In this document: positions 1 to 64,000 of the stretch, in pieces
Position numbering within the stretch: position 1 is the first letter of the stretch
Layout of the letters: each line of letters opens with the position of its first letter
Assembly (NCBI RefSeq): GCF_011008935.1
Contig: NZ_JAAIVJ010000005.1
Location: forward strand, 62,001-126,000
DNA length: 64,000 nt
DNA from: Tabrizicola oligotrophica
GTDB lineage: Bacteria; Pseudomonadota; Alphaproteobacteria; Rhodobacterales; Rhodobacteraceae
Direction: 5' to 3'
The notes under the pieces: model-generated
Told to the model about the DNA's origin: nothing
What the model saw: the letters and a program-made list of their open reading frames with translations, nothing else
Databases searched by the model: none
Translations under genes and position numbers: made by a program

Positions 1-16
1 CCCGCCGCCGGGGCGG

Positions 17-799
17 TCACAGGCAGGTATAGCCGCCGTCGATCACCAGCCCTGCTCCAGTCATGTAGCGGGCGGCGTCACTGGCCAGATAGACCGCCAA
101 CGGCCCCAGATCGCCGGGGTCGCCCAGCTTGCCCAAGGGAATGGTCTGGACATAGGCCTCGATGATCGCGGGGTTCTTTTCGGCCCAGATCCGGTTCGGT
201 TCGGTGGCAAAGATGCCGGGGCAGAGCGCATTCACGGTGATGCCGTGTTTCGCCCAGTCGACGGCCAGAGACCGGGTCAGCATCAGCACGCCCGCCTTGG
301 CGGCTTCGTAATGCCGCCCCTGGATGTTGCGCCCGGCCACCAGCGCGTTGATCGAGGCGAGATTGATGATCCGGCCGCCCGTTGCGCGCTGGATCATCGC
401 GCCGCCCATGTGCTTGCAGCACAGGAAGGTCGAGGTCAGGTTCAGATCCAGAAGCTGATGCCACTGATCCAGCGGCATCTCCTCGAGCCCGAGGTTCACC
501 CGTCGGCCGCCGATGTTGTTGACCAGAATGTCGAAACATCCGGTCTCCTCCAGCGCGCGCGTGCAGGCGGCCTCGCAGGTGGCCGGGTCGGCCATGTCGG
601 CCACAAGGGTCGTCACCCGGCGACCCAGCGTCCGGATGTCGGCGGCGGTCTGTTCCAGGCTTTCGGCGCTGCGCGCCGCCATGGTTATGTCGGCCCCGGC
701 TTCGGCCAGCGCCAGGGCGATCTCGCGCCCCAGCCCCCGGCTGCCTCCGGTTATGAATGCGGTCTTTCCTTCAAGGCGAAGGCGATCGAATACGCCCAT
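17..799 (-). CDS. SDR family NAD(P)-dependent oxidoreductase
   Basis: This 260-residue protein is a classical short-chain dehydrogenase that probably oxidises or reduces a sugar acid or polyol in the cytosol. The N-terminal cofactor motif TGGSRGLG lies near residue 17, NNIGG follows near residue 93, and the catalytic Tyr-x3-Lys appears as HYEAAKAG near residue 163. Length and the C-terminal VIDGG signature are normal for gluconate 5-dehydrogenase-like SDRs. It is the last gene of a long same-strand catabolic run, 33 bases after the upstream PLP enzyme, so it is likely cotranscribed. The substrate cannot be read from sequence. Confidence 0.9.
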   Translation of the reverse strand: MGVFDRLRLEGKTAFITGGSRGLGREIALALAEAGADITMAARSAESLEQTAADIRTLGRRVTTLVADMADPATCEAACTRALEETGCFDILVNNIGGRRVNLGLEEMPLDQWHQLLDLNLTSTFLCCKHMGGAMIQRATGGRIINLASINALVAGRNIQGRHYEAAKAGVLMLTRSLAVDWAKHGITVNALCPGIFATEPNRIWAEKNPAIIEAYVQTIPLGKLGDPGDLGPLAVYLASDAARYMTGAGLVIDGGYTCL

Positions 800-832
800 G
801 TCTGACTCTCCTGCTAGTGGGGTTGGGGCGAC

Positions 833-1978
833 TTACCAGCCGTTGACGCGCGGCCAGAAATCGCCCACGCGCCGCGGATCGGCGGGATCAAGCACGCGGT
901 AGCCGTCATACATCGCTGCCGTCATGCAGACGTGGTTGGGCAGCACCCGCACCCGAGCCCCCACCGGCAACTGATCGAAGGGGAACGCACCGTCGCTGAC
1001 CAGCATCCCGTGTTCCTGATAGACATGGCCGACCCGCACCCGCCCGATGCGCCGCGCGCCGCTTTCATCCATGACCATGCCAAATCCGATGTCTTCGGCC
1101 AGGCCGGGCGCGCCGGTGCTGCGGTCTTTCGACAGGGCAAGCCCACCGGCGTCGATCAGGGCCGCGTCAAGGTCGGGGCGGTGGCCGATCACGGTGGCCA
1201 GCACCGAGACCGCGATGTCCTCAAGCCCATGCGAGCCGATCTCGTGCTGGAACACATCGCCGAACATGTAGACGCCACAGCGCATTTCGGTCAGGTCCGC
1301 ATGTGAAAGGCCATGTGTCGCCGTCGGGGTGGAGCCGACGCTGACCACCTCGCAGGGCAGGCCGGCCGCGCGCAACTGCGCGGCGGCGGTGACGGCGGCA
1401 CGGCGCTCCTGCTCCGCCACCTCGCGCAGGGCTTCGAGGCTGCGGCAGAGATAGGAATTGCCGGCATGGGTCAGAACGCCCGCCAGCCTTGTGCCGGGCA
1501 GATCGTGCAGCGCCCGACCCAGATCGACGACGGAAGCGCTGCCCGCCGTCAGGCCGCCGCGGCGCTCGCCCGAGTCAAGCTCGATCATCAGATCGACTAC
1601 GACGCCCTCGGCAACGGCGCGGCGGCTAATGGCCTCGGCCATGGTCAGGCTGTCGGTAATGCCGCCGATCCGCACGCCGCGCCGCATCAGCCGGGCGACG
1701 CGGGGCAGCTTTTCCGGCACCAGACTGACGGCATAGGTGATGTCGTCAATGCCGTGGTCGGCGAAATACTCCGCCTCCTTCAGAGTAGAGACCGTGATCC
1801 CGCCAAAGTTCCCGGCCAGCGCAATGCGGGCCACGTCAATGGATTTCGCCGACTTCATGTGCGGCCGAAGCCGAAGCCCGCTGGCGGCAAACCTTGCGGT
1901 CATCCGGGCTGCGTTCTGCTCCAGCTTTTCCCGATCGAGGATCAGGCTCGGGGTTTCAAGGCTGGCAAGAGTGGTCAT
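833..1978 (-). CDS. D-threonine aldolase / D-hydroxyaspartate dehydratase family PLP enzyme
   Basis: This 381-residue protein is a fold-III PLP enzyme of the alanine racemase N-terminal plus D-serine-dehydratase-like C-terminal family. The probable Schiff-base lysine is K42 in RPHMKSAK, and the C-terminal metal-site motif PNHVC is present. Family members cleave D-3-hydroxy-amino acids to glycine and an aldehyde, or dehydrate D-serine or D-threo-3-hydroxyaspartate. A second, divergent member lies 1.5 kb upstream in the same run. The two may act on different stereoisomers, which is inference. Sequence alone does not separate aldolase from dehydratase. Confidence 0.86.
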   Translation of the reverse strand: MTTLASLETPSLILDREKLEQNAARMTARFAASGLRLRPHMKSAKSIDVARIALAGNFGGITVSTLKEAEYFADHGIDDITYAVSLVPEKLPRVARLMRRGVRIGGITDSLTMAEAISRRAVAEGVVVDLMIELDSGERRGGLTAGSASVVDLGRALHDLPGTRLAGVLTHAGNSYLCRSLEALREVAEQERRAAVTAAAQLRAAGLPCEVVSVGSTPTATHGLSHADLTEMRCGVYMFGDVFQHEIGSHGLEDIAVSVLATVIGHRPDLDAALIDAGGLALSKDRSTGAPGLAEDIGFGMVMDESGARRIGRVRVGHVYQEHGMLVSDGAFPFDQLPVGARVRVLPNHVCMTAAMYDGYRVLDPADPRRVGDFWPRVNGW

Positions 1979-2094
1979 CGCGGGCTCCGGCGAGGAATGA
2001 CCCCGCGAGAGCTGCGGGCTGTTCCCCGGATGCTAGCCCGCCCATCGCCGCGCTGGCCAATGCAAGCTGCGGCAGACGTCATGCCCCTGATGCA

Positions 2095-3012
2095 TCAGCC
2101 CCAGTCGGTATCCTCTTCGCCCAGCAACAGGGACCAGAGTTCCTCGGCGGTGTCGGGCAGCGGGTCGCGCGACCGGATCATCCGCACGGCGACCGGAATG
2201 TCCCAGCGTTCGTCACCGGCCCGCACCAGTGTACCATCGGCAAATTCCCGCGTCAGGTGGCTTTCCGGCAGCCAGGCCGTGCCGCGGCCTTCCGAACTCA
2301 TGGCCTTCAGCACCGCCGCCATATGCGAGACGAAGACCCGGTTCAGATGCAGCGGTTCCTCGCATCCGGCGATCATGTGCTCCACGACCCGGCCGATGGC
2401 CGAGGCCTCGGTATAGGCGAGATAATGCACCGGGTCGTCCTCGGTGCCGGGCAGGCGATCCACAGGCTGCCCCTCGGTGTCAGGCAATGTCACCGGCACC
2501 AGCTTGTCCAGCATCACGATCTTCGAGGTGAAATGCTCTGGCGGCAGGTGCATCGAGATCACGGGATGGGTGTAGGTGATCAGGAAGTGGCACTCGCCCC
2601 GTTGCAGCAGATGGACGCAGTCATTGAACTGGCTGGTGTCGAGCCGGGTGTTGAACGTATGGCTGCGCAGCTCCAATGTGCGCAGCCAGCCGGGAAAGAA
2701 GTTCAGCGACAGGCTGTGCGTCGCCGCAAAGCGGATGGTCTGCGAGGACACGTCCCCGATGCGGCGGGCCTCCTCGCGCCCCTGATACAGCCGGCGCAGC
2801 ACATCCTCGGCAACCGGCCGGAACCTCTCACCCGACAGGGTCAAGGTGATGGGCTGGGTCGTCCGGTTGAACAGCTGCGCGCCCACCCATTCCTCAAGGC
2901 TCTTGATCCGCCGGCTGAAGGCGGGTTGCGTCGTGTAACGCACCTGAGCGGACCGCGAGAAGTTTCGCGTGTCGACAAGGCTCAGGAAATCTTCAAGCCA
3001 GCGGCTTTCCAT
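2095..3012 (-). CDS. LysR-family transcriptional regulator (HypT/YjiE-like)
   Basis: This 305-residue protein has an N-terminal winged helix (W5 to about residue 60, with the recognition segment TTQPAFSRRIKSLEEWVGA) followed by an effector-binding domain. The N-terminus MESRWLEDF with the RYTTQPAFSRRI recognition helix matches the HypT/YjiE branch of LysR proteins. It is embedded in the same-strand catabolic run, between RidA upstream and the first PLP enzyme downstream, with about 65 and 116 bases on either side. It probably regulates this run. No convincing LysR T-N11-A box was pinned down. Confidence 0.9.
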   Translation of the reverse strand: MESRWLEDFLSLVDTRNFSRSAQVRYTTQPAFSRRIKSLEEWVGAQLFNRTTQPITLTLSGERFRPVAEDVLRRLYQGREEARRIGDVSSQTIRFAATHSLSLNFFPGWLRTLELRSHTFNTRLDTSQFNDCVHLLQRGECHFLITYTHPVISMHLPPEHFTSKIVMLDKLVPVTLPDTEGQPVDRLPGTEDDPVHYLAYTEASAIGRVVEHMIAGCEEPLHLNRVFVSHMAAVLKAMSSEGRGTAWLPESHLTREFADGTLVRAGDERWDIPVAVRMIRSRDPLPDTAEELWSLLLGEEDTDWG

Positions 3013-3077
3013 CCCGATAACTCCATGGTTTCGCGCGCGTCTCCCGACGGCAGTAGATCAAGGTGGCGGCCGGTTGT

Positions 3078-3479
3078 CTATCGTGCTGCGACCTTGCGGT
3101 CGGCGCGGAAGGCGATGCAGTCGATCTCGATCTTGCAGTCCACCATCATGCGCGCCTGCACGGCCGCGCGGGCGGGCGGGTTGTCGCCGAAATACTCGAC
3201 GTAGACGCCGTTGAAGCTCCAGAAGTCGCGCGGATCATCCAGCCAGACTCCAATTCTCACGACATCGTCGACGCCATAGCCGGCCTCGTGCAGGATGGCG
3301 ATCATGTTTTCGATGGCCCGCCGGGACTGGACGACGATGCCGCCGCCGACAAGCTCGCCGTTCTCCATCGCCACCTGACCCGACACATAAAGCCAGCCAT
3401 CGGCTTCGACGGCGCGGGCGAAGGGCAGGGGTTGCTTTCCGGCGCCGGCGGCGCCCGAGCCGTATCGTGTGATGGTCAT
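3078..3479 (-). CDS. RidA family enamine/imine deaminase
   Basis: This 133-residue protein has the YjgF/YER057c/UK114 fold: SGQVA near residue 36, a central IxIWLDD-type strand, and the conserved arginine region PARAAVQARM near residue 106. RidA proteins hydrolyse reactive 2-aminoacrylate-type enamines and imines released by PLP dehydratases. The start is placed at MTITRYG (3479). An open frame continues upstream to 3698, but that extension overlaps the neighbouring PLP gene and does not look like protein. Lying between two D-hydroxy-amino-acid PLP enzymes, it fits clearance of their imine products (inference). Confidence 0.9.
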   Translation of the reverse strand: MTITRYGSGAAGAGKQPLPFARAVEADGWLYVSGQVAMENGELVGGGIVVQSRRAIENMIAILHEAGYGVDDVVRIGVWLDDPRDFWSFNGVYVEYFGDNPPARAAVQARMMVDCKIEIDCIAFRADRKVAAR

Positions 3480-3528
3480 TTTCGTGCCTTTCCCAGTTGT
3501 CCGGGGTCCGATCCCGGCGCAAGTCCTG

Positions 3529-4605
3529 TCAGGTGACGCGCCCGCGCGCGTCGACGGCCACCTGCTCAAGGCCGCCGTCCTCGGTCGCAAGCCAGATCCG
3601 GTCGAACAGGTTCGACACGACGCAGACATGGTTCGGAACGATCCGGAGGCGCTGACCGATCGCCAGCGGGCGGGCGGGATCGACCGCGAGGACGCCATGT
3701 TCCTCGCTCAGCGCGGTGATGCGGAGTTCCGGGTGTCCGAGAACATGGCCATGATCGGCCAGACCGAGCAGGTCCGAACTCAGCACCTTGGATCCGGCGT
3801 CGATCACGGCGCGGTCCGGGGCAGGGGTACTGACCACAGTGGCAAGAACCTGCCCTGCGCAGTCATCCCAAGTGCAGACACCCCGCTGCACCAGCGAGCG
3901 GTCGTTGTAGATGTAGGTCCCGGCGCGGTATTCCGTCAGGACGCGGCCCGTGTTCGACGTCCACATGTCCGGCGATCCGCCCGAGGTGACCTCCGGGCAG
4001 TCCAGCCCCGCCCGCACCAGCGCTTCGCGTGCCGCCGTCAGGAAGGCGGTTGCCGTGCCGGCCAGACCCGCCGCCGGATAGGTCATCAACCCGCCAAACC
4101 GCAGCCCCGGTGCCGTCGAGATGCGCAGGGCCAGCGCGAGCGCCTCGGCCGGGGTCTGGACGCCACAGCGCTTGCCGCCGGTGTCGCATTCCACCAGAAC
4201 GCGCAGTGGGCGCGCCGCCAAGGCAAAAGCCTGCGAAAGCCCGGCCACGACGGCCTCGCTGTCGGCCGTCACGGCAAGGGCGGACACGCGCCCTGCCAAG
4301 GCGCGCAACCGCGCCAGCTTGAGCGGTCCGACGATGTTGTAGGTAATCAGGATATCGTCCAGACCGCCGTCGGCCATGACTTCGGCCTCGCCGATCTTCT
4401 GGCAGGTGATGCCGTTGGCGCCGGCGCGGATCTGGGCCTTGGCGAAGCGGATCAGCTTGTGGGTCTTGATATGCGGGCGCAGTTTCAGGCCGACCTTGTC
4501 GCAATGATCCTGAAAGGCGCGGATGTTGCGCAGGGCGATGGCCTCGTCCACGACGAAGGCCGGCGTTTCGATACTGTCGAGGGGGGCGGACATGGCGCGT
4601 CTCAT
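3529..4605 (-). CDS. D-threonine aldolase / D-serine dehydratase-like PLP enzyme
   Basis: This 358-residue fold-III PLP enzyme has the probable Schiff-base lysine K47 in RPHIKTHK and the C-terminal metal-binding motif PNHVC. It matches the D-threonine aldolase/D-serine deaminase family more typically than the paralogue at 833-1978, whose lysine motif is altered. Its ATG overlaps the stop codon of the upstream dehydrogenase by four bases (ATGA), a sign of translational coupling. MSAPLDS at 4593 is a possible later start. The expected reaction is cleavage or dehydration of a D-3-hydroxy-amino acid. Confidence 0.87.
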   Translation of the reverse strand: MRRAMSAPLDSIETPAFVVDEAIALRNIRAFQDHCDKVGLKLRPHIKTHKLIRFAKAQIRAGANGITCQKIGEAEVMADGGLDDILITYNIVGPLKLARLRALAGRVSALAVTADSEAVVAGLSQAFALAARPLRVLVECDTGGKRCGVQTPAEALALALRISTAPGLRFGGLMTYPAAGLAGTATAFLTAAREALVRAGLDCPEVTSGGSPDMWTSNTGRVLTEYRAGTYIYNDRSLVQRGVCTWDDCAGQVLATVVSTPAPDRAVIDAGSKVLSSDLLGLADHGHVLGHPELRITALSEEHGVLAVDPARPLAIGQRLRIVPNHVCVVSNLFDRIWLATEDGGLEQVAVDARGRVT

Positions 4606-5738
4606 TCGGTTGGTAGCGGGCCGGGGGCGGGGGGCGTGCCGATCTGGCCGGGCGGCGGTTCGGGATCGGCCAAGGTCAGGGCGGCAATGACCGCTTCTTT
4701 CACCCGCCGGGTGCTGGCGGCGCCGCCGAGATCGGGGGTGTGCAGCGTCGGATCGGCCGTCACACGCTCGATCGCCCGCATCAGCCGCGCGGCGGCGGCG
4801 GGCTCTCCCAGATGCTCCAGCATCATCGCGGCTGTCCAGAAGGTGGCGACCGGATTGGCGATGCCCTTGCCAGCAATGTCATGGGCCGAGCCGTGAATCG
4901 GCTCGAACATCGAGGGCGTGCTGCCGTCGGGGTTGAGGTTGGCGGTGGGGGCGATGCCGATGGAGCCCGCCAGCGCTGCGGCAAGATCCGACAGGATGTC
5001 AGCGTGCAGGTTCGTCGCCACGATGGTATCGAGCGATTGCGGATGCAGGGTCATGCGCACTGTCATGGCATCGACCAGCATCTTGTCCCAGCTCACGTCG
5101 GGAAAGCCCTGTGCCACCTCGGCGGCGATCTCGTCCCACAACAGCAGGCCATGGCGTTGCGCGTTCGACTTCGTGACCACGGTCAGCCGCTTGCGCGGGC
5201 GGGAGCGGGCCAGTTCGAAGGCGAAGCGCATGATCCGGGTGACGCCGGCGCGGGTGAAGATAGCCACTTCGGTCGCCACTTCCTGCGGTTTGCCGCGATG
5301 GCTGCGCCCGCCATGCCCAGCATATTCACCCTCGGAGTTCTCGCGCACGATCACCCAATCCAGATCGCCCGGCCCGACGCGCGCCAGCGGGCTGCGGATG
5401 CCCGGCAGGATCCGCGTCGGGCGAACATTGGCATACTGGTCAAGCGGCTGGCAGATCGCCAGTCGCAACCCCCAGAGCGTCAGGTGATCGGGCAGATCGG
5501 GCGCCCCCACCGCGCCGAACAGAATGGCATCGAAGGCCAGCAACTGCGCAGCGCCATCGGCGGGCATCAGGCTACCGATCCGCCTGTAGCGCTCCGACCC
5601 CCAGTCGAACCGCGTGACCTCCAGCCGGAACCCGCCGCTGTTGCCGGTCAGCACCTCTAGCACCGCAAGACCGGCCCCAATCACCTCGACGCCGATGCCG
5701 TCGCCCGGAATGGCGGCGATGCGGTAGGTTTTCGTCAT
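4602..5738 (-). CDS. Isocitrate/isopropylmalate dehydrogenase family (tartrate / D-malate dehydrogenase-like)
   Basis: This 378-residue protein belongs to the NAD-dependent beta-decarboxylating dehydrogenases. Visible family marks are IPGDGIG (residues 9-15), the substrate loop ENSEGEYAG, KSNAQRHG, the metal-binding DAMTVRM segment and the NAD-binding FEPIHGSAHDIAGKG. The loop sequence and context favour the tartrate/D-malate branch over leucine or TCA enzymes. It sits between an SDR and a PLP aldolase/dehydratase in the island. Oxidative decarboxylation of tartrate, malate or a related 2-hydroxy acid is the likely role, but the exact substrate is open. Confidence 0.88.
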   Translation of the reverse strand: MTKTYRIAAIPGDGIGVEVIGAGLAVLEVLTGNSGGFRLEVTRFDWGSERYRRIGSLMPADGAAQLLAFDAILFGAVGAPDLPDHLTLWGLRLAICQPLDQYANVRPTRILPGIRSPLARVGPGDLDWVIVRENSEGEYAGHGGRSHRGKPQEVATEVAIFTRAGVTRIMRFAFELARSRPRKRLTVVTKSNAQRHGLLLWDEIAAEVAQGFPDVSWDKMLVDAMTVRMTLHPQSLDTIVATNLHADILSDLAAALAGSIGIAPTANLNPDGSTPSMFEPIHGSAHDIAGKGIANPVATFWTAAMMLEHLGEPAAAARLMRAIERVTADPTLHTPDLGGAASTRRVKEAVIAALTLADPEPPPGQIGTPPAPGPLPTE

Positions 5739-5762
5739 GTCATTCCCTCCGGGCGGGTGCGG

Positions 5763-6605
5763 TCAGGCCTTGAGCCATTCCTTGAACAACTCGCCATATT
5801 CCGGGTGCCAGCGCGACAGGGGCGGACGATTTTCGGCAATGTCGCCCGCCGACCAGAGGATGCGCTTTTCGTCGGTCCTGCGGTCGACCTCGTTGTCGGG
5901 ACACAGGATGTAGAAATCGCCGCGCCCGACCGAGGCGAACAGGAAATCCACCACCTGATCGGCCGTCCATGCTTCGGCGGGCTTTTCGTTGCGCCCGGCG
6001 GCGGTCAGCGGTGTGTAGACAAAACCCGGGATGAACAGCCGCGCCTCGACGTCGCAATCCGGCATATTGCGCAGCGCATGTTGCAGAGCCTCGGTAAAGA
6101 CCTTCACGCCCGCCTTGGACAGATTGTAGGCCGGATCGCCCGGCGGCGTGGTGATGCCCTGCTTGGAGCCGGTGTTGACGATCAGCCCCGGCTGCCCGCT
6201 GGCGATCATCCGCGGCGCAAAGATCTGCGAGCCGCGGATGATGCCCAGCATATTCACATTGAGGATGCGCTCCCAGTTGCCCTCGGCATCGAAGATCGAG
6301 CTGCCCGGCTGCATGCCGGCATTGTTCATCACGAGGTTGACCGCCCCCCAATCCGCCCCGACCCGGTCGGCCAGCGCCACGATCTGCGCCCGGTCTCCGA
6401 TGTCGGTCGGCACCGTCATCACCGCGTCGCGCGCAGCACCCTGCGCCACGAGCGCCGCCTTGGCGGCCTCCAGCCGCTCGGCCCCGAGATCGGCCAGACA
6501 GACACGCATTCCCTGCCGTGCCAGATGCCGGGCGGCGGCCAGACCGATGCCGGAGGCCCCGCCGGTGATGACGGCCACGCCGCCTTTTGCAAGTGCCGGA
6601 TGCAA
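5763..6605 (-). CDS. SDR family NAD(P)-dependent oxidoreductase
   Basis: This 280-residue short-chain dehydrogenase has TGGASGIG near residue 15, NNAGMQ near residue 94 and the active-site PAYNLSKAG (Tyr and Lys) near residue 158. The C-terminus is longer than in the SDR at 17-799 and has a WTADQVVDFLF segment, so the two are not recent duplicates. It follows the LacI gene by 28 bases and precedes the tartrate-type dehydrogenase by 24, consistent with one transcript. Its substrate is unknown. Confidence 0.9.
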   Translation of the reverse strand: MHPALAKGGVAVITGGASGIGLAAARHLARQGMRVCLADLGAERLEAAKAALVAQGAARDAVMTVPTDIGDRAQIVALADRVGADWGAVNLVMNNAGMQPGSSIFDAEGNWERILNVNMLGIIRGSQIFAPRMIASGQPGLIVNTGSKQGITTPPGDPAYNLSKAGVKVFTEALQHALRNMPDCDVEARLFIPGFVYTPLTAAGRNEKPAEAWTADQVVDFLFASVGRGDFYILCPDNEVDRRTDEKRILWSAGDIAENRPPLSRWHPEYGELFKEWLKA

Positions 6606-6633
6606 GGCAAGTCTCCTTCGCTGTCGTCGTGCC

Positions 6634-7659
6634 TCAGGCGGTCGCGCCCGGGAATATCTCGAAACCGGTGTCGATGGTGGTCTTGGTCGCCGGGCGCTCC
6701 GGCACCCCGAGAATGGCCTCGATCGCCTTCTGCCCGATCAGGAAGCGGTTCGAGCGGATGGTCGAGAGGGGTTGCGGCAGTTCCCGCCCCATCTCCAGCC
6801 CGTTGAAGCCGAAGATCGCCAGCTGTCCGGGCACCGATAGGCCGGCCTCCAGACAGTGAAACACGCCGCCAACCGCCATGTCATCGTTGGAAAACACCGC
6901 CACGTCGACATCGGCCATGGCCCGCAACTGGGCGGTCTGCTGTTTGCCCGCGCCGACCGAACTGGAGCCGTCGGCGATGGCATGGGCCACGATCGACAGC
7001 CCCGCCTCGGACAGCGCCTCGGACAGGCCGTCATAGCGGTGCCGGGCACGGCGGTCCGAAGTCCAGTCGTGGCCAACATAGCCGAAGCGGCGATATCCGC
7101 GCTCGACCAGATGGCGGCCCGCGGCATACCCCGCCTTGCGGTGCGACATGCCCACCGCCACGTCGATGGGGGCGCTGTCGATCTCCATCATCTCGACCAC
7201 TCGGACGCCGCTTTGGTCCAGCATCCGCCGTGTGGTGAGCGTATGGTCAAAGCCGGTGATGAGGATGGCCTTGGGTTGCCAGGCCAAAATGCCGCGGACC
7301 AGGGTTTCCTCGCGGTCCATGTCATAGTCGCTGACGCTGATGACCGCCTGATACCGGCTGTCGCGCAGGGCGGCATTGATGCCTTGCAGCACCTCCGGGA
7401 AAACGATGTTCGACAGCGATGGCACCACGACGCCCAGAAGATGCGAGTCCAGCGAGGCGAGGGAGCCGGCGATCCGGTTGGGCACATAGCCCAGAGCCCG
7501 CACGCTTTCCATGACCTTGGCACGCGTTGCCTCGGCCACCAGCCCTTCGTCGCGCATGATGCGCGACACGGTCGATTCGCTCACATCCGCACGCAGCGCC
7601 ACATCGCGCAGAGTGACCTTTATCTTCCGGTCCGGCAGCCGCAGCTTGGTCTTGGTCAC
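6634..7659 (-). CDS. LacI-family transcriptional regulator
   Basis: This 341-residue repressor has a LacI-type helix-turn-helix (VTLRDVALRADVSESTVSR), the hinge helix segment YVPNRIAGSLAS, and a periplasmic-binding-protein-like sugar domain. I placed the start at GTG 7659 because AAAAGGGGA lies just upstream. An in-frame GTG at 7704 has no ribosome site. It is encoded within the transporter/dehydrogenase run. Two 18-bp palindromes with a central CG at 12362 and 16185 have the form expected for LacI-family operators. This protein is the best candidate to bind them (inference). Confidence 0.9.
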   Translation of the reverse strand: MTKTKLRLPDRKIKVTLRDVALRADVSESTVSRIMRDEGLVAEATRAKVMESVRALGYVPNRIAGSLASLDSHLLGVVVPSLSNIVFPEVLQGINAALRDSRYQAVISVSDYDMDREETLVRGILAWQPKAILITGFDHTLTTRRMLDQSGVRVVEMMEIDSAPIDVAVGMSHRKAGYAAGRHLVERGYRRFGYVGHDWTSDRRARHRYDGLSEALSEAGLSIVAHAIADGSSSVGAGKQQTAQLRAMADVDVAVFSNDDMAVGGVFHCLEAGLSVPGQLAIFGFNGLEMGRELPQPLSTIRSNRFLIGQKAIEAILGVPERPATKTTIDTGFEIFPGATA

Positions 7660-7715
7660 TCGACATCCCCTTTTCAAAGGCGCGACCGGATCGGCCGCGC
7701 CCACTGGCGCTGCGA

Positions 7716-8612
7716 TCAGCGCTTCACATAGTTGCGCCAGTCATGCGCTTCCTTGAACCCCAGAACCTCGCGGATCTTGCGGTTCGACAGCGGCGCCTCG
7801 CGCGGGCCCATCGGACGGGTGACGGGCGTGTTCGGCGCGTATGTCTTCAGGAATTCCTCGGTCGGCAGATCGGCCGTGATCGTGTCATTAACCGCGTTGA
7901 ACACCTGAAAGCCCAGCCCGTCCTTCTGGATGCACAGATGCACGATCTCGCCCAGATCGCGCGCGTCGATATAGCTCCAGGCATTGCGCTTGCGCGACAT
8001 CGGATTGTCGAGATAGCCGGGGAAATTGGCGGCATATTCATGCGGCTCGATCACATTGCCGATGCGCAGGGCGTAGACGTCTGCGCCATAGCGCATCGCA
8101 AAGGCGCGGGCGGTCTTTTCGTTGACCACCTTGGACAGGCCATAGCTGTCCATCGGGTCGCTGTCGTAATCCTCCTCCAGCGGGAAGGAGTGATAATCCT
8201 TGTCCCCTTCGGCAAAGCAGACGCCGTAGGTGGTTTCGGAACTGGCGACGATCACCTTGCGCACGCCCAGCTTCATCGCGGCTTCGATCACGTTATAGGT
8301 GCCGACAGCGTTGGCGGCAAAGGTCGTGTTGTCGGGCTGGATCATCACCCGTGGCACGGCGGCGAAATGCACGATGGCATCGGGGGCCTTGGGCGGGGCG
8401 CCCTCGTCATAGCCGCCAAAGCCGAAATGCGTGGTCAGGGCATTGAACACCTGCCCGCTGTCGGTGATGTCGGTAATCAGCGTGTTGATGCCGGGATGGT
8501 CAAAGGGCTTCAGGTCAAGGTTCAGGATCGAATAGCCCTTGGCCAGCAGATAGGGCAGCATGTGCCGCCCGGCCTTGCCCGTTCCGCCAGTAAAGATGAT
8601 GCGCTTGGTCAT
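7716..8612 (-). CDS. NAD(P)-dependent epimerase/dehydratase family protein
   Basis: This 298-residue extended-SDR protein has the N-terminal nucleotide motif TGGTGKAG (residues 8-15), VHFAAVP near residue 80, SSETTYG near residue 123, and the catalytic YGLSK (Tyr and Lys) near residue 151. It lies 42 bases after the ABC ATPase gene. The D-erythronate dehydrogenase DenD of characterised tetronate pathways belongs to this superfamily, so oxidation of a sugar acid or lactone precursor is plausible. The protein is not demonstrably DenD, and sugar or uronate dehydrogenase roles are equally possible. Confidence 0.85.
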   Translation of the reverse strand: MTKRIIFTGGTGKAGRHMLPYLLAKGYSILNLDLKPFDHPGINTLITDITDSGQVFNALTTHFGFGGYDEGAPPKAPDAIVHFAAVPRVMIQPDNTTFAANAVGTYNVIEAAMKLGVRKVIVASSETTYGVCFAEGDKDYHSFPLEEDYDSDPMDSYGLSKVVNEKTARAFAMRYGADVYALRIGNVIEPHEYAANFPGYLDNPMSRKRNAWSYIDARDLGEIVHLCIQKDGLGFQVFNAVNDTITADLPTEEFLKTYAPNTPVTRPMGPREAPLSNRKIREVLGFKEAHDWRNYVKR

Positions 8613-8654
8613 TGTCGTTCTCCGTCTGATATTCGTGGTCAGGGCGCCGTGGGG

Positions 8655-10157
8655 TCAGCCCGTCGCGGCCAGCATGACCTGTTCCTGTGTCGCATCATCG
8701 CGGCCGAGGATGCCGCTTATCCGGCCTTCCTTCAAGACGATCACACGGTCGCTGATCGCCAGAATCTCGGGCAGGTCCGAGGACACGACGATGATCGACA
8801 TGCCCTCGGAGGTAAGCCGGTTGAGAAGCGCATGCACTTCGGCCTTGGCACCGATGTCGATGCCGCGGGTGGGCTCGTCGACGATCAGGATGCGCGGCCG
8901 CCGCGCCACCCATTTGGCGATGACCACCTTCTGCTGGTTGCCGCCCGAAAGGTTCAGCACCTTCTGTTCGGTCGACGGCGTCTTGATGCCAAGGCTGCGC
9001 ACGAAGCCGTGGCAGGCTTCGGTTTCGCGCCGGCGGTTGACGACATCCAGCCGGCAGTACTCCGCAAGATGGGTCAGGCTGAAATTCTCGCGCACCGACA
9101 TGCCCAGCACCAGACCCTGTTCCTTGCGGTCCTCGGTGACAAAGCCGATGCCGTGGCCGATCGCGTCCGAGGGGCTTTCAATCCGCACCTCTTTTCCGTC
9201 GATGGCAATCGTGCCGACGTGCGAGCGGCTGCCGAAGATCATCTCCATCACTTCGGTCCGCCCCGCCCCGACCAGACCGAAGAACCCGAGGATTTCGCCG
9301 CGATGCAGATCGAAGGACACGTCGCTGACGCGTGCGCCCTGTGCTGTCGGCCGCTTGAGGCCAAGCCCGCGGACCGACATCAGCACTTGGTGCGTCGCAT
9401 GCGAGAGATGCGCGCCGAACAGCTGCGACAGTTCGCGGTCCACCATCTTACGCACCAGCAGTTCGCGCGTCATGTCGGCGGCCGGGCGGCTGTCTACCGT
9501 TTCGCCATCGCGCAGCACGGTGATCCGGTCCGCGATCTCGAAGATCTCGTCCATCCGGTGCGAGATGTAGACGATCCCGATGTTCTGCGCCGCCAGCTTG
9601 CGGACCATGCGGGTCAGCGTCGTCGCCTCGTGGTGGCTGAGCGAGGCGGTCGGCTCGTCCATGATGATGAGTTTCGAGCGATAGGAAATCGCGCGGGCGA
9701 TCTCGACCATCTGCTTCTGACCGATGCTGAGGTTGCCGACCCGGGTGTCGGGGGCGATCGAGATATCCAGTTCGGCCAGCACCGCGCGGGCATCCGCGTT
9801 CATCTTGCGCCGGTCGATCAGACCTGTCCGCCCAAGCGGCTCGCGCGCCAGGTAGATGTTCTCGGCAACGGTCATGTTGTTGACCACCGCCAGCTCCTGA
9901 TAAATGATGCTGATCCCCAAGGCGCGGGCATGGACGGGATCCTTGATGACGGTGTCCTGCCCGTCGATCCGGATCGCGCCACCGGGATCGGCCCGGTAGA
10001 CCCCGGTCATGATCTTCATAAGCGTGCTTTTGCCCGCGCCGTTTTCGCCGGCGAGAACATGCACCTCGCCAAGGCGCAGGTGCAGATCGACCCGGTTGAG
10101 GGCCTTCACCCCCGGAAAGGTTTTCGAGATGCCGTGCATTTCGAGAAAGAGCGTCAT
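8655..10157 (-). CDS. Sugar ABC transporter ATP-binding protein (RbsA/MglA type)
   Basis: This 500-residue protein has two fused ABC domains. The first has Walker A GENGAGKST, the signature LSIGQKQ and Walker B LIIMDEPTAS. The second keeps the signature LSGGNQQK and ILIVDEPTRGID but has a degenerate Walker A (GLVGAGRTE), as is usual for RbsA-type proteins. I chose ATG 10157, which has GAGG eight bases upstream; an in-frame TTG at 10178 lacks a ribosome site. It powers uptake with the permease and binding protein encoded just upstream. Confidence 0.93.
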   Translation of the reverse strand: MTLFLEMHGISKTFPGVKALNRVDLHLRLGEVHVLAGENGAGKSTLMKIMTGVYRADPGGAIRIDGQDTVIKDPVHARALGISIIYQELAVVNNMTVAENIYLAREPLGRTGLIDRRKMNADARAVLAELDISIAPDTRVGNLSIGQKQMVEIARAISYRSKLIIMDEPTASLSHHEATTLTRMVRKLAAQNIGIVYISHRMDEIFEIADRITVLRDGETVDSRPAADMTRELLVRKMVDRELSQLFGAHLSHATHQVLMSVRGLGLKRPTAQGARVSDVSFDLHRGEILGFFGLVGAGRTEVMEMIFGSRSHVGTIAIDGKEVRIESPSDAIGHGIGFVTEDRKEQGLVLGMSVRENFSLTHLAEYCRLDVVNRRRETEACHGFVRSLGIKTPSTEQKVLNLSGGNQQKVVIAKWVARRPRILIVDEPTRGIDIGAKAEVHALLNRLTSEGMSIIVVSSDLPEILAISDRVIVLKEGRISGILGRDDATQEQVMLAATG

Positions 10158-10220
10158 TTCTGGCCTCGCGCTGCGCAAAGGAATGGGGGGCGCGACAGCG
10201 CGCGCCCCTCACCCCTGGGA

Positions 10221-11153
10221 TCACTTGGTGTAGCTGTCCAGATTGTCGGCATTGACGACCGTCACCCCGGTGTCGATGTCCTTGATCTCGCCGGCCTCGC
10301 CCTTGATCTGGGCAACGAGGCTTTCCACCGCCAGACGGCCCATTGTCACCGGACGCTGCACCATGATGCCGTTGATGAAGCCGTCCTTCACGCCTTGCAC
10401 GGTGTCCGGCAGGTCATCGAAGGCAAAGACCTGCAGCGCGCCCTTGCGATCGGCGAATTCCTTCTGGGCCAGAACCTTGGCGACCGCCGGGCCGCCCACC
10501 TGGCTCATGCCGAAGATGCCGGACAGATCGGGATTGGCGCGCAAGAGCGCTTCGGTCACGGAAACGGCCTTGGCCAGGTCGTCCTCGGTTCCCTCGATGG
10601 CCACGATCTCGATCTCGGGATAGGCTTCCAGCGCCTTCTTCACGCCGTCGATGCGCTCGTTCAGGTTCGATGCGCCGAGTTGGCCGGTCACGATGGCCAC
10701 CTTGCCCTTGCCGCCCAGCGCCTCGGCCATGGAATTGCCCATGGTTACGCCGGCTTCGGTGTTGATCGTGCCGATGTAGAGGCTGCGGGCGCTTTCGGCG
10801 CTGTCACTGTCGAAGGTCACAACCTTGATGCCGGCGTCGATGGCCTGCTGGATGACGCCTTCGACTGATTTCGGCTCGTTGACCGAGATCGCGATGCCGG
10901 TGACATTGCGCGCAATCAGGTCTTCCATGATCTTCACCTGGGTCGCGCCCTGGGTGTTCTGCGGCACTACCCACTGATAGCTGACGCCCAGACGGTCGGC
11001 AGCCTCTTGGGCGCCGGTGTTGCAGTCGTCAAAGAACGGTACTGCAACCTTGGGCACCACCGCGATGGTGACGTCCTGTGCGAAAGCCGAGCTGCCAGCC
11101 AGTGCAGCAAGAGTCACGATGGCGGCGCGCGCGGTGTTGAAAAGGGTATTCAT
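10221..11153 (-). CDS. Periplasmic sugar-binding protein of the ABC transporter
   Basis: This 310-residue protein begins with a signal peptide (about residues 1-25, cut after SSAFA) and continues as a pentose/hexose-type periplasmic binding protein (Peripla_BP_4, RbsB-like), with the TFDSDS and DDLPDTVQGVKDG segments. A strong GGAGGAG ribosome site precedes the ATG. It lies between the permease and ATPase genes. The ligand is probably a sugar, polyol or sugar acid that feeds the neighbouring dehydrogenases, but it cannot be read from the sequence. Confidence 0.92.
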   Translation of the reverse strand: MNTLFNTARAAIVTLAALAGSSAFAQDVTIAVVPKVAVPFFDDCNTGAQEAADRLGVSYQWVVPQNTQGATQVKIMEDLIARNVTGIAISVNEPKSVEGVIQQAIDAGIKVVTFDSDSAESARSLYIGTINTEAGVTMGNSMAEALGGKGKVAIVTGQLGASNLNERIDGVKKALEAYPEIEIVAIEGTEDDLAKAVSVTEALLRANPDLSGIFGMSQVGGPAVAKVLAQKEFADRKGALQVFAFDDLPDTVQGVKDGFINGIMVQRPVTMGRLAVESLVAQIKGEAGEIKDIDTGVTVVNADNLDSYTK

Positions 11154-11168
11154 GGTTTCTCCTCCACT

Positions 11169-11186
11169 CCCGGCTGAGGGGCCGGG
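11169..11186 (-). other. Small GC-rich hairpin before the binding-protein gene
   Basis: A six-base-pair stem (CCCGGC / GCCGGG, six-base loop) sits between the permease stop and the binding-protein ribosome site. It has no U-tract, so it is more likely a processing or stability element that raises binding-protein mRNA relative to the permease than a terminator. This is inference. Confidence 0.35.
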
Positions 11187-11233
11187 CTCCCTGTGATGTC
11201 TCAGTCGTCGTTGGATCTGATGCTTGCCGGGCC

Positions 11234-12244
11234 TCAGCCGTTTCCTCCCGTCAGTTTGCTGCGCAGCACATCAAGGCTGACCGCGATCAGGATCACGCCG
11301 CCGGTGATGGCCTGTTGCGCATAGGTGTTGATGTTCAAAAGCACGACGCCGTTGGCGATCACGCCGACCAGAGCCGCCCCGATCACCGCGCCGGTGACAC
11401 TGCCCACGCCGCCGGCAAGGCTTGCGCCGCCGATCGCCGCCGCCGCAATCACGTCGAGTTCAGATCCGAACCCCGAGGCCGGCTCGGCCGAAAGGTAGCG
11501 CGAAAAGCCGATGATGCCGGCCAGAGAGGCGATGGTCGAGGACAGCACATAGACCGCAAGCTTCACCCGGTCGGTCTTGACCCCGCTCAGCCGCGCCGCG
11601 TGCTCGTTGCCGCCCGTGGCATAGACGTGGCGGCCGAACCGGGTACGGCGCATCACGAGGGCGAAGACCACCATCAGCGCCAGCATGATGACAACCGGAA
11701 CCGGAACCGGGCCGACATAGCCCTGACCCAGCACCGAGAATGCCTCGGGCGTGTCCGGCGTGACCGGGACGCCGTGGGTAATCATGTACATCATGCCGCG
11801 CCCGATGCTCAGCGTGCCGAGTGTGGCGATGAAGGGCGGCAGACCGACTGCCGTGATGAGAAGCCCGTTGGCCAGCCCGAAGGTCACACCAACCCCGACA
11901 CCCGCCGCAATGCTGGTCGAGGTGCCAAACCCTGCGTCAAAGCACAGAGCCGTGACCAGCGAGGCAAGCCCCATGGCCGAGCCGACCGACAGGTCTATGC
12001 CGCCGGTGATGATGACCATCACCATGCCGATGCTCATGATCGCGGTCAGCGAAAACGCCCGGAAAACCCCCATCAGGTTGTTGGTGGTCAGGAAATAGGG
12101 CGTGTAGAGGCTGATCAGTGCGCCGACGATCAGCATCGCCAACAGCACGTTGACTTCGCGGACATGACGCAACTGCGCCAGCCCGTGCCACAGGCGCTGT
12201 GGGGTCTGTTCCGCAGTGGCGGATTTCTGGCCAGACATGGACAT
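11234..12244 (-). CDS. Sugar ABC transporter permease (RbsC type)
   Basis: This 336-residue inner-membrane permease has about eight to ten hydrophobic segments and the RbsC family marks IDLSVGSAMGLAS and AAAAIGGASLAGGVGSVTG. It is the first gene of the minus-strand run and faces the racemase gene across a 385-base regulatory gap. A second nearby in-frame ATG at 12238 could also serve. The permease-first, binding-protein-second, ATPase-third order is less usual than the common arrangements but keeps a complete importer. Confidence 0.93.
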   Translation of the reverse strand: MSMSGQKSATAEQTPQRLWHGLAQLRHVREVNVLLAMLIVGALISLYTPYFLTTNNLMGVFRAFSLTAIMSIGMVMVIITGGIDLSVGSAMGLASLVTALCFDAGFGTSTSIAAGVGVGVTFGLANGLLITAVGLPPFIATLGTLSIGRGMMYMITHGVPVTPDTPEAFSVLGQGYVGPVPVPVVIMLALMVVFALVMRRTRFGRHVYATGGNEHAARLSGVKTDRVKLAVYVLSSTIASLAGIIGFSRYLSAEPASGFGSELDVIAAAAIGGASLAGGVGSVTGAVIGAALVGVIANGVVLLNINTYAQQAITGGVILIAVSLDVLRSKLTGGNG

Positions 12245-12361
12245 TCAGGCTCCTCTCCCGATCTTGCGTGGCAAATGGCAATCGTCCCGACCGCCGAAGC
12301 ACCAGTTCATCGTGGCCCCTAAAAAAGGCGCGGCATGTCGCGTCCGGCGCTGGCGGGGTCA

Positions 12362-12379
12362 AATGACAACGCTGTCATT
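12362..12379. promoter_or_regulatory. Putative LacI-family operator 1
   Basis: AATGACAACGCTGTCATT is an 18-bp near-perfect palindrome with a central CG, the form typical of LacI-family operators. It lies 118 bases upstream of the permease start and shares 15 of 18 positions with the palindrome at 16185. The likely binder is the LacI protein encoded at 6634-7659. Confidence 0.65.
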
Positions 12380-12410
12380 ACTCTGCGTTGCCGCCACAAC
12401 TGTCCATGGC

Positions 12411-12449
12411 AATTTCAGAATTGCGTCATGCTGAAATTTGCATAACGCA
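12411..12449. promoter_or_regulatory. Two overlapping inverted repeats in the transporter promoter region
   Basis: AATTTCAG (12411-12418) is matched by CTGAAATT (12431-12438). Overlapping this, TGCGTCATG (12422-12430) pairs with CATAACGCA (12441-12449) with one mismatch. These dyads differ from the LacI-type palindromes and suggest a second regulator, perhaps the LysR protein or a general catabolic activator. The rest of the 12245-12629 gap holds only this and the two LacI-type sites. Confidence 0.4.
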
Positions 12450-12529
12450 CGAAAATATGCCCGAAAACTGCGGATTTCATGAAGAAAAGCGCGTGCGCGG
12501 GCTTGCGGTCCGCCCTAGGTTCGACACAG

Positions 12530-12547
12530 TTTGGCAGCGCTGTCATA
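12530..12547. promoter_or_regulatory. Possible weaker LacI-type operator 2
   Basis: The right half GCTGTCATA matches the operator consensus almost fully. The left half TTTGGCAGC matches six of nine positions. It lies about 83 bases upstream of the racemase start, so it could control the plus-strand genes or support repression looping with the site at 12362. Confidence 0.4.
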
Positions 12548-12629
12548 TCGACAGGCCGTTATCTCTTTACCGCTTCGGGCCCGGTTCTTCGACCAGAACC
12601 GAAATCCCGGACCTACGGGAACTCCGCCA

Positions 12630-13301
12630 ATGACCACCGATCCCCGCAACCTGGCCATGATCCACACCGTCGCCGGGCTGATCGACCCCTTCAAGTCCCT
12701 TGCCCGGCAGCATCTTCCTGGCTGGAGTGCCGTGAACATGCTGGACGAAAGCCTGCTGGGCGACACGATCCGGGATGGCCGCCTGACCACGCAAACGACC
12801 CGCCGGTTGGCGGCGATGGTCTGTTCGGCGGTCGATGGCGGCGCGCAGGCGGTTGTCGTCACCTGCTCGTCGCTTGGTCCGGCGGTCGAAGCCGCCCGCC
12901 CACTCTGTCCGGTGCCGCTGTTCCGCATCGACGAAGGCATGGCGCAGGAAGCCGTGCGCCTCGGGGGGCGCATCGGTGTCTTGGCCACGCTGGCCACGAC
13001 GCTCGATCCGACCTCGGCCCTGATCGCCCGCACGGCAGCCAATCAGGGGCGCCCCCTCACCCAGATCCGGCGTCTGGCTGAGGGCGCCTTTGCCCGGCTG
13101 GGGGCTGGCGACACGGACGGCCATGATCGGCTCGTTGCGCAAGAGTTGATCGCATTGGCCAGCGAAGCGGAGGTGATTGTCCTCGCCCAGGCGTCGATGG
13201 CACGGGCTTTGACCTCTGTTCAGGACCATCTCGGTTCCTTGCCGGTGCTGACCAGCCCTGCGCTGGGCATGGCCCATATCGCCAAGGCGCTTGCGCAATA
13301 A
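12630..13301 (+). CDS. Aspartate/glutamate racemase-family protein
   Basis: This 223-residue cytosolic protein has the Asp/Glu/hydantoin racemase fold. The first catalytic-type cysteine is in VVVTCSSLG near residue 75. The position where cofactor-independent racemases carry a second cysteine reads VLAQASM, so one acid/base residue is missing and the reaction may not be racemisation. I chose ATG 12630 (MTTDPRN); the open frame upstream to 12531 runs through the operator region. It precedes an aldo/keto reductase gene by 24 bases and probably shares its transcript. Confidence 0.83.
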   Translation: MTTDPRNLAMIHTVAGLIDPFKSLARQHLPGWSAVNMLDESLLGDTIRDGRLTTQTTRRLAAMVCSAVDGGAQAVVVTCSSLGPAVEAARPLCPVPLFRIDEGMAQEAVRLGGRIGVLATLATTLDPTSALIARTAANQGRPLTQIRRLAEGAFARLGAGDTDGHDRLVAQELIALASEAEVIVLAQASMARALTSVQDHLGSLPVLTSPALGMAHIAKALAQ

Positions 13302-13325
13302 CAATATGATATAACGGAGAAAGTC

Positions 13326-14381
13326 ATGGAATACAGAACACTGGGCCGATCTGGCCTGAAAGTATCGGTCATCACGATGGGCACCTTCACCTTCGGGGGC
13401 AGGGGGGCCTTCGGAATGGTCGGTCAACAAGGCGTTCCCGAAGCGCGCCGGCTGGTCGACCTGTGCATCGACCATGGCGTGAACGTCTTTGACACCGCCA
13501 ACATGTACTCGACCGGCCTGTCCGAAGAGACTCTGGGCGAGGTGCTGGAGGGGCGCCGCGACAGGGTTCTTGTCACCTCAAAGGCGCGCATGCGCATCGG
13601 TGACGGCCCCAACGACGAAGGGGTCAGCCGCCACCACCTGATCCGTGAATGCGAGCGCAGCCTGAAGCGCCTGCGCACCGAGCACATCGACATCTACTAC
13701 ATGCACGAATGGGACGGCACGACCCCGGTGGAAGAAAAGATGGCGGCGCTGGATACGCTGGTGCAGCAGGGCAAGGTTCGCTACGTCGGTTGCTCGAATT
13801 ATTCCGGCTGGCACGTCATGAAATCCCTGATGGCCGCCGAACGGGACCGGCGGCCGCGCTTCGTGACGCAGCAGATCCACTACACGCTTGAGGCGCGCGA
13901 AGCCGAATACGAACTGTTGCCGATCTCGGTCGATCAAGGCCTTGGCGTGCTGGTCTGGAGCCCGCTTGCCGCCGGATTGCTGACCGGCAAGCACCGCCGC
14001 GGCCAGCCCACCCCCGAAGGTTCGCGCCAGTTCGCCGGCTGGACCGAGCCGCCGATCCGCGACGAGGAAAAGCTGTGGTCCATCGTTGATGTCCTGGTCG
14101 AGATCGGTGCTGCCCGGGGCGTTTCCGCGGCCCAGGTGGCGCTGGCCTGGCTGCTCGCGCGTCCCGGTGTGTCCTCGCTGGTGGTTGGCGGCCGCAGTGA
14201 GGCTCAATTCCTCGACAATTTCGGCGCGGTCTCGCTGCGGCTGACCGCTGACGAGATGGCCAGCCTGAACGCCATCAGCCGCGTGCCGCTGATCTATCCC
14301 TATTGGCACCAGCGCAATTTCGCCGCCGACCGCTTCAGCCCGGCCGACTGGGCGCTGCATGGCGACTATACCGCCGACTGA
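13326..14381 (+). CDS. Aldo/keto reductase
   Basis: This 351-residue (alpha/beta)8-barrel oxidoreductase has the catalytic tetrad visible: Asp and Tyr in DTANMYS near residues 58-63, Lys in TSKAR near residue 84, and His in YMHEWD near residue 125. The NADPH-binding SLVVGGRSEAQ segment is near the C-terminus. It resembles sugar- or glyceraldehyde-phosphate-reducing AKRs of the YghZ/GPR type. GGAGA precedes the ATG. It converges on otnI across a strong hairpin. The substrate is presumably an aldehyde or ketone made by this island. Confidence 0.92.
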   Translation: MEYRTLGRSGLKVSVITMGTFTFGGRGAFGMVGQQGVPEARRLVDLCIDHGVNVFDTANMYSTGLSEETLGEVLEGRRDRVLVTSKARMRIGDGPNDEGVSRHHLIRECERSLKRLRTEHIDIYYMHEWDGTTPVEEKMAALDTLVQQGKVRYVGCSNYSGWHVMKSLMAAERDRRPRFVTQQIHYTLEAREAEYELLPISVDQGLGVLVWSPLAAGLLTGKHRRGQPTPEGSRQFAGWTEPPIRDEEKLWSIVDVLVEIGAARGVSAAQVALAWLLARPGVSSLVVGGRSEAQFLDNFGAVSLRLTADEMASLNAISRVPLIYPYWHQRNFAADRFSPADWALHGDYTAD

Positions 14382-14391
14382 CGGCACCTGC

Positions 14392-14414
14392 ACGCGCCCC
14401 GGGACGGGGCGCGT
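14392..14414. terminator. Hairpin between convergent genes
   Basis: A perfect nine-base-pair stem (ACGCGCCCC / GGGGCGCGT) with a five-base loop lies between the convergent aldo/keto reductase and otnI genes, ending at the otnI stop. There is no clear U-tract on either side. It probably acts as a bidirectional transcription barrier. Confidence 0.55.
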
Positions 14415-15190
14415 CACCCCTTGCGACAGGCGTCCATCCAGCCAAGACCGACCAGGGTGTCACCCGCCGGGCGATATTCGCAACCGACAAACCCATTATA
14501 TCCAAGACGATCCAGCTCGGCCAGGATCACCGCATCCGCCAATTCGCCGGTGCCGGGCTCATGGCGCAGCGGCACCGCCGCAATCTGCACATGGCCGATG
14601 ATCGGCATCATCTGGCGCAGCCCGGTCAACACGTCGCCATGCAGGATCTGCCGGTGATAGATGTCAAATTGCAAGCGTAGGTTCGGCAGGCCGAGATCGC
14701 CGACAAGATCGGCTGCCGCATTGAAATCATTCAGGAAATACCCAGGCATGTCGCGCCCGTTGATCGGCTCTATCAAGACCTGCAGGCCCTCGGCGCCCGC
14801 CGCCTCGCACAGATAGGCGAGCGAGGCGCGATAGGCCGCCATGGCCCGCAGGTCCGCCCGGTCGGCCAGCCCGCTCATGACATGAAGCCGCCGCACCCCG
14901 GTCGCGCGCGCATAGCGCAGCGCCGTGCCGACCGAGGCGCGGAACTCTGCCTTGCGGTCGGGAAGGGCGGCCAGCCCGCGATCGCCGCGCGACCAGTCGC
15001 CCGGCGGCAAATTGAACAGCGCCTGCGTCAGATGGTTGGCTTGCAGGGCCGCAGCGATGGTGTTCGGGTCAAACTCATAGGGGAACAGGTATTCCACCGC
15101 CTCGAACCCGGCCCGCGCCGCCGCGGCAAAGCGATCCATGAAGCCGTGTTCGTTGAACATCATGGTCAGGTTGGCTGCAAAGCGGGGCAT
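14414..15190 (-). CDS. otnI: 2-oxo-tetronate isomerase (hydroxypyruvate isomerase family)
   Basis: This 258-residue TIM-barrel protein belongs to the Hyi/xylose-isomerase-like family. It has the typical N-terminus MPRFAANLTMMFNEHGF and the metal- and catalysis-related EPINGRDMPGYF segment near residue 143. In characterised tetronate pathways OtnI converts 2-oxo-tetronate to 3-oxo-tetronate. It starts two bases after the ltnD stop codon, and kinase and aldolase genes for the next steps lie across the divergent promoter. Hydroxypyruvate isomerase is the alternative reading, but the neighbours favour OtnI. Confidence 0.87.
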   Translation of the reverse strand: MPRFAANLTMMFNEHGFMDRFAAAARAGFEAVEYLFPYEFDPNTIAAALQANHLTQALFNLPPGDWSRGDRGLAALPDRKAEFRASVGTALRYARATGVRRLHVMSGLADRADLRAMAAYRASLAYLCEAAGAEGLQVLIEPINGRDMPGYFLNDFNAAADLVGDLGLPNLRLQFDIYHRQILHGDVLTGLRQMMPIIGHVQIAAVPLRHEPGTGELADAVILAELDRLGYNGFVGCEYRPAGDTLVGLGWMDACRKG

Positions 15191-15192
15191 GG

Positions 15193-16107
15193 TCAGCGCT
15201 TCATCCCCGGCAAGTCCAGACCAGCCAGACCAGCAAGCATCCGGGCCACCGAGGCGTCATCGTCGCGCCCCATGCCGGCCGCCGCCGTCATCACGAACAT
15301 CTGGAGCGCAGTCGCCGCGATCGGCGTCGGAAACTTCAGGCCACGGCCGATGTCCGAGACGATGCCGAGATCCTTGGTAAAGATGTCTATCGCGCTGCGC
15401 GGCGCATAATCGCCGTCCAGAATGTGCGGCACCCGGTTCTCGAACATCCAGGAATTGCCGGCAGAGGCGGTGATGACCTCGTAAACCTTTGCAATATCGA
15501 GATTCATCGCCTTGGCGAAGGTGATTGCCTCGCAGGCGGCGGCAATGTGAACGCCCGCCAGCAACTGATTGACAACCTTGAACGCTGCCCCGGTGCCGGC
15601 GTCGCTGCCCAGTTGGTAGACCTTGGCAGCGATAGCCGCCAGCACGGGTTGCAGCCGGCGGAACACCTCTGGCGCGCCCGAGGCCATGATGGTCAACTCG
15701 CCCGCCGCAGCCCGCACGGCGCCGCCGCTGATCGGAGCATCAAGATAGGCCAGCCCGTGTTCGCCACAGCGCGCCGCCAGAGCGCGCGCCGCGTCGGGCG
15801 CCATGGTGGCGCTGGACACCACGACGCCCCCCGCTGCCATCGCGGGCACCGCGCCATCAGGCCCGAACAGCGCCGCTTCGGTCTGGGCTGCGTTGACGAC
15901 AACACAGAGCAGCACATCGGCGCCTTGCGCTGCCTCCGACGGGCTGTGCGCGCCGGCTCCGCCGATTTCGGCGAAGCGTTTCAGAGTGTCGGGATTCGGG
16001 TCAAACCCCGTCACAGTGAATCCGCGGCGCAGAAGCGACGCCGCCATGCCAAGGCCCATCGACCCCAACCCAAGGACGCAAACGCGCATGTCAATTGTGT
16101 CGTCCAT
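15193..16107 (-). CDS. ltnD: L-threonate dehydrogenase (beta-hydroxyacid dehydrogenase family)
   Basis: This 304-residue protein has the Rossmann motif GLGSMGLGMA, the substrate motif DAPISGGAVRAAAGEL, the catalytic lysine region FKVVNQLLAG, and the GNSWMFENRVPHILDGDY segment characteristic of LtnD. It oxidises L-threonate (or a related tetronate) at C2 to 2-oxo-tetronate with NAD. ATG 16107 has AGGA six bases upstream; a GTG directly before it is possible. It is transcribed divergently from otnK, with an operator-like palindrome in between. Confidence 0.88.
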   Translation of the reverse strand: MDDTIDMRVCVLGLGSMGLGMAASLLRRGFTVTGFDPNPDTLKRFAEIGGAGAHSPSEAAQGADVLLCVVVNAAQTEAALFGPDGAVPAMAAGGVVVSSATMAPDAARALAARCGEHGLAYLDAPISGGAVRAAAGELTIMASGAPEVFRRLQPVLAAIAAKVYQLGSDAGTGAAFKVVNQLLAGVHIAAACEAITFAKAMNLDIAKVYEVITASAGNSWMFENRVPHILDGDYAPRSAIDIFTKDLGIVSDIGRGLKFPTPIAATALQMFVMTAAAGMGRDDDASVARMLAGLAGLDLPGMKR

Positions 16108-16184
16108 CACTTTTCCTAGCTATTTCAGTGTTTTGCCTGTGCCAGCGCATTTGGCGGGGCGCGGCCTTGCCAGGGCGACATCCA

Positions 16185-16202
16185 AATGATAGCGTTGTCA
16201 TT
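16185..16202. promoter_or_regulatory. Putative LacI-family operator 3 (ltnD/otnK divergent promoter)
   Basis: AATGATAGCGTTGTCATT is an imperfect palindrome with a central CG that matches the site at 12362 at 15 of 18 positions. It sits midway in the 216-base divergent gap, where a repressor could block both ltnD-otnI and otnK-otnC. The repetition of this motif at two distant promoters is the main support. Confidence 0.65.
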
Positions 16203-16323
16203 AATATCGTTACCGCAGAGTCCACGGCCAAGGCAAGAGGCCGTTCGCGCGGTCAGGACAGGAAATGACGGGACAGTGCCGCCATGGGCTGGCAGGTCTT
16301 CAATCGGACGGAAGGAATGCCGG

Positions 16324-17607
16324 GTGCGGATCGGGGCAATTGCAGATGACATTACCGGCGCGACCGACCTGTGCCTGATGCTGACCCGCGCCGGATTCCG
16401 CACGGTGCAGGTGATGGGCGTGCCGGAGCCGGACCAAAGGTTGCCGGATGCGGACGCTATCGTTATAGCATTGAAATCAAGATCAATTAATGCTGAAATG
16501 GCTGTCGACATGTCCTGCGCGGCGGCCCGGTCTCTGCTGGATGCCGGGGCGGAGCAACTGCTGTTCAAATATTGCTCGACCTTCGATTCTACCGATGAGG
16601 GCAACATCGGGCCAGTCACGGCGGCGCTGATGGATGTGGTCGGAGCCCCGCTTGCCATTGCCTGCCCCTCCTTCCCGGAGGCGGGGCGCACCACCTACAA
16701 GGGGCACCTTTTCGTGGGGGATCAACTGCTGTCCGACAGCCCGCTGAAGGACCATCCGCTGAACCCGATGCGGGATTCCAATCTGGTTCGGGTGCTGCAA
16801 AGACAGACAGCGCTGTCAGTCGGTCTGGTGCAGATCGGCACGATCTGGCAGGGTGCCGAAGTGCTGCGACAGGAGTTTGCGGCCCGGCAGGCCATCGGCC
16901 AGCGCATCCTGATCGTGGACACCCTGACGGAGGCCGACCTGCGCACCATCGGCGCGGCTTGCGAGGGGATGGCTCTGGTCACGGGCGGATCGGGAATTGC
17001 GCTCGGGCTGGCGGCCAACTTCGTGGCGGCCGGCAAGGTGACGCCGTGGCAGGCGCCGCGCCGGATGGCCGCGCCGGCCGGGCGCTCGGTGGTGCTGGCC
17101 GGGTCATGCTCGGCGGCGACACTGGGCCAGATCGAGCAGGCGCGGGCCGCTGGCCTGCCGCTTCTGGCGGTGGATGCCGAAGGTCTGGCGGCCGGTCGTG
17201 CCACGGCGGCAGAGCTTGCCTCCTGGGCCATCGCGCAACCGGCCGCAAGCACGCCGCTGATTTATTCCAGCGCCCCGCCCGACACGCTGCGCGGCATCCA
17301 GCACCGTCTTGGTCAGCACGAGGCAGGCCAGATGATTGAGGCCACGCTCGCCGAGGTTGCCCGCCGCCTGCGCGACGCAGGCTTTGCCCGTTTCCTGATT
17401 GCGGGCGGGGAGACCTCGGGTGCGGTCGTGGCGGCGCTTGGCGTCACCACCCTGCATATCGGGCCGGAAATCGCGCCGGGTGTGCCGTGGACGCGCAGCG
17501 AAGGCGGCGCGGACCTTGCCCTTGCGCTGAAGTCCGGCAATTTCGGGGCGCCGGATTTCTTCCTGAAGGCCTGGGATCTGCTGGAGCCGGAGCCGGTCGA
17601 TGTCTGA
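16324..17607 (+). CDS. otnK: 3-oxo-tetronate 4-kinase (DUF1537 four-carbon acid sugar kinase)
   Basis: This 427-residue kinase has the N-terminal four-carbon acid sugar kinase domain with IGAIADDITGATDL, and a C-terminal nucleotide-binding domain with AGGETSGAVVAALG. It phosphorylates 3-oxo-tetronate at C4 using ATP. The start is GTG 16324 with GGAAGGA upstream; the open frame extends to 16186 but that part runs across the operator. Its last eight bases overlap the start of otnC, so the two are translationally linked. Confidence 0.9.
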   Translation: MRIGAIADDITGATDLCLMLTRAGFRTVQVMGVPEPDQRLPDADAIVIALKSRSINAEMAVDMSCAAARSLLDAGAEQLLFKYCSTFDSTDEGNIGPVTAALMDVVGAPLAIACPSFPEAGRTTYKGHLFVGDQLLSDSPLKDHPLNPMRDSNLVRVLQRQTALSVGLVQIGTIWQGAEVLRQEFAARQAIGQRILIVDTLTEADLRTIGAACEGMALVTGGSGIALGLAANFVAAGKVTPWQAPRRMAAPAGRSVVLAGSCSAATLGQIEQARAAGLPLLAVDAEGLAAGRATAAELASWAIAQPAASTPLIYSSAPPDTLRGIQHRLGQHEAGQMIEATLAEVARRLRDAGFARFLIAGGETSGAVVAALGVTTLHIGPEIAPGVPWTRSEGGADLALALKSGNFGAPDFFLKAWDLLEPEPVDV

Positions 17608-18241
17608 GGAAACCCGCGCAAGGGACGAGATCTGCCGCGTCGGCGCCTCGCTGTTCGACCGGGGCCTGACCGCGGGGGCCAGCGGCAACATCTCGGTGCG
17701 GCTGGCGGATGGCGGCTGGCTGATGACGCCCACCAATGTCTCGATGGGCGCGCTGGACCCCGCGCGGCTGTCGCGGTTCGATGCGACGGGGCGGCTTGTC
17801 TCGGGCGACGCGCCGACCAAGGAGGCGTTCCTGCATTTCTCGATGTATGGCGAGCGCAAGGATGCAGCGGCGGTGGTGCATCTGCACTCCAGCCACGCCA
17901 CTGCGGTCAGCATCCTGCGCGACGTGGACCCGCAGGATGTGTTGCCTGCGCTGACCGCCTATTACGTCATGCGGGTGGGGCGTCTGCCGCTGGTACCCTA
18001 TTTCGCGCCCGGCGATCCCGATCTGGCCCATGCGGTCAGGGCGCTGGCCAGCCGGCACCATGCGGTCCTGCTGGCCAATCATGGGCCGGTGGTTGCCGGC
18101 ACTTCGCTGGCCAATGCCCAATTCGCCACGGAGGAGCTGGAGGAAACCGCCAAGCTCTTCCTCATGCTGCAAAACCACGCGCTGCGCACGCTGACGCCCG
18201 AACAGGTGTCCGACCTGCGCCGCCGCTTCAACCTGACCTGA
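17600..18241 (+). CDS. otnC: 3-oxo-tetronate 4-phosphate decarboxylase (class II aldolase family)
   Basis: This 213-residue class II aldolase/adducin-family protein has GASGNIS near residue 27, the zinc ligands HLHSSH near residue 92, and a further histidine in LLANHGPV near residue 158. OtnC-type enzymes decarboxylate 3-oxo-tetronate 4-phosphate to dihydroxyacetone phosphate. The eight-base overlap with otnK and the presence of ltnD and otnI nearby make this assignment firmer than the fold alone would. A general fuculose-phosphate aldolase role is the alternative. Confidence 0.88.
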   Translation: MSEETRARDEICRVGASLFDRGLTAGASGNISVRLADGGWLMTPTNVSMGALDPARLSRFDATGRLVSGDAPTKEAFLHFSMYGERKDAAAVVHLHSSHATAVSILRDVDPQDVLPALTAYYVMRVGRLPLVPYFAPGDPDLAHAVRALASRHHAVLLANHGPVVAGTSLANAQFATEELEETAKLFLMLQNHALRTLTPEQVSDLRRRFNLT

Positions 18242-18262
18242 ACAGCCCACCGGAGAAAGAAC

Positions 18263-19156
18263 ATGACCGCTGCGAAAGAGACGATCGGCTTCGTCGGAAT
18301 CGGCCTGATGGGGCACGGGATGGCCAGGAACATCGTCGAAAAAGGGTATCCCCTGGCGGTTGTCGCGCATCGCAACCGCGCGCCTGTCGAAGATCTGGTG
18401 GCGCGCGGCGCCACGGAAGCGGCCTCGCTGGAGGCGCTCGCGCGCGGCAGCTCCATCGTCTTCCTGTGCCTGACCGGATCGCCCGAGGTGGCCGCGGCCG
18501 TTTCGGCGCTGAAGCCGGGTCTGGCGAAGGGATCGGTGCTGGTTGACTGCTCGACCTCCGACCCGACGGTGACGCTGAGGCTGGCGGCCGAACTGGCCGA
18601 AATCGGTGTCGATTTCGTCGATGCGCCGCTCAGCCGCACGCCAAAGGAAGCCTGGGAAGGTACGCTCGACTGCATGGTTGGCGCAACGGCCGATATCTTT
18701 GCTCGCGTTCGCCCGGTGATTGCAACCTGGGCGGCCAAGATCGTGCATATCGGCGGTGTTGGCGACGGTCACAAGATGAAGCTGCTGAACAACTTCCTTT
18801 CGCTCGGCTATGCCGCGCTTTATTCCGAGGCGCTGGCGCTGTCGCGCAAGGTGGGCATCCCGGTGGCAGAATTCGACAAGGTGATCCGCGGTGGCCGGAT
18901 GGATTGCGGCTTTTACCAGACCTTCATGGGCTATGCGCTGGAGGGCAACCGCGAGGCGCATAAATTCACAATCGGCAACGCCTACAAGGATATGCGCTAT
19001 GTCGAAGCCATGGCCAACGCGGCAACGGTGGCAACTCCCTTGGCCAGCGCGATCAAGAATTCCTTCGCGCTTGCCATGGCGACAGGCGGCGATGGCCCGA
19101 CCGATTTCGTTCCGCACCTGTCCGACTTCGTGGCCCGCGCCAACGGGTTGGACTGA
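18263..19156 (+). CDS. NAD(P)-dependent beta-hydroxyacid dehydrogenase
   Basis: This 297-residue protein of the 3-hydroxyisobutyrate/tartronate semialdehyde reductase family has the nucleotide motif GFVGIGLMGHGMA, a substrate loop DAPLSRTPKEAWEGTL, and the catalytic lysine region HKMKLLNN. The loop reads SRTPKEA rather than the SGG of LtnD and GarR, so its substrate probably differs from that of the LtnD encoded 2 kb away. It follows otnC by 21 bases on the same strand and likely belongs to that operon. Confidence 0.88.
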   Translation: MTAAKETIGFVGIGLMGHGMARNIVEKGYPLAVVAHRNRAPVEDLVARGATEAASLEALARGSSIVFLCLTGSPEVAAAVSALKPGLAKGSVLVDCSTSDPTVTLRLAAELAEIGVDFVDAPLSRTPKEAWEGTLDCMVGATADIFARVRPVIATWAAKIVHIGGVGDGHKMKLLNNFLSLGYAALYSEALALSRKVGIPVAEFDKVIRGGRMDCGFYQTFMGYALEGNREAHKFTIGNAYKDMRYVEAMANAATVATPLASAIKNSFALAMATGGDGPTDFVPHLSDFVARANGLD

Positions 19157-19162
19157 TCGCGG

Positions 19163-20086
19163 TCAGGGCCGTTGTGCGCCGTTGGTCCGTACATAGATCG
19201 CATAGACCGAGGTGGTCGCGGTCAGGAACAGCCGGTTGCGCCGCGGCCCGCCGAAGGTCAGGTTCGAAACCGTCTGCGGCACGAGGATGCGCCCCAGCCG
19301 CGTGCCGTCGGGCGCAAAGCACTGCACCCCGTCGGCGGCGCTGGACCACAGGTTGCCCTCCCGGTCGACACGGAACCCGTCCGGCACGCCGCGGTCGATC
19401 ACCGCCACCACGCCGCCGCCGCGCAGCCCATCTCCCTGCACCTCGAAGCCGCGAATGTGGCGCGGTTGGCTGCCATCCGGCCCCGTGCCGCTGTCGGCCA
19501 CATAAAGCCGCGTGCCATCGGGCGAAAAGGCCAGTCCGTTCGGCTGGAAGAAATCCTCGGCCACCCGCCGGATCGCGCCGCTATGCCCGTCGATCCGGTA
19601 GACCCCGCGCACCGGTTGTTCGGGATCGGCGCGAAAGCCCTCATAATCGGACTGGATGCCATAGGTCGGATCGGTGAACCAGATGCTGCCATCGCCCGCC
19701 ACCACCACGTCATTGGGCGAATTCAGCCGCCGCCCCTCGAACCTGTCGGCCAGCACGGTGATGCGGCCGTCGGCCTCGGTGCGGGTCACGCGGCGGGTGC
19801 CATGTTCGCAACTGACGAGCCGCCCCTGCAAGTCGCGGCTATGGCCATTGGCGAAATTCGAGAGCTGGCGAAAGACCGAGACGCCACCGCCCGTCAGCGG
19901 GTCAGGTGTCCAGCGCAGGATGCGGTTGTTGGGAATATCGCTCCACAGCAGGCAGTTGAGATCATCGAACCAGACGGGGCCTTCGGCCCACCGGCAGCCC
20001 CGGAACAGCTCTTCAAGGCGGGCCGAGCCGATCGTCAGCGCGGCAAAGCGCCGGTCCTCGATCTGCAAGACTTCGTCCGGACGCAC
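19163..20086 (-). CDS. SMP-30/gluconolactonase family lactonase
   Basis: This 307-residue six-bladed beta-propeller has the expected metal ligands: Glu in WAEGPVW, Asn in NSPNDVV, Asn in QPNGLAF and Asp in LYVADSG. It probably hydrolyses a sugar-acid lactone (gluconolactone or tetronolactone type) ahead of the dehydrogenase or kinase steps. It converges on the beta-hydroxyacid dehydrogenase with only six bases between them. The start is a GTG. The 263-base gap to nagB holds no gene that I can recognise. Confidence 0.9.
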   Translation of the reverse strand: MRPDEVLQIEDRRFAALTIGSARLEELFRGCRWAEGPVWFDDLNCLLWSDIPNNRILRWTPDPLTGGGVSVFRQLSNFANGHSRDLQGRLVSCEHGTRRVTRTEADGRITVLADRFEGRRLNSPNDVVVAGDGSIWFTDPTYGIQSDYEGFRADPEQPVRGVYRIDGHSGAIRRVAEDFFQPNGLAFSPDGTRLYVADSGTGPDGSQPRHIRGFEVQGDGLRGGGVVAVIDRGVPDGFRVDREGNLWSSAADGVQCFAPDGTRLGRILVPQTVSNLTFGGPRRNRLFLTATTSVYAIYVRTNGAQRP

Positions 20087-20349
20087 GTTTTCATCCCCCG
20101 CAACGGCCTGCGCAGCTTACGGTGCGCGCCGAACCTTGGCCATGCCGATTCCAGCCCGACCCCTGTCCCCGGTTCCGGGGGCAACACCGCCGGCCCATCT
20201 GGCGGTCCGGCGGCTTGTGAACTAGCCTGCAACGGGGAGGCCGGCCGCACAGCGCCGCGCGAGGCTGCCCGCCGGGCCTGTTTCCGGCGAAGCGCCGGAT
20301 CAATTTCTTCCCGCCGATCTGACGGGCTTGCGGACGCAAAGGAGATCCC

Positions 20350-21132
20350 ATGAAGGTCCTGATCTGTGAGACGGCGGAAAAGGCCGTTGCGCGCGCCGCC
20401 GAGCTTGTCATCGCGCAGGTGCGCAAAAAGCCCGATGCGGTTCTTGGCCTTGCGACCGGCGGCACGATGCTTCCGCTTTACCGGAAGCTCTGCGAGGCCT
20501 GCCGGCAGGGCGCTGTCAGTTTCGCGCAGTCGACCACCTTCAATCTTGACGAATATGTCGGTCTGGCGCCCGATCACCCCGGTTCCTACCACAGCTACAT
20601 GCGCGAGATATTCTTCGACCAGACCGACATCGACCTGGGCAGAACCCACTTGCCGCGCGGCGACTGTGCCGATCCTGCAAGCGAATGCCAGCGCTACGAA
20701 GCCCTTATCGCGGCCAGCGGCGGGATCGACCTGCAGCTTCTGGGCATCGGCCAGAATGGGCATATCGGATTCAATGAGCCGACCTCGAGCCTTGGGTCGC
20801 GGACTCGGATCAAGACCCTGTCGCACAGCACCCGGCTGGCCAATGCCGGGCATTTCGGCGTGATCGACGCCATGCCGCGCCATGCGCTGACCATGGGGAT
20901 CGGAACCATCCTTGATGCCCGCCAGTGCATCCTGCTGGCAACCGGACAGTCCAAGGCCGCCGCAGTCGCCTCGATGATCGAGGGGCCGGTATCGGCGGGC
21001 TGCCCGGCGAGCGCGCTGCAACTGCACCCCGCCATGACTGCCGTGCTGGATGCGGAGGCCGCATCGGACCTGACGCTGACAGATTATTATCACCACGTTC
21101 ACCCCCTTGGCGAGGCAAGCTTCTGGGAGTGA
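20350..21132 (+). CDS. nagB: Glucosamine-6-phosphate deaminase
   Basis: This 260-residue cytosolic enzyme converts glucosamine-6-phosphate to fructose-6-phosphate and ammonia. It has the ATGGT sugar-phosphate loop near residue 35, TTFNLDEYVG near residue 61, and the signature LGIGQNGHIGFNEP near residue 132. AAAGGAG precedes the ATG. No nagA, nagK or amino-sugar transporter is in the window, so it is isolated from the usual pathway. It may serve as a general amino-sugar-phosphate deaminase for this island. Confidence 0.92.
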   Translation: MKVLICETAEKAVARAAELVIAQVRKKPDAVLGLATGGTMLPLYRKLCEACRQGAVSFAQSTTFNLDEYVGLAPDHPGSYHSYMREIFFDQTDIDLGRTHLPRGDCADPASECQRYEALIAASGGIDLQLLGIGQNGHIGFNEPTSSLGSRTRIKTLSHSTRLANAGHFGVIDAMPRHALTMGIGTILDARQCILLATGQSKAAAVASMIEGPVSAGCPASALQLHPAMTAVLDAEAASDLTLTDYYHHVHPLGEASFWE

Positions 21133-21248
21133 TCGCATGAGGTGCCGGCCCGCCTGACGCGCGGCCGGGGAGGCGGCTGCGACGTCATGTCATTCGACAA
21201 CGTGCCTGACCCGTGTTCGGATCGGACAAACCCCGTCCGAGCCCCGCC

Positions 21249-21629
21249 ATGCCCTCACGCGATCATCTGCCCCTGGTCTATTCCTGCTCTGGCTGTTCCA
21301 GCGCCGCGCAAATGGCCAACCATCTGGCGATTGCGCTGGACCGGCGCGGTCTGGCCGAAATGTCCTGCATCGCCGGTATCGGTGGCGATGTCCCCAAGCT
21401 GGTCCGCCTTGCCCAATCCGGGCGTCGCATCATCGGCATTGATGGCTGTGCCCTGGCCTGTGTTCGCAACTGCCTTGCCCGCCACGGTGTCGAGCCGTCG
21501 GACTATCATCTTCTGTCCGATCATGGCGTCAGGAAACGTTACCAGATGGATTTCGACCCGGAGGAGGCGGAACGGGTGTTGATCGGCATGGCCGCGGCCC
21601 TTGCTGCCGGAGGGGCGGTGCAAGGCTGA
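21249..21629 (+). CDS. DGC-domain putative zinc-binding protein
   Basis: This 126-residue protein (from MPSRDHL) matches the small DGC-domain family of cysteine-rich proteins. It has CSGCSS near residue 13, a second conserved cysteine near residue 39, and DGCALACVRNCL near residue 65. The cysteines suggest metal or persulfide chemistry; the family's function is unknown. The open frame begins at 21213, but the later ATG matches the family start better. It stands alone between nagB and an IS remnant. Confidence 0.8.
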   Translation: MPSRDHLPLVYSCSGCSSAAQMANHLAIALDRRGLAEMSCIAGIGGDVPKLVRLAQSGRRIIGIDGCALACVRNCLARHGVEPSDYHLLSDHGVRKRYQMDFDPEEAERVLIGMAAALAAGGAVQG

Positions 21630-21884
21630 TCAGTTCTGCGTCCACGCAGCAGGTAGACGGGCAAAAGCCCGGCGTATTCTCAAAACTTTGATGCGGGTTC
21701 TGTCTTGACGGAGTCCCTGTCGGTCGCTGGTGGCCGCCTTCCTCTATTGTCCCTTGATCTTGCTTTCCGGCCCCTGAACGAGCCGTCTTTGCGTCAGGTT
21801 GCGTCAGGATTTCGTCGGGCGCGAAGTTCCCTGCCATTGGGCGATTGAGTACGTCTGCCATGGACAGCGGGAGAATTCGGATGT

Positions 21885-22318
21885 GGTTTACAGCTACCGT
21901 GGGGAAGATGTTGTCGCGACCCTCGACCGGGTGTGCCGCACTGCGGGCTATCCCAAGACGATCCGCGTCGACCAAGGCAGCGAGTTCGTCTCGCGCGACA
22001 TGGACCTCTGGGCCTACCAGCGCGGCGCCGTGCTCGACTTCTCGAGACCGGGCAAGCCCACCGACAACGCCTTCATCGAGGCATTCAATGGCCGCTTCTG
22101 CGCGGAGTGCCTGAACCAGCACTGGTTCCTGACCCTTGCGGATGCGGCAGAAAATCTGGAGGCTTGGCGTAGATACTACAACGAGGAACGGCCACACGGC
22201 GCGATCGGCAACAAGGTCCCGATCAGGCTGACGAAATCGGGGGGCGTCACCAGCCCGTCACCCTGAGCGAAGCCGGAAAACTCTGCCTTCGGGCGGTCCA
22301 AACTCGGGGATCGGATCA
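21885..22318 (+). mobile_element. IS3-family transposase remnant (right end)
   Basis: An open frame ending at 22266 keeps the C-terminal half of an IS3-type OrfB integrase core: IRVDQGSEF (second catalytic Asp), PGKPTDNAFIEAFNGRF (catalytic Glu) and YYNEERPHGAIG. The region with the first catalytic Asp and all of OrfA are missing, so the element is dead. The right terminus probably ends in the IS3-typical CA at 22318, where a DUF6950 reading frame resumes on the other strand. The 255 bases before this (21630-21884) hold no gene that I can recognise. Confidence 0.75.
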
Positions 22319-22713
22319 GTGCGCAGGCAGTGATCGGCACAAGGACAAGGCCACAGAGTGCGATCCCTGCGGCCCGGGTGCCGAGGCAGACACCGAAGCC
22401 GAGGCCGGTACCCGCCAGCACCAGATCGCCCCGCTGGGCGAGATGGACGGATGCGAGCGGCTCGCCCAGAAAGATCGCGGCCTGCCGCCTCAAGCGAGGA
22501 CCAGCCAAGCCGCCGCATCACCCACGCCGCCCTGCGTCCCGTCGTGTAGCGCCCTCGCCAGAGCGCCGCGACGTCGTGGCTGCCGGCAATGGCGCGGCGC
22601 AGGTCGAAGGCGAAGGTCGCGCAATCGTGGCGGCCCCAGCGAAAGGGACGGTCGCGCGCGGCCACGATGGCCTCGGTCAGGTGCCGTTCCCAGCCGGGAC
22701 TACGGTGCGACAT
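22319..22713 (-). pseudogene. DUF6950 family protein, frameshifted and truncated by an IS
   Basis: The frame from ATG 22713 (GGAG just upstream) reads as a DUF6950 N-terminus: WERHLTEAIVAA, then PFRWGRHDCATFAFD and GRYTTGRRAAWVMRRLGWSSLEAA. Near 22470-22490 the homology shifts frame and continues with FLGEPLASVHLAQRGDLVL and GFGVCLGTRAAGIALCGLV. The last residues are lost at 22319, where the IS3 end begins. DUF6950 proteins are usually phage-associated. A single-base error in the assembly could explain the frameshift but not the truncation. Confidence 0.65.
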
Positions 22714-22825
22714 TTGCTGTACTCCATCGGATTGCAGGACAGTCGAGCTGCAGAGTATCCGCTTTGCGTTCCGGCCCGCCCAAGCTAGGCTTGACCGTGA
22801 TCCATCTTTCTGCCGGGAGGCTGCC

Positions 22826-23671
22826 TTGGTCAGACTGTCCGTGCTCGCCCTGTCGGTTTCGGTTTCGGCGCCGGTGCTCGCGCAGGTTCCCGCCCCCGAG
22901 GGCACCACCGCGATTGCCATTGGGGAATTCACCGGCACGGGCGATCCGGGAAGCGATGTGCTCGGCGCGAGTCTCGGAGAGATCCTTCTCGTCGATGCCG
23001 TGCAGATGCTGGACACCAACGGTGCTTTCGCAGATTGCCCGGCGATCGTCGTGGAATGGAAGCGGCGCAGGGACGTTCAGGCCGAGATCGATCTGCAGCA
23101 GGGCGAGGCCTTCGATCCGGCCACGCGGGTCACCCCCGGACAGTTGATCGCCCCTTCGGTCATGATCACCGGTGCAACCAGTATCGAGGGCGGACTGGCA
23201 AGCTATGTTGTCGAGATGCGCTCTCATCCCGACGGCCAGGTGATCAAAAGCTTCACGGGCACTACGGCCGAAGCCGCCATCCGCGATCTCGGGCCCGAGA
23301 TCGCCCGACAGTTGCTCGACACACTCTGCCCTAAGGGCTGGACCGCCAAGGGCGGCACCGTCGGGGGAGGTCCCGGCGTCGACATCACCGGATCTGTCGC
23401 CGCGCTCGAGGTGCCGTTCGAACTCTCCGGCACGTTCCAGGGCGGCACAGTCCTCTTCAGCTACAGCCCGACCGACACGGCGTCGGGCAGGGTGTCCTAC
23501 ACGTTCTCGGGGAGCGGCGTCACGGGAACCGGGACGGGCAGCTACACGGCGACGCCACAGCCTGACGGAACGGTGCGCCTCGAGCAGACAACAACAGGAT
23601 GCGTGGACGGCATCGCCAATTCCTGCCGGACGGTGACCGATGTCGTGACGCTGACACCAGAAAGCCGGTGA
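22826..23671 (+). CDS. Exported protein of unknown function
   Basis: This 281-residue protein begins at a TTG codon (22826) with an ideal GGGAGG five bases upstream. It has a signal peptide of about 20 residues ending in APVLAQ. Residues about 25-175 (TAIAIGEFTGTGD, IVVEWKRRRDVQAEIDLQQG, MITGATSIEGG) recall the CsgG/curli-assembly-like fold used to bind periplasmic partners. The last 90 residues are beta-rich (YSPTDTASGRVSYTFSGSG). The frame stays open up to 22589, but there it overlaps the DUF6950 gene. I do not recognise a specific function. Confidence 0.6.
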   Translation: MVRLSVLALSVSVSAPVLAQVPAPEGTTAIAIGEFTGTGDPGSDVLGASLGEILLVDAVQMLDTNGAFADCPAIVVEWKRRRDVQAEIDLQQGEAFDPATRVTPGQLIAPSVMITGATSIEGGLASYVVEMRSHPDGQVIKSFTGTTAEAAIRDLGPEIARQLLDTLCPKGWTAKGGTVGGGPGVDITGSVAALEVPFELSGTFQGGTVLFSYSPTDTASGRVSYTFSGSGVTGTGTGSYTATPQPDGTVRLEQTTTGCVDGIANSCRTVTDVVTLTPESR

Positions 23672-24217
23672 TGCCCGCCCCCTCATCCCCGCCCCCAGGT
23701 GATCTCCCGGTCCTGGATGGCCGGGACATATTCAAACCCGAGATCGCCGGGGTGGAGCGCCTGCTGGCTTTCATGGGTATAGCGCCAGCTTCTGGGCGTG
23801 TTGAGGTCGATAAGGCGGGACTCGTAGCTGGAGGAGACGGCGGTTCGGCTTGTCCGTCTTCGCCCATGCGCTGCCCATCGCGGGGATGCTGGCCATCCGC
23901 GAGGGCCTGATTTGCGGCTGCTTACGCTTGCGGACGGACGCCTGCCTGGGCGGGACCCGCACTCCGATCACGGCGGGCCTTGGCGTTGGAGCGACCCTCC
24001 GGGATCCCCGGTTCGAGATCGGGGACGGCTCGCTTCCGGATGTTCCGGCGGCTTCCAGCCGCGCCACTTCGCCTGCAACGGTCATCACCGAGATGTTTCG
24101 GGGTCGCGATTCCGCTTGACGAAGGTCGCACGAGATCGGCCTATCGGGCGCGGGCCGGGTGGAACGGGAAACAGGGTAGCCTGACCCGCCCTTGGCCTTT
24201 GGGCAAGGACAGCGGGC
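23672..24217. other. Unassigned 546-base stretch with a possible minus-strand gene remnant
   Basis: No complete gene is convincing here. On the minus strand one frame from about 23885 to 23688 reads SSSYESRLIDLNTPRSW, RYTHESQQALHPGDLGFEY and VPAIQDREITWGRG before a stop. That looks like a real protein C-terminus without a recognisable start. The frames open at 23771-24088 (minus) and 23850-24119 (plus) look compositionally random. Confidence 0.4.
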
Positions 24218-25069
24218 ATGATCATCCGTGACAAGCCGGGACTTCGGGAACTACTGTTCGCGCTGCGCGGTTCGGTGCTGCCGGTCATTGCGCCGTCTCT
24301 GGCCGTGGTGGCGCTGGTGGCGGCGGGGTTGGTGGCGCTGGACCGTTGGGTGACGGCGATGCCGCATGTCTCGGCGGTGCCCTTCACGGTTTTCGGCGTG
24401 GCGCTGTCGCTGTTTCTCGGCTTTCGCAACAACGCCGCCTATGACCGCTGGTGGGAGGCGCGGCGGCTTTGGGGCGGGCTGGTGGCCGACACCCGGGCGC
24501 TGATCCGCGAGGCGGAGGTGTTTGTGGAGGCCGAAGCGGAGCGCCGGGCGCTGCTGGCGGGCCAGCGGCAGTTTCTGCACGGCCTGCGGCGGGCTTTGCG
24601 CGGCGAGGCCGGCGAAGGGCCGACGCCCGAAGCCGCGTTGCAGGCGATGAACCGGGTGCTGGCCACGGCGCGGGCGGAAGGGCGGCTTGACGGCTTTGGC
24701 GCCCGCACGCTGTCGGGGCGGCTGGCCTCGATCACGCTGGCGCAGGCGGGCTGCGAGCGCATCCGCGCCACGCCCTTGCCTTACGTCTATTCGCTGCTGA
24801 TCTTCCGCACCTCCTGGCTTTACTGCCTCTTGCTGCCGCTGGCGCTGCTGGACGGGCCGGGCTGGATGGCGCCGGTCTTTGTCACCATCGTCGCCTATGT
24901 GTTCTTCGGCCTGGCCGAAGTGACCGAAGAACTGGCCCATCCCTTCGGCGCCACCGCCAACGCGCTGCCGCTGACCGCGATCTGCCGCACCTGCGACATC
25001 GCGCTGGCCGAGGCCTTGGGCGAGCCGGTGCCGCCGCCGCTTTTGCCGGTGGATTTCCGGCTGGATTGA
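24218..25069 (+). CDS. Bestrophin-family anion channel-like protein
   Basis: This 283-residue inner-membrane protein matches bacterial bestrophins (YneE-like). It has two N-terminal hydrophobic segments, the SLFLGFRNNAAYDRWWEARRLWG motif near residue 64, a cytosolic helical middle, and two further hydrophobic segments around residues 190-235 ending in EELAHPFG. Bacterial bestrophins form pentameric ion channels. The gene is monocistronic, and aspartate kinase follows after 117 bases. Confidence 0.9.
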   Translation: MIIRDKPGLRELLFALRGSVLPVIAPSLAVVALVAAGLVALDRWVTAMPHVSAVPFTVFGVALSLFLGFRNNAAYDRWWEARRLWGGLVADTRALIREAEVFVEAEAERRALLAGQRQFLHGLRRALRGEAGEGPTPEAALQAMNRVLATARAEGRLDGFGARTLSGRLASITLAQAGCERIRATPLPYVYSLLIFRTSWLYCLLLPLALLDGPGWMAPVFVTIVAYVFFGLAEVTEELAHPFGATANALPLTAICRTCDIALAEALGEPVPPPLLPVDFRLD

Positions 25070-25186
25070 GCTTTCGGCGGCGCTGGCGGAAGGAACCCGC
25101 ACAACGGGGCGGGCCTTTTATTCGCCCTTGCGCACGCGGGGCTGCCGCCCTAAAGAAACGCCGGATTTATGGCTGGGGAGATGTCC

Positions 25187-26443
25187 ATGCCGCTTCTGGT
25201 GATGAAATTCGGCGGCACGTCGGTGGCGGATCTCGACCGCATCGCCAATGCCGCCCAGAAGGTGCAACGCGAAGTCGAGCGCGGCTATGACGTCATCGTC
25301 ATCGTCAGCGCCATGTCGGGCAAGACCAACGAGCTGGTCGGCTGGGTGGAAAAGACCTCGCCGCTGTATGACGCCCGCGAATATGACGCCGTGGTGTCGA
25401 GCGGAGAGAATGTCACCGCCGGGCTGATGGCGCTGCGCCTGCAGGAAATGGGCGTACCGGCGCGCAGCTGGCAGGGCTGGCAGGTGCCGATAAACACCAC
25501 CTCGGCGCATGGCTCGGCCCGCTTCATCGACATTCCGCGCGCCAACATGGACGCCAAGTTCGCCGAGGGCTTCAAGGTCGCGGTGGTTGCGGGCTTCCAG
25601 GGCCTTTCCGCCGAGGGCCGCATCACCACGCTGGGCCGCGGCGGGTCGGACACCACGGCCGTCGCCTTTGCCGCCGCCTTTGGCGCGGAACGCTGCGATA
25701 TCTACACCGATGTTGACGGGGTCTATACCACCGACCCGCGCATCACGTCGAAAGCCCGCAAGCTGGACAAGATCGCCTTCGAGGAAATGCTGGAGCTGGC
25801 CTCGCTGGGGGCCAAGGTCCTGCAAACCCGCTCGGTCGAACTCGCCATGCGCTACAAGGTGCGGCTGCGGGTGCTGTCCTCGTTCGAGGACACCGACGAA
25901 ACTTCCGGAACTCTGGTCTGCGACGAGGACGAAATCATGGAATCGAAAGTTGTTTCTGGCGTCGCCTACAGCCGCGACGAAGCGAAGATGACGCTGGTCA
26001 AGGTTGAGGACCGCCCCGGCATCGCCGCCGCGATCTTCGGCCCTCTGGCCGAGGCGGGGGTGAACGTGGACATGATCGTCCAGAACATCTCGGAACTCGA
26101 CGATCCGGCCGACAAGCGCGCCTATACCGACATGACCTTCAGCTTGCCCACCAATCAGGTGGAGCGCGCCAAGAAGGCCATCGAGGAGGCCACCGCCGCC
26201 GGCAAGTTCGCCTATGCCAAGTTGGTGACCGATACCGATGTGGCCAAGATCTCGGTCGTGGGCATCGGCATGCGATCTCAGGTTGGCGTCGCGGCCAAGA
26301 TGTTTGCCGCACTGGCCGCCGAGAATGTGAACATCAAGGTCATCACCACCTCGGAAATCAAGATCTCAGTGCTGATCGACCGCAAGTACATGGAACTCGC
26401 GGTGCAGGCGCTGCACGACACGTTCGAGCTGGAAAAGGCCTGA
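25187..26443 (+). CDS. lysC: Aspartate kinase
   Basis: This 418-residue enzyme phosphorylates L-aspartate, the first step to lysine, threonine and methionine. It has KFGGTSV at residues 6-12, the catalytic GRGGSDTTAVA near residue 152, and two C-terminal ACT domains that give feedback control. I placed the start at ATG 25187 (MPLLVMKF) because GGGGAG lies seven bases upstream; in-frame ATGs at 25169 and 25181 are less well served. A strong intrinsic terminator follows. Confidence 0.93.
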   Translation: MPLLVMKFGGTSVADLDRIANAAQKVQREVERGYDVIVIVSAMSGKTNELVGWVEKTSPLYDAREYDAVVSSGENVTAGLMALRLQEMGVPARSWQGWQVPINTTSAHGSARFIDIPRANMDAKFAEGFKVAVVAGFQGLSAEGRITTLGRGGSDTTAVAFAAAFGAERCDIYTDVDGVYTTDPRITSKARKLDKIAFEEMLELASLGAKVLQTRSVELAMRYKVRLRVLSSFEDTDETSGTLVCDEDEIMESKVVSGVAYSRDEAKMTLVKVEDRPGIAAAIFGPLAEAGVNVDMIVQNISELDDPADKRAYTDMTFSLPTNQVERAKKAIEEATAAGKFAYAKLVTDTDVAKISVVGIGMRSQVGVAAKMFAALAAENVNIKVITTSEIKISVLIDRKYMELAVQALHDTFELEKA

Positions 26444-26465
26444 GGCCTGACCGCCACCCTTTGCA

Positions 26466-26492
26466 AAAGCCCGGCCCCGCGCCGGGCTTTTT
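26466..26492 (+). terminator. Intrinsic terminator of lysC
   Basis: A perfect ten-base-pair stem (AAAGCCCGGC / GCCGGGCTTT) with a five-base loop is followed by further Ts, 23 bases after the lysC stop. Confidence 0.9.
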
Positions 26493-26600
26493 CGTTTTCC
26501 GGTCCTGCGGCGCGCAGCCGCAGCGGCGCTTGATTTGGCACAAGACCGGCGCGCGGTTCCGCGCTAGACTTTCCGCAGTCACTTGCGAAGGAGAGCTATC

Positions 26601-28505
26601 GTGCGCGTCTTCACCGTTCTGGGGCCATCGAATTCCGGCAAGACGACCCTCGTTCAGGCCCTGGCCGGGCTGGATGACAAACGCGGCAAATCGCTGAACA
26701 TTCCGGGGGTGGCCACGGTCACGTCCTTTGCCTTCATGGGTGAGGACTGGGCCGCGATCGACATGGCAGGCGGGGCCGAAAACCTCGGGGCCGCCGCGGC
26801 GGCGCTGGCGGCCTCGGACATCGCGGTGATCTCGGTGCCGCCCGATGCCGAGAGCGCGGTGCTGGCCGCGCCCTTCCTGCGGGTGGTCGAAGAGGCGGGT
26901 CTGCCCTGCCTTCTGTTCATCAACCGCATCGACAACCCGCAAAGCCGCATCGCCGAGGTGGTGTCGGCCCTGCAAACCTGGTCGCGGGCGCATCTGGTGC
27001 TGCGCGAGGTGCCGATCCGGCAGGGCAGCACCATCACCGGCTTTGTCGATCTGGTGTCGGAACGCGCGTGGAAGTTTCAGGACGGGCGGCATTCAGTGCT
27101 GATCGACATGCCCGACAGCGTGAAGGACCGCGAGGAACAGGCCCGCGCCGAGCTTCTGGAAAGCTATGCCGATTTTGACGAAACCCTGATGGAAGAGCTG
27201 ATCGAGGACCGCAAGCCGCCGCTGGCCGAGGTCTACGACATTGCCGCGCGCACCACGCAGCACCATGATCTGGTGTCCTGCTTCTTTGGCTCCAGTCTGA
27301 AGCACCATGGCATCACCCGGCTGATGAAATCGCTGCGCCATGACGCGCCGGGGGTTGCCGAGACCGGCGCGCGTCTGGGCGGGCCGAAGGCGGTGGGGGC
27401 GCTTGCCGATGTCATCAAGCATCTCGGAAAGGTGGTGCTGGTGCGGGCGATCGGCGGACCGGTCGCGGGGGGCGCGCGGCTTGGTGGGGCCGATGTCGGC
27501 TCGATCACCGATCTTGATGCCAAGACCGTGCTGGGCAGCCTTGCCCCCGGCCAGATCGGGCTTGCGGTGAAATCCGACCAGCTTGCTGCGGGGCAGGTCT
27601 TTACCCCCGAGGCCGCCGGGCCGCTGCGGGGGCAGGGGCACGCCGCGCCCTATCGCCGCATCCTGACGCCCGAACATGAAAAGGACGACACCCGCCTGCT
27701 GACGGCCCTGGACCGTCTGGCCGAGACCGATCCGGCTCTGGTGGTGAGTTCCGACGAGGGCAGCGGCCGCCCGGTGCTGGGCACCCAAGGCCCGCTGCAC
27801 CTGCGCCGCATCCTTGGCCGGCTGGCCAGCGATTTTGGCGTGCCGGTCAGCGAATCGCCCATCCCGCCCGCGCTGCGCGAGACCATCCAGCGCGGCACCG
27901 AAATTCATCACCGCCACCGCAAGCAATCGGGCGGCGCCGGGCAATTCGCCGATGTGGTGATAGCCGTCGGCCCGCAGGCCCGCGGTGCCGGCTTTGCCTT
28001 TGTCGAAACCGTCAAGGGCGGGGCGGTGCCGCGCAACTATATCCCTTCGGTCGAGGAGGGCGCCCGCGAGGCGCTGGTGGTGGGGCCGATGGGCTATCCG
28101 GTCGTCGATGTCGCGGTCGAGCTGAAGGACGGCAAGTCGCATTCGGTGGACAGTTCCGACCACGCCTTCCGCACCGCCGGCAAGAACGCGGTGCGCGAGG
28201 CCTTGGCAGAAGTGGGCACGGTGATGTTGCAGCCGATCATGAAAGTCGACATCCATGTGCCTTCGGTGTTCTCCGGGGCGCTGGTGCCTCTGGTGTCGGG
28301 GCTGAAAGGGCAGGTCCTGGGCTTTGAGGGCCATGACAGCGCTGCCGGCTGGGATCTGTTCCAGATCATGCTGCCGATGGCCGCCGAAGATGCGCTTTTC
28401 ACCGCGCTTGCCGCCGCCACCCGCGGCACCGCGTGGTTCACCAGCAGCTTTGACCACTATCAGGAAGCCCGGCGCGAGGATCTGGCGGGCTCTGCGGTGG
28501 GGTGA
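26601..28505 (+). CDS. Divergent elongation factor G-like GTPase paralogue
   Basis: This 634-residue protein has the EF-G domain order but an atypical GTPase domain. G1 is GPSNSGKTT (residues 8-16), the G3 DxPGH motif reads DMAGGAEN (D54), G4 is NRID (108-111), and the RGITI switch-I motif is absent. The G domain is also short. Domains II to V, including HHRHRKQSGGAGQFADV and PVVDVAVELKDG, are well kept. The start is GTG 26601 with AAGGAG upstream. It is probably not the main translocase; a ribosome-associated or stress role is inference. Confidence 0.85.
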   Translation: MRVFTVLGPSNSGKTTLVQALAGLDDKRGKSLNIPGVATVTSFAFMGEDWAAIDMAGGAENLGAAAAALAASDIAVISVPPDAESAVLAAPFLRVVEEAGLPCLLFINRIDNPQSRIAEVVSALQTWSRAHLVLREVPIRQGSTITGFVDLVSERAWKFQDGRHSVLIDMPDSVKDREEQARAELLESYADFDETLMEELIEDRKPPLAEVYDIAARTTQHHDLVSCFFGSSLKHHGITRLMKSLRHDAPGVAETGARLGGPKAVGALADVIKHLGKVVLVRAIGGPVAGGARLGGADVGSITDLDAKTVLGSLAPGQIGLAVKSDQLAAGQVFTPEAAGPLRGQGHAAPYRRILTPEHEKDDTRLLTALDRLAETDPALVVSSDEGSGRPVLGTQGPLHLRRILGRLASDFGVPVSESPIPPALRETIQRGTEIHHRHRKQSGGAGQFADVVIAVGPQARGAGFAFVETVKGGAVPRNYIPSVEEGAREALVVGPMGYPVVDVAVELKDGKSHSVDSSDHAFRTAGKNAVREALAEVGTVMLQPIMKVDIHVPSVFSGALVPLVSGLKGQVLGFEGHDSAAGWDLFQIMLPMAAEDALFTALAAATRGTAWFTSSFDHYQEARREDLAGSAVG

Positions 28506-28584
28506 CGCGGCTTTCCCCACTTCCCCTTTCGCGCAACCTGCCCCTATACAGGGAAAAAAGACCACTCGAACGGGAGGGGCCGGG

Positions 28585-30846
28585 ATGCCCGAACGCAGCG
28601 AAAGTGACAGCCGCAAGCTTTTGCGGCGCCTGCGCGATGTGCTGGCCACCCCCGCCAAGGGGCAGGAGCGGCTGGACCGCATCACCCATCTGATTGCCGA
28701 CAGCATGAAGACCGAGGTCTGCTCGATCTATCTTTTCCGCGATGCCGAGACGCTGGAGCTGTGCGCCACCGAAGGGCTGCGCCCCGAATCGGTCCACCAG
28801 ACCCGGATGAAGCTGGGCGAGGGGCTGGTGGGCCGCGTTGCCCGCACCGGACAGCCGGTGAACACGGCGGATGCGCCATCGGAAAAGGGTTTCCGCTTCA
28901 TGCCGGAAACCGGGGAAGAGATTTACTCCAGCTTCCTTGGCGTGCCGATCCAGCGGGTCGGCGAAAAGCTGGGCGTGCTGGTGGTGCAGTCGAAAACCGC
29001 GCGGACCTATGCCGAGGACGAGATCGACGCGCTGGATGTCGTGGCCATGGTGCTGGCCGAGATGACCGAGCTTGGCGCCTTTGCCGGTGACGACGTGCAA
29101 GCGCTGCACAAGCAGCCGCTGATGTTTCGCGGCAGCACCGGGCAGGAAGGCACCGCCGAAGGCCGGGTCTGGCTGCACGAACCCCGCGTTGTCGTCACCA
29201 ATCCGGTGGCCGACGATCCCCTGACCGAGATCGACCGCATCCGCGACGCGGTGAGCGTGCTGCGCGTCTCGGTCGATGACCTGCTGGCGGCGGAAAGCCT
29301 CGACAAAGACCAGAAGGCGGTGCTGGAGGCTTACCGGATGTTCGCCCATTCGCGCGGCTGGCTGCGCCGGATGGAAGAGGACATCCAGCGCGGGCTCTCG
29401 GCCGAGGCCGCGGTGGAAAAGGAACAATCTGCCGCCCGCAACCGGCTGGAGCAGGTGGAAGACGCCTATCTGCGCGAACGCCTGCATGATCTGGACGACC
29501 TGTCGAACCGGCTCTTGCGCATCCTGACCGGGCAGGGCAGGGACACCGGCGCACAGATGCCGGAAAACCCGGTTCTGGTGGCGCGCAACATCGGTCCGGC
29601 GGAGATGCTGGACTATGGCCGCAAGCTGAAGGGCGTGGTGCTGGAGGAAGGCTCGGTTGGCAGCCACGCCGCCATCGTCGCCCGCGCACTCGCGATTCCG
29701 ATGGTCATTCACGCCCGCAACATCACTGCCGAGGCGCTGAACGGCGATGCCATTCTGGTCGACGGCGATCAGGGCATCGTGCATCTGCGGCCCGAAGACA
29801 CTGTCTCGCGCAGTTTCCGTGACAAGATCGCCATGCAGGCCGAGGCGCAGAAGCGCTATGCCAGCTTGCGCGACCTGCCGGCCACAACGCGCGACGGGGT
29901 GACGGTAGCGCTGCACATGAACGCGGGCCTGATGGCCGATCTGCCCAGCCTTGAAGGTTCGGGCGCCGAGGCGGTGGGCCTGTTCCGCACCGAGCTGCAA
30001 TTCCTGATCCGCAACAAGATGCCGCAGCGCGCCGAACTCGCGCAGCTTTACGCCCGGGTGATGGATGCCGCTAAGGGCCGCTCGGTGGCGTTCCGCACCC
30101 TCGACATCGGCTCGGACAAGGTGCTGCCCTACATGAAGCCGCAGGATGAGCCCAACCCGGCGATGGGCTGGCGCGCGATCCGGGTGGGTCTGGACAAGCC
30201 GGGCGTCTTGCGGATGCAGGTGCAGGCGCTGATCCGCGCCTCGAAAGGGCGACCGCTCACCATCATGTTCCCTTTCATCACCGAACATGGCGAGTTTCAG
30301 GAGGCGCGCTCCCATGTCCTGCGCGAAATCCACCGCGAGCGGTCGTTGGGCCATCCGGTGCCGGAAAAGCTGGAAATCGGCGCAATGCTGGAAACCCCCA
30401 GCCTCGCCTATGCGCCGCAAGCGTTTTTCGATCTGGCCGATTTCGTCTCGATCGGCGGCAATGACCTGAAGCAGTTCTTCTTCGCGGCCGATCGCGAGAA
30501 TGAACGGGTGCGCAAGCGCTATGACAGCCTGAACCTGTCGTTCCTGTCCTTCCTTGAACAGGTGGTGAGCCGCTGCAACGCCTCGGGCACGCGCCTGTCG
30601 TTCTGCGGCGAGGACGCCGGCCGCCCGGTCGAGGCGCTGGCCTTCGCCGCCATGGGCCTGCGCGGCCTGTCGATGCGCCCGGCCTCCATCGGCCCGGTCA
30701 AGGCGCTCCTGCGCCGGGTGAAGCTGGCCGAGGCGCGCGCCGTGATCGAAGAGGCCCGCGCGGCCGGCGAGATGTCGGCGCGGCCAAGGCTGATGGACTG
30801 GCTCGCGGCGCAACCGCAAAGCAAGGGCCCCCTGCTGCCGCCATGA
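28585..30846 (+). CDS. ptsP: Phosphoenolpyruvate-protein phosphotransferase PtsP (enzyme I Ntr)
   Basis: This 753-residue cytosolic protein starts the nitrogen phosphotransferase relay by moving phosphate from PEP to the NPr protein. It has an N-terminal GAF domain (about residues 20-165), the phosphohistidine loop GSVGSHAAIVAR with H361, and a PEP-utiliser TIM barrel with GLFRTELQF, EIGAMLETPS and SIGGNDLKQFF. GGGAGGGG precedes the ATG. It is separated by 79 bases from the EF-G-like gene. An IS element begins 62 bases after its stop. Confidence 0.95.
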   Translation: MPERSESDSRKLLRRLRDVLATPAKGQERLDRITHLIADSMKTEVCSIYLFRDAETLELCATEGLRPESVHQTRMKLGEGLVGRVARTGQPVNTADAPSEKGFRFMPETGEEIYSSFLGVPIQRVGEKLGVLVVQSKTARTYAEDEIDALDVVAMVLAEMTELGAFAGDDVQALHKQPLMFRGSTGQEGTAEGRVWLHEPRVVVTNPVADDPLTEIDRIRDAVSVLRVSVDDLLAAESLDKDQKAVLEAYRMFAHSRGWLRRMEEDIQRGLSAEAAVEKEQSAARNRLEQVEDAYLRERLHDLDDLSNRLLRILTGQGRDTGAQMPENPVLVARNIGPAEMLDYGRKLKGVVLEEGSVGSHAAIVARALAIPMVIHARNITAEALNGDAILVDGDQGIVHLRPEDTVSRSFRDKIAMQAEAQKRYASLRDLPATTRDGVTVALHMNAGLMADLPSLEGSGAEAVGLFRTELQFLIRNKMPQRAELAQLYARVMDAAKGRSVAFRTLDIGSDKVLPYMKPQDEPNPAMGWRAIRVGLDKPGVLRMQVQALIRASKGRPLTIMFPFITEHGEFQEARSHVLREIHRERSLGHPVPEKLEIGAMLETPSLAYAPQAFFDLADFVSIGGNDLKQFFFAADRENERVRKRYDSLNLSFLSFLEQVVSRCNASGTRLSFCGEDAGRPVEALAFAAMGLRGLSMRPASIGPVKALLRRVKLAEARAVIEEARAAGEMSARPRLMDWLAAQPQSKGPLLPP

Positions 30847-30908
30847 CGGGGAACCTTCCCCGGTTTGTTCGGGGGGCAGGCCAAAAATGGGGCGGGGGGT
30901 CGAAATGG

Positions 30909-32583
30909 GCTTTCGGCCGAGGCTGTGTGGAAACTGCTCTCCGTGATAGACTTCGGCAGGTCAGGCGGAGGCGGGCATGTCGGGTTTCATCGAGGGCGTT
31001 GATCGCGGCCAGTCGGTGCTTTTTCCTGATCGGCTGGACGACTGGATCGGCGAAGATAGCGTGGTCCGCGTTGTTGATTTCTTCGTCGAAGAGCTCGATC
31101 TGCAGCGTCTTGGCTTCTCCCGTTCGGCCCCCGCGAGGACTGGACGGCCCGGCTATCATCCTGCGGTGATGCTCAAGCTGTTCATCTACGGTTACCTGAA
31201 CCGCATCCCGTCGAGCCGCAGGCTGGAGCGCGAGGCGGGGCGCAATGTCGAGCTCATGTGGCTGACCGGCAAGCTGGTGCCGGATCACAAGACCATCGCG
31301 GATTTCCGGCGCGATAATGGCGTTGGTATCCGCAAGGTCTGCGCGCAGTTCGTCGAGCTTTGCCGCCGGATCGGCGCGCTGAAGGGCGATTGCGTCGCCA
31401 TCGACGGAAGCAAGTTCAAGGCGGTGAACAACCGAGACAGGAACTTCACCAAGGGCAAGATCGCCAGCCGCATTGCCCATCTCGAAGCCGATGTCGAACG
31501 CTACATCACCGAGATGGTTCGCATCGACCGGCAGGAGGAAGGTGCGGCGCGGGCGGAGAAAGTGGAACATCTGTCCCGCCGCTATGGCGGCATCCGGCAG
31601 GAGATCGCGCGGCTCAAGGAGATGGACAAGGCTTTGGCCGACGCGCCGGACGGCCAGATTTCCCTGACGGACCCCGACGCCCGCGCGATGGCGACCAGCG
31701 CGCGGAACAGCGGCTTGGTCGGCTACAATGTGCAGAGCGCCGTCGATACCGAGACGCATCTCATCGTCGCGCATGAGGTCACCAATCAGGGCTTCGACCG
31801 CGAACAGCTCAGCCCGATGGCCATCGCGGCCAAGACCGCCCTTGGACGGGACGACCTGCATGCCATCGCCGACAAGGGTTATTTCAGCGGGCCAGAGATC
31901 CTGGCCTGCCATGAGGCAGGGATCACGACGACAGTGCCGCGGCCCGCGACCTCGGGTAATGCGGCCAAGGGCATGTATGTGAAGGCGGACTTCGTCTATG
32001 ACGCCGAACGGGACGTCTATGTCTGCCCAGCAGGCGAAGACCTGACCTACCGCTACACGACCGAGGAACGCAGCATCCCGATACGGCGATATTGGATCAA
32101 CGGATGCAAGACCTGCCCCCTTCGGACCCACTGCACGACCGGCAACGAGCGGCGGATTTCACGCTGGGAGCGCGAGGATCTGGTCGATGACATGGATGGC
32201 CGCCTTGGGCGGGACCCGGACTACATGACCCTCCGCCGCTGCACCGTCGAGCACCCGTTCGGCACGATCAAGGCGTGGATGGGCGGCACCCATTTCCTGA
32301 CGCGCAGGCTGAAGAACGTCCGCAGCGAGATGGCGCTGAACGTTCTGGCTTACAACATCAAACGAATGGTCGCCCTGCTCGGCGTCAGGGGGCTGATGCG
32401 GGCCATGCAGGGCTGATCACGGACGGGGATAGCCGTCGGGCCGAACCGTAGCCGTCAGAGATCACCCAGAGGCATGGTCGTAAGCACTTTTTACACCCCG
32501 ATGCGGGTTGCCGTCTGAATTGTCATGTTCCACTCGCTTACCCCCCATCGTCAGCGCGTTTCCACACAGCCTCGGCCCAAAGC
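30909..32583 (+). mobile_element. Complete IS1182-family insertion sequence
   Basis: The element is about 1,675 bases long, bounded by 26-base inverted repeats (30909-30934 and 32558-32583) that differ at one position and share the core GGCCGAGGCTGTGTGGAAAC. It carries one intact transposase gene. I see no obvious target duplication. The 3' non-coding part (32417-32557) holds no other gene. The element lies between ptsP and an orphan hypothetical protein. Confidence 0.88.
30977..32416 (+). CDS. IS1182-family transposase
   Basis: This 479-residue DDE transposase has the IS1182/IS5-like layout: an N-terminal DUF772 domain (PGYHPAVMLKLFIYGYLNRIPSSRRLE), a catalytic domain with AIDGSKFKAVN (first Asp) and IADKGYFSG (second Asp), and a C-terminal DDE_Tnp_1_6-type region with CPLRTHCTTG and RRCTVEHPFGTIKAWMG (catalytic Glu). 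The frame is intact at normal length, so the element may still be active. Confidence 0.93.
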   Translation: MSGFIEGVDRGQSVLFPDRLDDWIGEDSVVRVVDFFVEELDLQRLGFSRSAPARTGRPGYHPAVMLKLFIYGYLNRIPSSRRLEREAGRNVELMWLTGKLVPDHKTIADFRRDNGVGIRKVCAQFVELCRRIGALKGDCVAIDGSKFKAVNNRDRNFTKGKIASRIAHLEADVERYITEMVRIDRQEEGAARAEKVEHLSRRYGGIRQEIARLKEMDKALADAPDGQISLTDPDARAMATSARNSGLVGYNVQSAVDTETHLIVAHEVTNQGFDREQLSPMAIAAKTALGRDDLHAIADKGYFSGPEILACHEAGITTTVPRPATSGNAAKGMYVKADFVYDAERDVYVCPAGEDLTYRYTTEERSIPIRRYWINGCKTCPLRTHCTTGNERRISRWEREDLVDDMDGRLGRDPDYMTLRRCTVEHPFGTIKAWMGGTHFLTRRLKNVRSEMALNVLAYNIKRMVALLGVRGLMRAMQG

Positions 32584-32701
32584 GGCCGGTCGTTCCAGTG
32601 CGCGGCATCCGCTCCCGGCCGCCCGACAGCTCTGCGGGACAATGCTGCTGTCTTTCAGGCAAGGCTTGCCTGCCGCCTTAACTGCTCGTCCACCTCTCGA
32701 C

Positions 32702-33517
32702 TTATCCCGCTTCAGCGGGGCATTTCTCTGCTGGCGGAAAAGCTACCTTCTTCAGTTCGACAGTCGTTCTCAGGATTACTTCAATAATCTGTGCACGTTC
32801 GCCCTTGTGCTCCGCGATGTCCACCGCCGCCCAGAGTACACCCATAGTGGTCTTGGCCAGTTCGCGCAGCTCATTTTCAAGGTCGAGGGGGCCGGTAAGG
32901 AACCCGGTATCGGTGGCGTACATAAGTTTGTTCCGTCCGGTCCCATTATCCTTTACGATCTTTGCCACCTCTCCCTCGCCCCCATGGCGCTCGATGATTT
33001 TGTCGGCAAGTGATCCAAGTTGCGTTCCATCCGGAGCGCGCCATTCTAGGAGCCCGAGCGTGGCGATCTGGACGATAGTTTCTCCGTCCTGTTCCACCCG
33101 CAGCAATATCTGGTCGTTTTCAGAATCGAATGCGAGCGCCGGTCCGCTTTCCTTCACCATTGCGACGGCCTCGGCACAGAGCCAAGAAAGCGTGGTCTTG
33201 TGGTAGTGGTCCTCGATACGCACTTTCCTGGCCACCTCGCGGTATCCACTCTCTCGCGCGCTCACCACAAGTGCAGCGACTGCTTCCTCTAACGCGTGTG
33301 TCAGCATAAAGGTCGCGGGCACGCGGTACCCGCGCTCGCCTTCGCGGTACTTCGTGTCTTCAAGTGTCGCGATGCCGCCCGCCCAATAAAGACACCGCAC
33401 AGCGTTGTGTGCCCGGTAGCGCGCCTTTTCCGGCAGGATCTCGATCCTCTCCCGCACCCACTTTGCCATGTTGCTTTCAACAACCCGCCGTAGGTCCTCG
33501 TTCATCGGCTCGGTCAT
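32702..33517 (-). CDS. Hypothetical protein (possible HEPN/AbiV-like)
   Basis: I do not recognise this 271-residue soluble protein. ATG 33517 has AAAGGAA eight bases upstream; the frame extends to 33556. The N-terminal half is helical and holds LTHALEEAVAALVVSARESG followed by RIEDHYHKTTLSW. That acidic helix plus Arg-x3-His pattern faintly recalls HEPN/AbiV-type RNases. The second half (ILLRVEQDGETIVQIATLGLLEW) looks like a beta domain. Base composition appears less GC-rich than in its neighbours. It lies between an IS1182 element and a duplicated riboswitch, a likely acquired position. Confidence 0.7.
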   Translation of the reverse strand: MTEPMNEDLRRVVESNMAKWVRERIEILPEKARYRAHNAVRCLYWAGGIATLEDTKYREGERGYRVPATFMLTHALEEAVAALVVSARESGYREVARKVRIEDHYHKTTLSWLCAEAVAMVKESGPALAFDSENDQILLRVEQDGETIVQIATLGLLEWRAPDGTQLGSLADKIIERHGGEGEVAKIVKDNGTGRNKLMYATDTGFLTGPLDLENELRELAKTTMGVLWAAVDIAEHKGERAQIIEVILRTTVELKKVAFPPAEKCPAEAG

Positions 33518-33670
33518 CCCGATTTCCTTTTGATGTGCAATTTCTAGTACCTGCACATCTCTGTCATTCGTTCAAGGCGCGGCAAACGACCGCCTTTCGC
33601 CCCTTGCGGCCAGTCGGATACTTGATGCCCCCCCCGTCGACCTTTCCCCGCCACAGGCGTATCCCTCCCC

Positions 33671-33723
33671 CGTGACGCTTTGAGACCGGATTGTGGGCCA
33701 CGTTAAACAAACCGCTAAAAGGG
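33671..33723 (+). promoter_or_regulatory. SAM-II riboswitch, left (orphan) copy
   Basis: It has the same pseudoknot plan as the copy at 42865: CGTGAC (33671-33676) pairs with GCCACG (33697-33702), GTGG pairs with CCGC (33712-33715), and the conserved CGTTAAACAA and CTAAAAGGG strands are present. One P1 pair is now an A-C mismatch. It no longer controls a full metZ gene; only a truncated reading frame follows. Confidence 0.8.
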
Positions 33724-33784
33724 ACACGGACGGATGCGCCCCGGACCCCTTGGTTTCGGGGTTTTTCTTTGGCCGGAGGTGGCC

Positions 33785-33892
33785 ATGACGAATGACTGGA
33801 AAACGCGCACCAAGCTGGTGCATGACGGCATCCGCCGCAGCCAGTCTGGCGAGATGGCCGAAGCAATCTTCCTGACGCAGGGCTTCGCCTAT
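33785..33892 (+). pseudogene. metZ: metZ 5' fragment (36 codons)
   Basis: The reading frame from ATG 33785 gives MTNDWKTRTKLVHDGIRR and SQSGEMAEAIFLTQGFAY, matching the start of the intact MetZ at 42983 with two amino-acid changes. It then runs antisense through torT until a stop at 34138. Of eleven codon differences from the intact copy, nine are synonymous. It encodes no enzyme. Translation would give a 118-residue hybrid peptide. Confidence 0.88.
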
Positions 33893-34950
33893 CAGTATCC
33901 AACCTTGAACACCGGCACGAATGAAGCGGGCGCGAGCGACTCAGCCGTGCCGATGCTGTCGATGTTCTCGGGTGTCAGTGTGACAATCCTCGGCCCGGCA
34001 TGGCGGATCGTGAGTTTGCCCTCGATGGCGCGGACGGCGAATTCAACCGCCAGACGGCCTTGCAGCACGGCGAAATCGGTTGGGGCTGCCAGGATGCGCC
34101 CGCGTTTGATGCCGCGATACACGCCGTGGCTGACATAGGTCGACACGATCCCGATCCTGCCGCCAAGCCTGCGGGCGCGCAGCACCGAAACGGCGGCTTC
34201 TGCCATCGGCCCGCTGCCCACCAGGTAGTCAATGTCGGGCACCCGATCCAGCACGTCTTCGACCAGAAGCACCTGTTGCTCCAGCCCGGTGTCGCCAAAA
34301 CGGGTGGCGACAATTTCGGCCGAACTTTCGGCAAGGGCTTCCATAAATCCGCGATCGACGAACTGCACCCAACCGGCGCCCTTGGGGCCGGGGAACCAGG
34401 CCAGCCTGACCGGTGCGCTGCCTTTGGGATGCCGCCTGGCAATTTCGCGCCCGGCCGCAGCGCCCATTTCGCGCCAAGAGACACTGGATTTCGCCGTTAC
34501 GCCCGCATCGTCCATGTCGTTCACAGCCGCGATGACCGGCATCTGTCTGGCAATCCTGACCACGCTTGGGGTCAGCCCCTCGTAGGACACCGGGCCAAGG
34601 ATCAGGGCGTCCATCTTGCGCTTGCCACAGGTTTCAACCTGTTCGATCTGGCGCTTCAGATTCGGGTAGCCCCCGGCTTCGTAAAGGTCAAAAGTTACGC
34701 CCAGCCGCCGCGCTTCTTCCACCATGCCGTAGTTGACGCTAAGCCAGTACGCATCTTTCAGATGTGGATAGATCACGCAAAGGCGCCAGGGTTTCGCAGC
34801 ACGATCAAGAGCTTGGTAAGTCTGGGCTTCAGTCGGGCTGTCATCGTCGAAGGCAACGGACGGCACTTGCAGATCCCAGGTTTCCGCCGTGGCCACTGCG
34901 CCAGGCAGCGTCACCAGCCCGGCCAGAAAGAGCGATTGCAGAAACTTCAT
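33892..34950 (-). CDS. torT: TorT: periplasmic TMAO-sensing protein
   Basis: This 352-residue periplasmic binding-type protein has a signal peptide (about residues 1-22). The segment WRLCVIYPHLKDAYWLSVNYGMVEEARR followed by LYEAGGY matches E. coli TorT closely, and STYVSHGVYRGIKRGRILAAPTD is also conserved. TorT binds trimethylamine N-oxide and contacts the periplasmic domain of TorS. It is divergent from torS with 58 bases between the starts. Its stop codon sits exactly at the edge of the metZ repeat. Binding of TMAO rather than a related osmolyte is inferred from family. Confidence 0.9.
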   Translation of the reverse strand: MKFLQSLFLAGLVTLPGAVATAETWDLQVPSVAFDDDSPTEAQTYQALDRAAKPWRLCVIYPHLKDAYWLSVNYGMVEEARRLGVTFDLYEAGGYPNLKRQIEQVETCGKRKMDALILGPVSYEGLTPSVVRIARQMPVIAAVNDMDDAGVTAKSSVSWREMGAAAGREIARRHPKGSAPVRLAWFPGPKGAGWVQFVDRGFMEALAESSAEIVATRFGDTGLEQQVLLVEDVLDRVPDIDYLVGSGPMAEAAVSVLRARRLGGRIGIVSTYVSHGVYRGIKRGRILAAPTDFAVLQGRLAVEFAVRAIEGKLTIRHAGPRIVTLTPENIDSIGTAESLAPASFVPVFKVGY

Positions 34951-35008
34951 GCCTTTGTCCGCACTGCCCCCTATTCTGCCGCAAGAACTCTGTCAGGGTG
35001 CACGAAAG

Positions 35009-37891
35009 ATGCCTCGCAAGTCCAGCCTGTCGCGTGCAAGCCTTGGGCGCATGTTGCTGATGGCCTTTCTGGTCATCGCCGGACTGCCAGCTGTTTCCGG
35101 TGTCCTTGGCTGGTTCGAGTTGCAGGAAGTCGCGCGCAACCAGGCAACGGTCGTCACCGAGGCCATCCCGGCAATCTCGGAGGTGCGCGGCTTTACCGAG
35201 GAAAGCAGCCGCATCATTGCGGTGGCCCCGGAACTGGCTGCTGTCACCACCGAAGCCGCGCGGCGCGAGCGGGCGGCCTATCTCTTTGCCCAGGTTGACG
35301 CCCTGACAGGGCGGGTCGCGCGCTATGCCGTCACGGGAAATCCGGCCCTTGGCAGCCTGGCGCGGGCAGAGGCCGAGGTGCGCGGCAGCATCGAGCAGCT
35401 GGACCGGCTGGTGCAGAACCGCATCACCGCGACCGATGCACAAGCGGCCCGTCTACGGGCGGGTTTGCTGGCCACGACCGAGCTTCTGGAGATTGCCGAC
35501 ACGCTGGTAGCCAATGCCCAGATGGGCACAGCGGCGGCCATTTCCAACCTCTATGATCTTGAAGCCAGCGGCCTGGACACGGAAACTCGCCTGAACACCC
35601 TGGACAAGCTGATTGAGGTGGATCTTTTCCGTCAGGGGCTGATGTCGGAAATGCGCTCGCACATCGGGGAGGTTGGCCTGTTGCTCAACCGGATCGTGAC
35701 CGCGCAAAACCATGCCGAGCTTGGACAGTTGCAGGCGGCTCTGGAGGGGCGCATCGAGATTGTCACCCGGCGCATTCTGTCGGTAAACGATCCGACCCGG
35801 GCCGAACGCGCGCTTTCGCTGTTGCAGGCGATCCGACCCAGTTCGGCCCCCCCGCCCAATGCCGAGGATCTGTTCAACCTGACCAAAGGCATCCTTGATC
35901 TGGACAGCCTGATTGCAGAGGCACAAGGCGAAGTCAGTGCTGCGGCGGCGGGGCTTGACACGCAGGCACAGGCCTTGGCCGATGTCATCATCGCGCGCGC
36001 CGTCAAGGCAGGCGACGAGGCGACAGGAGCGATCCGCGCGACCCAGAGGCTATACGCTTGGGGGTCGGTCGCCGCCTTGCTGATCTCGCTCGCCGTAGTC
36101 TGGTTCTACGTGCGCGGGAATATCACCCGGCGGCTGGGGGTGCTGTCGGGCACCATGGCGCGGCTTGCGCATGGCGAGCCGGTTGACCGAATTGTGCCGC
36201 AAGGGATCGACGAGATTGCCGACATGGAAGCGGCAGTCGAGGTTTTTCGCCTACAGGGCATCGAAAACCGTGCCCTTGCCGCCGAGCGTGACCAGAACCT
36301 TGCCGAATTGCAGCGCCACCGACGGGAGTTGCAGTTGCTGGTCGCCGAACAGACCAAGCAATTGCGCGGCGAGGTCAGCGCTCACGCCGAGGCCCGAAAG
36401 AGAGCCGAGGCCGCCGACCGCGCCAAGTCGGAGTTTCTGGCGATGATGAGCCACGAAATCCGCACCCCGATGAACGGCGTCCTTGGCCTGTTGCGCTCTT
36501 TGGGCCGGGATGGGCTGTCTGCGCGCCAGCAGCGGCAGCTGCAGGCCGCCCATGCTTCGGGCGAGGGGCTGATGACCATTCTGAACGACATTCTGGATTA
36601 TTCAAAGGTCGAAGCCGGGGCAGACCTGCAGCGAGAGGTCACCTTTTCCCCGGGCGATCTGTTGCATGATATTGCCGTGCTGATGGCGCCAAGCGCGCAG
36701 GAAAAGGGAGTGGTGATGCATCTGGACGTGGCTGACGACATCCCGGACGCCGTCAGAGGCGATATGGGCAAGCTGCGGCAGATCCTGTTCAATCTTGTGT
36801 CCAATGCCGTCAAGTTCACCGACCAGGGCGAAATCCGGCTGACGGTTGCTGCTGATGGGCCGAAGGACCGGCCTCGTTTGACCTTTACCATCAGCGACAC
36901 GGGCAAAGGCATTGCCGAGGGCGCGCAGGACCGGGTGTTCGGCGCCTTCGAGCAGGAAGACAGCCAGACCGCGCGGCAATACGGCGGCACCGGGCTGGGC
37001 CTTGCGATCTGCAAGCGCTTTGCCGATGCGATGGGTGCAAAGCTGGCCGTGCAAAGCAGGGCCGGAGCGGGAAGCACCTTCACGCTGGAGGCAGAGTTTG
37101 CGCGCGGCGATCTGGCCGACCTGGCGGCCGTTCCGCTTGTGTCTGCCGTTCAACCTGCGGCGCAAAAACTGCGCGCGTTGGTGGTCGAGGACAATGACAT
37201 CAACCAGATGGTCATCCAGACCTATCTGGAAGACATGGGCCACGCGGCTACGGTCGTGGCCTCGGCCGAAGCGGCCATGCCCGTCCTGAAGGACGGCCGC
37301 TTTGATGTGATATTGATGGACGTCAACCTGCCCGGCCTTTCGGGAACCGCCGCCACGCGCCAGATCAGGGCGCACCCGAGTTCCCGCATCGCCACGCTGC
37401 CGATCATCGGCATCTCGGCCCATGTGCAAGAGGCCGACATCAAGGACAACCTTTCCGCCGGAATGTCGGCCGTGCTGGCCAAACCCCTGTCGCCCGAAGC
37501 CCTGCACGCCGCCCTGCGCGCGCATGTTCCCCAAAAACACGCCTTGAAGGCGCTTGCCGAGGATATCGGGGAGGAGCGCGCTGCAGGATTGGCGCGGGTT
37601 TTCCTGAAGGGCCTGCCCAAAAGCCTTGCCGCCATTGACGCCGCGGCCCGGTCAAAGGACCCTCTCGCTCTGTCGCGCGCCGCCCACCAATTGAAAGGCG
37701 CTGCCGAGAATTTCGAGTTGCAGACCCTGACCACTCGTCTTGCCCGTATCGAGACGCTGACCAGACAAGGCTCGTCCACCGAACTTGCGGCCAGCCTTTC
37801 GGAACTCCCGGATGCGCTGGACCTGGCCGCGCGGGACATCAACGCCGCACTGGAGTTGCTGACCCGCCGCCCTACTCAAGCTGCGCCGTGA
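35009..37891 (+). CDS. torS: TorS: hybrid sensor histidine kinase
   Basis: This 960-residue inner-membrane kinase has two membrane segments (about residues 15-35 and 355-375) enclosing a long helical periplasmic sensor. HAMP, HisKA (MMSHEIRTPMNG, H482), HATPase (DTGKGIAEG, GGTGLGLAICK), receiver (LMDVNLPG, D771) and HPt (AAHQLKGAAENF, H893) domains follow in order. This matches TorS in layout and length. It relays phosphate from H482 through D771 and H893 to TorR. I chose ATG 35009; the frame is open up to 34889 but overlaps torT. Its 3' end overlaps torR tail to tail by 20 bases. Confidence 0.92.
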   Translation: MPRKSSLSRASLGRMLLMAFLVIAGLPAVSGVLGWFELQEVARNQATVVTEAIPAISEVRGFTEESSRIIAVAPELAAVTTEAARRERAAYLFAQVDALTGRVARYAVTGNPALGSLARAEAEVRGSIEQLDRLVQNRITATDAQAARLRAGLLATTELLEIADTLVANAQMGTAAAISNLYDLEASGLDTETRLNTLDKLIEVDLFRQGLMSEMRSHIGEVGLLLNRIVTAQNHAELGQLQAALEGRIEIVTRRILSVNDPTRAERALSLLQAIRPSSAPPPNAEDLFNLTKGILDLDSLIAEAQGEVSAAAAGLDTQAQALADVIIARAVKAGDEATGAIRATQRLYAWGSVAALLISLAVVWFYVRGNITRRLGVLSGTMARLAHGEPVDRIVPQGIDEIADMEAAVEVFRLQGIENRALAAERDQNLAELQRHRRELQLLVAEQTKQLRGEVSAHAEARKRAEAADRAKSEFLAMMSHEIRTPMNGVLGLLRSLGRDGLSARQQRQLQAAHASGEGLMTILNDILDYSKVEAGADLQREVTFSPGDLLHDIAVLMAPSAQEKGVVMHLDVADDIPDAVRGDMGKLRQILFNLVSNAVKFTDQGEIRLTVAADGPKDRPRLTFTISDTGKGIAEGAQDRVFGAFEQEDSQTARQYGGTGLGLAICKRFADAMGAKLAVQSRAGAGSTFTLEAEFARGDLADLAAVPLVSAVQPAAQKLRALVVEDNDINQMVIQTYLEDMGHAATVVASAEAAMPVLKDGRFDVILMDVNLPGLSGTAATRQIRAHPSSRIATLPIIGISAHVQEADIKDNLSAGMSAVLAKPLSPEALHAALRAHVPQKHALKALAEDIGEERAAGLARVFLKGLPKSLAAIDAAARSKDPLALSRAAHQLKGAAENFELQTLTTRLARIETLTRQGSSTELAASLSELPDALDLAARDINAALELLTRRPTQAAP

Positions 37892-38576
37892 AGACATAGC
37901 CCTCGCCATGCGAGGTCGTGAAGATGCGTGGTGCCTTGGGGTCGTCACCCAGCTTTGAGCGCAACCGCTGCACCAGCACGTCGATCGTGCGGGTGTTGGT
38001 GCCGTCCTGACGGTGGGTAATTGCCGCGATCAGGCGGTCGCGGTCCATCACGGTGCCGGGGTTCAGCACGAAGACCCGCAACAGCTCATATTCCGCCCGA
38101 GTGAGGGAAATCGGCTCACCGGCGGGATTGGACACTTGCCGCGAGCCGACATCAAAGGTGAAGCCGTTGAAATGCAGGACCCGTCGCGTCAGGGCGCGCA
38201 TCGCGGAGGTCCGGCGCAACAGGTTCTTGACCCGCGCCAGCAATTCGCGCCGATTGAACGGTTTGCAGACATAGTCATCCGCCCCGAGTTCGAGCCCCAC
38301 AATGCGGTCAACGTCGTCGGTGCGGCCCGTCAACAGGATGATGCCGATCTCCGAGCGCGCCCGCTGTTCGCGGGTGATTTCCAGCCCGTCCTTGCCCTCC
38401 AGATTGATGTCGGCAATCAGAAGATCTGCGTTGCCCTGCGACAGGATCTTCTCGGCCTTTTCCGCGCTGTCGCATTCCGAAACCCTGTAGCCAAAGGATT
38501 CAAGGTAGCTGGCCAGCGCGCTGCGCGTCACCGGTTCGTCCTCGACGATCACGATATGCGCAGGTCTTGGTGACAT
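37872..38576 (-). CDS. torR: TorR: OmpR-family response regulator
   Basis: This 234-residue regulator opens with MSPRPAHIVIVEDEPVT, nearly the E. coli TorR start. It has receiver residues D12, D13 and D56 (LLIADINLEG) and K105 region YVCKPF, and a C-terminal winged helix with PISLTRAEYELLRVF and TTSHGEGYVF. The frame upstream to 38663 lacks homology, so ATG 38576 is used. It is divergent from tmoX across 176 bases and convergent with torS. The obvious target is the tmoX promoter. Confidence 0.92.
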   Translation of the reverse strand: MSPRPAHIVIVEDEPVTRSALASYLESFGYRVSECDSAEKAEKILSQGNADLLIADINLEGKDGLEITREQRARSEIGIILLTGRTDDVDRIVGLELGADDYVCKPFNRRELLARVKNLLRRTSAMRALTRRVLHFNGFTFDVGSRQVSNPAGEPISLTRAEYELLRVFVLNPGTVMDRDRLIAAITHRQDGTNTRTIDVLVQRLRSKLGDDPKAPRIFTTSHGEGYVFTAQLE

Positions 38577-38592
38577 TCGGCCCCCATCCGGA

Positions 38593-38665
38593 CTGTTTCC
38601 TCTTGTTAACAATTTTTTACAATTAATGCCAGTCCGTTCATCGCCGAGGTCTGACGCATTCATAA
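38593..38665 (+). promoter_or_regulatory. Candidate TorR-box cluster upstream of tmoX
   Basis: CCGTTCATCG (38634-38643) and GCATTCATAA (38656-38665) resemble the enterobacterial TorR decamer CTGTTCATAT and are exactly 22 bases apart, two helix turns. CTGTTTCCTC at 38593 is a weaker third copy, 41 bases further up. They lie between torR and tmoX, 88-160 bases ahead of the tmoX ATG. The AT-rich stretch 38603-38626 beside them may include the torR promoter. Confidence 0.5.
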
Positions 38666-39697
<1,032 letters not shown>

Positions 39698-39773
39698 TCG
39701 CACACCGGCGCAACCTGCGACCTGTCCGGCTTCAGACCGGGTGGGTCGACACATCGAAAGAACGGGGCCAGAC

Positions 39774-40787
39774 GTGACCGAAACCGCCATCTCCTGCCGC
39801 GACGTCAGCAAGATCTTTGGGCCGGACCCTGCAGGGCACCTGGCACGGCTGAAGGCAGATCCGAATACCTCGTCCGTGGGCTATGTGCAGGCGGTGCGGG
39901 ATGTCAATCTTGATATCCGGCGCGGCGAGATGCTGGTGGTGATGGGCCTGTCCGGCTCGGGCAAGTCGACGCTGGTGCGTTGCCTGTCGCGCCTGATCGA
40001 GATCACGGGGGGCAGCGTGTCGATTGAAGGGCAGGACATCGCCAGCCTGTCCGAAACCGAACTGATCGACCTGCGCCGTCGCAAGATGGGGATGGTGTTT
40101 CAGAGCTTTGGCCTTTTGCCGCATCGCACCGTTCTGGACAACGTGGCCTTTCCGCTGGAAATGCGCGGCCAGGACCGCCGCGCCCGCTATGCCCGGGCGC
40201 GCGAGGTGCTGGATCTGGTGGGGCTGGAGGGCCGCGAGGCCTATTTCCCGCGCGAGCTTTCGGGCGGTCAGCAGCAGCGCGTCGGTATCGCCCGCTCTCT
40301 GGCGATTGAACCTGACATCTGGTTTCTGGACGAGCCCTTCTCGGCGCTTGACCCCCTGATCCGCCGCGAGATGCAGGATGAATTTCTGCGGCTGAAGGGG
40401 CTGTTGAACAAGACCATCATCTTCATCACCCATGATTTCGATGAGGCCCTGCGCCTGGCCGACCGGATTGCCATCATGAAGGATGGCCGGATCGAACAAT
40501 GCGACACGCCCGACCAGATCGTGTTGCATCCGGCGACCGATTATGTGGCCAAGTTTACCGCCGAGATTGACCGCGCGCGCGTGGTGCGCGCGGGTGCGCT
40601 GGTGCACTCTCTGATACCCGCGCCCGAGGGTGAGGCCTTTGCCTCGAACCGAACCATTCGCGATCTGGCGCGCTGCCTTGTGGCCGAGCGCCGCGAGGTG
40701 ATCCCGGTGGCCGACGCGGATGGCAAGGTCATTGGCGGGATGAACCGTCAAGAGGCGCTGGACGTGTTGCTTGGAGACGAGAAATGA
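39774..40787 (+). CDS. tmoW: TmoW-like ABC transporter ATP-binding protein
   Basis: This 337-residue ABC ATPase is of the ProV/OpuAA type. It has Walker A GLSGSGKST, signature LSGGQQQRVG, Walker B IWFLDEPFSALD, and a C-terminal CBS-like tail (residues about 280-337). GTG 39774 is chosen (MTETAISCRDV, with GGGG upstream). An in-frame GTG at 39741 is possible. It lies between the binding protein and the permease and overlaps the permease start by four bases. Confidence 0.87.
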   Translation: MTETAISCRDVSKIFGPDPAGHLARLKADPNTSSVGYVQAVRDVNLDIRRGEMLVVMGLSGSGKSTLVRCLSRLIEITGGSVSIEGQDIASLSETELIDLRRRKMGMVFQSFGLLPHRTVLDNVAFPLEMRGQDRRARYARAREVLDLVGLEGREAYFPRELSGGQQQRVGIARSLAIEPDIWFLDEPFSALDPLIRREMQDEFLRLKGLLNKTIIFITHDFDEALRLADRIAIMKDGRIEQCDTPDQIVLHPATDYVAKFTAEIDRARVVRAGALVHSLIPAPEGEAFASNRTIRDLARCLVAERREVIPVADADGKVIGGMNRQEALDVLLGDEK

Positions 40788-42718
40788 CGGCCCGCGCGGC
40801 CCGTGGCATAGGTCTGGCCGGGCTCCTGCTCGCCATTGCGCTGGGTCTTGCCCTTGGCAAGCCCGTCCTGCCTTTAGGTCTGATCCGCCCGCCCGAATGG
40901 CTTGTGCAACCCTTTGCCGACTGGATCAACGCCGCCTTCTATTTCCTGCAGAACGATCTCGGGCTCATGGCCCTGACCCGCGCGTTTTCCGGCGTGGTCG
41001 AGTGGCTTCTGGATGTCACCGCGAACCTGCTTTACGGCAAAAGCCGCTGGCCGAACATCGGCCCGATCCCATGGGTGGTGATCGCAGCCACGGCGTTCAT
41101 GGCGGGCTATGCGCTGAAGGGCTGGCGGCTGGCAGCCCTGTCGGGTGGCACCTTTGTCTGGATTGCGCTGATGGGGCAATGGAAATGGGCAATGGAGACG
41201 CTATCCGTGATCGTGGTGGCGACCCCTTTCTCGGTGTTTCTGGGGCTGGCCTTGGGCGTTTTGGCCTGGCGCTCGCCCCGGTTTGAACGGATCTTGAACC
41301 CCATTCTGAACGTCGCGCAATCGCTGCCGCATTTTGCCTATATGGTCCCGGTCGTGGTTTTCATCGGAGTTGGTCCCAAGGCCGGGGCCATCGTGACCAT
41401 CATCTTCTCGGTCCCGCCGATGATCCGGATGACCCTGCTGGGCCTGAAAAAGGTGCCCGAGGAGGTGATCGAGGCGGGCAAAATGGCCGGCACGACGCGC
41501 TGGCAGCTCTTGTCCCGGGTGCGGATTCCCACTGCGCGCGCCGAGATCCTGATCGGGGTCAATCAGGTCATCATGCAATGTCTGGCAATGGTGGTGCTGG
41601 CCAGCTTCATCGGCATGCCGGGGCTGGGGCAAAAACTGCTGCAACTGTTGCAGGCGCTGAAGATCGGGTTGTCGGTGGAAATCGGCGTGACCATCGTTCT
41701 TCTGGCCATCACACTGGACAGGTTGTCCAAGGCATGGGCTTTCCGCCTGCCTGAACATGGCGAGCCAAGTGCCATGTGGCTGCGGCGCAATCGCCTTCTG
41801 GTCATCTGGATCGGGCTTTGCGCCGTCGGTTTCATGCTGGCCCGGTTTGCGCCCTACTTCCACGAAGTTGAGCGCAATCAGGCGCTTTCCGTCGCAGGCC
41901 CGATCGATGCCGCGATGGATCAGCTCATCCGCCTGATCGCTCCGCTGACCGCATGGCTGCGCTGGTTCCTGATCACATGGGTGCTGATCCCGATGCGTGA
42001 TGCCTATCTGTGGCTGCCGTTCACCGCCGTTCTCACCCTGCTGGCCGCGCTTGGCTGGGCCGTCGGGGGGCTGCGCTCGGCCCTGATATGCGTCAGCTAT
42101 TTCGCGCTCATTGCCCTGTCCGGCTGGTGGGACCGCGCGATGGTCACGGTCTACATGGTCAGCATTTCAGTTCTGATTGCCGCCGCGATCGGCCTGCCGC
42201 TTGGCATCTGGGCCGCGCGCAGCCCGGCCCGCGCTGAACGAACCCTGCTGATCTGCGACACCGCCCAGACCTTCCCCAGCTTCATCTACCTGATCCCTGT
42301 CATCATGCTCTTTGGGGTGAATGACGTCGCCGTTGTGGCCGCCGTGGTGGTTTTCGCCGCCGTTCCCATCGTGCGCTATACCATAGAGGGCCTGTGCAAC
42401 GTGCCATCCGAACTGGTCGAAGCCGCCGAGATGAGCGGCGCCACCCGGCGGCAAACCCTTTGGAATGTGCGCCTGCCAATGGCGCTGCCGACCATGCTGG
42501 TTGGCGCGAACCAGTCGGTGATGTTTTCGCTGTTCATGGTAATCATCGCCGCATTCATCGGCACGCAGGACCTGGGTCAGGAGATGCAGCGCGCCCTGTC
42601 CTCGACCGACGTTGGCAAGGGGATGGTTCTGGGTTTTGCCATCGCCTTCATGGGTTTGATGACCGACCACCTTATTACGCGTTGGTCCGAAGGCAGAAAA
42701 CGGGCCTTGGGGGTGTAG
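40784..42718 (+). CDS. tmoV: TmoV-like fused ABC permease
   Basis: This 644-residue inner-membrane protein holds two tandem ProW-type permease domains in one chain. Each has its own coupling loop: EVIEAGKMAGTTRWQLLSRVRIP near residue 225 and ELVEAAEMSGATRRQTLWNVRLP near residue 545. Fused permeases of this length are typical of TmoV, whereas classical ProW has one domain. The ATGA overlap with the ATPase gene indicates coupled translation. It completes the importer. Confidence 0.88.
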   Translation: MTARAARGIGLAGLLLAIALGLALGKPVLPLGLIRPPEWLVQPFADWINAAFYFLQNDLGLMALTRAFSGVVEWLLDVTANLLYGKSRWPNIGPIPWVVIAATAFMAGYALKGWRLAALSGGTFVWIALMGQWKWAMETLSVIVVATPFSVFLGLALGVLAWRSPRFERILNPILNVAQSLPHFAYMVPVVVFIGVGPKAGAIVTIIFSVPPMIRMTLLGLKKVPEEVIEAGKMAGTTRWQLLSRVRIPTARAEILIGVNQVIMQCLAMVVLASFIGMPGLGQKLLQLLQALKIGLSVEIGVTIVLLAITLDRLSKAWAFRLPEHGEPSAMWLRRNRLLVIWIGLCAVGFMLARFAPYFHEVERNQALSVAGPIDAAMDQLIRLIAPLTAWLRWFLITWVLIPMRDAYLWLPFTAVLTLLAALGWAVGGLRSALICVSYFALIALSGWWDRAMVTVYMVSISVLIAAAIGLPLGIWAARSPARAERTLLICDTAQTFPSFIYLIPVIMLFGVNDVAVVAAVVVFAAVPIVRYTIEGLCNVPSELVEAAEMSGATRRQTLWNVRLPMALPTMLVGANQSVMFSLFMVIIAAFIGTQDLGQEMQRALSSTDVGKGMVLGFAIAFMGLMTDHLITRWSEGRKRALGV

Positions 42719-42864
42719 ACGGGGAACTCGGGGCAGTCGATCAAGGCGTTCAATCAGCCCGCAGCGAGCGACCGCTTCCCGCCCCTTGCGGCCAGTCGCA
42801 AACCCGTTGACACCCTCTCCACCCCCCCGGTTGACCTTTCCCCGCCACAGGCGTATCCCTTCCC

Positions 42865-42917
42865 CGTGGCGCTTTGAAACCGGATTGCGGGCCACGTTAA
42901 ACAAACCGCTAAAAGGG
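42865..42917 (+). promoter_or_regulatory. SAM-II riboswitch upstream of metZ
   Basis: This is an H-type pseudoknot with P1 CGTGGC (42865-42870) / GCCACG (42891-42896) and a second helix GCGG (42887-42890) / CCGC (42906-42909). The conserved CGTTAAACAA linker and CTAAAAGGG tail match alphaproteobacterial SAM-II aptamers. S-adenosylmethionine binding would lower metZ expression. It ends 65 bases before the metZ ATG. Confidence 0.9.
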
Positions 42918-42933
42918 AAACGGATGCGCGCAG

Positions 42934-42961
42934 CCCCGGACCCCTTGGTTTCGGGGTTTTT
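42934..42961 (+). terminator. Hairpin with U-tract in the metZ leader
   Basis: CCCCG (42934-42938) can pair with CGGGG (42952-42956), or ACCCC with GGGGT, followed by TTTTT. It lies between the SAM-II aptamer and metZ, so it may be the expression platform (conditional terminator). The stem is short, so this is tentative. Confidence 0.5.
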
Positions 42962-42982
42962 CTTTGGCCAAGGGGGCCTGCG

Positions 42983-44164
42983 ATGACGAACGAGTGGAAG
43001 ACGCGCACGAAACTGGTGCATGACGGCATCCGCCGCAGCCAATATGGCGAGATGGCCGAGGCGATCTTCCTGACGCAGGGCTTTGCCTACCCGTCGGCCG
43101 AGGCGGCCGAGCAGCGTTTCATCAAGGCCGGGGAGGATGAGTTCATCTATGCCCGCTACGGCAACCCGACCGTGCGGATGTTCGAGGACCGCATCGCCGC
43201 GCTGGAAGGCACCGAGGCCGCCTTCGCCTGCGCCTCGGGCATGGCGGCGGTGAATGGTGCGCTCACGTCAATGCTGAAGGCCGGGGATCATGTGGTCTCC
43301 AGCCGGGCGCTGTTCGGGTCGTGCCTTTACATCCTCGAAGACGTGCTGACCCGCTTTGGCGTCAAGGTCAGCTTCGTCGACGGGGCCGACCTTGACCAAT
43401 GGCGCAAAGCCATCACGCCGGACACCAAGGCGGTGTTCTTCGAATCCATGTCGAACCCGACGCTGGAGCTGGTGGACATCCGCAGCGTCTCCGACATCGC
43501 CCATGCAGTCGGGGCCATGGTGATCGTCGACAACGTCTTTGCCACGCCGATCTTTTCCCGTGCCGTCGATCAGGGCGCCGATGTGGTGGTCTATTCCACG
43601 ACGAAGCACATCGACGGTCAGGGCCGGGCGCTGGGTGGGGTGATTTGCGGGCGAGAGGAGTTCATCCGCAAGACGGTGGAAACCTACATGAAGCATACCG
43701 GCGGCTCCATGAGCCCGTTCACCGCCTGGATGCACCTGAACGGCATGGCGACGCTGGACCTGCGCTGCCGGGCGATGGCCGACAGCGCGCTGACGGTGGC
43801 CCGCGCGCTGGAAGGCGATGCGCGGCTGTCGCGCGTGGTCTTTCCGGGGCTGGAAAGCCACCCCCAGCACAGGCTCGCCATGGACCAGATGGGGTCGGGC
43901 GGCACGCTGATTGCCTTTGACATCAAGGGCGGCAAAGACGCGGCCTTCCGCTTCATGAACGCTTTGCAGATCGCCACGATCTCCAACAACCTGGGTGACG
44001 CGAAAACCATCGCCACCCATCCGGCGACCACGACCCACCAGCGCCTTGCGCCGGAGATGAAGGACAAGCTTGGCATCACGCCGGGCCTGATCCGGCTGTC
44101 GGTGGGGCTGGAGGACGCGGGCGACCTGATCGCCGACCTGAAACAGGCGCTCGACAAGGTGTGA
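42983..44164 (+). CDS. metZ: O-succinylhomoserine sulfhydrylase
   Basis: This 393-residue PLP enzyme of the Cys/Met metabolism family makes homocysteine from O-succinylhomoserine and sulfide. It has YARYGNPTVRMFE near residue 53, the CASGMAA loop near residue 77, and the PLP lysine in YSTTKHIDGQG near residue 210. The frame is full length and intact. A SAM-II riboswitch precedes it, as is usual for methionine genes in this class. Its first 36 codons and leader are duplicated at 33568-33892. Confidence 0.93.
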   Translation: MTNEWKTRTKLVHDGIRRSQYGEMAEAIFLTQGFAYPSAEAAEQRFIKAGEDEFIYARYGNPTVRMFEDRIAALEGTEAAFACASGMAAVNGALTSMLKAGDHVVSSRALFGSCLYILEDVLTRFGVKVSFVDGADLDQWRKAITPDTKAVFFESMSNPTLELVDIRSVSDIAHAVGAMVIVDNVFATPIFSRAVDQGADVVVYSTTKHIDGQGRALGGVICGREEFIRKTVETYMKHTGGSMSPFTAWMHLNGMATLDLRCRAMADSALTVARALEGDARLSRVVFPGLESHPQHRLAMDQMGSGGTLIAFDIKGGKDAAFRFMNALQIATISNNLGDAKTIATHPATTTHQRLAPEMKDKLGITPGLIRLSVGLEDAGDLIADLKQALDKV

Positions 44165-44339
44165 GCTGTCGCAAACGCTGCGAAAGCTGTCCCTTTCCCC
44201 CTTCTTTGCGGGGGGCAGGGGCCCTACATTACAGGTCTTGCGGGGACCTGCCCGCAGAGGACTGATCCGGGCCGCCCCCGCGCCCGTATTCCTGTTGACA
44301 TTGACGGCGCGGCAGCGCCCGAACCGAAAGGACAACCTG

Positions 44340-45428
44340 ATGAACCTGCATCTGTCCGACAAAGACACGCATCCCCGCCGCGCCGATGCCGAGGCGGCCC
44401 TTGCGACCCTGCGGCTTTGGGCGGCCAAGGCATCAGAGGCTGAAATCGTGGCGCTTGATCCGCAGGCAGGCGCTCTGGTGGGGCAGGGCTATCCGGTCCT
44501 GTCGCGCGACTACCCGCAGGACTTTGAGGCCGACGCGGGCTACAAGGAGACGCTGCCCGATCTGCAGAACGGGCCGGCAAGCCTGATCCGCGGCGCGCGC
44601 CAGACCATCCAGCATGTCGGCATCTCGAATTTCCGCCTGCCGATCCGGTTCAAGACCCGCAACGGCGATCCGGTGGTGCTGGAGACCAGCGTGACCGGCA
44701 CCGTCAGCCTTGAGGCGGAGAAGAAGGGCATCAACATGAGCCGCATCATGCGGTCCTTCTATGCCCATTCGGAGAAGGATTTTTCCTTTGGCGTGATCGA
44801 ACACGCGCTGGAGGATTACAAACGCGATCTGGACTCGTTCGATGCCCGCATCCAGATGCGGTTTTCCTTCCCGATGCGGGTGGAAAGCCTGCGCTCAGGC
44901 CTGTCGGGCTGGCAGTACTACGATATCGCGCTGGAACTCGTCGACGTGGCGGGCGAGCGCAAGCATCTGATGCATCTGGATTTTGTCTATTCCTCGACTT
45001 GCCCCTGCTCGCTGGAACTTTCCGAACACGCCCGGATGACGCGCGGCCAGCTGGCCACGCCGCATTCGCAACGTTCAGTGGCGCGGATTTCGGTGGAGCT
45101 GGTCGGCGCGAAATGCCTGTGGTTCGAAGACCTGATCGAGATCGCCCGCCACGCGGTGCCGACCGAAACGCAGGTGATGGTGAAGCGCGAGGATGAACAG
45201 GCCTTTGCCGAGCTGAACGCCGCCAACCCGATCTTCGTCGAGGATGCCGCCCGCAGCTTCTGCGCGACGCTGCTGAAGGACGACCGGATCGGCGATTTCC
45301 GCATTGTCGCCAGCCATCAGGAAAGCCTGCACAGCCATGACGCGGTGTCGGTGCTGACCGAGGGGCCGACCTTTGCGACGACCTCGCTCGACCCGCGGCT
45401 GTTTGCCAGCCTGTTCCACATCGGCTGA
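44340..45428 (+). CDS. folE2: GTP cyclohydrolase FolE2 (type IB)
   Basis: This 362-residue enzyme converts GTP to dihydroneopterin triphosphate for folate synthesis. It has VGISNFRLPIRF near residue 100, SLEAEKKGINMSRIMR, and the metal-site cysteine in SSTCPCSLELSEHAR near residue 219. The start at ATG 44340 has GAAAGGA upstream; the frame is open from 44238. FolE2 enzymes use various metals and often serve when zinc is scarce. No Zur box was evident in the 175-base gap after metZ. Confidence 0.92.
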   Translation: MNLHLSDKDTHPRRADAEAALATLRLWAAKASEAEIVALDPQAGALVGQGYPVLSRDYPQDFEADAGYKETLPDLQNGPASLIRGARQTIQHVGISNFRLPIRFKTRNGDPVVLETSVTGTVSLEAEKKGINMSRIMRSFYAHSEKDFSFGVIEHALEDYKRDLDSFDARIQMRFSFPMRVESLRSGLSGWQYYDIALELVDVAGERKHLMHLDFVYSSTCPCSLELSEHARMTRGQLATPHSQRSVARISVELVGAKCLWFEDLIEIARHAVPTETQVMVKREDEQAFAELNAANPIFVEDAARSFCATLLKDDRIGDFRIVASHQESLHSHDAVSVLTEGPTFATTSLDPRLFASLFHIG

Positions 45429-45617
45429 AACCGGCGATTGCCGGCGGGCGGTGCCCCCACGCTTGGGCGTGGTGTCGGGTTACCGTGACGGGCTGTCGGC
45501 CCCCTCGCTGGGGGGGCGGTTGCGGGCGCTGGTTGTTCCTTCGCGCAAGGAGTGCCCGCAACGGGCTCGACGCGCCGCCCCTTTGACGGGCGGGCGCAAA
45601 CCCAATATGCCTTGCCC

Positions 45618-47066
45618 ATGATTGACCTGCGACCAATCTTCTACGTTGTCGGGCGTGTGCTTGTGGTGCTGGCCATCCTCATGCTGGCCCCGGCTGTCAT
45701 CGACGCCCGTGCGGGGCTGCACAATGGCGCGGATTTCCTGCAATCGGCGATCATCACCGGAGCGGTGGGGCTGATGTTGTCGGTGGCGACCTCGAACGCG
45801 CTTGGCCTTGGGTTGAGCGCGCGGCAGGCCTATCTGATGACCGCGGCGATCTGGGGCTTTGTGCCGCTGTTCGGCGCGCTGCCCTTCATGCTGGGCGAGC
45901 CGCATCTTTCGTTCACCGACGCCTATTTCGAGGCGGTCTCGGGCATCACCACCACCGGATCGACCGTGATCGTCGGGCTCGACACGCTGCCCCCCGGCAT
46001 GAACCTCTGGCGCGGCATGCTGAACTCGCTTGGCGGGCTGGGCATTGCCTTTGTCGCCATGATCTTCCTGCCGGTGCTGCGGGTTGGCGGCATGCAATAC
46101 TTCCGCACCGAAGGCTTTGACACGTTCGGGAAGGCCCTGCCGCGCGCCACCGACATCGCGCGGCAGCTGGTGATCGTCTATTTCGGGCTGACGCTGGTCT
46201 GCATGGCGGCCTATCGCATGGTGGGCATGGAGCCGCTTGACGCCGCGGTCAACGCCATGGCGACCATCGCGACGGGTGGGTTCTCGCCGACCGACATCTC
46301 CTTCACCAAATATCAGGGCCTGCCGGAATACATCGGGGGAACTTTCATGGTTCTCGCCAGCTTCCCCTACATTCGCTTTGTCCAGATGCTGAACGGCTCG
46401 CTGTCGGCGCCGCTGATCGACCGGCAGGTCAGGGGCTATGTCAAGATCATCGCGGTCTCGGTCGGCATGGTGACGGTCTGGCAGGTCCTGCGATCGGACA
46501 TGCCGCTTGAGGCGGCGTTTCGCGAAAGCTATTTCAACCTGGCCTCGATCATCTCGGGCACCGGCTTCTTCTCGGGCAGTTTCGGGGGCTGGGGCGGCTT
46601 TTCGATGGCGGTCGCGCTGGTTCTGGGGGTGATCGGCGGCTGTTCGGGGTCAAGCTCGGGCGCGCTGACGGTGTTTCGCGTCCAGGTCCTGATGGCGACG
46701 CTGCTGACGCAAATCAAACTGATCGGCACGCCCAGCCGGGTGCTGACCGTGCGCTATGACGGACGGGCGATCGAGCAGGACGTGACGGGGGCGCTGATCC
46801 TCTATGTCACGAGCTATATCCTCATCATCGGGGTGATGACGGTGGCGCTTTCGCTGCTCGGCTCCGATCCGGTTTCGGCGCTGTTTGCGATCTGGACCTC
46901 GATCGGCAATATCGGCTACGGCTATGGCGCAATGGTCGCCCGGACCGGAACCTTTGTCGATTTCAACGATGCGTCGAAATGGGTGATGATCGTCACCATG
47001 ATCATGGGACGCCTTGGCCTCCTGACGATCCTGCTTCTGGTCCTGCTCCGATTCTGGCGCGACTAG
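45618..47066 (+). CDS. trkH: TrkH-family potassium uptake protein
   Basis: This 482-residue inner-membrane transporter shows the four-fold selectivity-filter pattern of TrkH: TTTGSTVI near residue 115, TIATGGFS near residue 220, SGTGFFSG near residue 317 and SIGNIGYG near residue 437, with many membrane helices between. It needs TrkA for gating, which is not encoded nearby. ATG 45618 is preferred over the open frame from 45552, which lies in the GC-rich hairpin region behind folE2. Confidence 0.92.
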   Translation: MIDLRPIFYVVGRVLVVLAILMLAPAVIDARAGLHNGADFLQSAIITGAVGLMLSVATSNALGLGLSARQAYLMTAAIWGFVPLFGALPFMLGEPHLSFTDAYFEAVSGITTTGSTVIVGLDTLPPGMNLWRGMLNSLGGLGIAFVAMIFLPVLRVGGMQYFRTEGFDTFGKALPRATDIARQLVIVYFGLTLVCMAAYRMVGMEPLDAAVNAMATIATGGFSPTDISFTKYQGLPEYIGGTFMVLASFPYIRFVQMLNGSLSAPLIDRQVRGYVKIIAVSVGMVTVWQVLRSDMPLEAAFRESYFNLASIISGTGFFSGSFGGWGGFSMAVALVLGVIGGCSGSSSGALTVFRVQVLMATLLTQIKLIGTPSRVLTVRYDGRAIEQDVTGALILYVTSYILIIGVMTVALSLLGSDPVSALFAIWTSIGNIGYGYGAMVARTGTFVDFNDASKWVMIVTMIMGRLGLLTILLLVLLRFWRD

Positions 47067-47067
47067 A

Positions 47068-48798
47068 TCAGTTTTCCCAGCAGGCGACCTGCACTGTCAT
47101 GCCAAGGGCGGCGGCGTTGAGCGCGTCGGGCGACAGCGCGGCGGTTTCGGCGACCGGCGTTGCCGCCACGATCCCGGCGCCCTGCAAGAGGGTGGCAAGG
47201 CGTCCGCCGTCTGCGGCCAGCGCCATGCCCTGCGGCAGCAATCTGGCGCTGCCTTCGGGCACGGGAACGGCGATCCCCAGCACCTTGCCCGCCCCGTCCA
47301 GCACCGGCCCGCCCATGTCGCCTGCCATCAGGGGTGCGACAATGCGCAGGAAACCGGGCTCGCCCGTCAGACCCTCGGCGGCCTCAAGGCTGCCAAAAGT
47401 CAGGACCGGGGCGGGCAGGCGTTCGCCATAGGAATAGCCCGCCACCGCCACTTCGACGCCGGCCACCGGGCTGGCGCTGGCCAGATGCGCCACGGCCTGC
47501 GGCGCCATCGGCGATCTGGCGGCCAGCAGGGCAAGCCCGGCGGCGTCATCCGTCGCGGCAACTTCGGCCTCGGTCTCCAGTCCCAGCGTCACCCGCGCGC
47601 AGCCCGCCACATTGGCGAGGCTGGTGGCCACATGGCCCATGTCATCGACGAAAAAGCCCGAGGCGACGGATCTGGGCTGGCGCAACTCCAGCCCCGACAG
47701 CATCCCGGCCCGCGTGGCCTCGTCCATCGGTACGAGACCTGGATCAAGCGCCTTGTCACCCACGGCGCGGAACGAGGCCTGCAACACCGGCAGGATGCGC
47801 TCCATCTGCGCCGCATCGGCCGGAGTCCAGACCGCAAGATAACCCTTCACCATGCCGTCGCGGGTTTCGGCAAAGGCGAGGCTCTGCACCTTGTCCGAGA
47901 CACCCTCGATGCGGAAAGACTTTTCCTTGCGCTCGCGCGGGCCGGTTTCGGGCACCGCTTCCAGCGTCTGCAGGACGTCGTAAAGCCCGGCCAGCGCTTC
48001 GACTCCGCCAGGTTCGGAAATCAACATCACCCGCAGGCCAGAGCCATCTTTTTCGCCGAAATGCACGAAGGGAGGTTCGTAATGGTCAAATGCCACCAAA
48101 GCCAGCGGCAGGGTGATCTCGATGCCGGCCTCTGGCTCGGTCACGGTTTCAAAGCCGAACTCGGCCAGATCGGCGGCATGGTTGGCCACCAGCGTCGCGC
48201 GCTGGTGGCTGGTCAGGATGCCGGTCGGCTCGAACCCGCTGGCCTCCTGCCAGGCCGCCATCGAATTGCGGGTGCCGGACCCGAAGGCGCCGTCAATGGC
48301 GCTGTCGTAAAAGCCATACCACTGCAGCGCCTGTTGCAGTGCCATGCGGTCGTCCCGGGACAGCGCGGCTTCCGAGGCGCGGGCCTCTGGCACAGTCTCG
48401 TCGGCCACCTCAGTCGGGGCGACGACCACCTCCGGTTCTGCCGTGGCCTCGGGGGCGACAGGGGCGGCCATGAGATCCGGGGCCTCGAACTTTGCCCCAT
48501 CGGTCACGAAGGCATCGCCCGGCACTCGACCGGCGCGGCGCAACTCGGTCAGCGCACCTGCGGCCTCCTCCGGGGCATAGGGGCCAAGCACGATGGCATG
48601 CCAGGCACCGCCGGAAAACACCTGCACATTCGGGAATTCGCCGGCATAGGCCGCGGCGCGCGAGCGGGCGGTTTCTTCGGACGGGTAGCTTTCGATCTGC
48701 ACCCAGGCCTGCTCCTGCGCCGCTGCAAGGGTCGCGCTGACAAGAGCCGTAGTCAGGGTCAGCGCCCGCACCGTCACCAAACGAAAGAAAACCATCAT
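47068..48798 (-). CDS. Secreted SPOR/peptidoglycan-binding protein with inactive trypsin-like domain
   Basis: This 576-residue protein has a signal peptide ending ATLAAA, a SPOR domain (AWVQIESYPSEETARSRAAAY, about residues 30-100), a PG_binding_1 domain (ALQWYGFYDSAIDGAFGSGTRNSM, about 165-220), and a C-terminal trypsin-like domain from about residue 390. The protease active-site motifs are broken: the TAAHV-like site reads TSLANVAGC, and GNSGGP reads GDMGGP. It is therefore probably a peptidoglycan-binding scaffold or sensor rather than an active protease. The start is one of two adjacent ATGs (48798/48795) behind GGGGGA. Confidence 0.85.
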   Translation of the reverse strand: MMVFFRLVTVRALTLTTALVSATLAAAQEQAWVQIESYPSEETARSRAAAYAGEFPNVQVFSGGAWHAIVLGPYAPEEAAGALTELRRAGRVPGDAFVTDGAKFEAPDLMAAPVAPEATAEPEVVVAPTEVADETVPEARASEAALSRDDRMALQQALQWYGFYDSAIDGAFGSGTRNSMAAWQEASGFEPTGILTSHQRATLVANHAADLAEFGFETVTEPEAGIEITLPLALVAFDHYEPPFVHFGEKDGSGLRVMLISEPGGVEALAGLYDVLQTLEAVPETGPRERKEKSFRIEGVSDKVQSLAFAETRDGMVKGYLAVWTPADAAQMERILPVLQASFRAVGDKALDPGLVPMDEATRAGMLSGLELRQPRSVASGFFVDDMGHVATSLANVAGCARVTLGLETEAEVAATDDAAGLALLAARSPMAPQAVAHLASASPVAGVEVAVAGYSYGERLPAPVLTFGSLEAAEGLTGEPGFLRIVAPLMAGDMGGPVLDGAGKVLGIAVPVPEGSARLLPQGMALAADGGRLATLLQGAGIVAATPVAETAALSPDALNAAALGMTVQVACWEN

Positions 48799-48960
48799 TC
48801 CCCCAGCATGCGGCACCCGCGCCTTGCCCTCGACAAATCCGGCTGACTTTCGCAGAGCCAAGCCCGAATGCAAGGCCCAATGCCCGCGGAAAACCACCCC
48901 GGCGCATTGACCCTTTGCCGCCTCTTGCCTATGGAGAAGCAACATTTCAAGAGGCTGGCC

Positions 48961-49887
48961 ATGTCTGACGCGATCAAAGCCCCGCGATCCTTTCAGGAAA
49001 TCATCCTGAGGCTGCAGAACTACTGGGGCGCGCAGGGCTGCGCCGTGCTGCAACCCTATGACATGGAGGTTGGCGCCGGCACCTTCCACCCGGCCACCAC
49101 GCTGCGCTCGCTGGGGTCAAAGCCCTGGGCGGCGGCCTATGTCCAGCCCTCGCGCCGCCCGACCGACGGGCGCTATGGCGAAAACCCCAACCGCCTGCAG
49201 CACTATTACCAGTATCAGGTCATCATCAAACCCTCGCCCGCCAACCTGCAGGAGCTTTACCTTGGCTCCCTGCGCGAGATCGGCATCGACGCCTCGCTGC
49301 ATGACATCCGCTTTGTCGAGGATGACTGGGAAAGCCCGACGCTGGGCGCCTGGGGCCTAGGCTGGGAGGTCTGGTGCGACGGGATGGAAGTCAGCCAGTT
49401 CACCTATTTCCAGCAGGTCGGCGGCCATGACTGCAAGCCGGTCTCGGGCGAGCTGACCTACGGGCTGGAGCGGCTGGCGATGTATGTGCTGGGCGTCGAT
49501 CACGTCATGGACATGCCGTTCAACGATCCGGCCAGCCCGATTCCGCTGAGCTATGGCGACATCTTCCGCCAGACCGAAGAGGAATATTCGCGCCACAACT
49601 TCGACGGCGCGACCACCGAGATGCTGTTCCAGCACTTCAAGGATGCCGAGGCCGAATGCGAACGCCTTTTGGCCTTCGCGCCCGAGGACCCGAAATCCGG
49701 CAAGCGCATCATCATGGCGCATCCCGCCTATGACCAGACCATCAAGGCGAGCCACCTCTTCAACCTGCTCGACGCCCGCGGCGTGATTTCCGTCACCGAA
49801 CGCCAGGCCTATATCGGCCGCGTCCGCGCGCTGGCCAAGAAATGCGCCGACGCCTTCCGGCTGACCGAGGCCGGGGCCGACGCATGA
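48961..49887 (+). CDS. glyQ: Glycyl-tRNA synthetase alpha subunit
   Basis: This 308-residue catalytic subunit of the bacterial alpha2-beta2 enzyme attaches glycine to its tRNA. It has [24 protein letters not shown] near the N-terminus, [11 protein letters not shown] near residue 40, and [19 protein letters not shown] near residue 60. Length is normal. Its stop overlaps the ATG of an FkbM methyltransferase gene. The beta subunit follows only after three further genes. Confidence 0.96.
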
Positions 49888-50552
49888 TGGTCTTGGCCCG
49901 GATCAGGCGCGAGGCGGCGCATCTGATGCGCAAGCTCACAGGCGAAAAGGCCCGCGCCCGCAGGGCGGCCTTTGCAGCCTTTGATGCGGCCGTTGCCGGG
50001 CTGCGCCCGGGTGATCTGGTCATTGATCTTGGGGCAAATGTCGGGGTCTTTACCGAGGCAATGGCCCGCAGCGGTGCCGACGTCATCGCCTTCGAACCTG
50101 ACCCCCATGCCTTCGGGCTTCTTTCCGTGCGGCTCGCGCCCTGGCCGAATGCCCGCCTGGTGGCTGCGGCCGCAGGCGACAAGGCGGGCAGTTTTCAGCT
50201 TTATCGCCACCGTGATTTCGCTGCCTCGCCCGACCGGCGCACGACCTCCTCCACGCTGATCGCCGACAAGCGCAACGTCTCTGCCGCGCATGCCGTCACG
50301 GTCGAGGTGGTGGATTTTGTCGCCTTCCTGCGCGACCTTGACCGCGATGTCGCGGTCCTGAAGATCGACATCGAAGGCGCCGAAGTGGCGCTTCTCGAAC
50401 GGCTGCTGGCCGATCCGGTTGCCGACCGCATCGGCCAGATCTTCGTTGAAACCCATGAACGCATGCTGCCTCAGCTTGCCTCGCGTACCGCCGCTCTCAA
50501 GCGTCTGGCCGCGGGGCGGGCCAAACCCGTCATCAACTGGGATTGGCACTGA
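49884..50552 (+). CDS. FkbM-family methyltransferase 1
   Basis: This 222-residue SAM-dependent methyltransferase has motif [12 protein letters not shown] near residue 48, FEPDPHAF near residue 71, and the FkbM signature LKIDIEGAE near residue 157. It overlaps glyQ by four bases (ATGA), so it is translationally coupled. Its target, sugar or otherwise, cannot be told. A paralogue lies two genes downstream with the same domain layout but only moderate similarity. Confidence 0.88.
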
Positions 50553-50553
50553 C

Positions 50554-51033
50554 ATGGCAGGCAAGATACTCGCTGTGGTGATCGTGATGTTTGCTCTCTT
50601 GACCGGCGCGGCCGTCTATTACCTGCAGGAATACGCCTATTATTCCGAAGCCGCCTTCCCCCCCGGCGCCGAGATCGTGCTGACGCCGATCGAGAGCGAC
50701 CAGCCGGAGGCCATTCTGGCCGAGGATGTTCAGGGCATCGACGCGGACTCCAGTCCGCTGCGGTTCCGCGCCTGTTTCAAGACGCCCCTGACCCAAGGCA
50801 TGCTGACCGAAACCTACCGCGCTTATGAAGGCGCCGAGCCCCTGAACGCGCCCTCGTGGTTCGATTGCTTCGACGCTGCCGAAATCGGCGCCGCGCTGGA
50901 AAACGGCGAGGCGCTGGCCTTCCTGTCGCAGGCGGGCATCGCCCCGGATGTCGACCGCGTGGTTGCGGTCTTTGCCGATGGCCGGGCCTATGCCTGGCAC
51001 CAGTTCCGCCCCGGTGCGCTGGAGGGCAACTGA
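50554..51033 (+). CDS. DUF6446 family membrane-anchored protein
   Basis: This 159-residue protein has an N-terminal hydrophobic anchor (residues 4-25, AVVIVMFALLTGAAVYYLQEYAYY) and a periplasmic part with two cysteines (RACFKTPL and DCFDAA). I recognise it as the DUF6446 family, common next to glyQ/glyS in Rhodobacterales and of unknown function. It starts one base after the first FkbM stop and shares its stop codon region with the next ATG. Confidence 0.8.
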   Translation: MAGKILAVVIVMFALLTGAAVYYLQEYAYYSEAAFPPGAEIVLTPIESDQPEAILAEDVQGIDADSSPLRFRACFKTPLTQGMLTETYRAYEGAEPLNAPSWFDCFDAAEIGAALENGEALAFLSQAGIAPDVDRVVAVFADGRAYAWHQFRPGALEGN

Positions 51034-51710
51034 TGGCCAAACACCACAGCCCCGAGGAAAAGCGCGCCCGCCGCGCCCGCAAGGCGCAGGAATGGGACGC
51101 CCGCGAAAGCCATGCCCGGGGGCTGATGCAAGGCATTCTGTCGATGCTGGAACCCGGTGATGTGGTGATCGACTGCGGCGCGAACCTTGGTGCCATCTCC
51201 GGCCCGCTGGCCGAGACCGGGGCCACGGTGCATGCCTTCGAGCCCGACCCCTACACCTTCGGCCGCCTGTCCGAAACGCTGGCGGGCCGCCCGAATGTGG
51301 TGCTGCACAATGCCGCCGTCGGGGCCGCGGCGGGCACCTTGCACCTGATGCGCGACGCCGACTGGGAGAAAGACCCGGACGGCGCCTCAGTGCGCTCCAC
51401 CCTGATCGCGGGGGGCCGCAACATCGACGCGGGCAGCGGAATTGCGGTCGAGGTCATCGACTTTCCGGCCTTCCTCAAGGACCTGATCGCCCGGCACGGC
51501 AAGATCGCCTTCCTGAAGATGGACATCGAAGGGGCGGAGCTTGACCTGCTGGAGGCGATGGACGGGCAGGGCCTGTTCGACCCGATCACCCTGACCGTCG
51601 CCGAAACCCACGAAAAGAAATTCAAGCACCTGCGCCCGCGCTTTGCCGCCCTGCGCGCCTCGGTCGGGGCGAAATACCCGATCACCAAAGTCAATCTCGA
51701 CTGGATCTGA
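51033..51710 (+). CDS. FkbM-family methyltransferase 2
   Basis: This 225-residue protein opens with a very basic stretch (EEKRARRARKAQEWDAR) that could bind RNA or act as an amphipathic lead. The SAM-binding VIDCGANLGAISG and the FkbM signature LKMDIEGAELDLLEA follow. It overlaps the DUF6446 stop codon and precedes glyS by four bases. It is paralogous to the protein at 49884-50552, so the pair probably arose by duplication around DUF6446 or by independent capture. Confidence 0.88.
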   Translation: MAKHHSPEEKRARRARKAQEWDARESHARGLMQGILSMLEPGDVVIDCGANLGAISGPLAETGATVHAFEPDPYTFGRLSETLAGRPNVVLHNAAVGAAAGTLHLMRDADWEKDPDGASVRSTLIAGGRNIDAGSGIAVEVIDFPAFLKDLIARHGKIAFLKMDIEGAELDLLEAMDGQGLFDPITLTVAETHEKKFKHLRPRFAALRASVGAKYPITKVNLDWI

Positions 51711-51714
51711 GCCC

Positions 51715-53967
51715 ATGCCCGACCTGCTGATCGAACTCTTCTCCGAAGAAATCCCCGCCCGCATGCAGGCCCGCGCCCGCGAGGACCTGAAGTCGCTGGT
51801 GACGAACGGGCTGGTCGAGGCTGGCCTCACCTATGCCTCCGCCGGCGCCTTCTCCACCCCGCGCCGCCTGACCCTGACCATCGAGGGCCTGACCGCCGAG
51901 TCCCGCCCGGTGCGCGAAGAACGCAAGGGGCCGTCCGCCACTGCGCCCGCCGCGGCCATCGAGGGCTTCCTGCGCTCCACAGGGTTGACGCTGGACCAGC
52001 TCGAACGCCGCGCCGACAAGAAGGGCGAAACGCTTTATGCGGTGATCGAAAAGCCCGGCCGCGCCGCCCCCGCGATCATCGCCGAGGTGCTGGAAGCCGC
52101 GATCCGCAATTTCCCCTGGCCGAAGTCGATGCGCTGGGGCGCGGGCGCCCTGCGCTGGGTGCGCCCGCTGCATTCCATCCTCTGCCTGCTGAGTGACGAG
52201 TCCGGCAGCGCCGTGGTGCCGATGTCGGTTGACGGCATTGCCTCGGGCAACACCACCGAGGGCCACCGGTTCCTGTCGCCCGGTCGCTTTGCCGTCACGG
52301 GCTTTGACGATTATGCGATGAAGCTGAAACGCGCCCATGTCGTGCTGGATTCGGCCGAGCGCGAGGCCGCGATCTGGCAGGGCGCGCAGAACCTCGCCTT
52401 CGCCGCCGGCATGGACGTGGTCGAGGACAAGGGTCTTCTGGCCGAAGTCGCGGGCCTTGTCGAATGGCCGGTGCCGCTGATGGGCCGCATCGCCGAGGAT
52501 TTCCTGCACCTGCCGCCCGAAGTGCTGCAAACCTCGATGAAGGAACACCAGAAGTTCTTTTCGGTGAAGAACCCCAAGACCGGCCGGATCGAGGGTTTTG
52601 TGACGGTGGCCAACACCCAGCCCGCCGACCATGGCGCGACCATCCTGAAGGGCAACCAGAAGGTGCTGGCCGCCCGGCTGTCGGATGCCCGGTTCTTTTA
52701 TGAAAACGACCTTCGGGTGGCGAAAGCCAATCCTTCCGAACCTATGGGCGAATGGCTGGACGGGCTGAAATCCGTGACCTTCCACAACAAACTCGGCTCC
52801 CAGGCCGACCGCATCGCCCGCATCGCCGCGCTGGCCCGTGAAATCGCGCCCCTGGTCGGCGCCGACGCGGACCTCGCCGAACAGGCCGCCAACCTCGCCA
52901 AAGCCGACCTGCGCTCGTCGATGGTCGGCGAGTTTCCCGAACTTCAGGGCCTGATGGGCATGTATTACGCCCGCGCCGCCGGCCTGCCCGACGCCGTGGC
53001 TCTCGCCGCCCGCGACCACTATTCGCCGCTCGGCCCCTCGGACGCCGTGCCCACCGATCCGGTCTCGGTCGCCGTGGCGCTGGCCGACAAGATCGACACG
53101 CTGACCGGGTTCTGGGCGATCGACGAGAAGCCGACGGGCAGCAAAGACCCCTTCGCCCTGCGCCGCGCCGCGCTGGGGGTGATCCGGTTGGTGTTGGGGA
53201 ATGGGGTGCGCTTCGATCTCGCCTCGACGATGCTTCTTGCCCTGTCGCGCAACATCATCGCTGTCGGCGAAGGCCATGGCGCGCCGGCCGGCTTCTGGCA
53301 AAGCTCCATCAAGGACCTGACCGGATCGGTGGCCGCGCGGGCCGGGGCGATCTTCGCGGCGATTGCCGAACACTACCAGTACTTCCGCGATGACATTCGC
53401 GCGACCATCAGCGCGACGGTGGAGAACCCCGACAGTCGGACCTCGGACCTCCTCGCCTTCTTCCACGACCGCCTGAAAGTCTTCCTGAAAGACCAGGGCA
53501 TCCGCCATGACGTCATCGACGCCTGCCTTGCCATGCCGGGCAATGACGACCTGACGCTGCTGGTGAAACGCGCCGAGGCCCTCGCGGCCTTCCTGAAAAC
53601 CGAAGACGGCCCGAACCTGCTGCAAGGCTACAAACGCGCCAACACCCTCCTGACGCAGGCCGAACAGAAGGACGGCGTTGAATACTCCTTCGGCGCCGAT
53701 CCGAAATTCGCCGAAACCGATGAGGAACGCGCCCTGTTCGCCGCCCTGGACAAGGCCGAAGCCGCCATCACCCCCGCCATGGCCGCCGAAGATTTCCCCG
53801 CCGCGATGGCCGCCATGGCCGCCCTGCGCGCGCCGATCGACGCCTTCTTCACCGCGGTTCAAGTCAATTCCGACAACCAGATCGTGCGGCGCAACCGCCT
53901 GAACCTTCTGCACCGCATCCGGGCGATCTGCTCGGGCGTGGCCGACCTGACCCGGATCGAAGGCTGA
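51715..53967 (+). CDS. glyS: Glycyl-tRNA synthetase beta subunit
   Basis: This 750-residue beta subunit binds and positions tRNA-Gly for the alpha subunit. It has PDLLIELFSEEIPARM at the N-terminus, FPWPKSMRWG near residue 138, and a C-terminal DALR-type anticodon-binding region. The start at ATG 51715 is four bases after the methyltransferase stop. It is normal in length and intact, and it ends the glyQ-glyS operon. Confidence 0.95.
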   Translation: MPDLLIELFSEEIPARMQARAREDLKSLVTNGLVEAGLTYASAGAFSTPRRLTLTIEGLTAESRPVREERKGPSATAPAAAIEGFLRSTGLTLDQLERRADKKGETLYAVIEKPGRAAPAIIAEVLEAAIRNFPWPKSMRWGAGALRWVRPLHSILCLLSDESGSAVVPMSVDGIASGNTTEGHRFLSPGRFAVTGFDDYAMKLKRAHVVLDSAEREAAIWQGAQNLAFAAGMDVVEDKGLLAEVAGLVEWPVPLMGRIAEDFLHLPPEVLQTSMKEHQKFFSVKNPKTGRIEGFVTVANTQPADHGATILKGNQKVLAARLSDARFFYENDLRVAKANPSEPMGEWLDGLKSVTFHNKLGSQADRIARIAALAREIAPLVGADADLAEQAANLAKADLRSSMVGEFPELQGLMGMYYARAAGLPDAVALAARDHYSPLGPSDAVPTDPVSVAVALADKIDTLTGFWAIDEKPTGSKDPFALRRAALGVIRLVLGNGVRFDLASTMLLALSRNIIAVGEGHGAPAGFWQSSIKDLTGSVAARAGAIFAAIAEHYQYFRDDIRATISATVENPDSRTSDLLAFFHDRLKVFLKDQGIRHDVIDACLAMPGNDDLTLLVKRAEALAAFLKTEDGPNLLQGYKRANTLLTQAEQKDGVEYSFGADPKFAETDEERALFAALDKAEAAITPAMAAEDFPAAMAAMAALRAPIDAFFTAVQVNSDNQIVRRNRLNLLHRIRAICSGVADLTRIEG

Positions 53968-53970
53968 GGC

Positions 53971-53993
53971 CTTTCATACTGGCGCAAATATCC
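53971..53993. repeat. 23-base intergenic repeat, copy 1
   Basis: The sequence starting CTTTCATACTGGCGCAAATA and ending TCC recurs exactly at 60421-60443. It follows the glyS stop by three bases, next to a GC-rich hairpin. Confidence 0.8.
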
Positions 53994-54150
53994 CGGGGTG
54001 CGGGGCTGGCCCCGCTTCACCGGCCGGGCCAAGGCGCCAACCTTCCCCTATCCTGCGCCTCCCCCCTCTGCGGGGAGGGGCGCCCTGGGTGAAAATATTC
54101 CCGCCCTGGATAGCCCGGGGCGCGCAGGTGTGCGCGCCCGTTCGGCGCTG

Positions 54151-54193
54151 AAAACAGTCCACTGGACTGTTTTCTCCCCGGCAAGCGCCGGGG
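54151..54193. terminator. Two tandem hairpins between glyS and the Lrp genes
   Basis: AAAACAGTCC (54151-54160) pairs perfectly with GGACTGTTTT (54164-54173) around a three-base loop. CCCCGGC (54176-54182) then pairs with GCCGGGG (54187-54193). The first stem's T-run makes it usable as a terminator in either direction, for the convergent glyS and Lrp transcripts. The rest of 53994-54200 is GC-rich and holds no gene. Confidence 0.6.
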
Positions 54194-54200
54194 CCGCGCC

Positions 54201-54659
54201 TCACCCCAAAGGTCCCGGTCGCCGCTCCTCGGTCAGAAGCACATTGGCCTCCACCTGACCAAGGCCCGGCAGCGTCATGATCCGCCGCCGCAAGACCCGC
54301 TCGAAATCGGCGATGTCGCGGGCCACCACCCTCAGGCGGTAGTCGAACAGCCCCAGCACATGCTGCACCACCTGCACCTCGGGGATCGCCTGCACCGCGC
54401 GTTCGAAATCCTCCAGAGAAACCCGGCCCTTCGTCGCCAGCTTCACCCCCAGAAACACCGTCACTCCAAACCCCAGTGCGGCGCGGTCCACCTCCACCCG
54501 CAGGCCGGCCAGAATCCCGGCCTCCTCCATCCGCTTCACCCGGCGCCAGGCCGCGGGCTGGCTCAGGCCAAAGCGGCGTCCGAGCTCCCCCGCCGACAGA
54601 TCGCCCTCCAGCGCCAAGGCCCGCAACATCCCCCGGTCCAGATCGTCAAGATCAATCAC
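54201..54659 (-). CDS. Lrp/AsnC-family regulator 1
   Basis: This 152-residue regulator has an N-terminal helix-turn-helix (DLDRGMLRALALEGDLSAGELGRRFGLSQPAAWRRVKRMEEAG) and a C-terminal RAM effector domain that usually binds an amino acid. It overlaps the second Lrp gene by four bases (ATGA), so both come from one transcript divergent from ilvC. They are paralogues with different recognition helices. Confidence 0.92.
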   Translation of the reverse strand: MIDLDDLDRGMLRALALEGDLSAGELGRRFGLSQPAAWRRVKRMEEAGILAGLRVEVDRAALGFGVTVFLGVKLATKGRVSLEDFERAVQAIPEVQVVQHVLGLFDYRLRVVARDIADFERVLRRRIMTLPGLGQVEANVLLTEERRPGPLG

Positions 54660-55114
54660 AGCGGCAATCCCTCGCTGTCCTTGATGGTGGCAATCAGCAT
54701 CAGCGCGTCCACCTCGGCGATATGCGGCAAGCTCAGGATCCGCGCCCGGTAGACCTCCTGATAATGCGCCATGTCGCGGGCGATGACGTTCAGCCGCACG
54801 TCGACCCGGCCAAGGAAGGTTTCAATCGCCACCACCTCAGGCACCTCCCGGGCGGCGGCGATGAACTCGTCAAAGGCGCGCGGGTTGGTCTTGTCGAGCG
54901 TGAAGCGCAAGGAGACCTCGACCGCAAAGCCAAGCGCCCGCCAGTCCACCACCGCCTGCACGGCGCGCACTACGCCCGCCTCGCGCAAGCGCTCCATCCG
55001 GCGGCCAAAGGTGGCCGCCGTCACCCCGGCGCGGTCGGCCAGATCGGCGCGGGCGGCCGAAGGTTCGGCCAGCACTTGGCGCAGGATGCGGCGGTCGGTA
55101 TCGTCAACTTGCAT
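54656..55114 (-). CDS. Lrp/AsnC-family regulator 2
   Basis: This 152-residue regulator is read from ATG 55114 (MQVDDTDRRILRQVL). An in-frame TTG at 55150 would overlap an inverted repeat and is less likely. The helix-turn-helix covers residues about 5-60 (ADLADRAGVTAATFGRRMERLREAGVV), followed by a RAM domain. It is the promoter-proximal gene of the Lrp pair, 126 bases from ilvC on the opposite strand. Control of branched-chain amino acid synthesis is the natural inference. Confidence 0.9.
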   Translation of the reverse strand: MQVDDTDRRILRQVLAEPSAARADLADRAGVTAATFGRRMERLREAGVVRAVQAVVDWRALGFAVEVSLRFTLDKTNPRAFDEFIAAAREVPEVVAIETFLGRVDVRLNVIARDMAHYQEVYRARILSLPHIAEVDALMLIATIKDSEGLPL

Positions 55115-55139
55115 GAAATCTGCATCAACCTGAATTTTG

Positions 55140-56263
<1,124 letters not shown>

Positions 56264-56298
56264 ACCAGAGCCGGGGGGAACCCCGACCTGCATCACGG

Positions 56299-56324
56299 GG
56301 CCGGGGGGAAACCTCCGGCCTTTT
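56299..56324 (+). terminator. Intrinsic terminator of ilvC
   Basis: GGCCGGGGG (56299-56307) pairs with CCTCCGGCC (56312-56320), with one G-T pair, around a GAAA loop and is followed by TTTT, 36 bases after the ilvC stop. Confidence 0.85.
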
Positions 56325-56395
56325 GCCGTTGCGGCGCTTGACGGCTGGCCAAGGGCGGACAAGGATCGGGCATTTGCCGCACAAGGAATTTCGCC

Positions 56396-58036
56396 ATGCC
56401 TGTCAGCCCTTTTTCCGACGTGACCTCCCTTTCGCAGCTCCCGCCCGGCATCGACCCGCGCTGTCTTGTCAACATTGACCGGCTGGATGCCAGCGATCCC
56501 GAAGCGTCCCCCGCCGAAGAAAGCAGCGGCATTCATATCGGCGGCGGCATCATCCTGACCGCCGCCCATGTCTTCTATGAGCTTGACAGCACTGTCGGCG
56601 GCGGGGTGCGGCCTGACAGCCGCTTCGACCTTACCTTCGGCAGCGGTTTGCCCAGCATCGCTGATGTCACGATGTCCATTGCCACCAACGACCCCGCGCA
56701 GCGGCTTGTCGAGGGGCGGGACCGGTTCCAGAGCTTTTCCGCTCCGGTCATCGGCGCCGATATCGCCATGATCGACCTGGCGCCGGGTGGCCCGATCGAC
56801 GCGGGCGATGCCGGCTATCTCAATTCGGTGCAGGCAACGCCGATGGTGCTGTTCGCCAATCTCGACGATGCGGATGGCACGGACATCACGCTGCTTGGCT
56901 ATCCCGCCGCGAGCCGCGACGGGGCAACGTTGTGCCGGGCGGATGGCGAGATTACCGGCAATGGCGATGTCGACATCATCGGTTCGGGCGAGACATTGGT
57001 GTTCTACAGCGCGGCGCTTTCGCTGGAAGGCGGCTTCAGCGGCGGCCCGGTCTTTGCCTCCTTGGCCTTCGAGGGCGGTTCCGGCACCTACCTGCTGGGA
57101 CTCGCCTCGGCCAGTTTCGGCCCCGAGGACGGGCTCATCGCCCCGATGTCGGTGATCTACGCCGCGCTGGGGGCCAGTCTGGCGTCATTTCATTCGGCAG
57201 ACGCGTTTGCCCGCAATGTTCTGGTCTCGGACCGTTCGGCCAGCGGCACGGTGCAGGGCCAGTTCTTCCATGAGGATTTCTACGGCGGCGCCTTTGCCGA
57301 CACCATTCTGGCGGCGGGGGGCGATGATGCCGTGCGGGGCGGGCAGGGCCGCGACCAGATTTTTGGCGGTCTGGGCAGCGACACGATCTTTGGCGGCGCC
57401 GGTGGCGACCGGATTTCAGACGGCGCCGGCGTCGACATCCTTTTTGCCGATGGCGGCGACGATGTCATCTTCGCCAGCGGTGCTGGCAGCGCCAACACCT
57501 ATCGCGGGGGGGCGGGCAGCGACACGCTGTCCTATCGCGGCATCACTGGCGGCCTGACGCTTGATCTGGCCGCCGGCACTGTCACCGGGCCGCAGGCCCG
57601 ACACGATGTGGTGCGGGGCATCGAACATGCCGAAGGCGGGCAGGGGAGCGATGCGATCACGGGCGACGATCTTGCCAATGTGCTGGACGGGCGGCAAGGC
57701 AACGACACGCTGTTCGGTGGCCTTGGTGCCGACAGCTTTGCCTTCTCGACCAGCCTTGACGCTGCGACCAATGTCGACCGGCTTGGCGACTTTCAGCATC
57801 TGAGTGACCGTATCCTGCTGGTGGCGCCCGCGTTTTCCGTGCTTGGCGCCGCGGTGCAGGCCACCGATCTGCACCTTGGCACGGCGGCGGCAGAGGCCAA
57901 TGACCGGCTGATCTATGATCGCGCGACGGGCCGGCTGTTCTTTGACGCCGACGGGGCCGGGGCGCTTGATCAGGTGCTTTTCGCCCGACTTGTCGCGGGA
58001 ACGGCCCTGTCTGCGGCCGATTTCCTCATGGGCTGA
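56396..58036 (+). CDS. Trypsin-like serine protease with RTX calcium-binding repeats
   Basis: This 546-residue protein combines an N-terminal chymotrypsin-fold protease with an intact triad (H58 in LTAAHVF, D122 in ADIAMIDL, S215 in GFSGGPVF) and a C-terminal half of glycine/aspartate-rich RTX nonapeptides (GGLGSDTIFGGAGGDRI, RQGNDTLFGGLGADSF). It has no signal peptide. RTX tails usually mean export by a type I system, after which calcium folds the tail. No transporter genes are adjacent. It is preceded by the ilvC terminator and read alone. Confidence 0.9.
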   Translation: MPVSPFSDVTSLSQLPPGIDPRCLVNIDRLDASDPEASPAEESSGIHIGGGIILTAAHVFYELDSTVGGGVRPDSRFDLTFGSGLPSIADVTMSIATNDPAQRLVEGRDRFQSFSAPVIGADIAMIDLAPGGPIDAGDAGYLNSVQATPMVLFANLDDADGTDITLLGYPAASRDGATLCRADGEITGNGDVDIIGSGETLVFYSAALSLEGGFSGGPVFASLAFEGGSGTYLLGLASASFGPEDGLIAPMSVIYAALGASLASFHSADAFARNVLVSDRSASGTVQGQFFHEDFYGGAFADTILAAGGDDAVRGGQGRDQIFGGLGSDTIFGGAGGDRISDGAGVDILFADGGDDVIFASGAGSANTYRGGAGSDTLSYRGITGGLTLDLAAGTVTGPQARHDVVRGIEHAEGGQGSDAITGDDLANVLDGRQGNDTLFGGLGADSFAFSTSLDAATNVDRLGDFQHLSDRILLVAPAFSVLGAAVQATDLHLGTAAAEANDRLIYDRATGRLFFDADGAGALDQVLFARLVAGTALSAADFLMG

Positions 58037-58058
58037 TCGCGCGCGGCAGGCTTGGCCC

Positions 58059-59402
58059 TCAGACGGCCCGTTCCACCGCGCCGACAATCTCGCCGACCAC
58101 CTCGGCAAGCATCGCCTCATCCTCGCATTCCGCCATGACCCGGATCAGCGGTTCGGTGCCCGACTTGCGGATCAGGATGCGGCCCTTGCCGGCAATCCGC
58201 GCCTCATTGGCCTTGATGACCGCCTGCACCCTCTCGGCCTCCAGCGGCGTCTTGCCAGCCTCGAAGCGCACGTTCTTCAGCATCTGCGGCACCGAAGCGA
58301 ATTGCTGGATCAGCGCGCTGGCCGGCAGGCCGGTGCGGGCGATCTCGGCCAGAAACTGCAATCCCGCCAGAAGCCCGTCGCCGGTGGTGGCATAGTCGGT
58401 CATCACGATATGGCCCGACTGCTCGCCACCCAGATTCCAGCCGCCGCGCCGCATCGCCTCGACGACATAGCGGTCGCCGACATTGGTGCGCTCCAGCCGC
58501 AGGCCGCGCGCATCCAGAAACTTCTCCAGCCCAAGGTTCGACATCACGGTCGCCACCAGCGTATCGCCGCGCAGCCGCCCCTCCTCGGCCCAGCGGGCGG
58601 CAAACAGCGCCATGATCTGATCGCCATCGGCCACCCGGCCATTCTCGTCAAGGATCATCACCCGGTCGGCATCGCCATCGAGGCTGATCCCGACATGGGC
58701 GCCATGCGCCACCACCGCCTCGGCGGCGGTCTGGGTATAGGTCGAGCCGCATTTTTCATTGATGTTGGTGCCGTTCGGCGCCACGCCCACCGGAATGACC
58801 TCGGCCCCCAATTCCCACAGCACCAGAGGGGCCGCCTTGTAGGCCGCGCCATTGGCACAGTCGATCACCACTTTCAGCCCATCCAGCCGCAGGCCCGCCG
58901 GGAAGGTGGTCTTGGCATATTCGACATAGCGCCCCAGCGCGTCATCGATCCGCTTGGCCCGGCCGATGTTCTGCGGCTGGGCCGGCGGGATGTCGCCCTC
59001 GACCAGCGCCTCGATCTCCAGCTCGGCCTCGTCCGACAGCTTGAAGCCGTCAGGGCCAAAGAACTTGATGCCGTTGTCATGGTGCGGGTTGTGGCTGGCC
59101 GAAATCATCACCCCCAGATCGGCCCGCATGCTGCGGGTCAGGAACCCCACCGCCGGCGTCGGCACCGGACCCAGAAGCAGCACGTTCATGCCCGTCGAGG
59201 TCAACCCCGCCGTCAGCGCGTTTTCCAGCATGTAGCCCGACAGCCGGGTGTCCTTGCCGATGACCACCCGATGCGCGGTGCTGCCATCGCGGCGGAAGAA
59301 CCGCCCGGCGGCCTGTCCCAGCTTCAGGGCCATATCGGCGGTCATCGGATAGCTGTTGGCCCGGCCCCGCACCCCGTCGGTGCCGAAAAGCTTGCGCGTC
59401 AT
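58059..59402 (-). CDS. glmM: Phosphoglucosamine mutase
   Basis: This 447-residue enzyme converts glucosamine-6-phosphate to glucosamine-1-phosphate for cell-wall precursors. It has FGTDGVRG at residues 5-12, the phosphoserine loop [15 protein letters not shown] near residue 100, the metal site DGDADR near residue 243, and the C-terminal phosphate-binding [12 protein letters not shown]. Its ATG overlaps the folP stop by four bases, so it is the last gene of a folB-folP-glmM operon. Confidence 0.96.
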
Positions 59403-60427
59403 GTCGAATATCCTCTCGTTGCCGCCTGCCAGAGCCGCAAGGCCTGCCGCGTTTCGGCGACATCATGCACCCGGATCATCTGCATGCCCTGCGCCACCCC
59501 GGCCAGCGCCACGGCGAGCGAGCCGGGCATCCGCCGCGCCGCCTCGGCCTCGGCGCCGATGGTGCCGATGAACCGCTTGCGGCTGGCGCCCAGCAGGACC
59601 GGCACGCCAAGGCCGTGAAACAGGCTCAGCCGGGCGAGCAGCGCCAGATTGTGCTCCAGCGTCTTGCCAAAGCCGATGCCGGGGTCGATCGCCAGCCGGT
59701 CGTCCGGGATTCCGGCTGCCCGCGCCACTGTCAGCCGTTCGGCCAGCGCGTCATAGACGTCCAGGAGCACATCGTCATAGCGCGGATCGTCCTGCATCGT
59801 CGCCGGCGTCTCGATGGAATGCATCAGGATCACCGGCACCTCGGCCCGCGCCGCTGCCCCCGCCATGCCCGCATCAAAGCGCAGCGCGGTCACGTCGTTC
59901 AGGATCGACGCCCCGGCGGCAAAGGCCGCCTCAGCCACAGCGGCCTTGCGGGTGTCGATCGAGATCGGCAGGGCCAGCCCACCCGTCCGCAGCGCAGCAA
60001 TCACCGGCGCGGTGCGGGCGGTTTCCTCGGTCGGCGAAACCTCCGCCGCGCCGGGCCGGGTGCTTTCGCCGCCAATATCCAGAATATCGGCCTCGGCGGC
60101 CATGCGCCGGGCCTGCATCAAGGCCGCCTCGGGGCGCAGGAACAGCCCGCCATCGGAAAAGCTGTCCGGCGTGATGTTCAGAATGCCCATGATCCGCGGC
60201 GCATCCATCGCCATGCCGCCGAAGGCCGGCCGCGACGTCGACAGACCGGCGCGCTCTGCCTCGGTCAGATCGCCCAGCCCGACGATCCGCGGCGGCGCCT
60301 GCCGCGACAGGATCTCCACCCGGTCGAACCAGCACCAGCCGCCGGCAAGGGACAGCGCGCCGGAGGGGCGGGCGGGATCGGTCATGGCAATCGGACGCAG
60401 ATACTGGCTCAAACCCCGGTCTTTCAT
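59399..60427 (-). CDS. folP: Dihydropteroate synthase
   Basis: This enzyme joins p-aminobenzoate to hydroxymethyl-dihydropterin diphosphate. The core begins at about residue 75 with [16 protein letters not shown], followed by [11 protein letters not shown] and [11 protein letters not shown]. About 70 extra residues precede the core ([18 protein letters not shown]). Length is about 342 residues from ATG 60427, longer than the usual 270-280. The start is uncertain: that ATG lies inside a 23-base repeat, while TTG 60412 (MSQYLRPI) and ATG 60385 are alternatives. Confidence 0.9.
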
Positions 60428-60443
60428 ACTGGCGCAAATATCC
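60421..60443. repeat. 23-base intergenic repeat, copy 2
   Basis: This is an exact copy of 53971-53993, here at the 5' edge of folP and overlapping its possible ATG. The rest of the 60444-60541 gap is GC-rich and holds nothing I recognise. Confidence 0.8.
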
Positions 60444-60541
60444 TGCGGGGGGTCCGGGGGGCGCAAGGCCCACCGGGGGCTGCCGCCCGCGCTCAGCTCA
60501 TGGGATTAAGCCCAAGGTCTCAACCCGGCAAGGGGGAAGCC

Positions 60542-61450
60542 TCAGGCCCGCTCCACCTGCACGCGGCTTCCCGCCGGCAGTGCAACATCGCCGTGAACGA
60601 CCAGCCGCTCGGCGGCCATGGTCTCGGCCAGCCACAGCGCCAGCGCCACCGGCTCGCGCGAGTGCGGGCCGTCGACGGCATCCAGCACCAGCTTTGACGG
60701 CGCCCAGACCATCATCTGCCCGCGCTTGACCGCCCAGTCGATCTCGGTCCGCGTCGCCATCACCACGCAGCGCGGATCGCGCGCCGCCAGCACCCAGGCG
60801 TTCTGTTCGATCGCCAGCATGTCGACCCGGCGCTGGGTCGGCTTGTGGCCGGTCTGGGGGCGCACCATGTCGGGCAGGCCGACAGTCAGGATCACTGGCA
60901 GGCCTTGCGCCTGCAAGGCATCAAGCCGCGCCGGCAAATCGGGGGCGGCAATCGCGGCATTGTCGAGATAGACCACCAGCGGGTGCAGCGCGGCCTCGGT
61001 GCCGTCCTGTCCCATCACCTGCAGCGCGGCCTCGGCGCGCGAGCGTACGATCTCGACCCCCAGCTTGTAGGGGCCGATGTCGAGCTTCTCGATCCGCACG
61101 AAGATCCGCATCGCCTGCGGCGCCGCCAGAATGCGTTCCGCCACCCGTTCGGCCAGCGTTTCCAAAAGGTTCAGCCGCTCCGCCGCCAGTTCGTCGGCAA
61201 TCGCCTCGGTGATCCGGTCATAGGACAGGATCTTGTCGACGTCGTCATCCAGCGGGCCAGAGGCCGGGCGCACCTCGACCACCACGTTGAACATCACGCG
61301 CTGGGTATGGCCGCGCTCTTTCTGGAAGGCGCCGATCTCGACCTCGACCACATGGTCGCGCAGCGAAATCCGGTCGCGCGGATCGGCCCCGGCAGAGGCG
61401 ACCGAGCGTTCCTCGGGATGGGCGAAAGCGAGGCTGATGTCGCTGGTCAT
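60542..61450 (-). CDS. folB: Dihydroneopterin aldolase with a C-terminal extension
   Basis: This 302-residue protein has an N-terminal FolB domain (residues about 20-145) with EIGAFQKERGHTQRVMFNVVVEV and SYDRITEAI, and the catalytic-site segment KLDIGPYKLGVEIVR. It cleaves dihydroneopterin to hydroxymethyl-dihydropterin. Residues about 160-302 form a second domain I cannot name (LHPLVVYLDNAAIAAPDLPARL, AIEQNAWVLAARDPRCVVMATR). Ordinary FolB is about 120 residues. ATG 61450 has GGAG eight bases upstream. It is the first gene of the folB-folP-glmM run. Confidence 0.88.
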   Translation of the reverse strand: MTSDISLAFAHPEERSVASAGADPRDRISLRDHVVEVEIGAFQKERGHTQRVMFNVVVEVRPASGPLDDDVDKILSYDRITEAIADELAAERLNLLETLAERVAERILAAPQAMRIFVRIEKLDIGPYKLGVEIVRSRAEAALQVMGQDGTEAALHPLVVYLDNAAIAAPDLPARLDALQAQGLPVILTVGLPDMVRPQTGHKPTQRRVDMLAIEQNAWVLAARDPRCVVMATRTEIDWAVKRGQMMVWAPSKLVLDAVDGPHSREPVALALWLAETMAAERLVVHGDVALPAGSRVQVERA

Positions 61451-61570
61451 CTGGCGCTCCGATGGGCAGGCGCTGGCGGGCGCGGATATCACAAGGGCAG
61501 GCTAACGCCTGCCCCGCCTCTCGCCTAGCCCGAAGGCGGCATGAAGATCAACCCAAACGACTTCGGGATC

Positions 61571-62272
61571 TTACGGCTTGTAGAACATATGCGCGCCGAT
61601 CGAGGCCGTGCGCTCGAAGCGCCGCGACCACGCAGGGGTGACGGCGCGGGTGTGGAAATGCGTCGCGCCATAGGTCAGCGTCCGCGGCGCGCCATCCAGC
61701 ATCACCCGCGCAATCCGGCCAGCGATGTCGGCGGCCTGACGGTCGGCCATGACATCCCGCGCGCCGTCGCAGGTGTAGGAGAACTGGCACCCGCCCTGGC
61801 CGCCCTGTTCGACGACACCGCAAACGGTCGCTGGGTATTTCGGGCTGTCCACCCGGTTCAGGATGACCTCGGCCACCGCGAACTGGCCCTTCAGGCTTTC
61901 GCCGCGGGCTTCGAAGTACAGCGCCTTGGTCAGGCACTGCCATTGCTCGTCGCCCGCCGGTGCGCCAAGCCCGGCCAGGAAGGCGTGGCTGTAGGAAATC
62001 TCGACCGGCGCGTCGGCCTTGCCTTTGGCCTTGGTCTTGCGGGCGGCCTTGTCGGCGGCAGGCTTCGGCATCGCCCCCATGGCGATGGCGGTGCGGCGTG
62101 CCTCGGGCAGCGCGCCCAGGGCCTTATGTTCGGCATCAAGCAGGCTGGCGAATTGCTGGCCGATCTTGAGTGTCGGATCGTTGGACTGGCTCACCGTCAC
62201 TTCGGCGAAGGCCGCTCCGCTGTGGACGCCAAGCGCGAGAATCGCGGCAGTCCAGATTTGGTGCAAGCGCAT
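61571..62272 (-). CDS. SleB-type cell wall hydrolase
   Basis: This 233-residue exported protein has an N-terminal signal peptide (residues about 1-24), a linker, and a C-terminal Hydrolase_2/SleB domain from about residue 115: ALYFEARGES with the catalytic Glu, AEVILNRVDSPKYPATVCGVV and CQFSYTCDG. Such enzymes cut peptidoglycan glycan strands. It is monocistronic. A 197-base AT-richer gap (62273-62469) separates it from ppdK and holds no further gene. Confidence 0.9.
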   Translation of the reverse strand: MRLHQIWTAAILALGVHSGAAFAEVTVSQSNDPTLKIGQQFASLLDAEHKALGALPEARRTAIAMGAMPKPAADKAARKTKAKGKADAPVEISYSHAFLAGLGAPAGDEQWQCLTKALYFEARGESLKGQFAVAEVILNRVDSPKYPATVCGVVEQGGQGGCQFSYTCDGARDVMADRQAADIAGRIARVMLDGAPRTLTYGATHFHTRAVTPAWSRRFERTASIGAHMFYKP

Positions 62273-62469
62273 TGTCTTGTGGGATCCCGGTTGTTTCAGT
62301 CAAAGGCGAAAAGGCTGCCAACCGGAGTTTCCCGCTTGACGGGCGCTGTGCCTAAAGACCGAAATCCCTGCCGTCTACCGCTGTGGCAAAATTACAACGA
62401 AAATTTGCAGGGTTTCGGCGGAAACCCGCCGAAATTCCTCACGTGCCATTTTAGCTTCGTGGTGCAAAA

Positions 62470-64000
62470 TCATGATTTTGTGCCAAATTTCCGGTTATCC
62501 ACACGATCGGCCAAGGCCAGATGAGCGGCCGCCAGACGCGCCAAAGGCACCCGGAACGGGCTGCAAGAGACGTAATCGAATCCCTGACGGCGGCAGAAGG
62601 CGATTGATTCGGGATTGCCGCCATGCTCGCCGCAAATGCTCAGAGTCAGGTCCTTGCGGGTATGGCGCCCGCGCTCTGCACCGATGTGCAAAAGCTCTCC
62701 GACGCCGTCAACGTCAAGGATATGGAACGGGTCTTCGGGGAAAACGCCCTGCTGCACATAGGTGTTCATGAAGCGCCCGGCATCGTCGCGCGACAGGCCA
62801 TAGGTCATCTGCGTCAGGTCGTTGGTGCCGAACGACAGGAAGGCGGCGTGCTGGGCAATCTCGCCGGCGCGCAGCGCCGCGCGCGGCGTTTCCACCATGA
62901 CGCCCAGCTTGTAATCGAACTGCACCCCGGTCTTGACCCGCACCGCGGCGGCCACCGCGTCGATATGGGTCTTGACCAGTTCCACCTCGCGCCGGGCCGA
63001 AACCAGCGGGATCATGATTTCCGGCACCACCGGCGCGCCCTTCTTGGCGATCTCGACTGTCGCCTCGAAAATCGCCTGCGCCTGCATGGCGTAGATTTCC
63101 GGCAGCACCACCCCCAGCCGCACGCCGCGCATGCCCAGCATCGGGTTGAACTCGGCCAGCGCTTCGGCCCGGCGGGTGACATCGGACAAGGGCTTGTCCA
63201 GCGCCTCGGCCAGTTCGCGCAGGCCCTCGCGGGAATGCGGCAGGAATTCGTGCAGCGGCGGGTCGAACAGGCGGATGCAGACCGGCAGCCCGGCCATGAT
63301 CTCGAACAGCTGCACGAAATCTTCGCGCTGCATCGGCAACAGCCGGGCCAGCGCGGCGGCGCGGTCCTGCGAGGTGTCGGCGAAGATCATCTCGCGCATC
63401 ACCACCAGACGGTCTTCGTCGAAGAACATGTGTTCGGTGCGGCACAGGCCGATGCCCTGCGCCTCGAACTGGCGGGCCTGAGCGGCGTCGGCGGGGGTGT
63501 CGGCATTGGCCCGGATGCCGATGTCGCGCACCGCGTCGGCCCAACCCAGAAGCGTGCGGAAGCTGTCATCCAGCGCCGGTGCCAGCATGTCCGCCGCCCC
63601 GGCCAGCACCTCACCCGTGGTGCCGTCGAGCGTCACCAGATCGCCCTCGCGGAACACCCGGCCATCGGCGGCAGTCAGCTTCTTGTCCTTGGTCTCCAGC
63701 CGCAGGCCCGAGGCCCCCACGACGCAGGGCAGGCCCAGCCCGCGCGCGATGACGGCGGCATGGGAGGTCACGCCGCCGCGTTCGGTCAGCACGCCGACTG
63801 CCGAATGCATGCCGCGAATGTCCTCGGGCGCGGTTTCGCGGCGGACAAGGATGCAAGGCTCGCCCCGCGCCGCGCTGGCCTGTGCGGCGGGCGAGGAGAA
63901 CACCAGCCGCCCGACCGCGCCGCCGGGGCTGGCGGCGATGCCTTTGGCGAACACATCGCGCGCGCCGCGCGGATCAACCTGCGGATGGAGCAGTTCCGAC
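62470..64000 (-). CDS. ppdK: Pyruvate phosphate dikinase, C-terminal part (runs off the window)
   Basis: The reading frame is open through the right edge of the window, so the N-terminal ATP-grasp domain lies outside. Visible are the PEP-utiliser swivelling domain with the phosphohistidine in GGVTSHAAVIARGLGLPCVVG and the PEP/pyruvate barrel (LCRTEHMFFDEDRL, MLGMRGVRLGV, SFGTNDLTQMTYG, the catalytic Cys in SICGEHGG). The sequence before the first ATG-like start (LLHPQVDPRGARDVFAKG) is typical PPDK interior. It interconverts pyruvate and PEP. Confidence 0.93.
   Translation of the reverse strand, partial: SELLHPQVDPRGARDVFAKGIAASPGGAVGRLVFSSPAAQASAARGEPCILVRRETAPEDIRGMHSAVGVLTERGGVTSHAAVIARGLGLPCVVGASGLRLETKDKKLTAADGRVFREGDLVTLDGTTGEVLAGAADMLAPALDDSFRTLLGWADAVRDIGIRANADTPADAAQARQFEAQGIGLCRTEHMFFDEDRLVVMREMIFADTSQDRAAALARLLPMQREDFVQLFEIMAGLPVCIRLFDPPLHEFLPHSREGLRELAEALDKPLSDVTRRAEALAEFNPMLGMRGVRLGVVLPEIYAMQAQAIFEATVEIAKKGAPVVPEIMIPLVSARREVELVKTHIDAVAAAVRVKTGVQFDYKLGVMVETPRAALRAGEIAQHAAFLSFGTNDLTQMTYGLSRDDAGRFMNTYVQQGVFPEDPFHILDVDGVGELLHIGAERGRHTRKDLTLSICGEHGGNPESIAFCRRQGFDYVSCSPFRVPLARLAAAHLALADRVDNRKFGTKS

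Follow-up and report, generated by a model that had tools for sequence, protein, structure and literature searches.

The gap between the divergent genes torR and tmoX bears four direct decamers set at the spacing of the Escherichia coli torC promoter, and from its sequence we judge it to be a real, conserved promoter of the torC type that would act on a different kind of target, i.e., TMAO import and not TMAO reductase. TorTSR is a textbook system for anaerobic respiration of TMAO, the fish-odour precursor. In the present case, the TorT-TorS-TorR phosphorelay very probably senses periplasmic TMAO and activates the importer tmoXVW through this promoter. The genes concerned lie as follows in the window, by which we mean the whole stretch of DNA analyzed (64,000 nucleotides):

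33892 to 34950, minus strand: torT, periplasmic TMAO-binding partner of TorS (TIGR02955 and NF008185; match to TorT of PDB 3o1h)
35009 to 37891, plus strand: torS, hybrid sensor kinase (TIGR02956, 619 bits); the start codon is tentative, the open reading frame opening at 34889
37872 to 38576, minus strand: torR, OmpR-type response regulator (NF008034 TorR, 272 bits; PF00072 and PF00486)
38753 to 39697, plus strand: tmoX, TMAO-binding protein of an ABC importer (PDB 4xz6, a solved TMAO-binding protein, E 1.3e-159)
39774 to 40787, plus strand: tmo ATPase gene (TIGR01186, 332.8 bits, cut-off 326.6)
40784 to 42718, plus strand: tmo permease gene with two permease halves (TIGR03416, 364.9 bits, cut-off 363, in two stretches)

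TorT exceeded the TIGR02955 equivalog cut-off (324.3 vs 310 bits) and scored 389 vs 200 with NF008185. TorS fell below its equivalog cut-off (619 vs 676.5 bits); its TorS_sensor_domain, HisKA, HATPase_c, Response_reg, and Hpt domains were all above theirs, and the sensor and relay are complete. TorR remained slightly under the NF008034 equivalog cut-off (272 vs 275 bits), the next family, ArcA, being about 50 bits lower (222). The DNA-binding domain of TorR aligns closely with that of E. coli TorR through the RT[IV]DVL[IV]xRLRxK helix; since related regulators share much of this helix, the alignment lends weak support to recognition of TorR sites. As for the importer, TmoX retains all seven pocket residues (W37, W84, F88, E113, W159, F202, and W204), the TMAO pocket of R. 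pomeroyi TmoX being described as W55, W102, F106, E131, W177, F220, and W222 (PMC8918994).

A search with TIGR00509 found no full-length TorA-like reductase in this genome (best match 99.8 bits, cut-off 1017.55), and among 13 torR-tmoX genomes searched with the same model, four had a match of 886 to 953 bits and none exceeded the cut-off. Because the TorR promoter precedes an importer in a genome in which no full-length TorA-like reductase was found, TMAO sensing would serve the supply of carbon and nitrogen. The genome also encodes a 791-residue protein with DUF1989, GCV_T, and GCV_T_C domains, an architecture that we take to be that of TMAO demethylase. A DUF1989 match in an open frame of at least 795 residues was present in 12 of the 13 torR-tmoX genomes (all but G113), the other domains being confirmed in the window's copy only. 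Within 400 bases before the demethylase-like gene, no array scored above 19 of 40 in 10 loci (of 12; L191 and L203 were left out).

A direct repeat stands on either side of the tor-tmo block (33567-33896 and 42749-43094; identity 82-89% in the main parts and 73% in a third). It comprises a SAM_alpha (SAM-II) riboswitch together with ~112 bases from the 5' end of metZ, and its left copy is a metZ fragment. In a genome of the same genus (G003), the gene to the left of the block, a putative ptsP, has the metZ leader within ~180 bases after it, which looks like an empty site. A transposase gene (DUF772/DDE_Tnp_1, 30977-32416) lies to the left of the block in a stretch absent from G003, and the 284-residue open reading frame adjoining it gave no Pfam match at E 1e-5.

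The torR-tmoX gap is 176 bases long, lies between the start codon of torR (38576, minus strand) and the tmoX ATG at 38753, and contains the following elements:

38603 to 38612, plus strand: tor box 1, TTGTTAACAA, 26 bases before the start codon of torR (register, and conservation across 44 relatives)
38613 to 38622, plus strand: tor box 2, TTTTTTACAA, in tandem with box 1 at a 10-base step (register and conservation in 44 relatives)
38634 to 38643, plus strand: tor box 3, CCGTTCATCG, the first decamer of a preliminary description of this DNA (register and conservation in relatives)
38656 to 38665, plus strand: tor box 4, GCATTCATAA, the second decamer of that description (register and conservation in relatives)
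38651 to 38656, plus strand: -35-like CTGACG, putative promoter element 17 bases before the -10-like element (CTGAC columns of 1.3-1.85 bits in the alphaproteobacterial set)
38674 to 38679, plus strand: TAGGCT, putative -10-like element for tmoX (columns of T, A, and the last T 1.74-2.0 bits; same register in E. coli)

The two decamers 22 bases apart that had been reported earlier are indeed present, at 38634 and 38656, and constitute boxes 3 and 4 in an array of four, with start-to-start steps of 10/21/22. The earlier notion of phased sites of the torC kind is borne out as regards this torC spacing; its third box was wrong, and the tandem boxes 1 and 2 at 38603 and 38613 had been overlooked. 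That supposed third box, a weaker decamer 41 bases upstream (CTGTTTCCTC at 38593), matches the consensus at 5 of 10 positions, and each of its ten columns carries less than 0.6 bit in the 44 relatives plus the window; it is therefore not a tor box and was rejected as such. On the torR strand CTGTTTCC reads GGAAACAG and possibly belongs to the torR leader. We also rejected an N-terminal extension of torR through the boxes (the frame is open to 38663), since box 1 lies at a variable distance (13 to 76) from the beginning of the torR match in the relatives. Box 3 agrees with the E. coli consensus CTGTTCATAT at 7 of 10 positions and box 4 at 6 of 10, the latter departing also from the relatives' column consensus TGTTCACA.

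The -10-like TAnnnT begins 18 bases past the start of box 4, and TAAGAT stands at the same offset in E. coli torC. CTGAC-N17-TAnnnT resembles a -35/-10 pair, so that box 4 would sit in the promoter spacer, as a box does in PhoB promoters. A sigma-70 scan found no promoter, and an ungapped repeat search of the gap returned nothing. CCAG directly 5' of box 3 (array offset 26-29) is strongly conserved in 44 torR-tmoX gaps, its A being invariant and found in the E. coli torC gap too; it is perhaps a part of the torR promoter or of an extended box.

Arrays were scored solely with the published E. coli tor box consensus CTGTTCATAT (PMC9239176) at the E. coli torC spacings, the maximum being 40. Single decamers are uninformative, as 184 sites with up to three mismatches occur in the 64-kb window and 173.5 are expected; box 4, with four mismatches, lies outside these 184. 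As a unit, the four-box array exceeds what chance would give: its score of 24 was reached by none of 200 shuffles of the gap (shuffle maximum 21) and by no other of the 127,876 window positions (runner-up 22). The spacing is left undecided by the window alone, in which (10,21,22) shares the score of 24 with four other triples, and it is settled because the relatives favour it. When 1575 spacing triples were compared on 44 torR-tmoX promoters with the E. coli consensus, (10,21,22) gave the highest mean (26.27, against a mean of 19.31 and a standard deviation of 0.95), and the next seven triples all retain the final 22. Column information amounts to 1.35 bits in the boxes, 0.87 in the spacers, 0.50 downstream, and 0.24 upstream, the spacer value being elevated by the CCAG that precedes box 3 and the CTGAC that precedes box 4.

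The relatives came from two TorR searches. One, of 394 genomes of the family, yielded 16 at E ≤ 1e-65, the window's genome included; among the 15 others, tmoX is divergent from torR in 12, and three carry torA or torC instead. The other, of genome contigs, yielded 571 loci, for the best 80 of which the gene order was mapped; among these 80, tmoX is divergent from torR in all 36 with a TorR identity of at least 54% (L069-L104). Removal of identical copies (L072, L086, L098, and L099, i.e., copies of L057, L061, L064, and L065) reduced 48 torR-tmoX promoters to 44 distinct ones, which are related and hence not 44 independent cases. The record of L098 is titled Enemella evansiae (Actinomycetota); the title looks wrong, since the torR-tmoX gap of L098 has exactly the sequence found in a genome of the Rhodobacteraceae family (G005). 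Either torS or torT is missing at a contig end in L059, L077, and L097, and neither was found within 8 kb beyond torR in L102.

The preliminary description had proposed to look for the motif ahead of other tmoX genes with a torR neighbour. The torC-spaced array proved to be present in all 44 distinct promoters collected, three of them marginal against shuffles: none of 200 shuffles reached the array score in the window and 41 relatives, and five, two, and one did so in L057, L082, and L104, respectively. Within the relatives' loci (6.4-16.7 kb, both strands), the array ranked first in 43 of 44, one other position scoring equally or higher in L057.

For a control based on the importer, we searched the 394 genomes for TmoX (106 had a match) and took 30 loci from the best matches. 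All 12 with an adjacent torR bear the array (scores 21-31), and all 18 without torR lack it over 600 bases (scores 17-20, i.e., chance level); the genomes of the latter all fall outside the 16 torR-positive ones. The absence of the array upstream of these 18 tmoX genes speaks for TorR control of tmoX, as originally suggested. Seven of the 18 torR-less promoters (L161, L165, L170, L171, L174, L177, and L178) fit a ACTTGATTGATAGGAAAA-like pattern, often after CAAGAAAAA; this may be a promoter or a site for a different regulator. In a pattern search of the 3.85-Mb genome, the array and the box 1-2 pattern were each found once and the reversed box 1-2 control not at all; across the 16 torR-positive genomes, 15 gave one match each (13 tmoX-linked and two torA-linked), the torC-linked G078 gave none, and the reversed pattern gave none in any. 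Because the pattern was derived from the alignments, this search is not independent of them.

These findings led us to propose the following mechanism. TorT would bind periplasmic TMAO and switch TorS, which would hand phosphate via its own His-Asp-His relay to TorR. Phosphorylated TorR would occupy boxes 1 and 2 first and the weaker boxes 3 and 4 afterwards; according to PMC9239176, no shift was obtained with box 3 by itself, and binding to it likely hinges on box 4. Situated shortly before the -10, box 4 would then recruit RNA polymerase, and the cell would thus make tmoXVW in the presence of external TMAO. Through boxes 1 and 2, which stand 26 bases away from its start, torR is probably also kept in check by its own product, as has been reported for E. 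coli; unphosphorylated TorR is stated to bind high-affinity sites as well and to block polymerase (PMC5294996, citing Ansaldi 2000, the title of which, as given in the reference list, concerns torR autoregulation).

CTGAC before the weak box 4 (6/10) could alternatively mean a TorR-independent promoter or TorR acting as a repressor. The corresponding reading, that the array mainly controls torR itself or represses tmoX and that another regulator induces tmoXVW, seems unlikely to us. It draws on the overlap of box 4 with the spacer of the -35/-10-like pair and on R. pomeroyi, in which all three methylated amines upregulate tmoXWV alongside the pathway run by the AraC-type TmaR, and in which the promoters named as bound by TmaR are those of tmm, tdm, dmm, gmaS-mgs, and mgd, the tmoX promoter not being among those named there (PMC13390433). 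However, autoregulation of torR alone needs no boxes 3 and 4 in fixed register to the tmoX -10, and the absence of the array from the 18 torR-less tmoX promoters also counts against this reading.

CtrA recognizes TTAA-N7-TTAA, and TTAA-like half-sites are common in Alphaproteobacteria, which favours reading the GTTAACA...TTAACA part as a CtrA site and the remainder as incidental, as does the fact that one of nine matches to the OmpR-type DNA-binding domain in the genome may be CtrA. We nevertheless hold this to be highly improbable and rejected the CtrA site on half-site spacing: relatives with two TTAA have a gap of 6 where 7 is required, and the window has TTTAC as its second half. Moreover, the boxes are spaced alike in E. 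coli, boxes 3 and 4 would stay unexplained, and the array is absent at torR-less tmoX promoters. Chance decamers combined with kinship of the promoters, without any function, deserve hardly any credence, for although single decamers are no commoner than expected and the window alone does not favour the spacing, the uniqueness of the array, the spacing test, the conserved columns, and the match to enterobacterial torC all argue otherwise.

A TorR tree built from 63 rows requires two changes for the tmoX-linked group, against a shuffled mean of 16.0, and tmoX linkage is thus strongly clustered; the branching of alpha- and gammaproteobacteria is not firm in this tree. The torC layout and spacing ahead of a TMAO uptake system suggest that one and the same sensor of external TMAO has been redeployed from respiration to the uptake of nutrients. 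We lean towards the view that TorTSR with its four-box promoter is an old, portable TMAO switch of alpha- and gammaproteobacteria that moves between genomes as one block and is coupled either to respiration of TMAO or to its scavenging, the latter in many Rhodobacteraceae and in a few further alphaproteobacteria (one is named Rhodospirillaceae); it would sense TMAO outside the cell, in contrast to the response of the R. pomeroyi methylamine pathway to an internal catabolite. The torC-type array is a ready and specific test case for how a response-regulator array is preserved over large distances as its target changes, and TorR is a candidate regulator of tmoXVW in bacteria active in methylated-amine cycling.

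The closest known counterpart is the torC promoter of E. coli and Salmonella, which likewise has four direct decamers at 10/21/22, the same -10 distance, a divergent torR, and torS and torT nearby; spacing and -10 register agree with those of torC in E. coli and of six further enterobacterial torC promoters. The gap in E. coli K-12 reads CTGTTCATAT CTGTTCATAT CCGTTCATCC CTGTTCATAT, then TAAGAT; box 3 is CCGTTCATCC in Salmonella as well, and the distance between box 1 and the torR start is 18 bases in E. coli. In contrast, the downstream operon encodes a TMAO importer here and a cytochrome plus reductase there, boxes 1 and 2 are of the GTTAACA/TTTACA type here and GTTCATA there, and a CTGAC -35-like block precedes box 4 here. 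Among six alphaproteobacterial torR-torA gaps, two keep the four boxes, L066 (score 22, reached by 1/200 shuffles) and L068 (24, 0/200); they resemble the window in spacing and in their TorS and TorT neighbours, whereas their target is a TorA-like reductase with 36-38% identity to E. coli TorA. The other four are without the spacing (L108, 17, 126/200; L109, 21, 5/200; L112, 21, 7/200; L115, 18, 33/200). They retain a TTTACA-type tandem near torR and have no boxes 3 and 4 at torC spacing, so their TorR arrays may be reduced. An alphaproteobacterial torR-torC gap (L067) scored 22 (0/200), its first box being one base off register. With tmoXWV of Ruegeria pomeroyi DSS-3, our locus shares the transporter family and identical TmoX pocket residues, whereas the methylamine enzyme genes of that organism are described as being under AraC-type TmaR and GntR-type TmoR (PMC13390433). 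The main text of that paper on methylamine control contains neither "Tor" nor "two-component", and in the open-licence literature we found no paper linking TorR to tmoX, an absence that is no proof. Beside the TmaR/TmoR control of R. pomeroyi, the torR-linked tmoX loci would represent a second, different regulatory solution.
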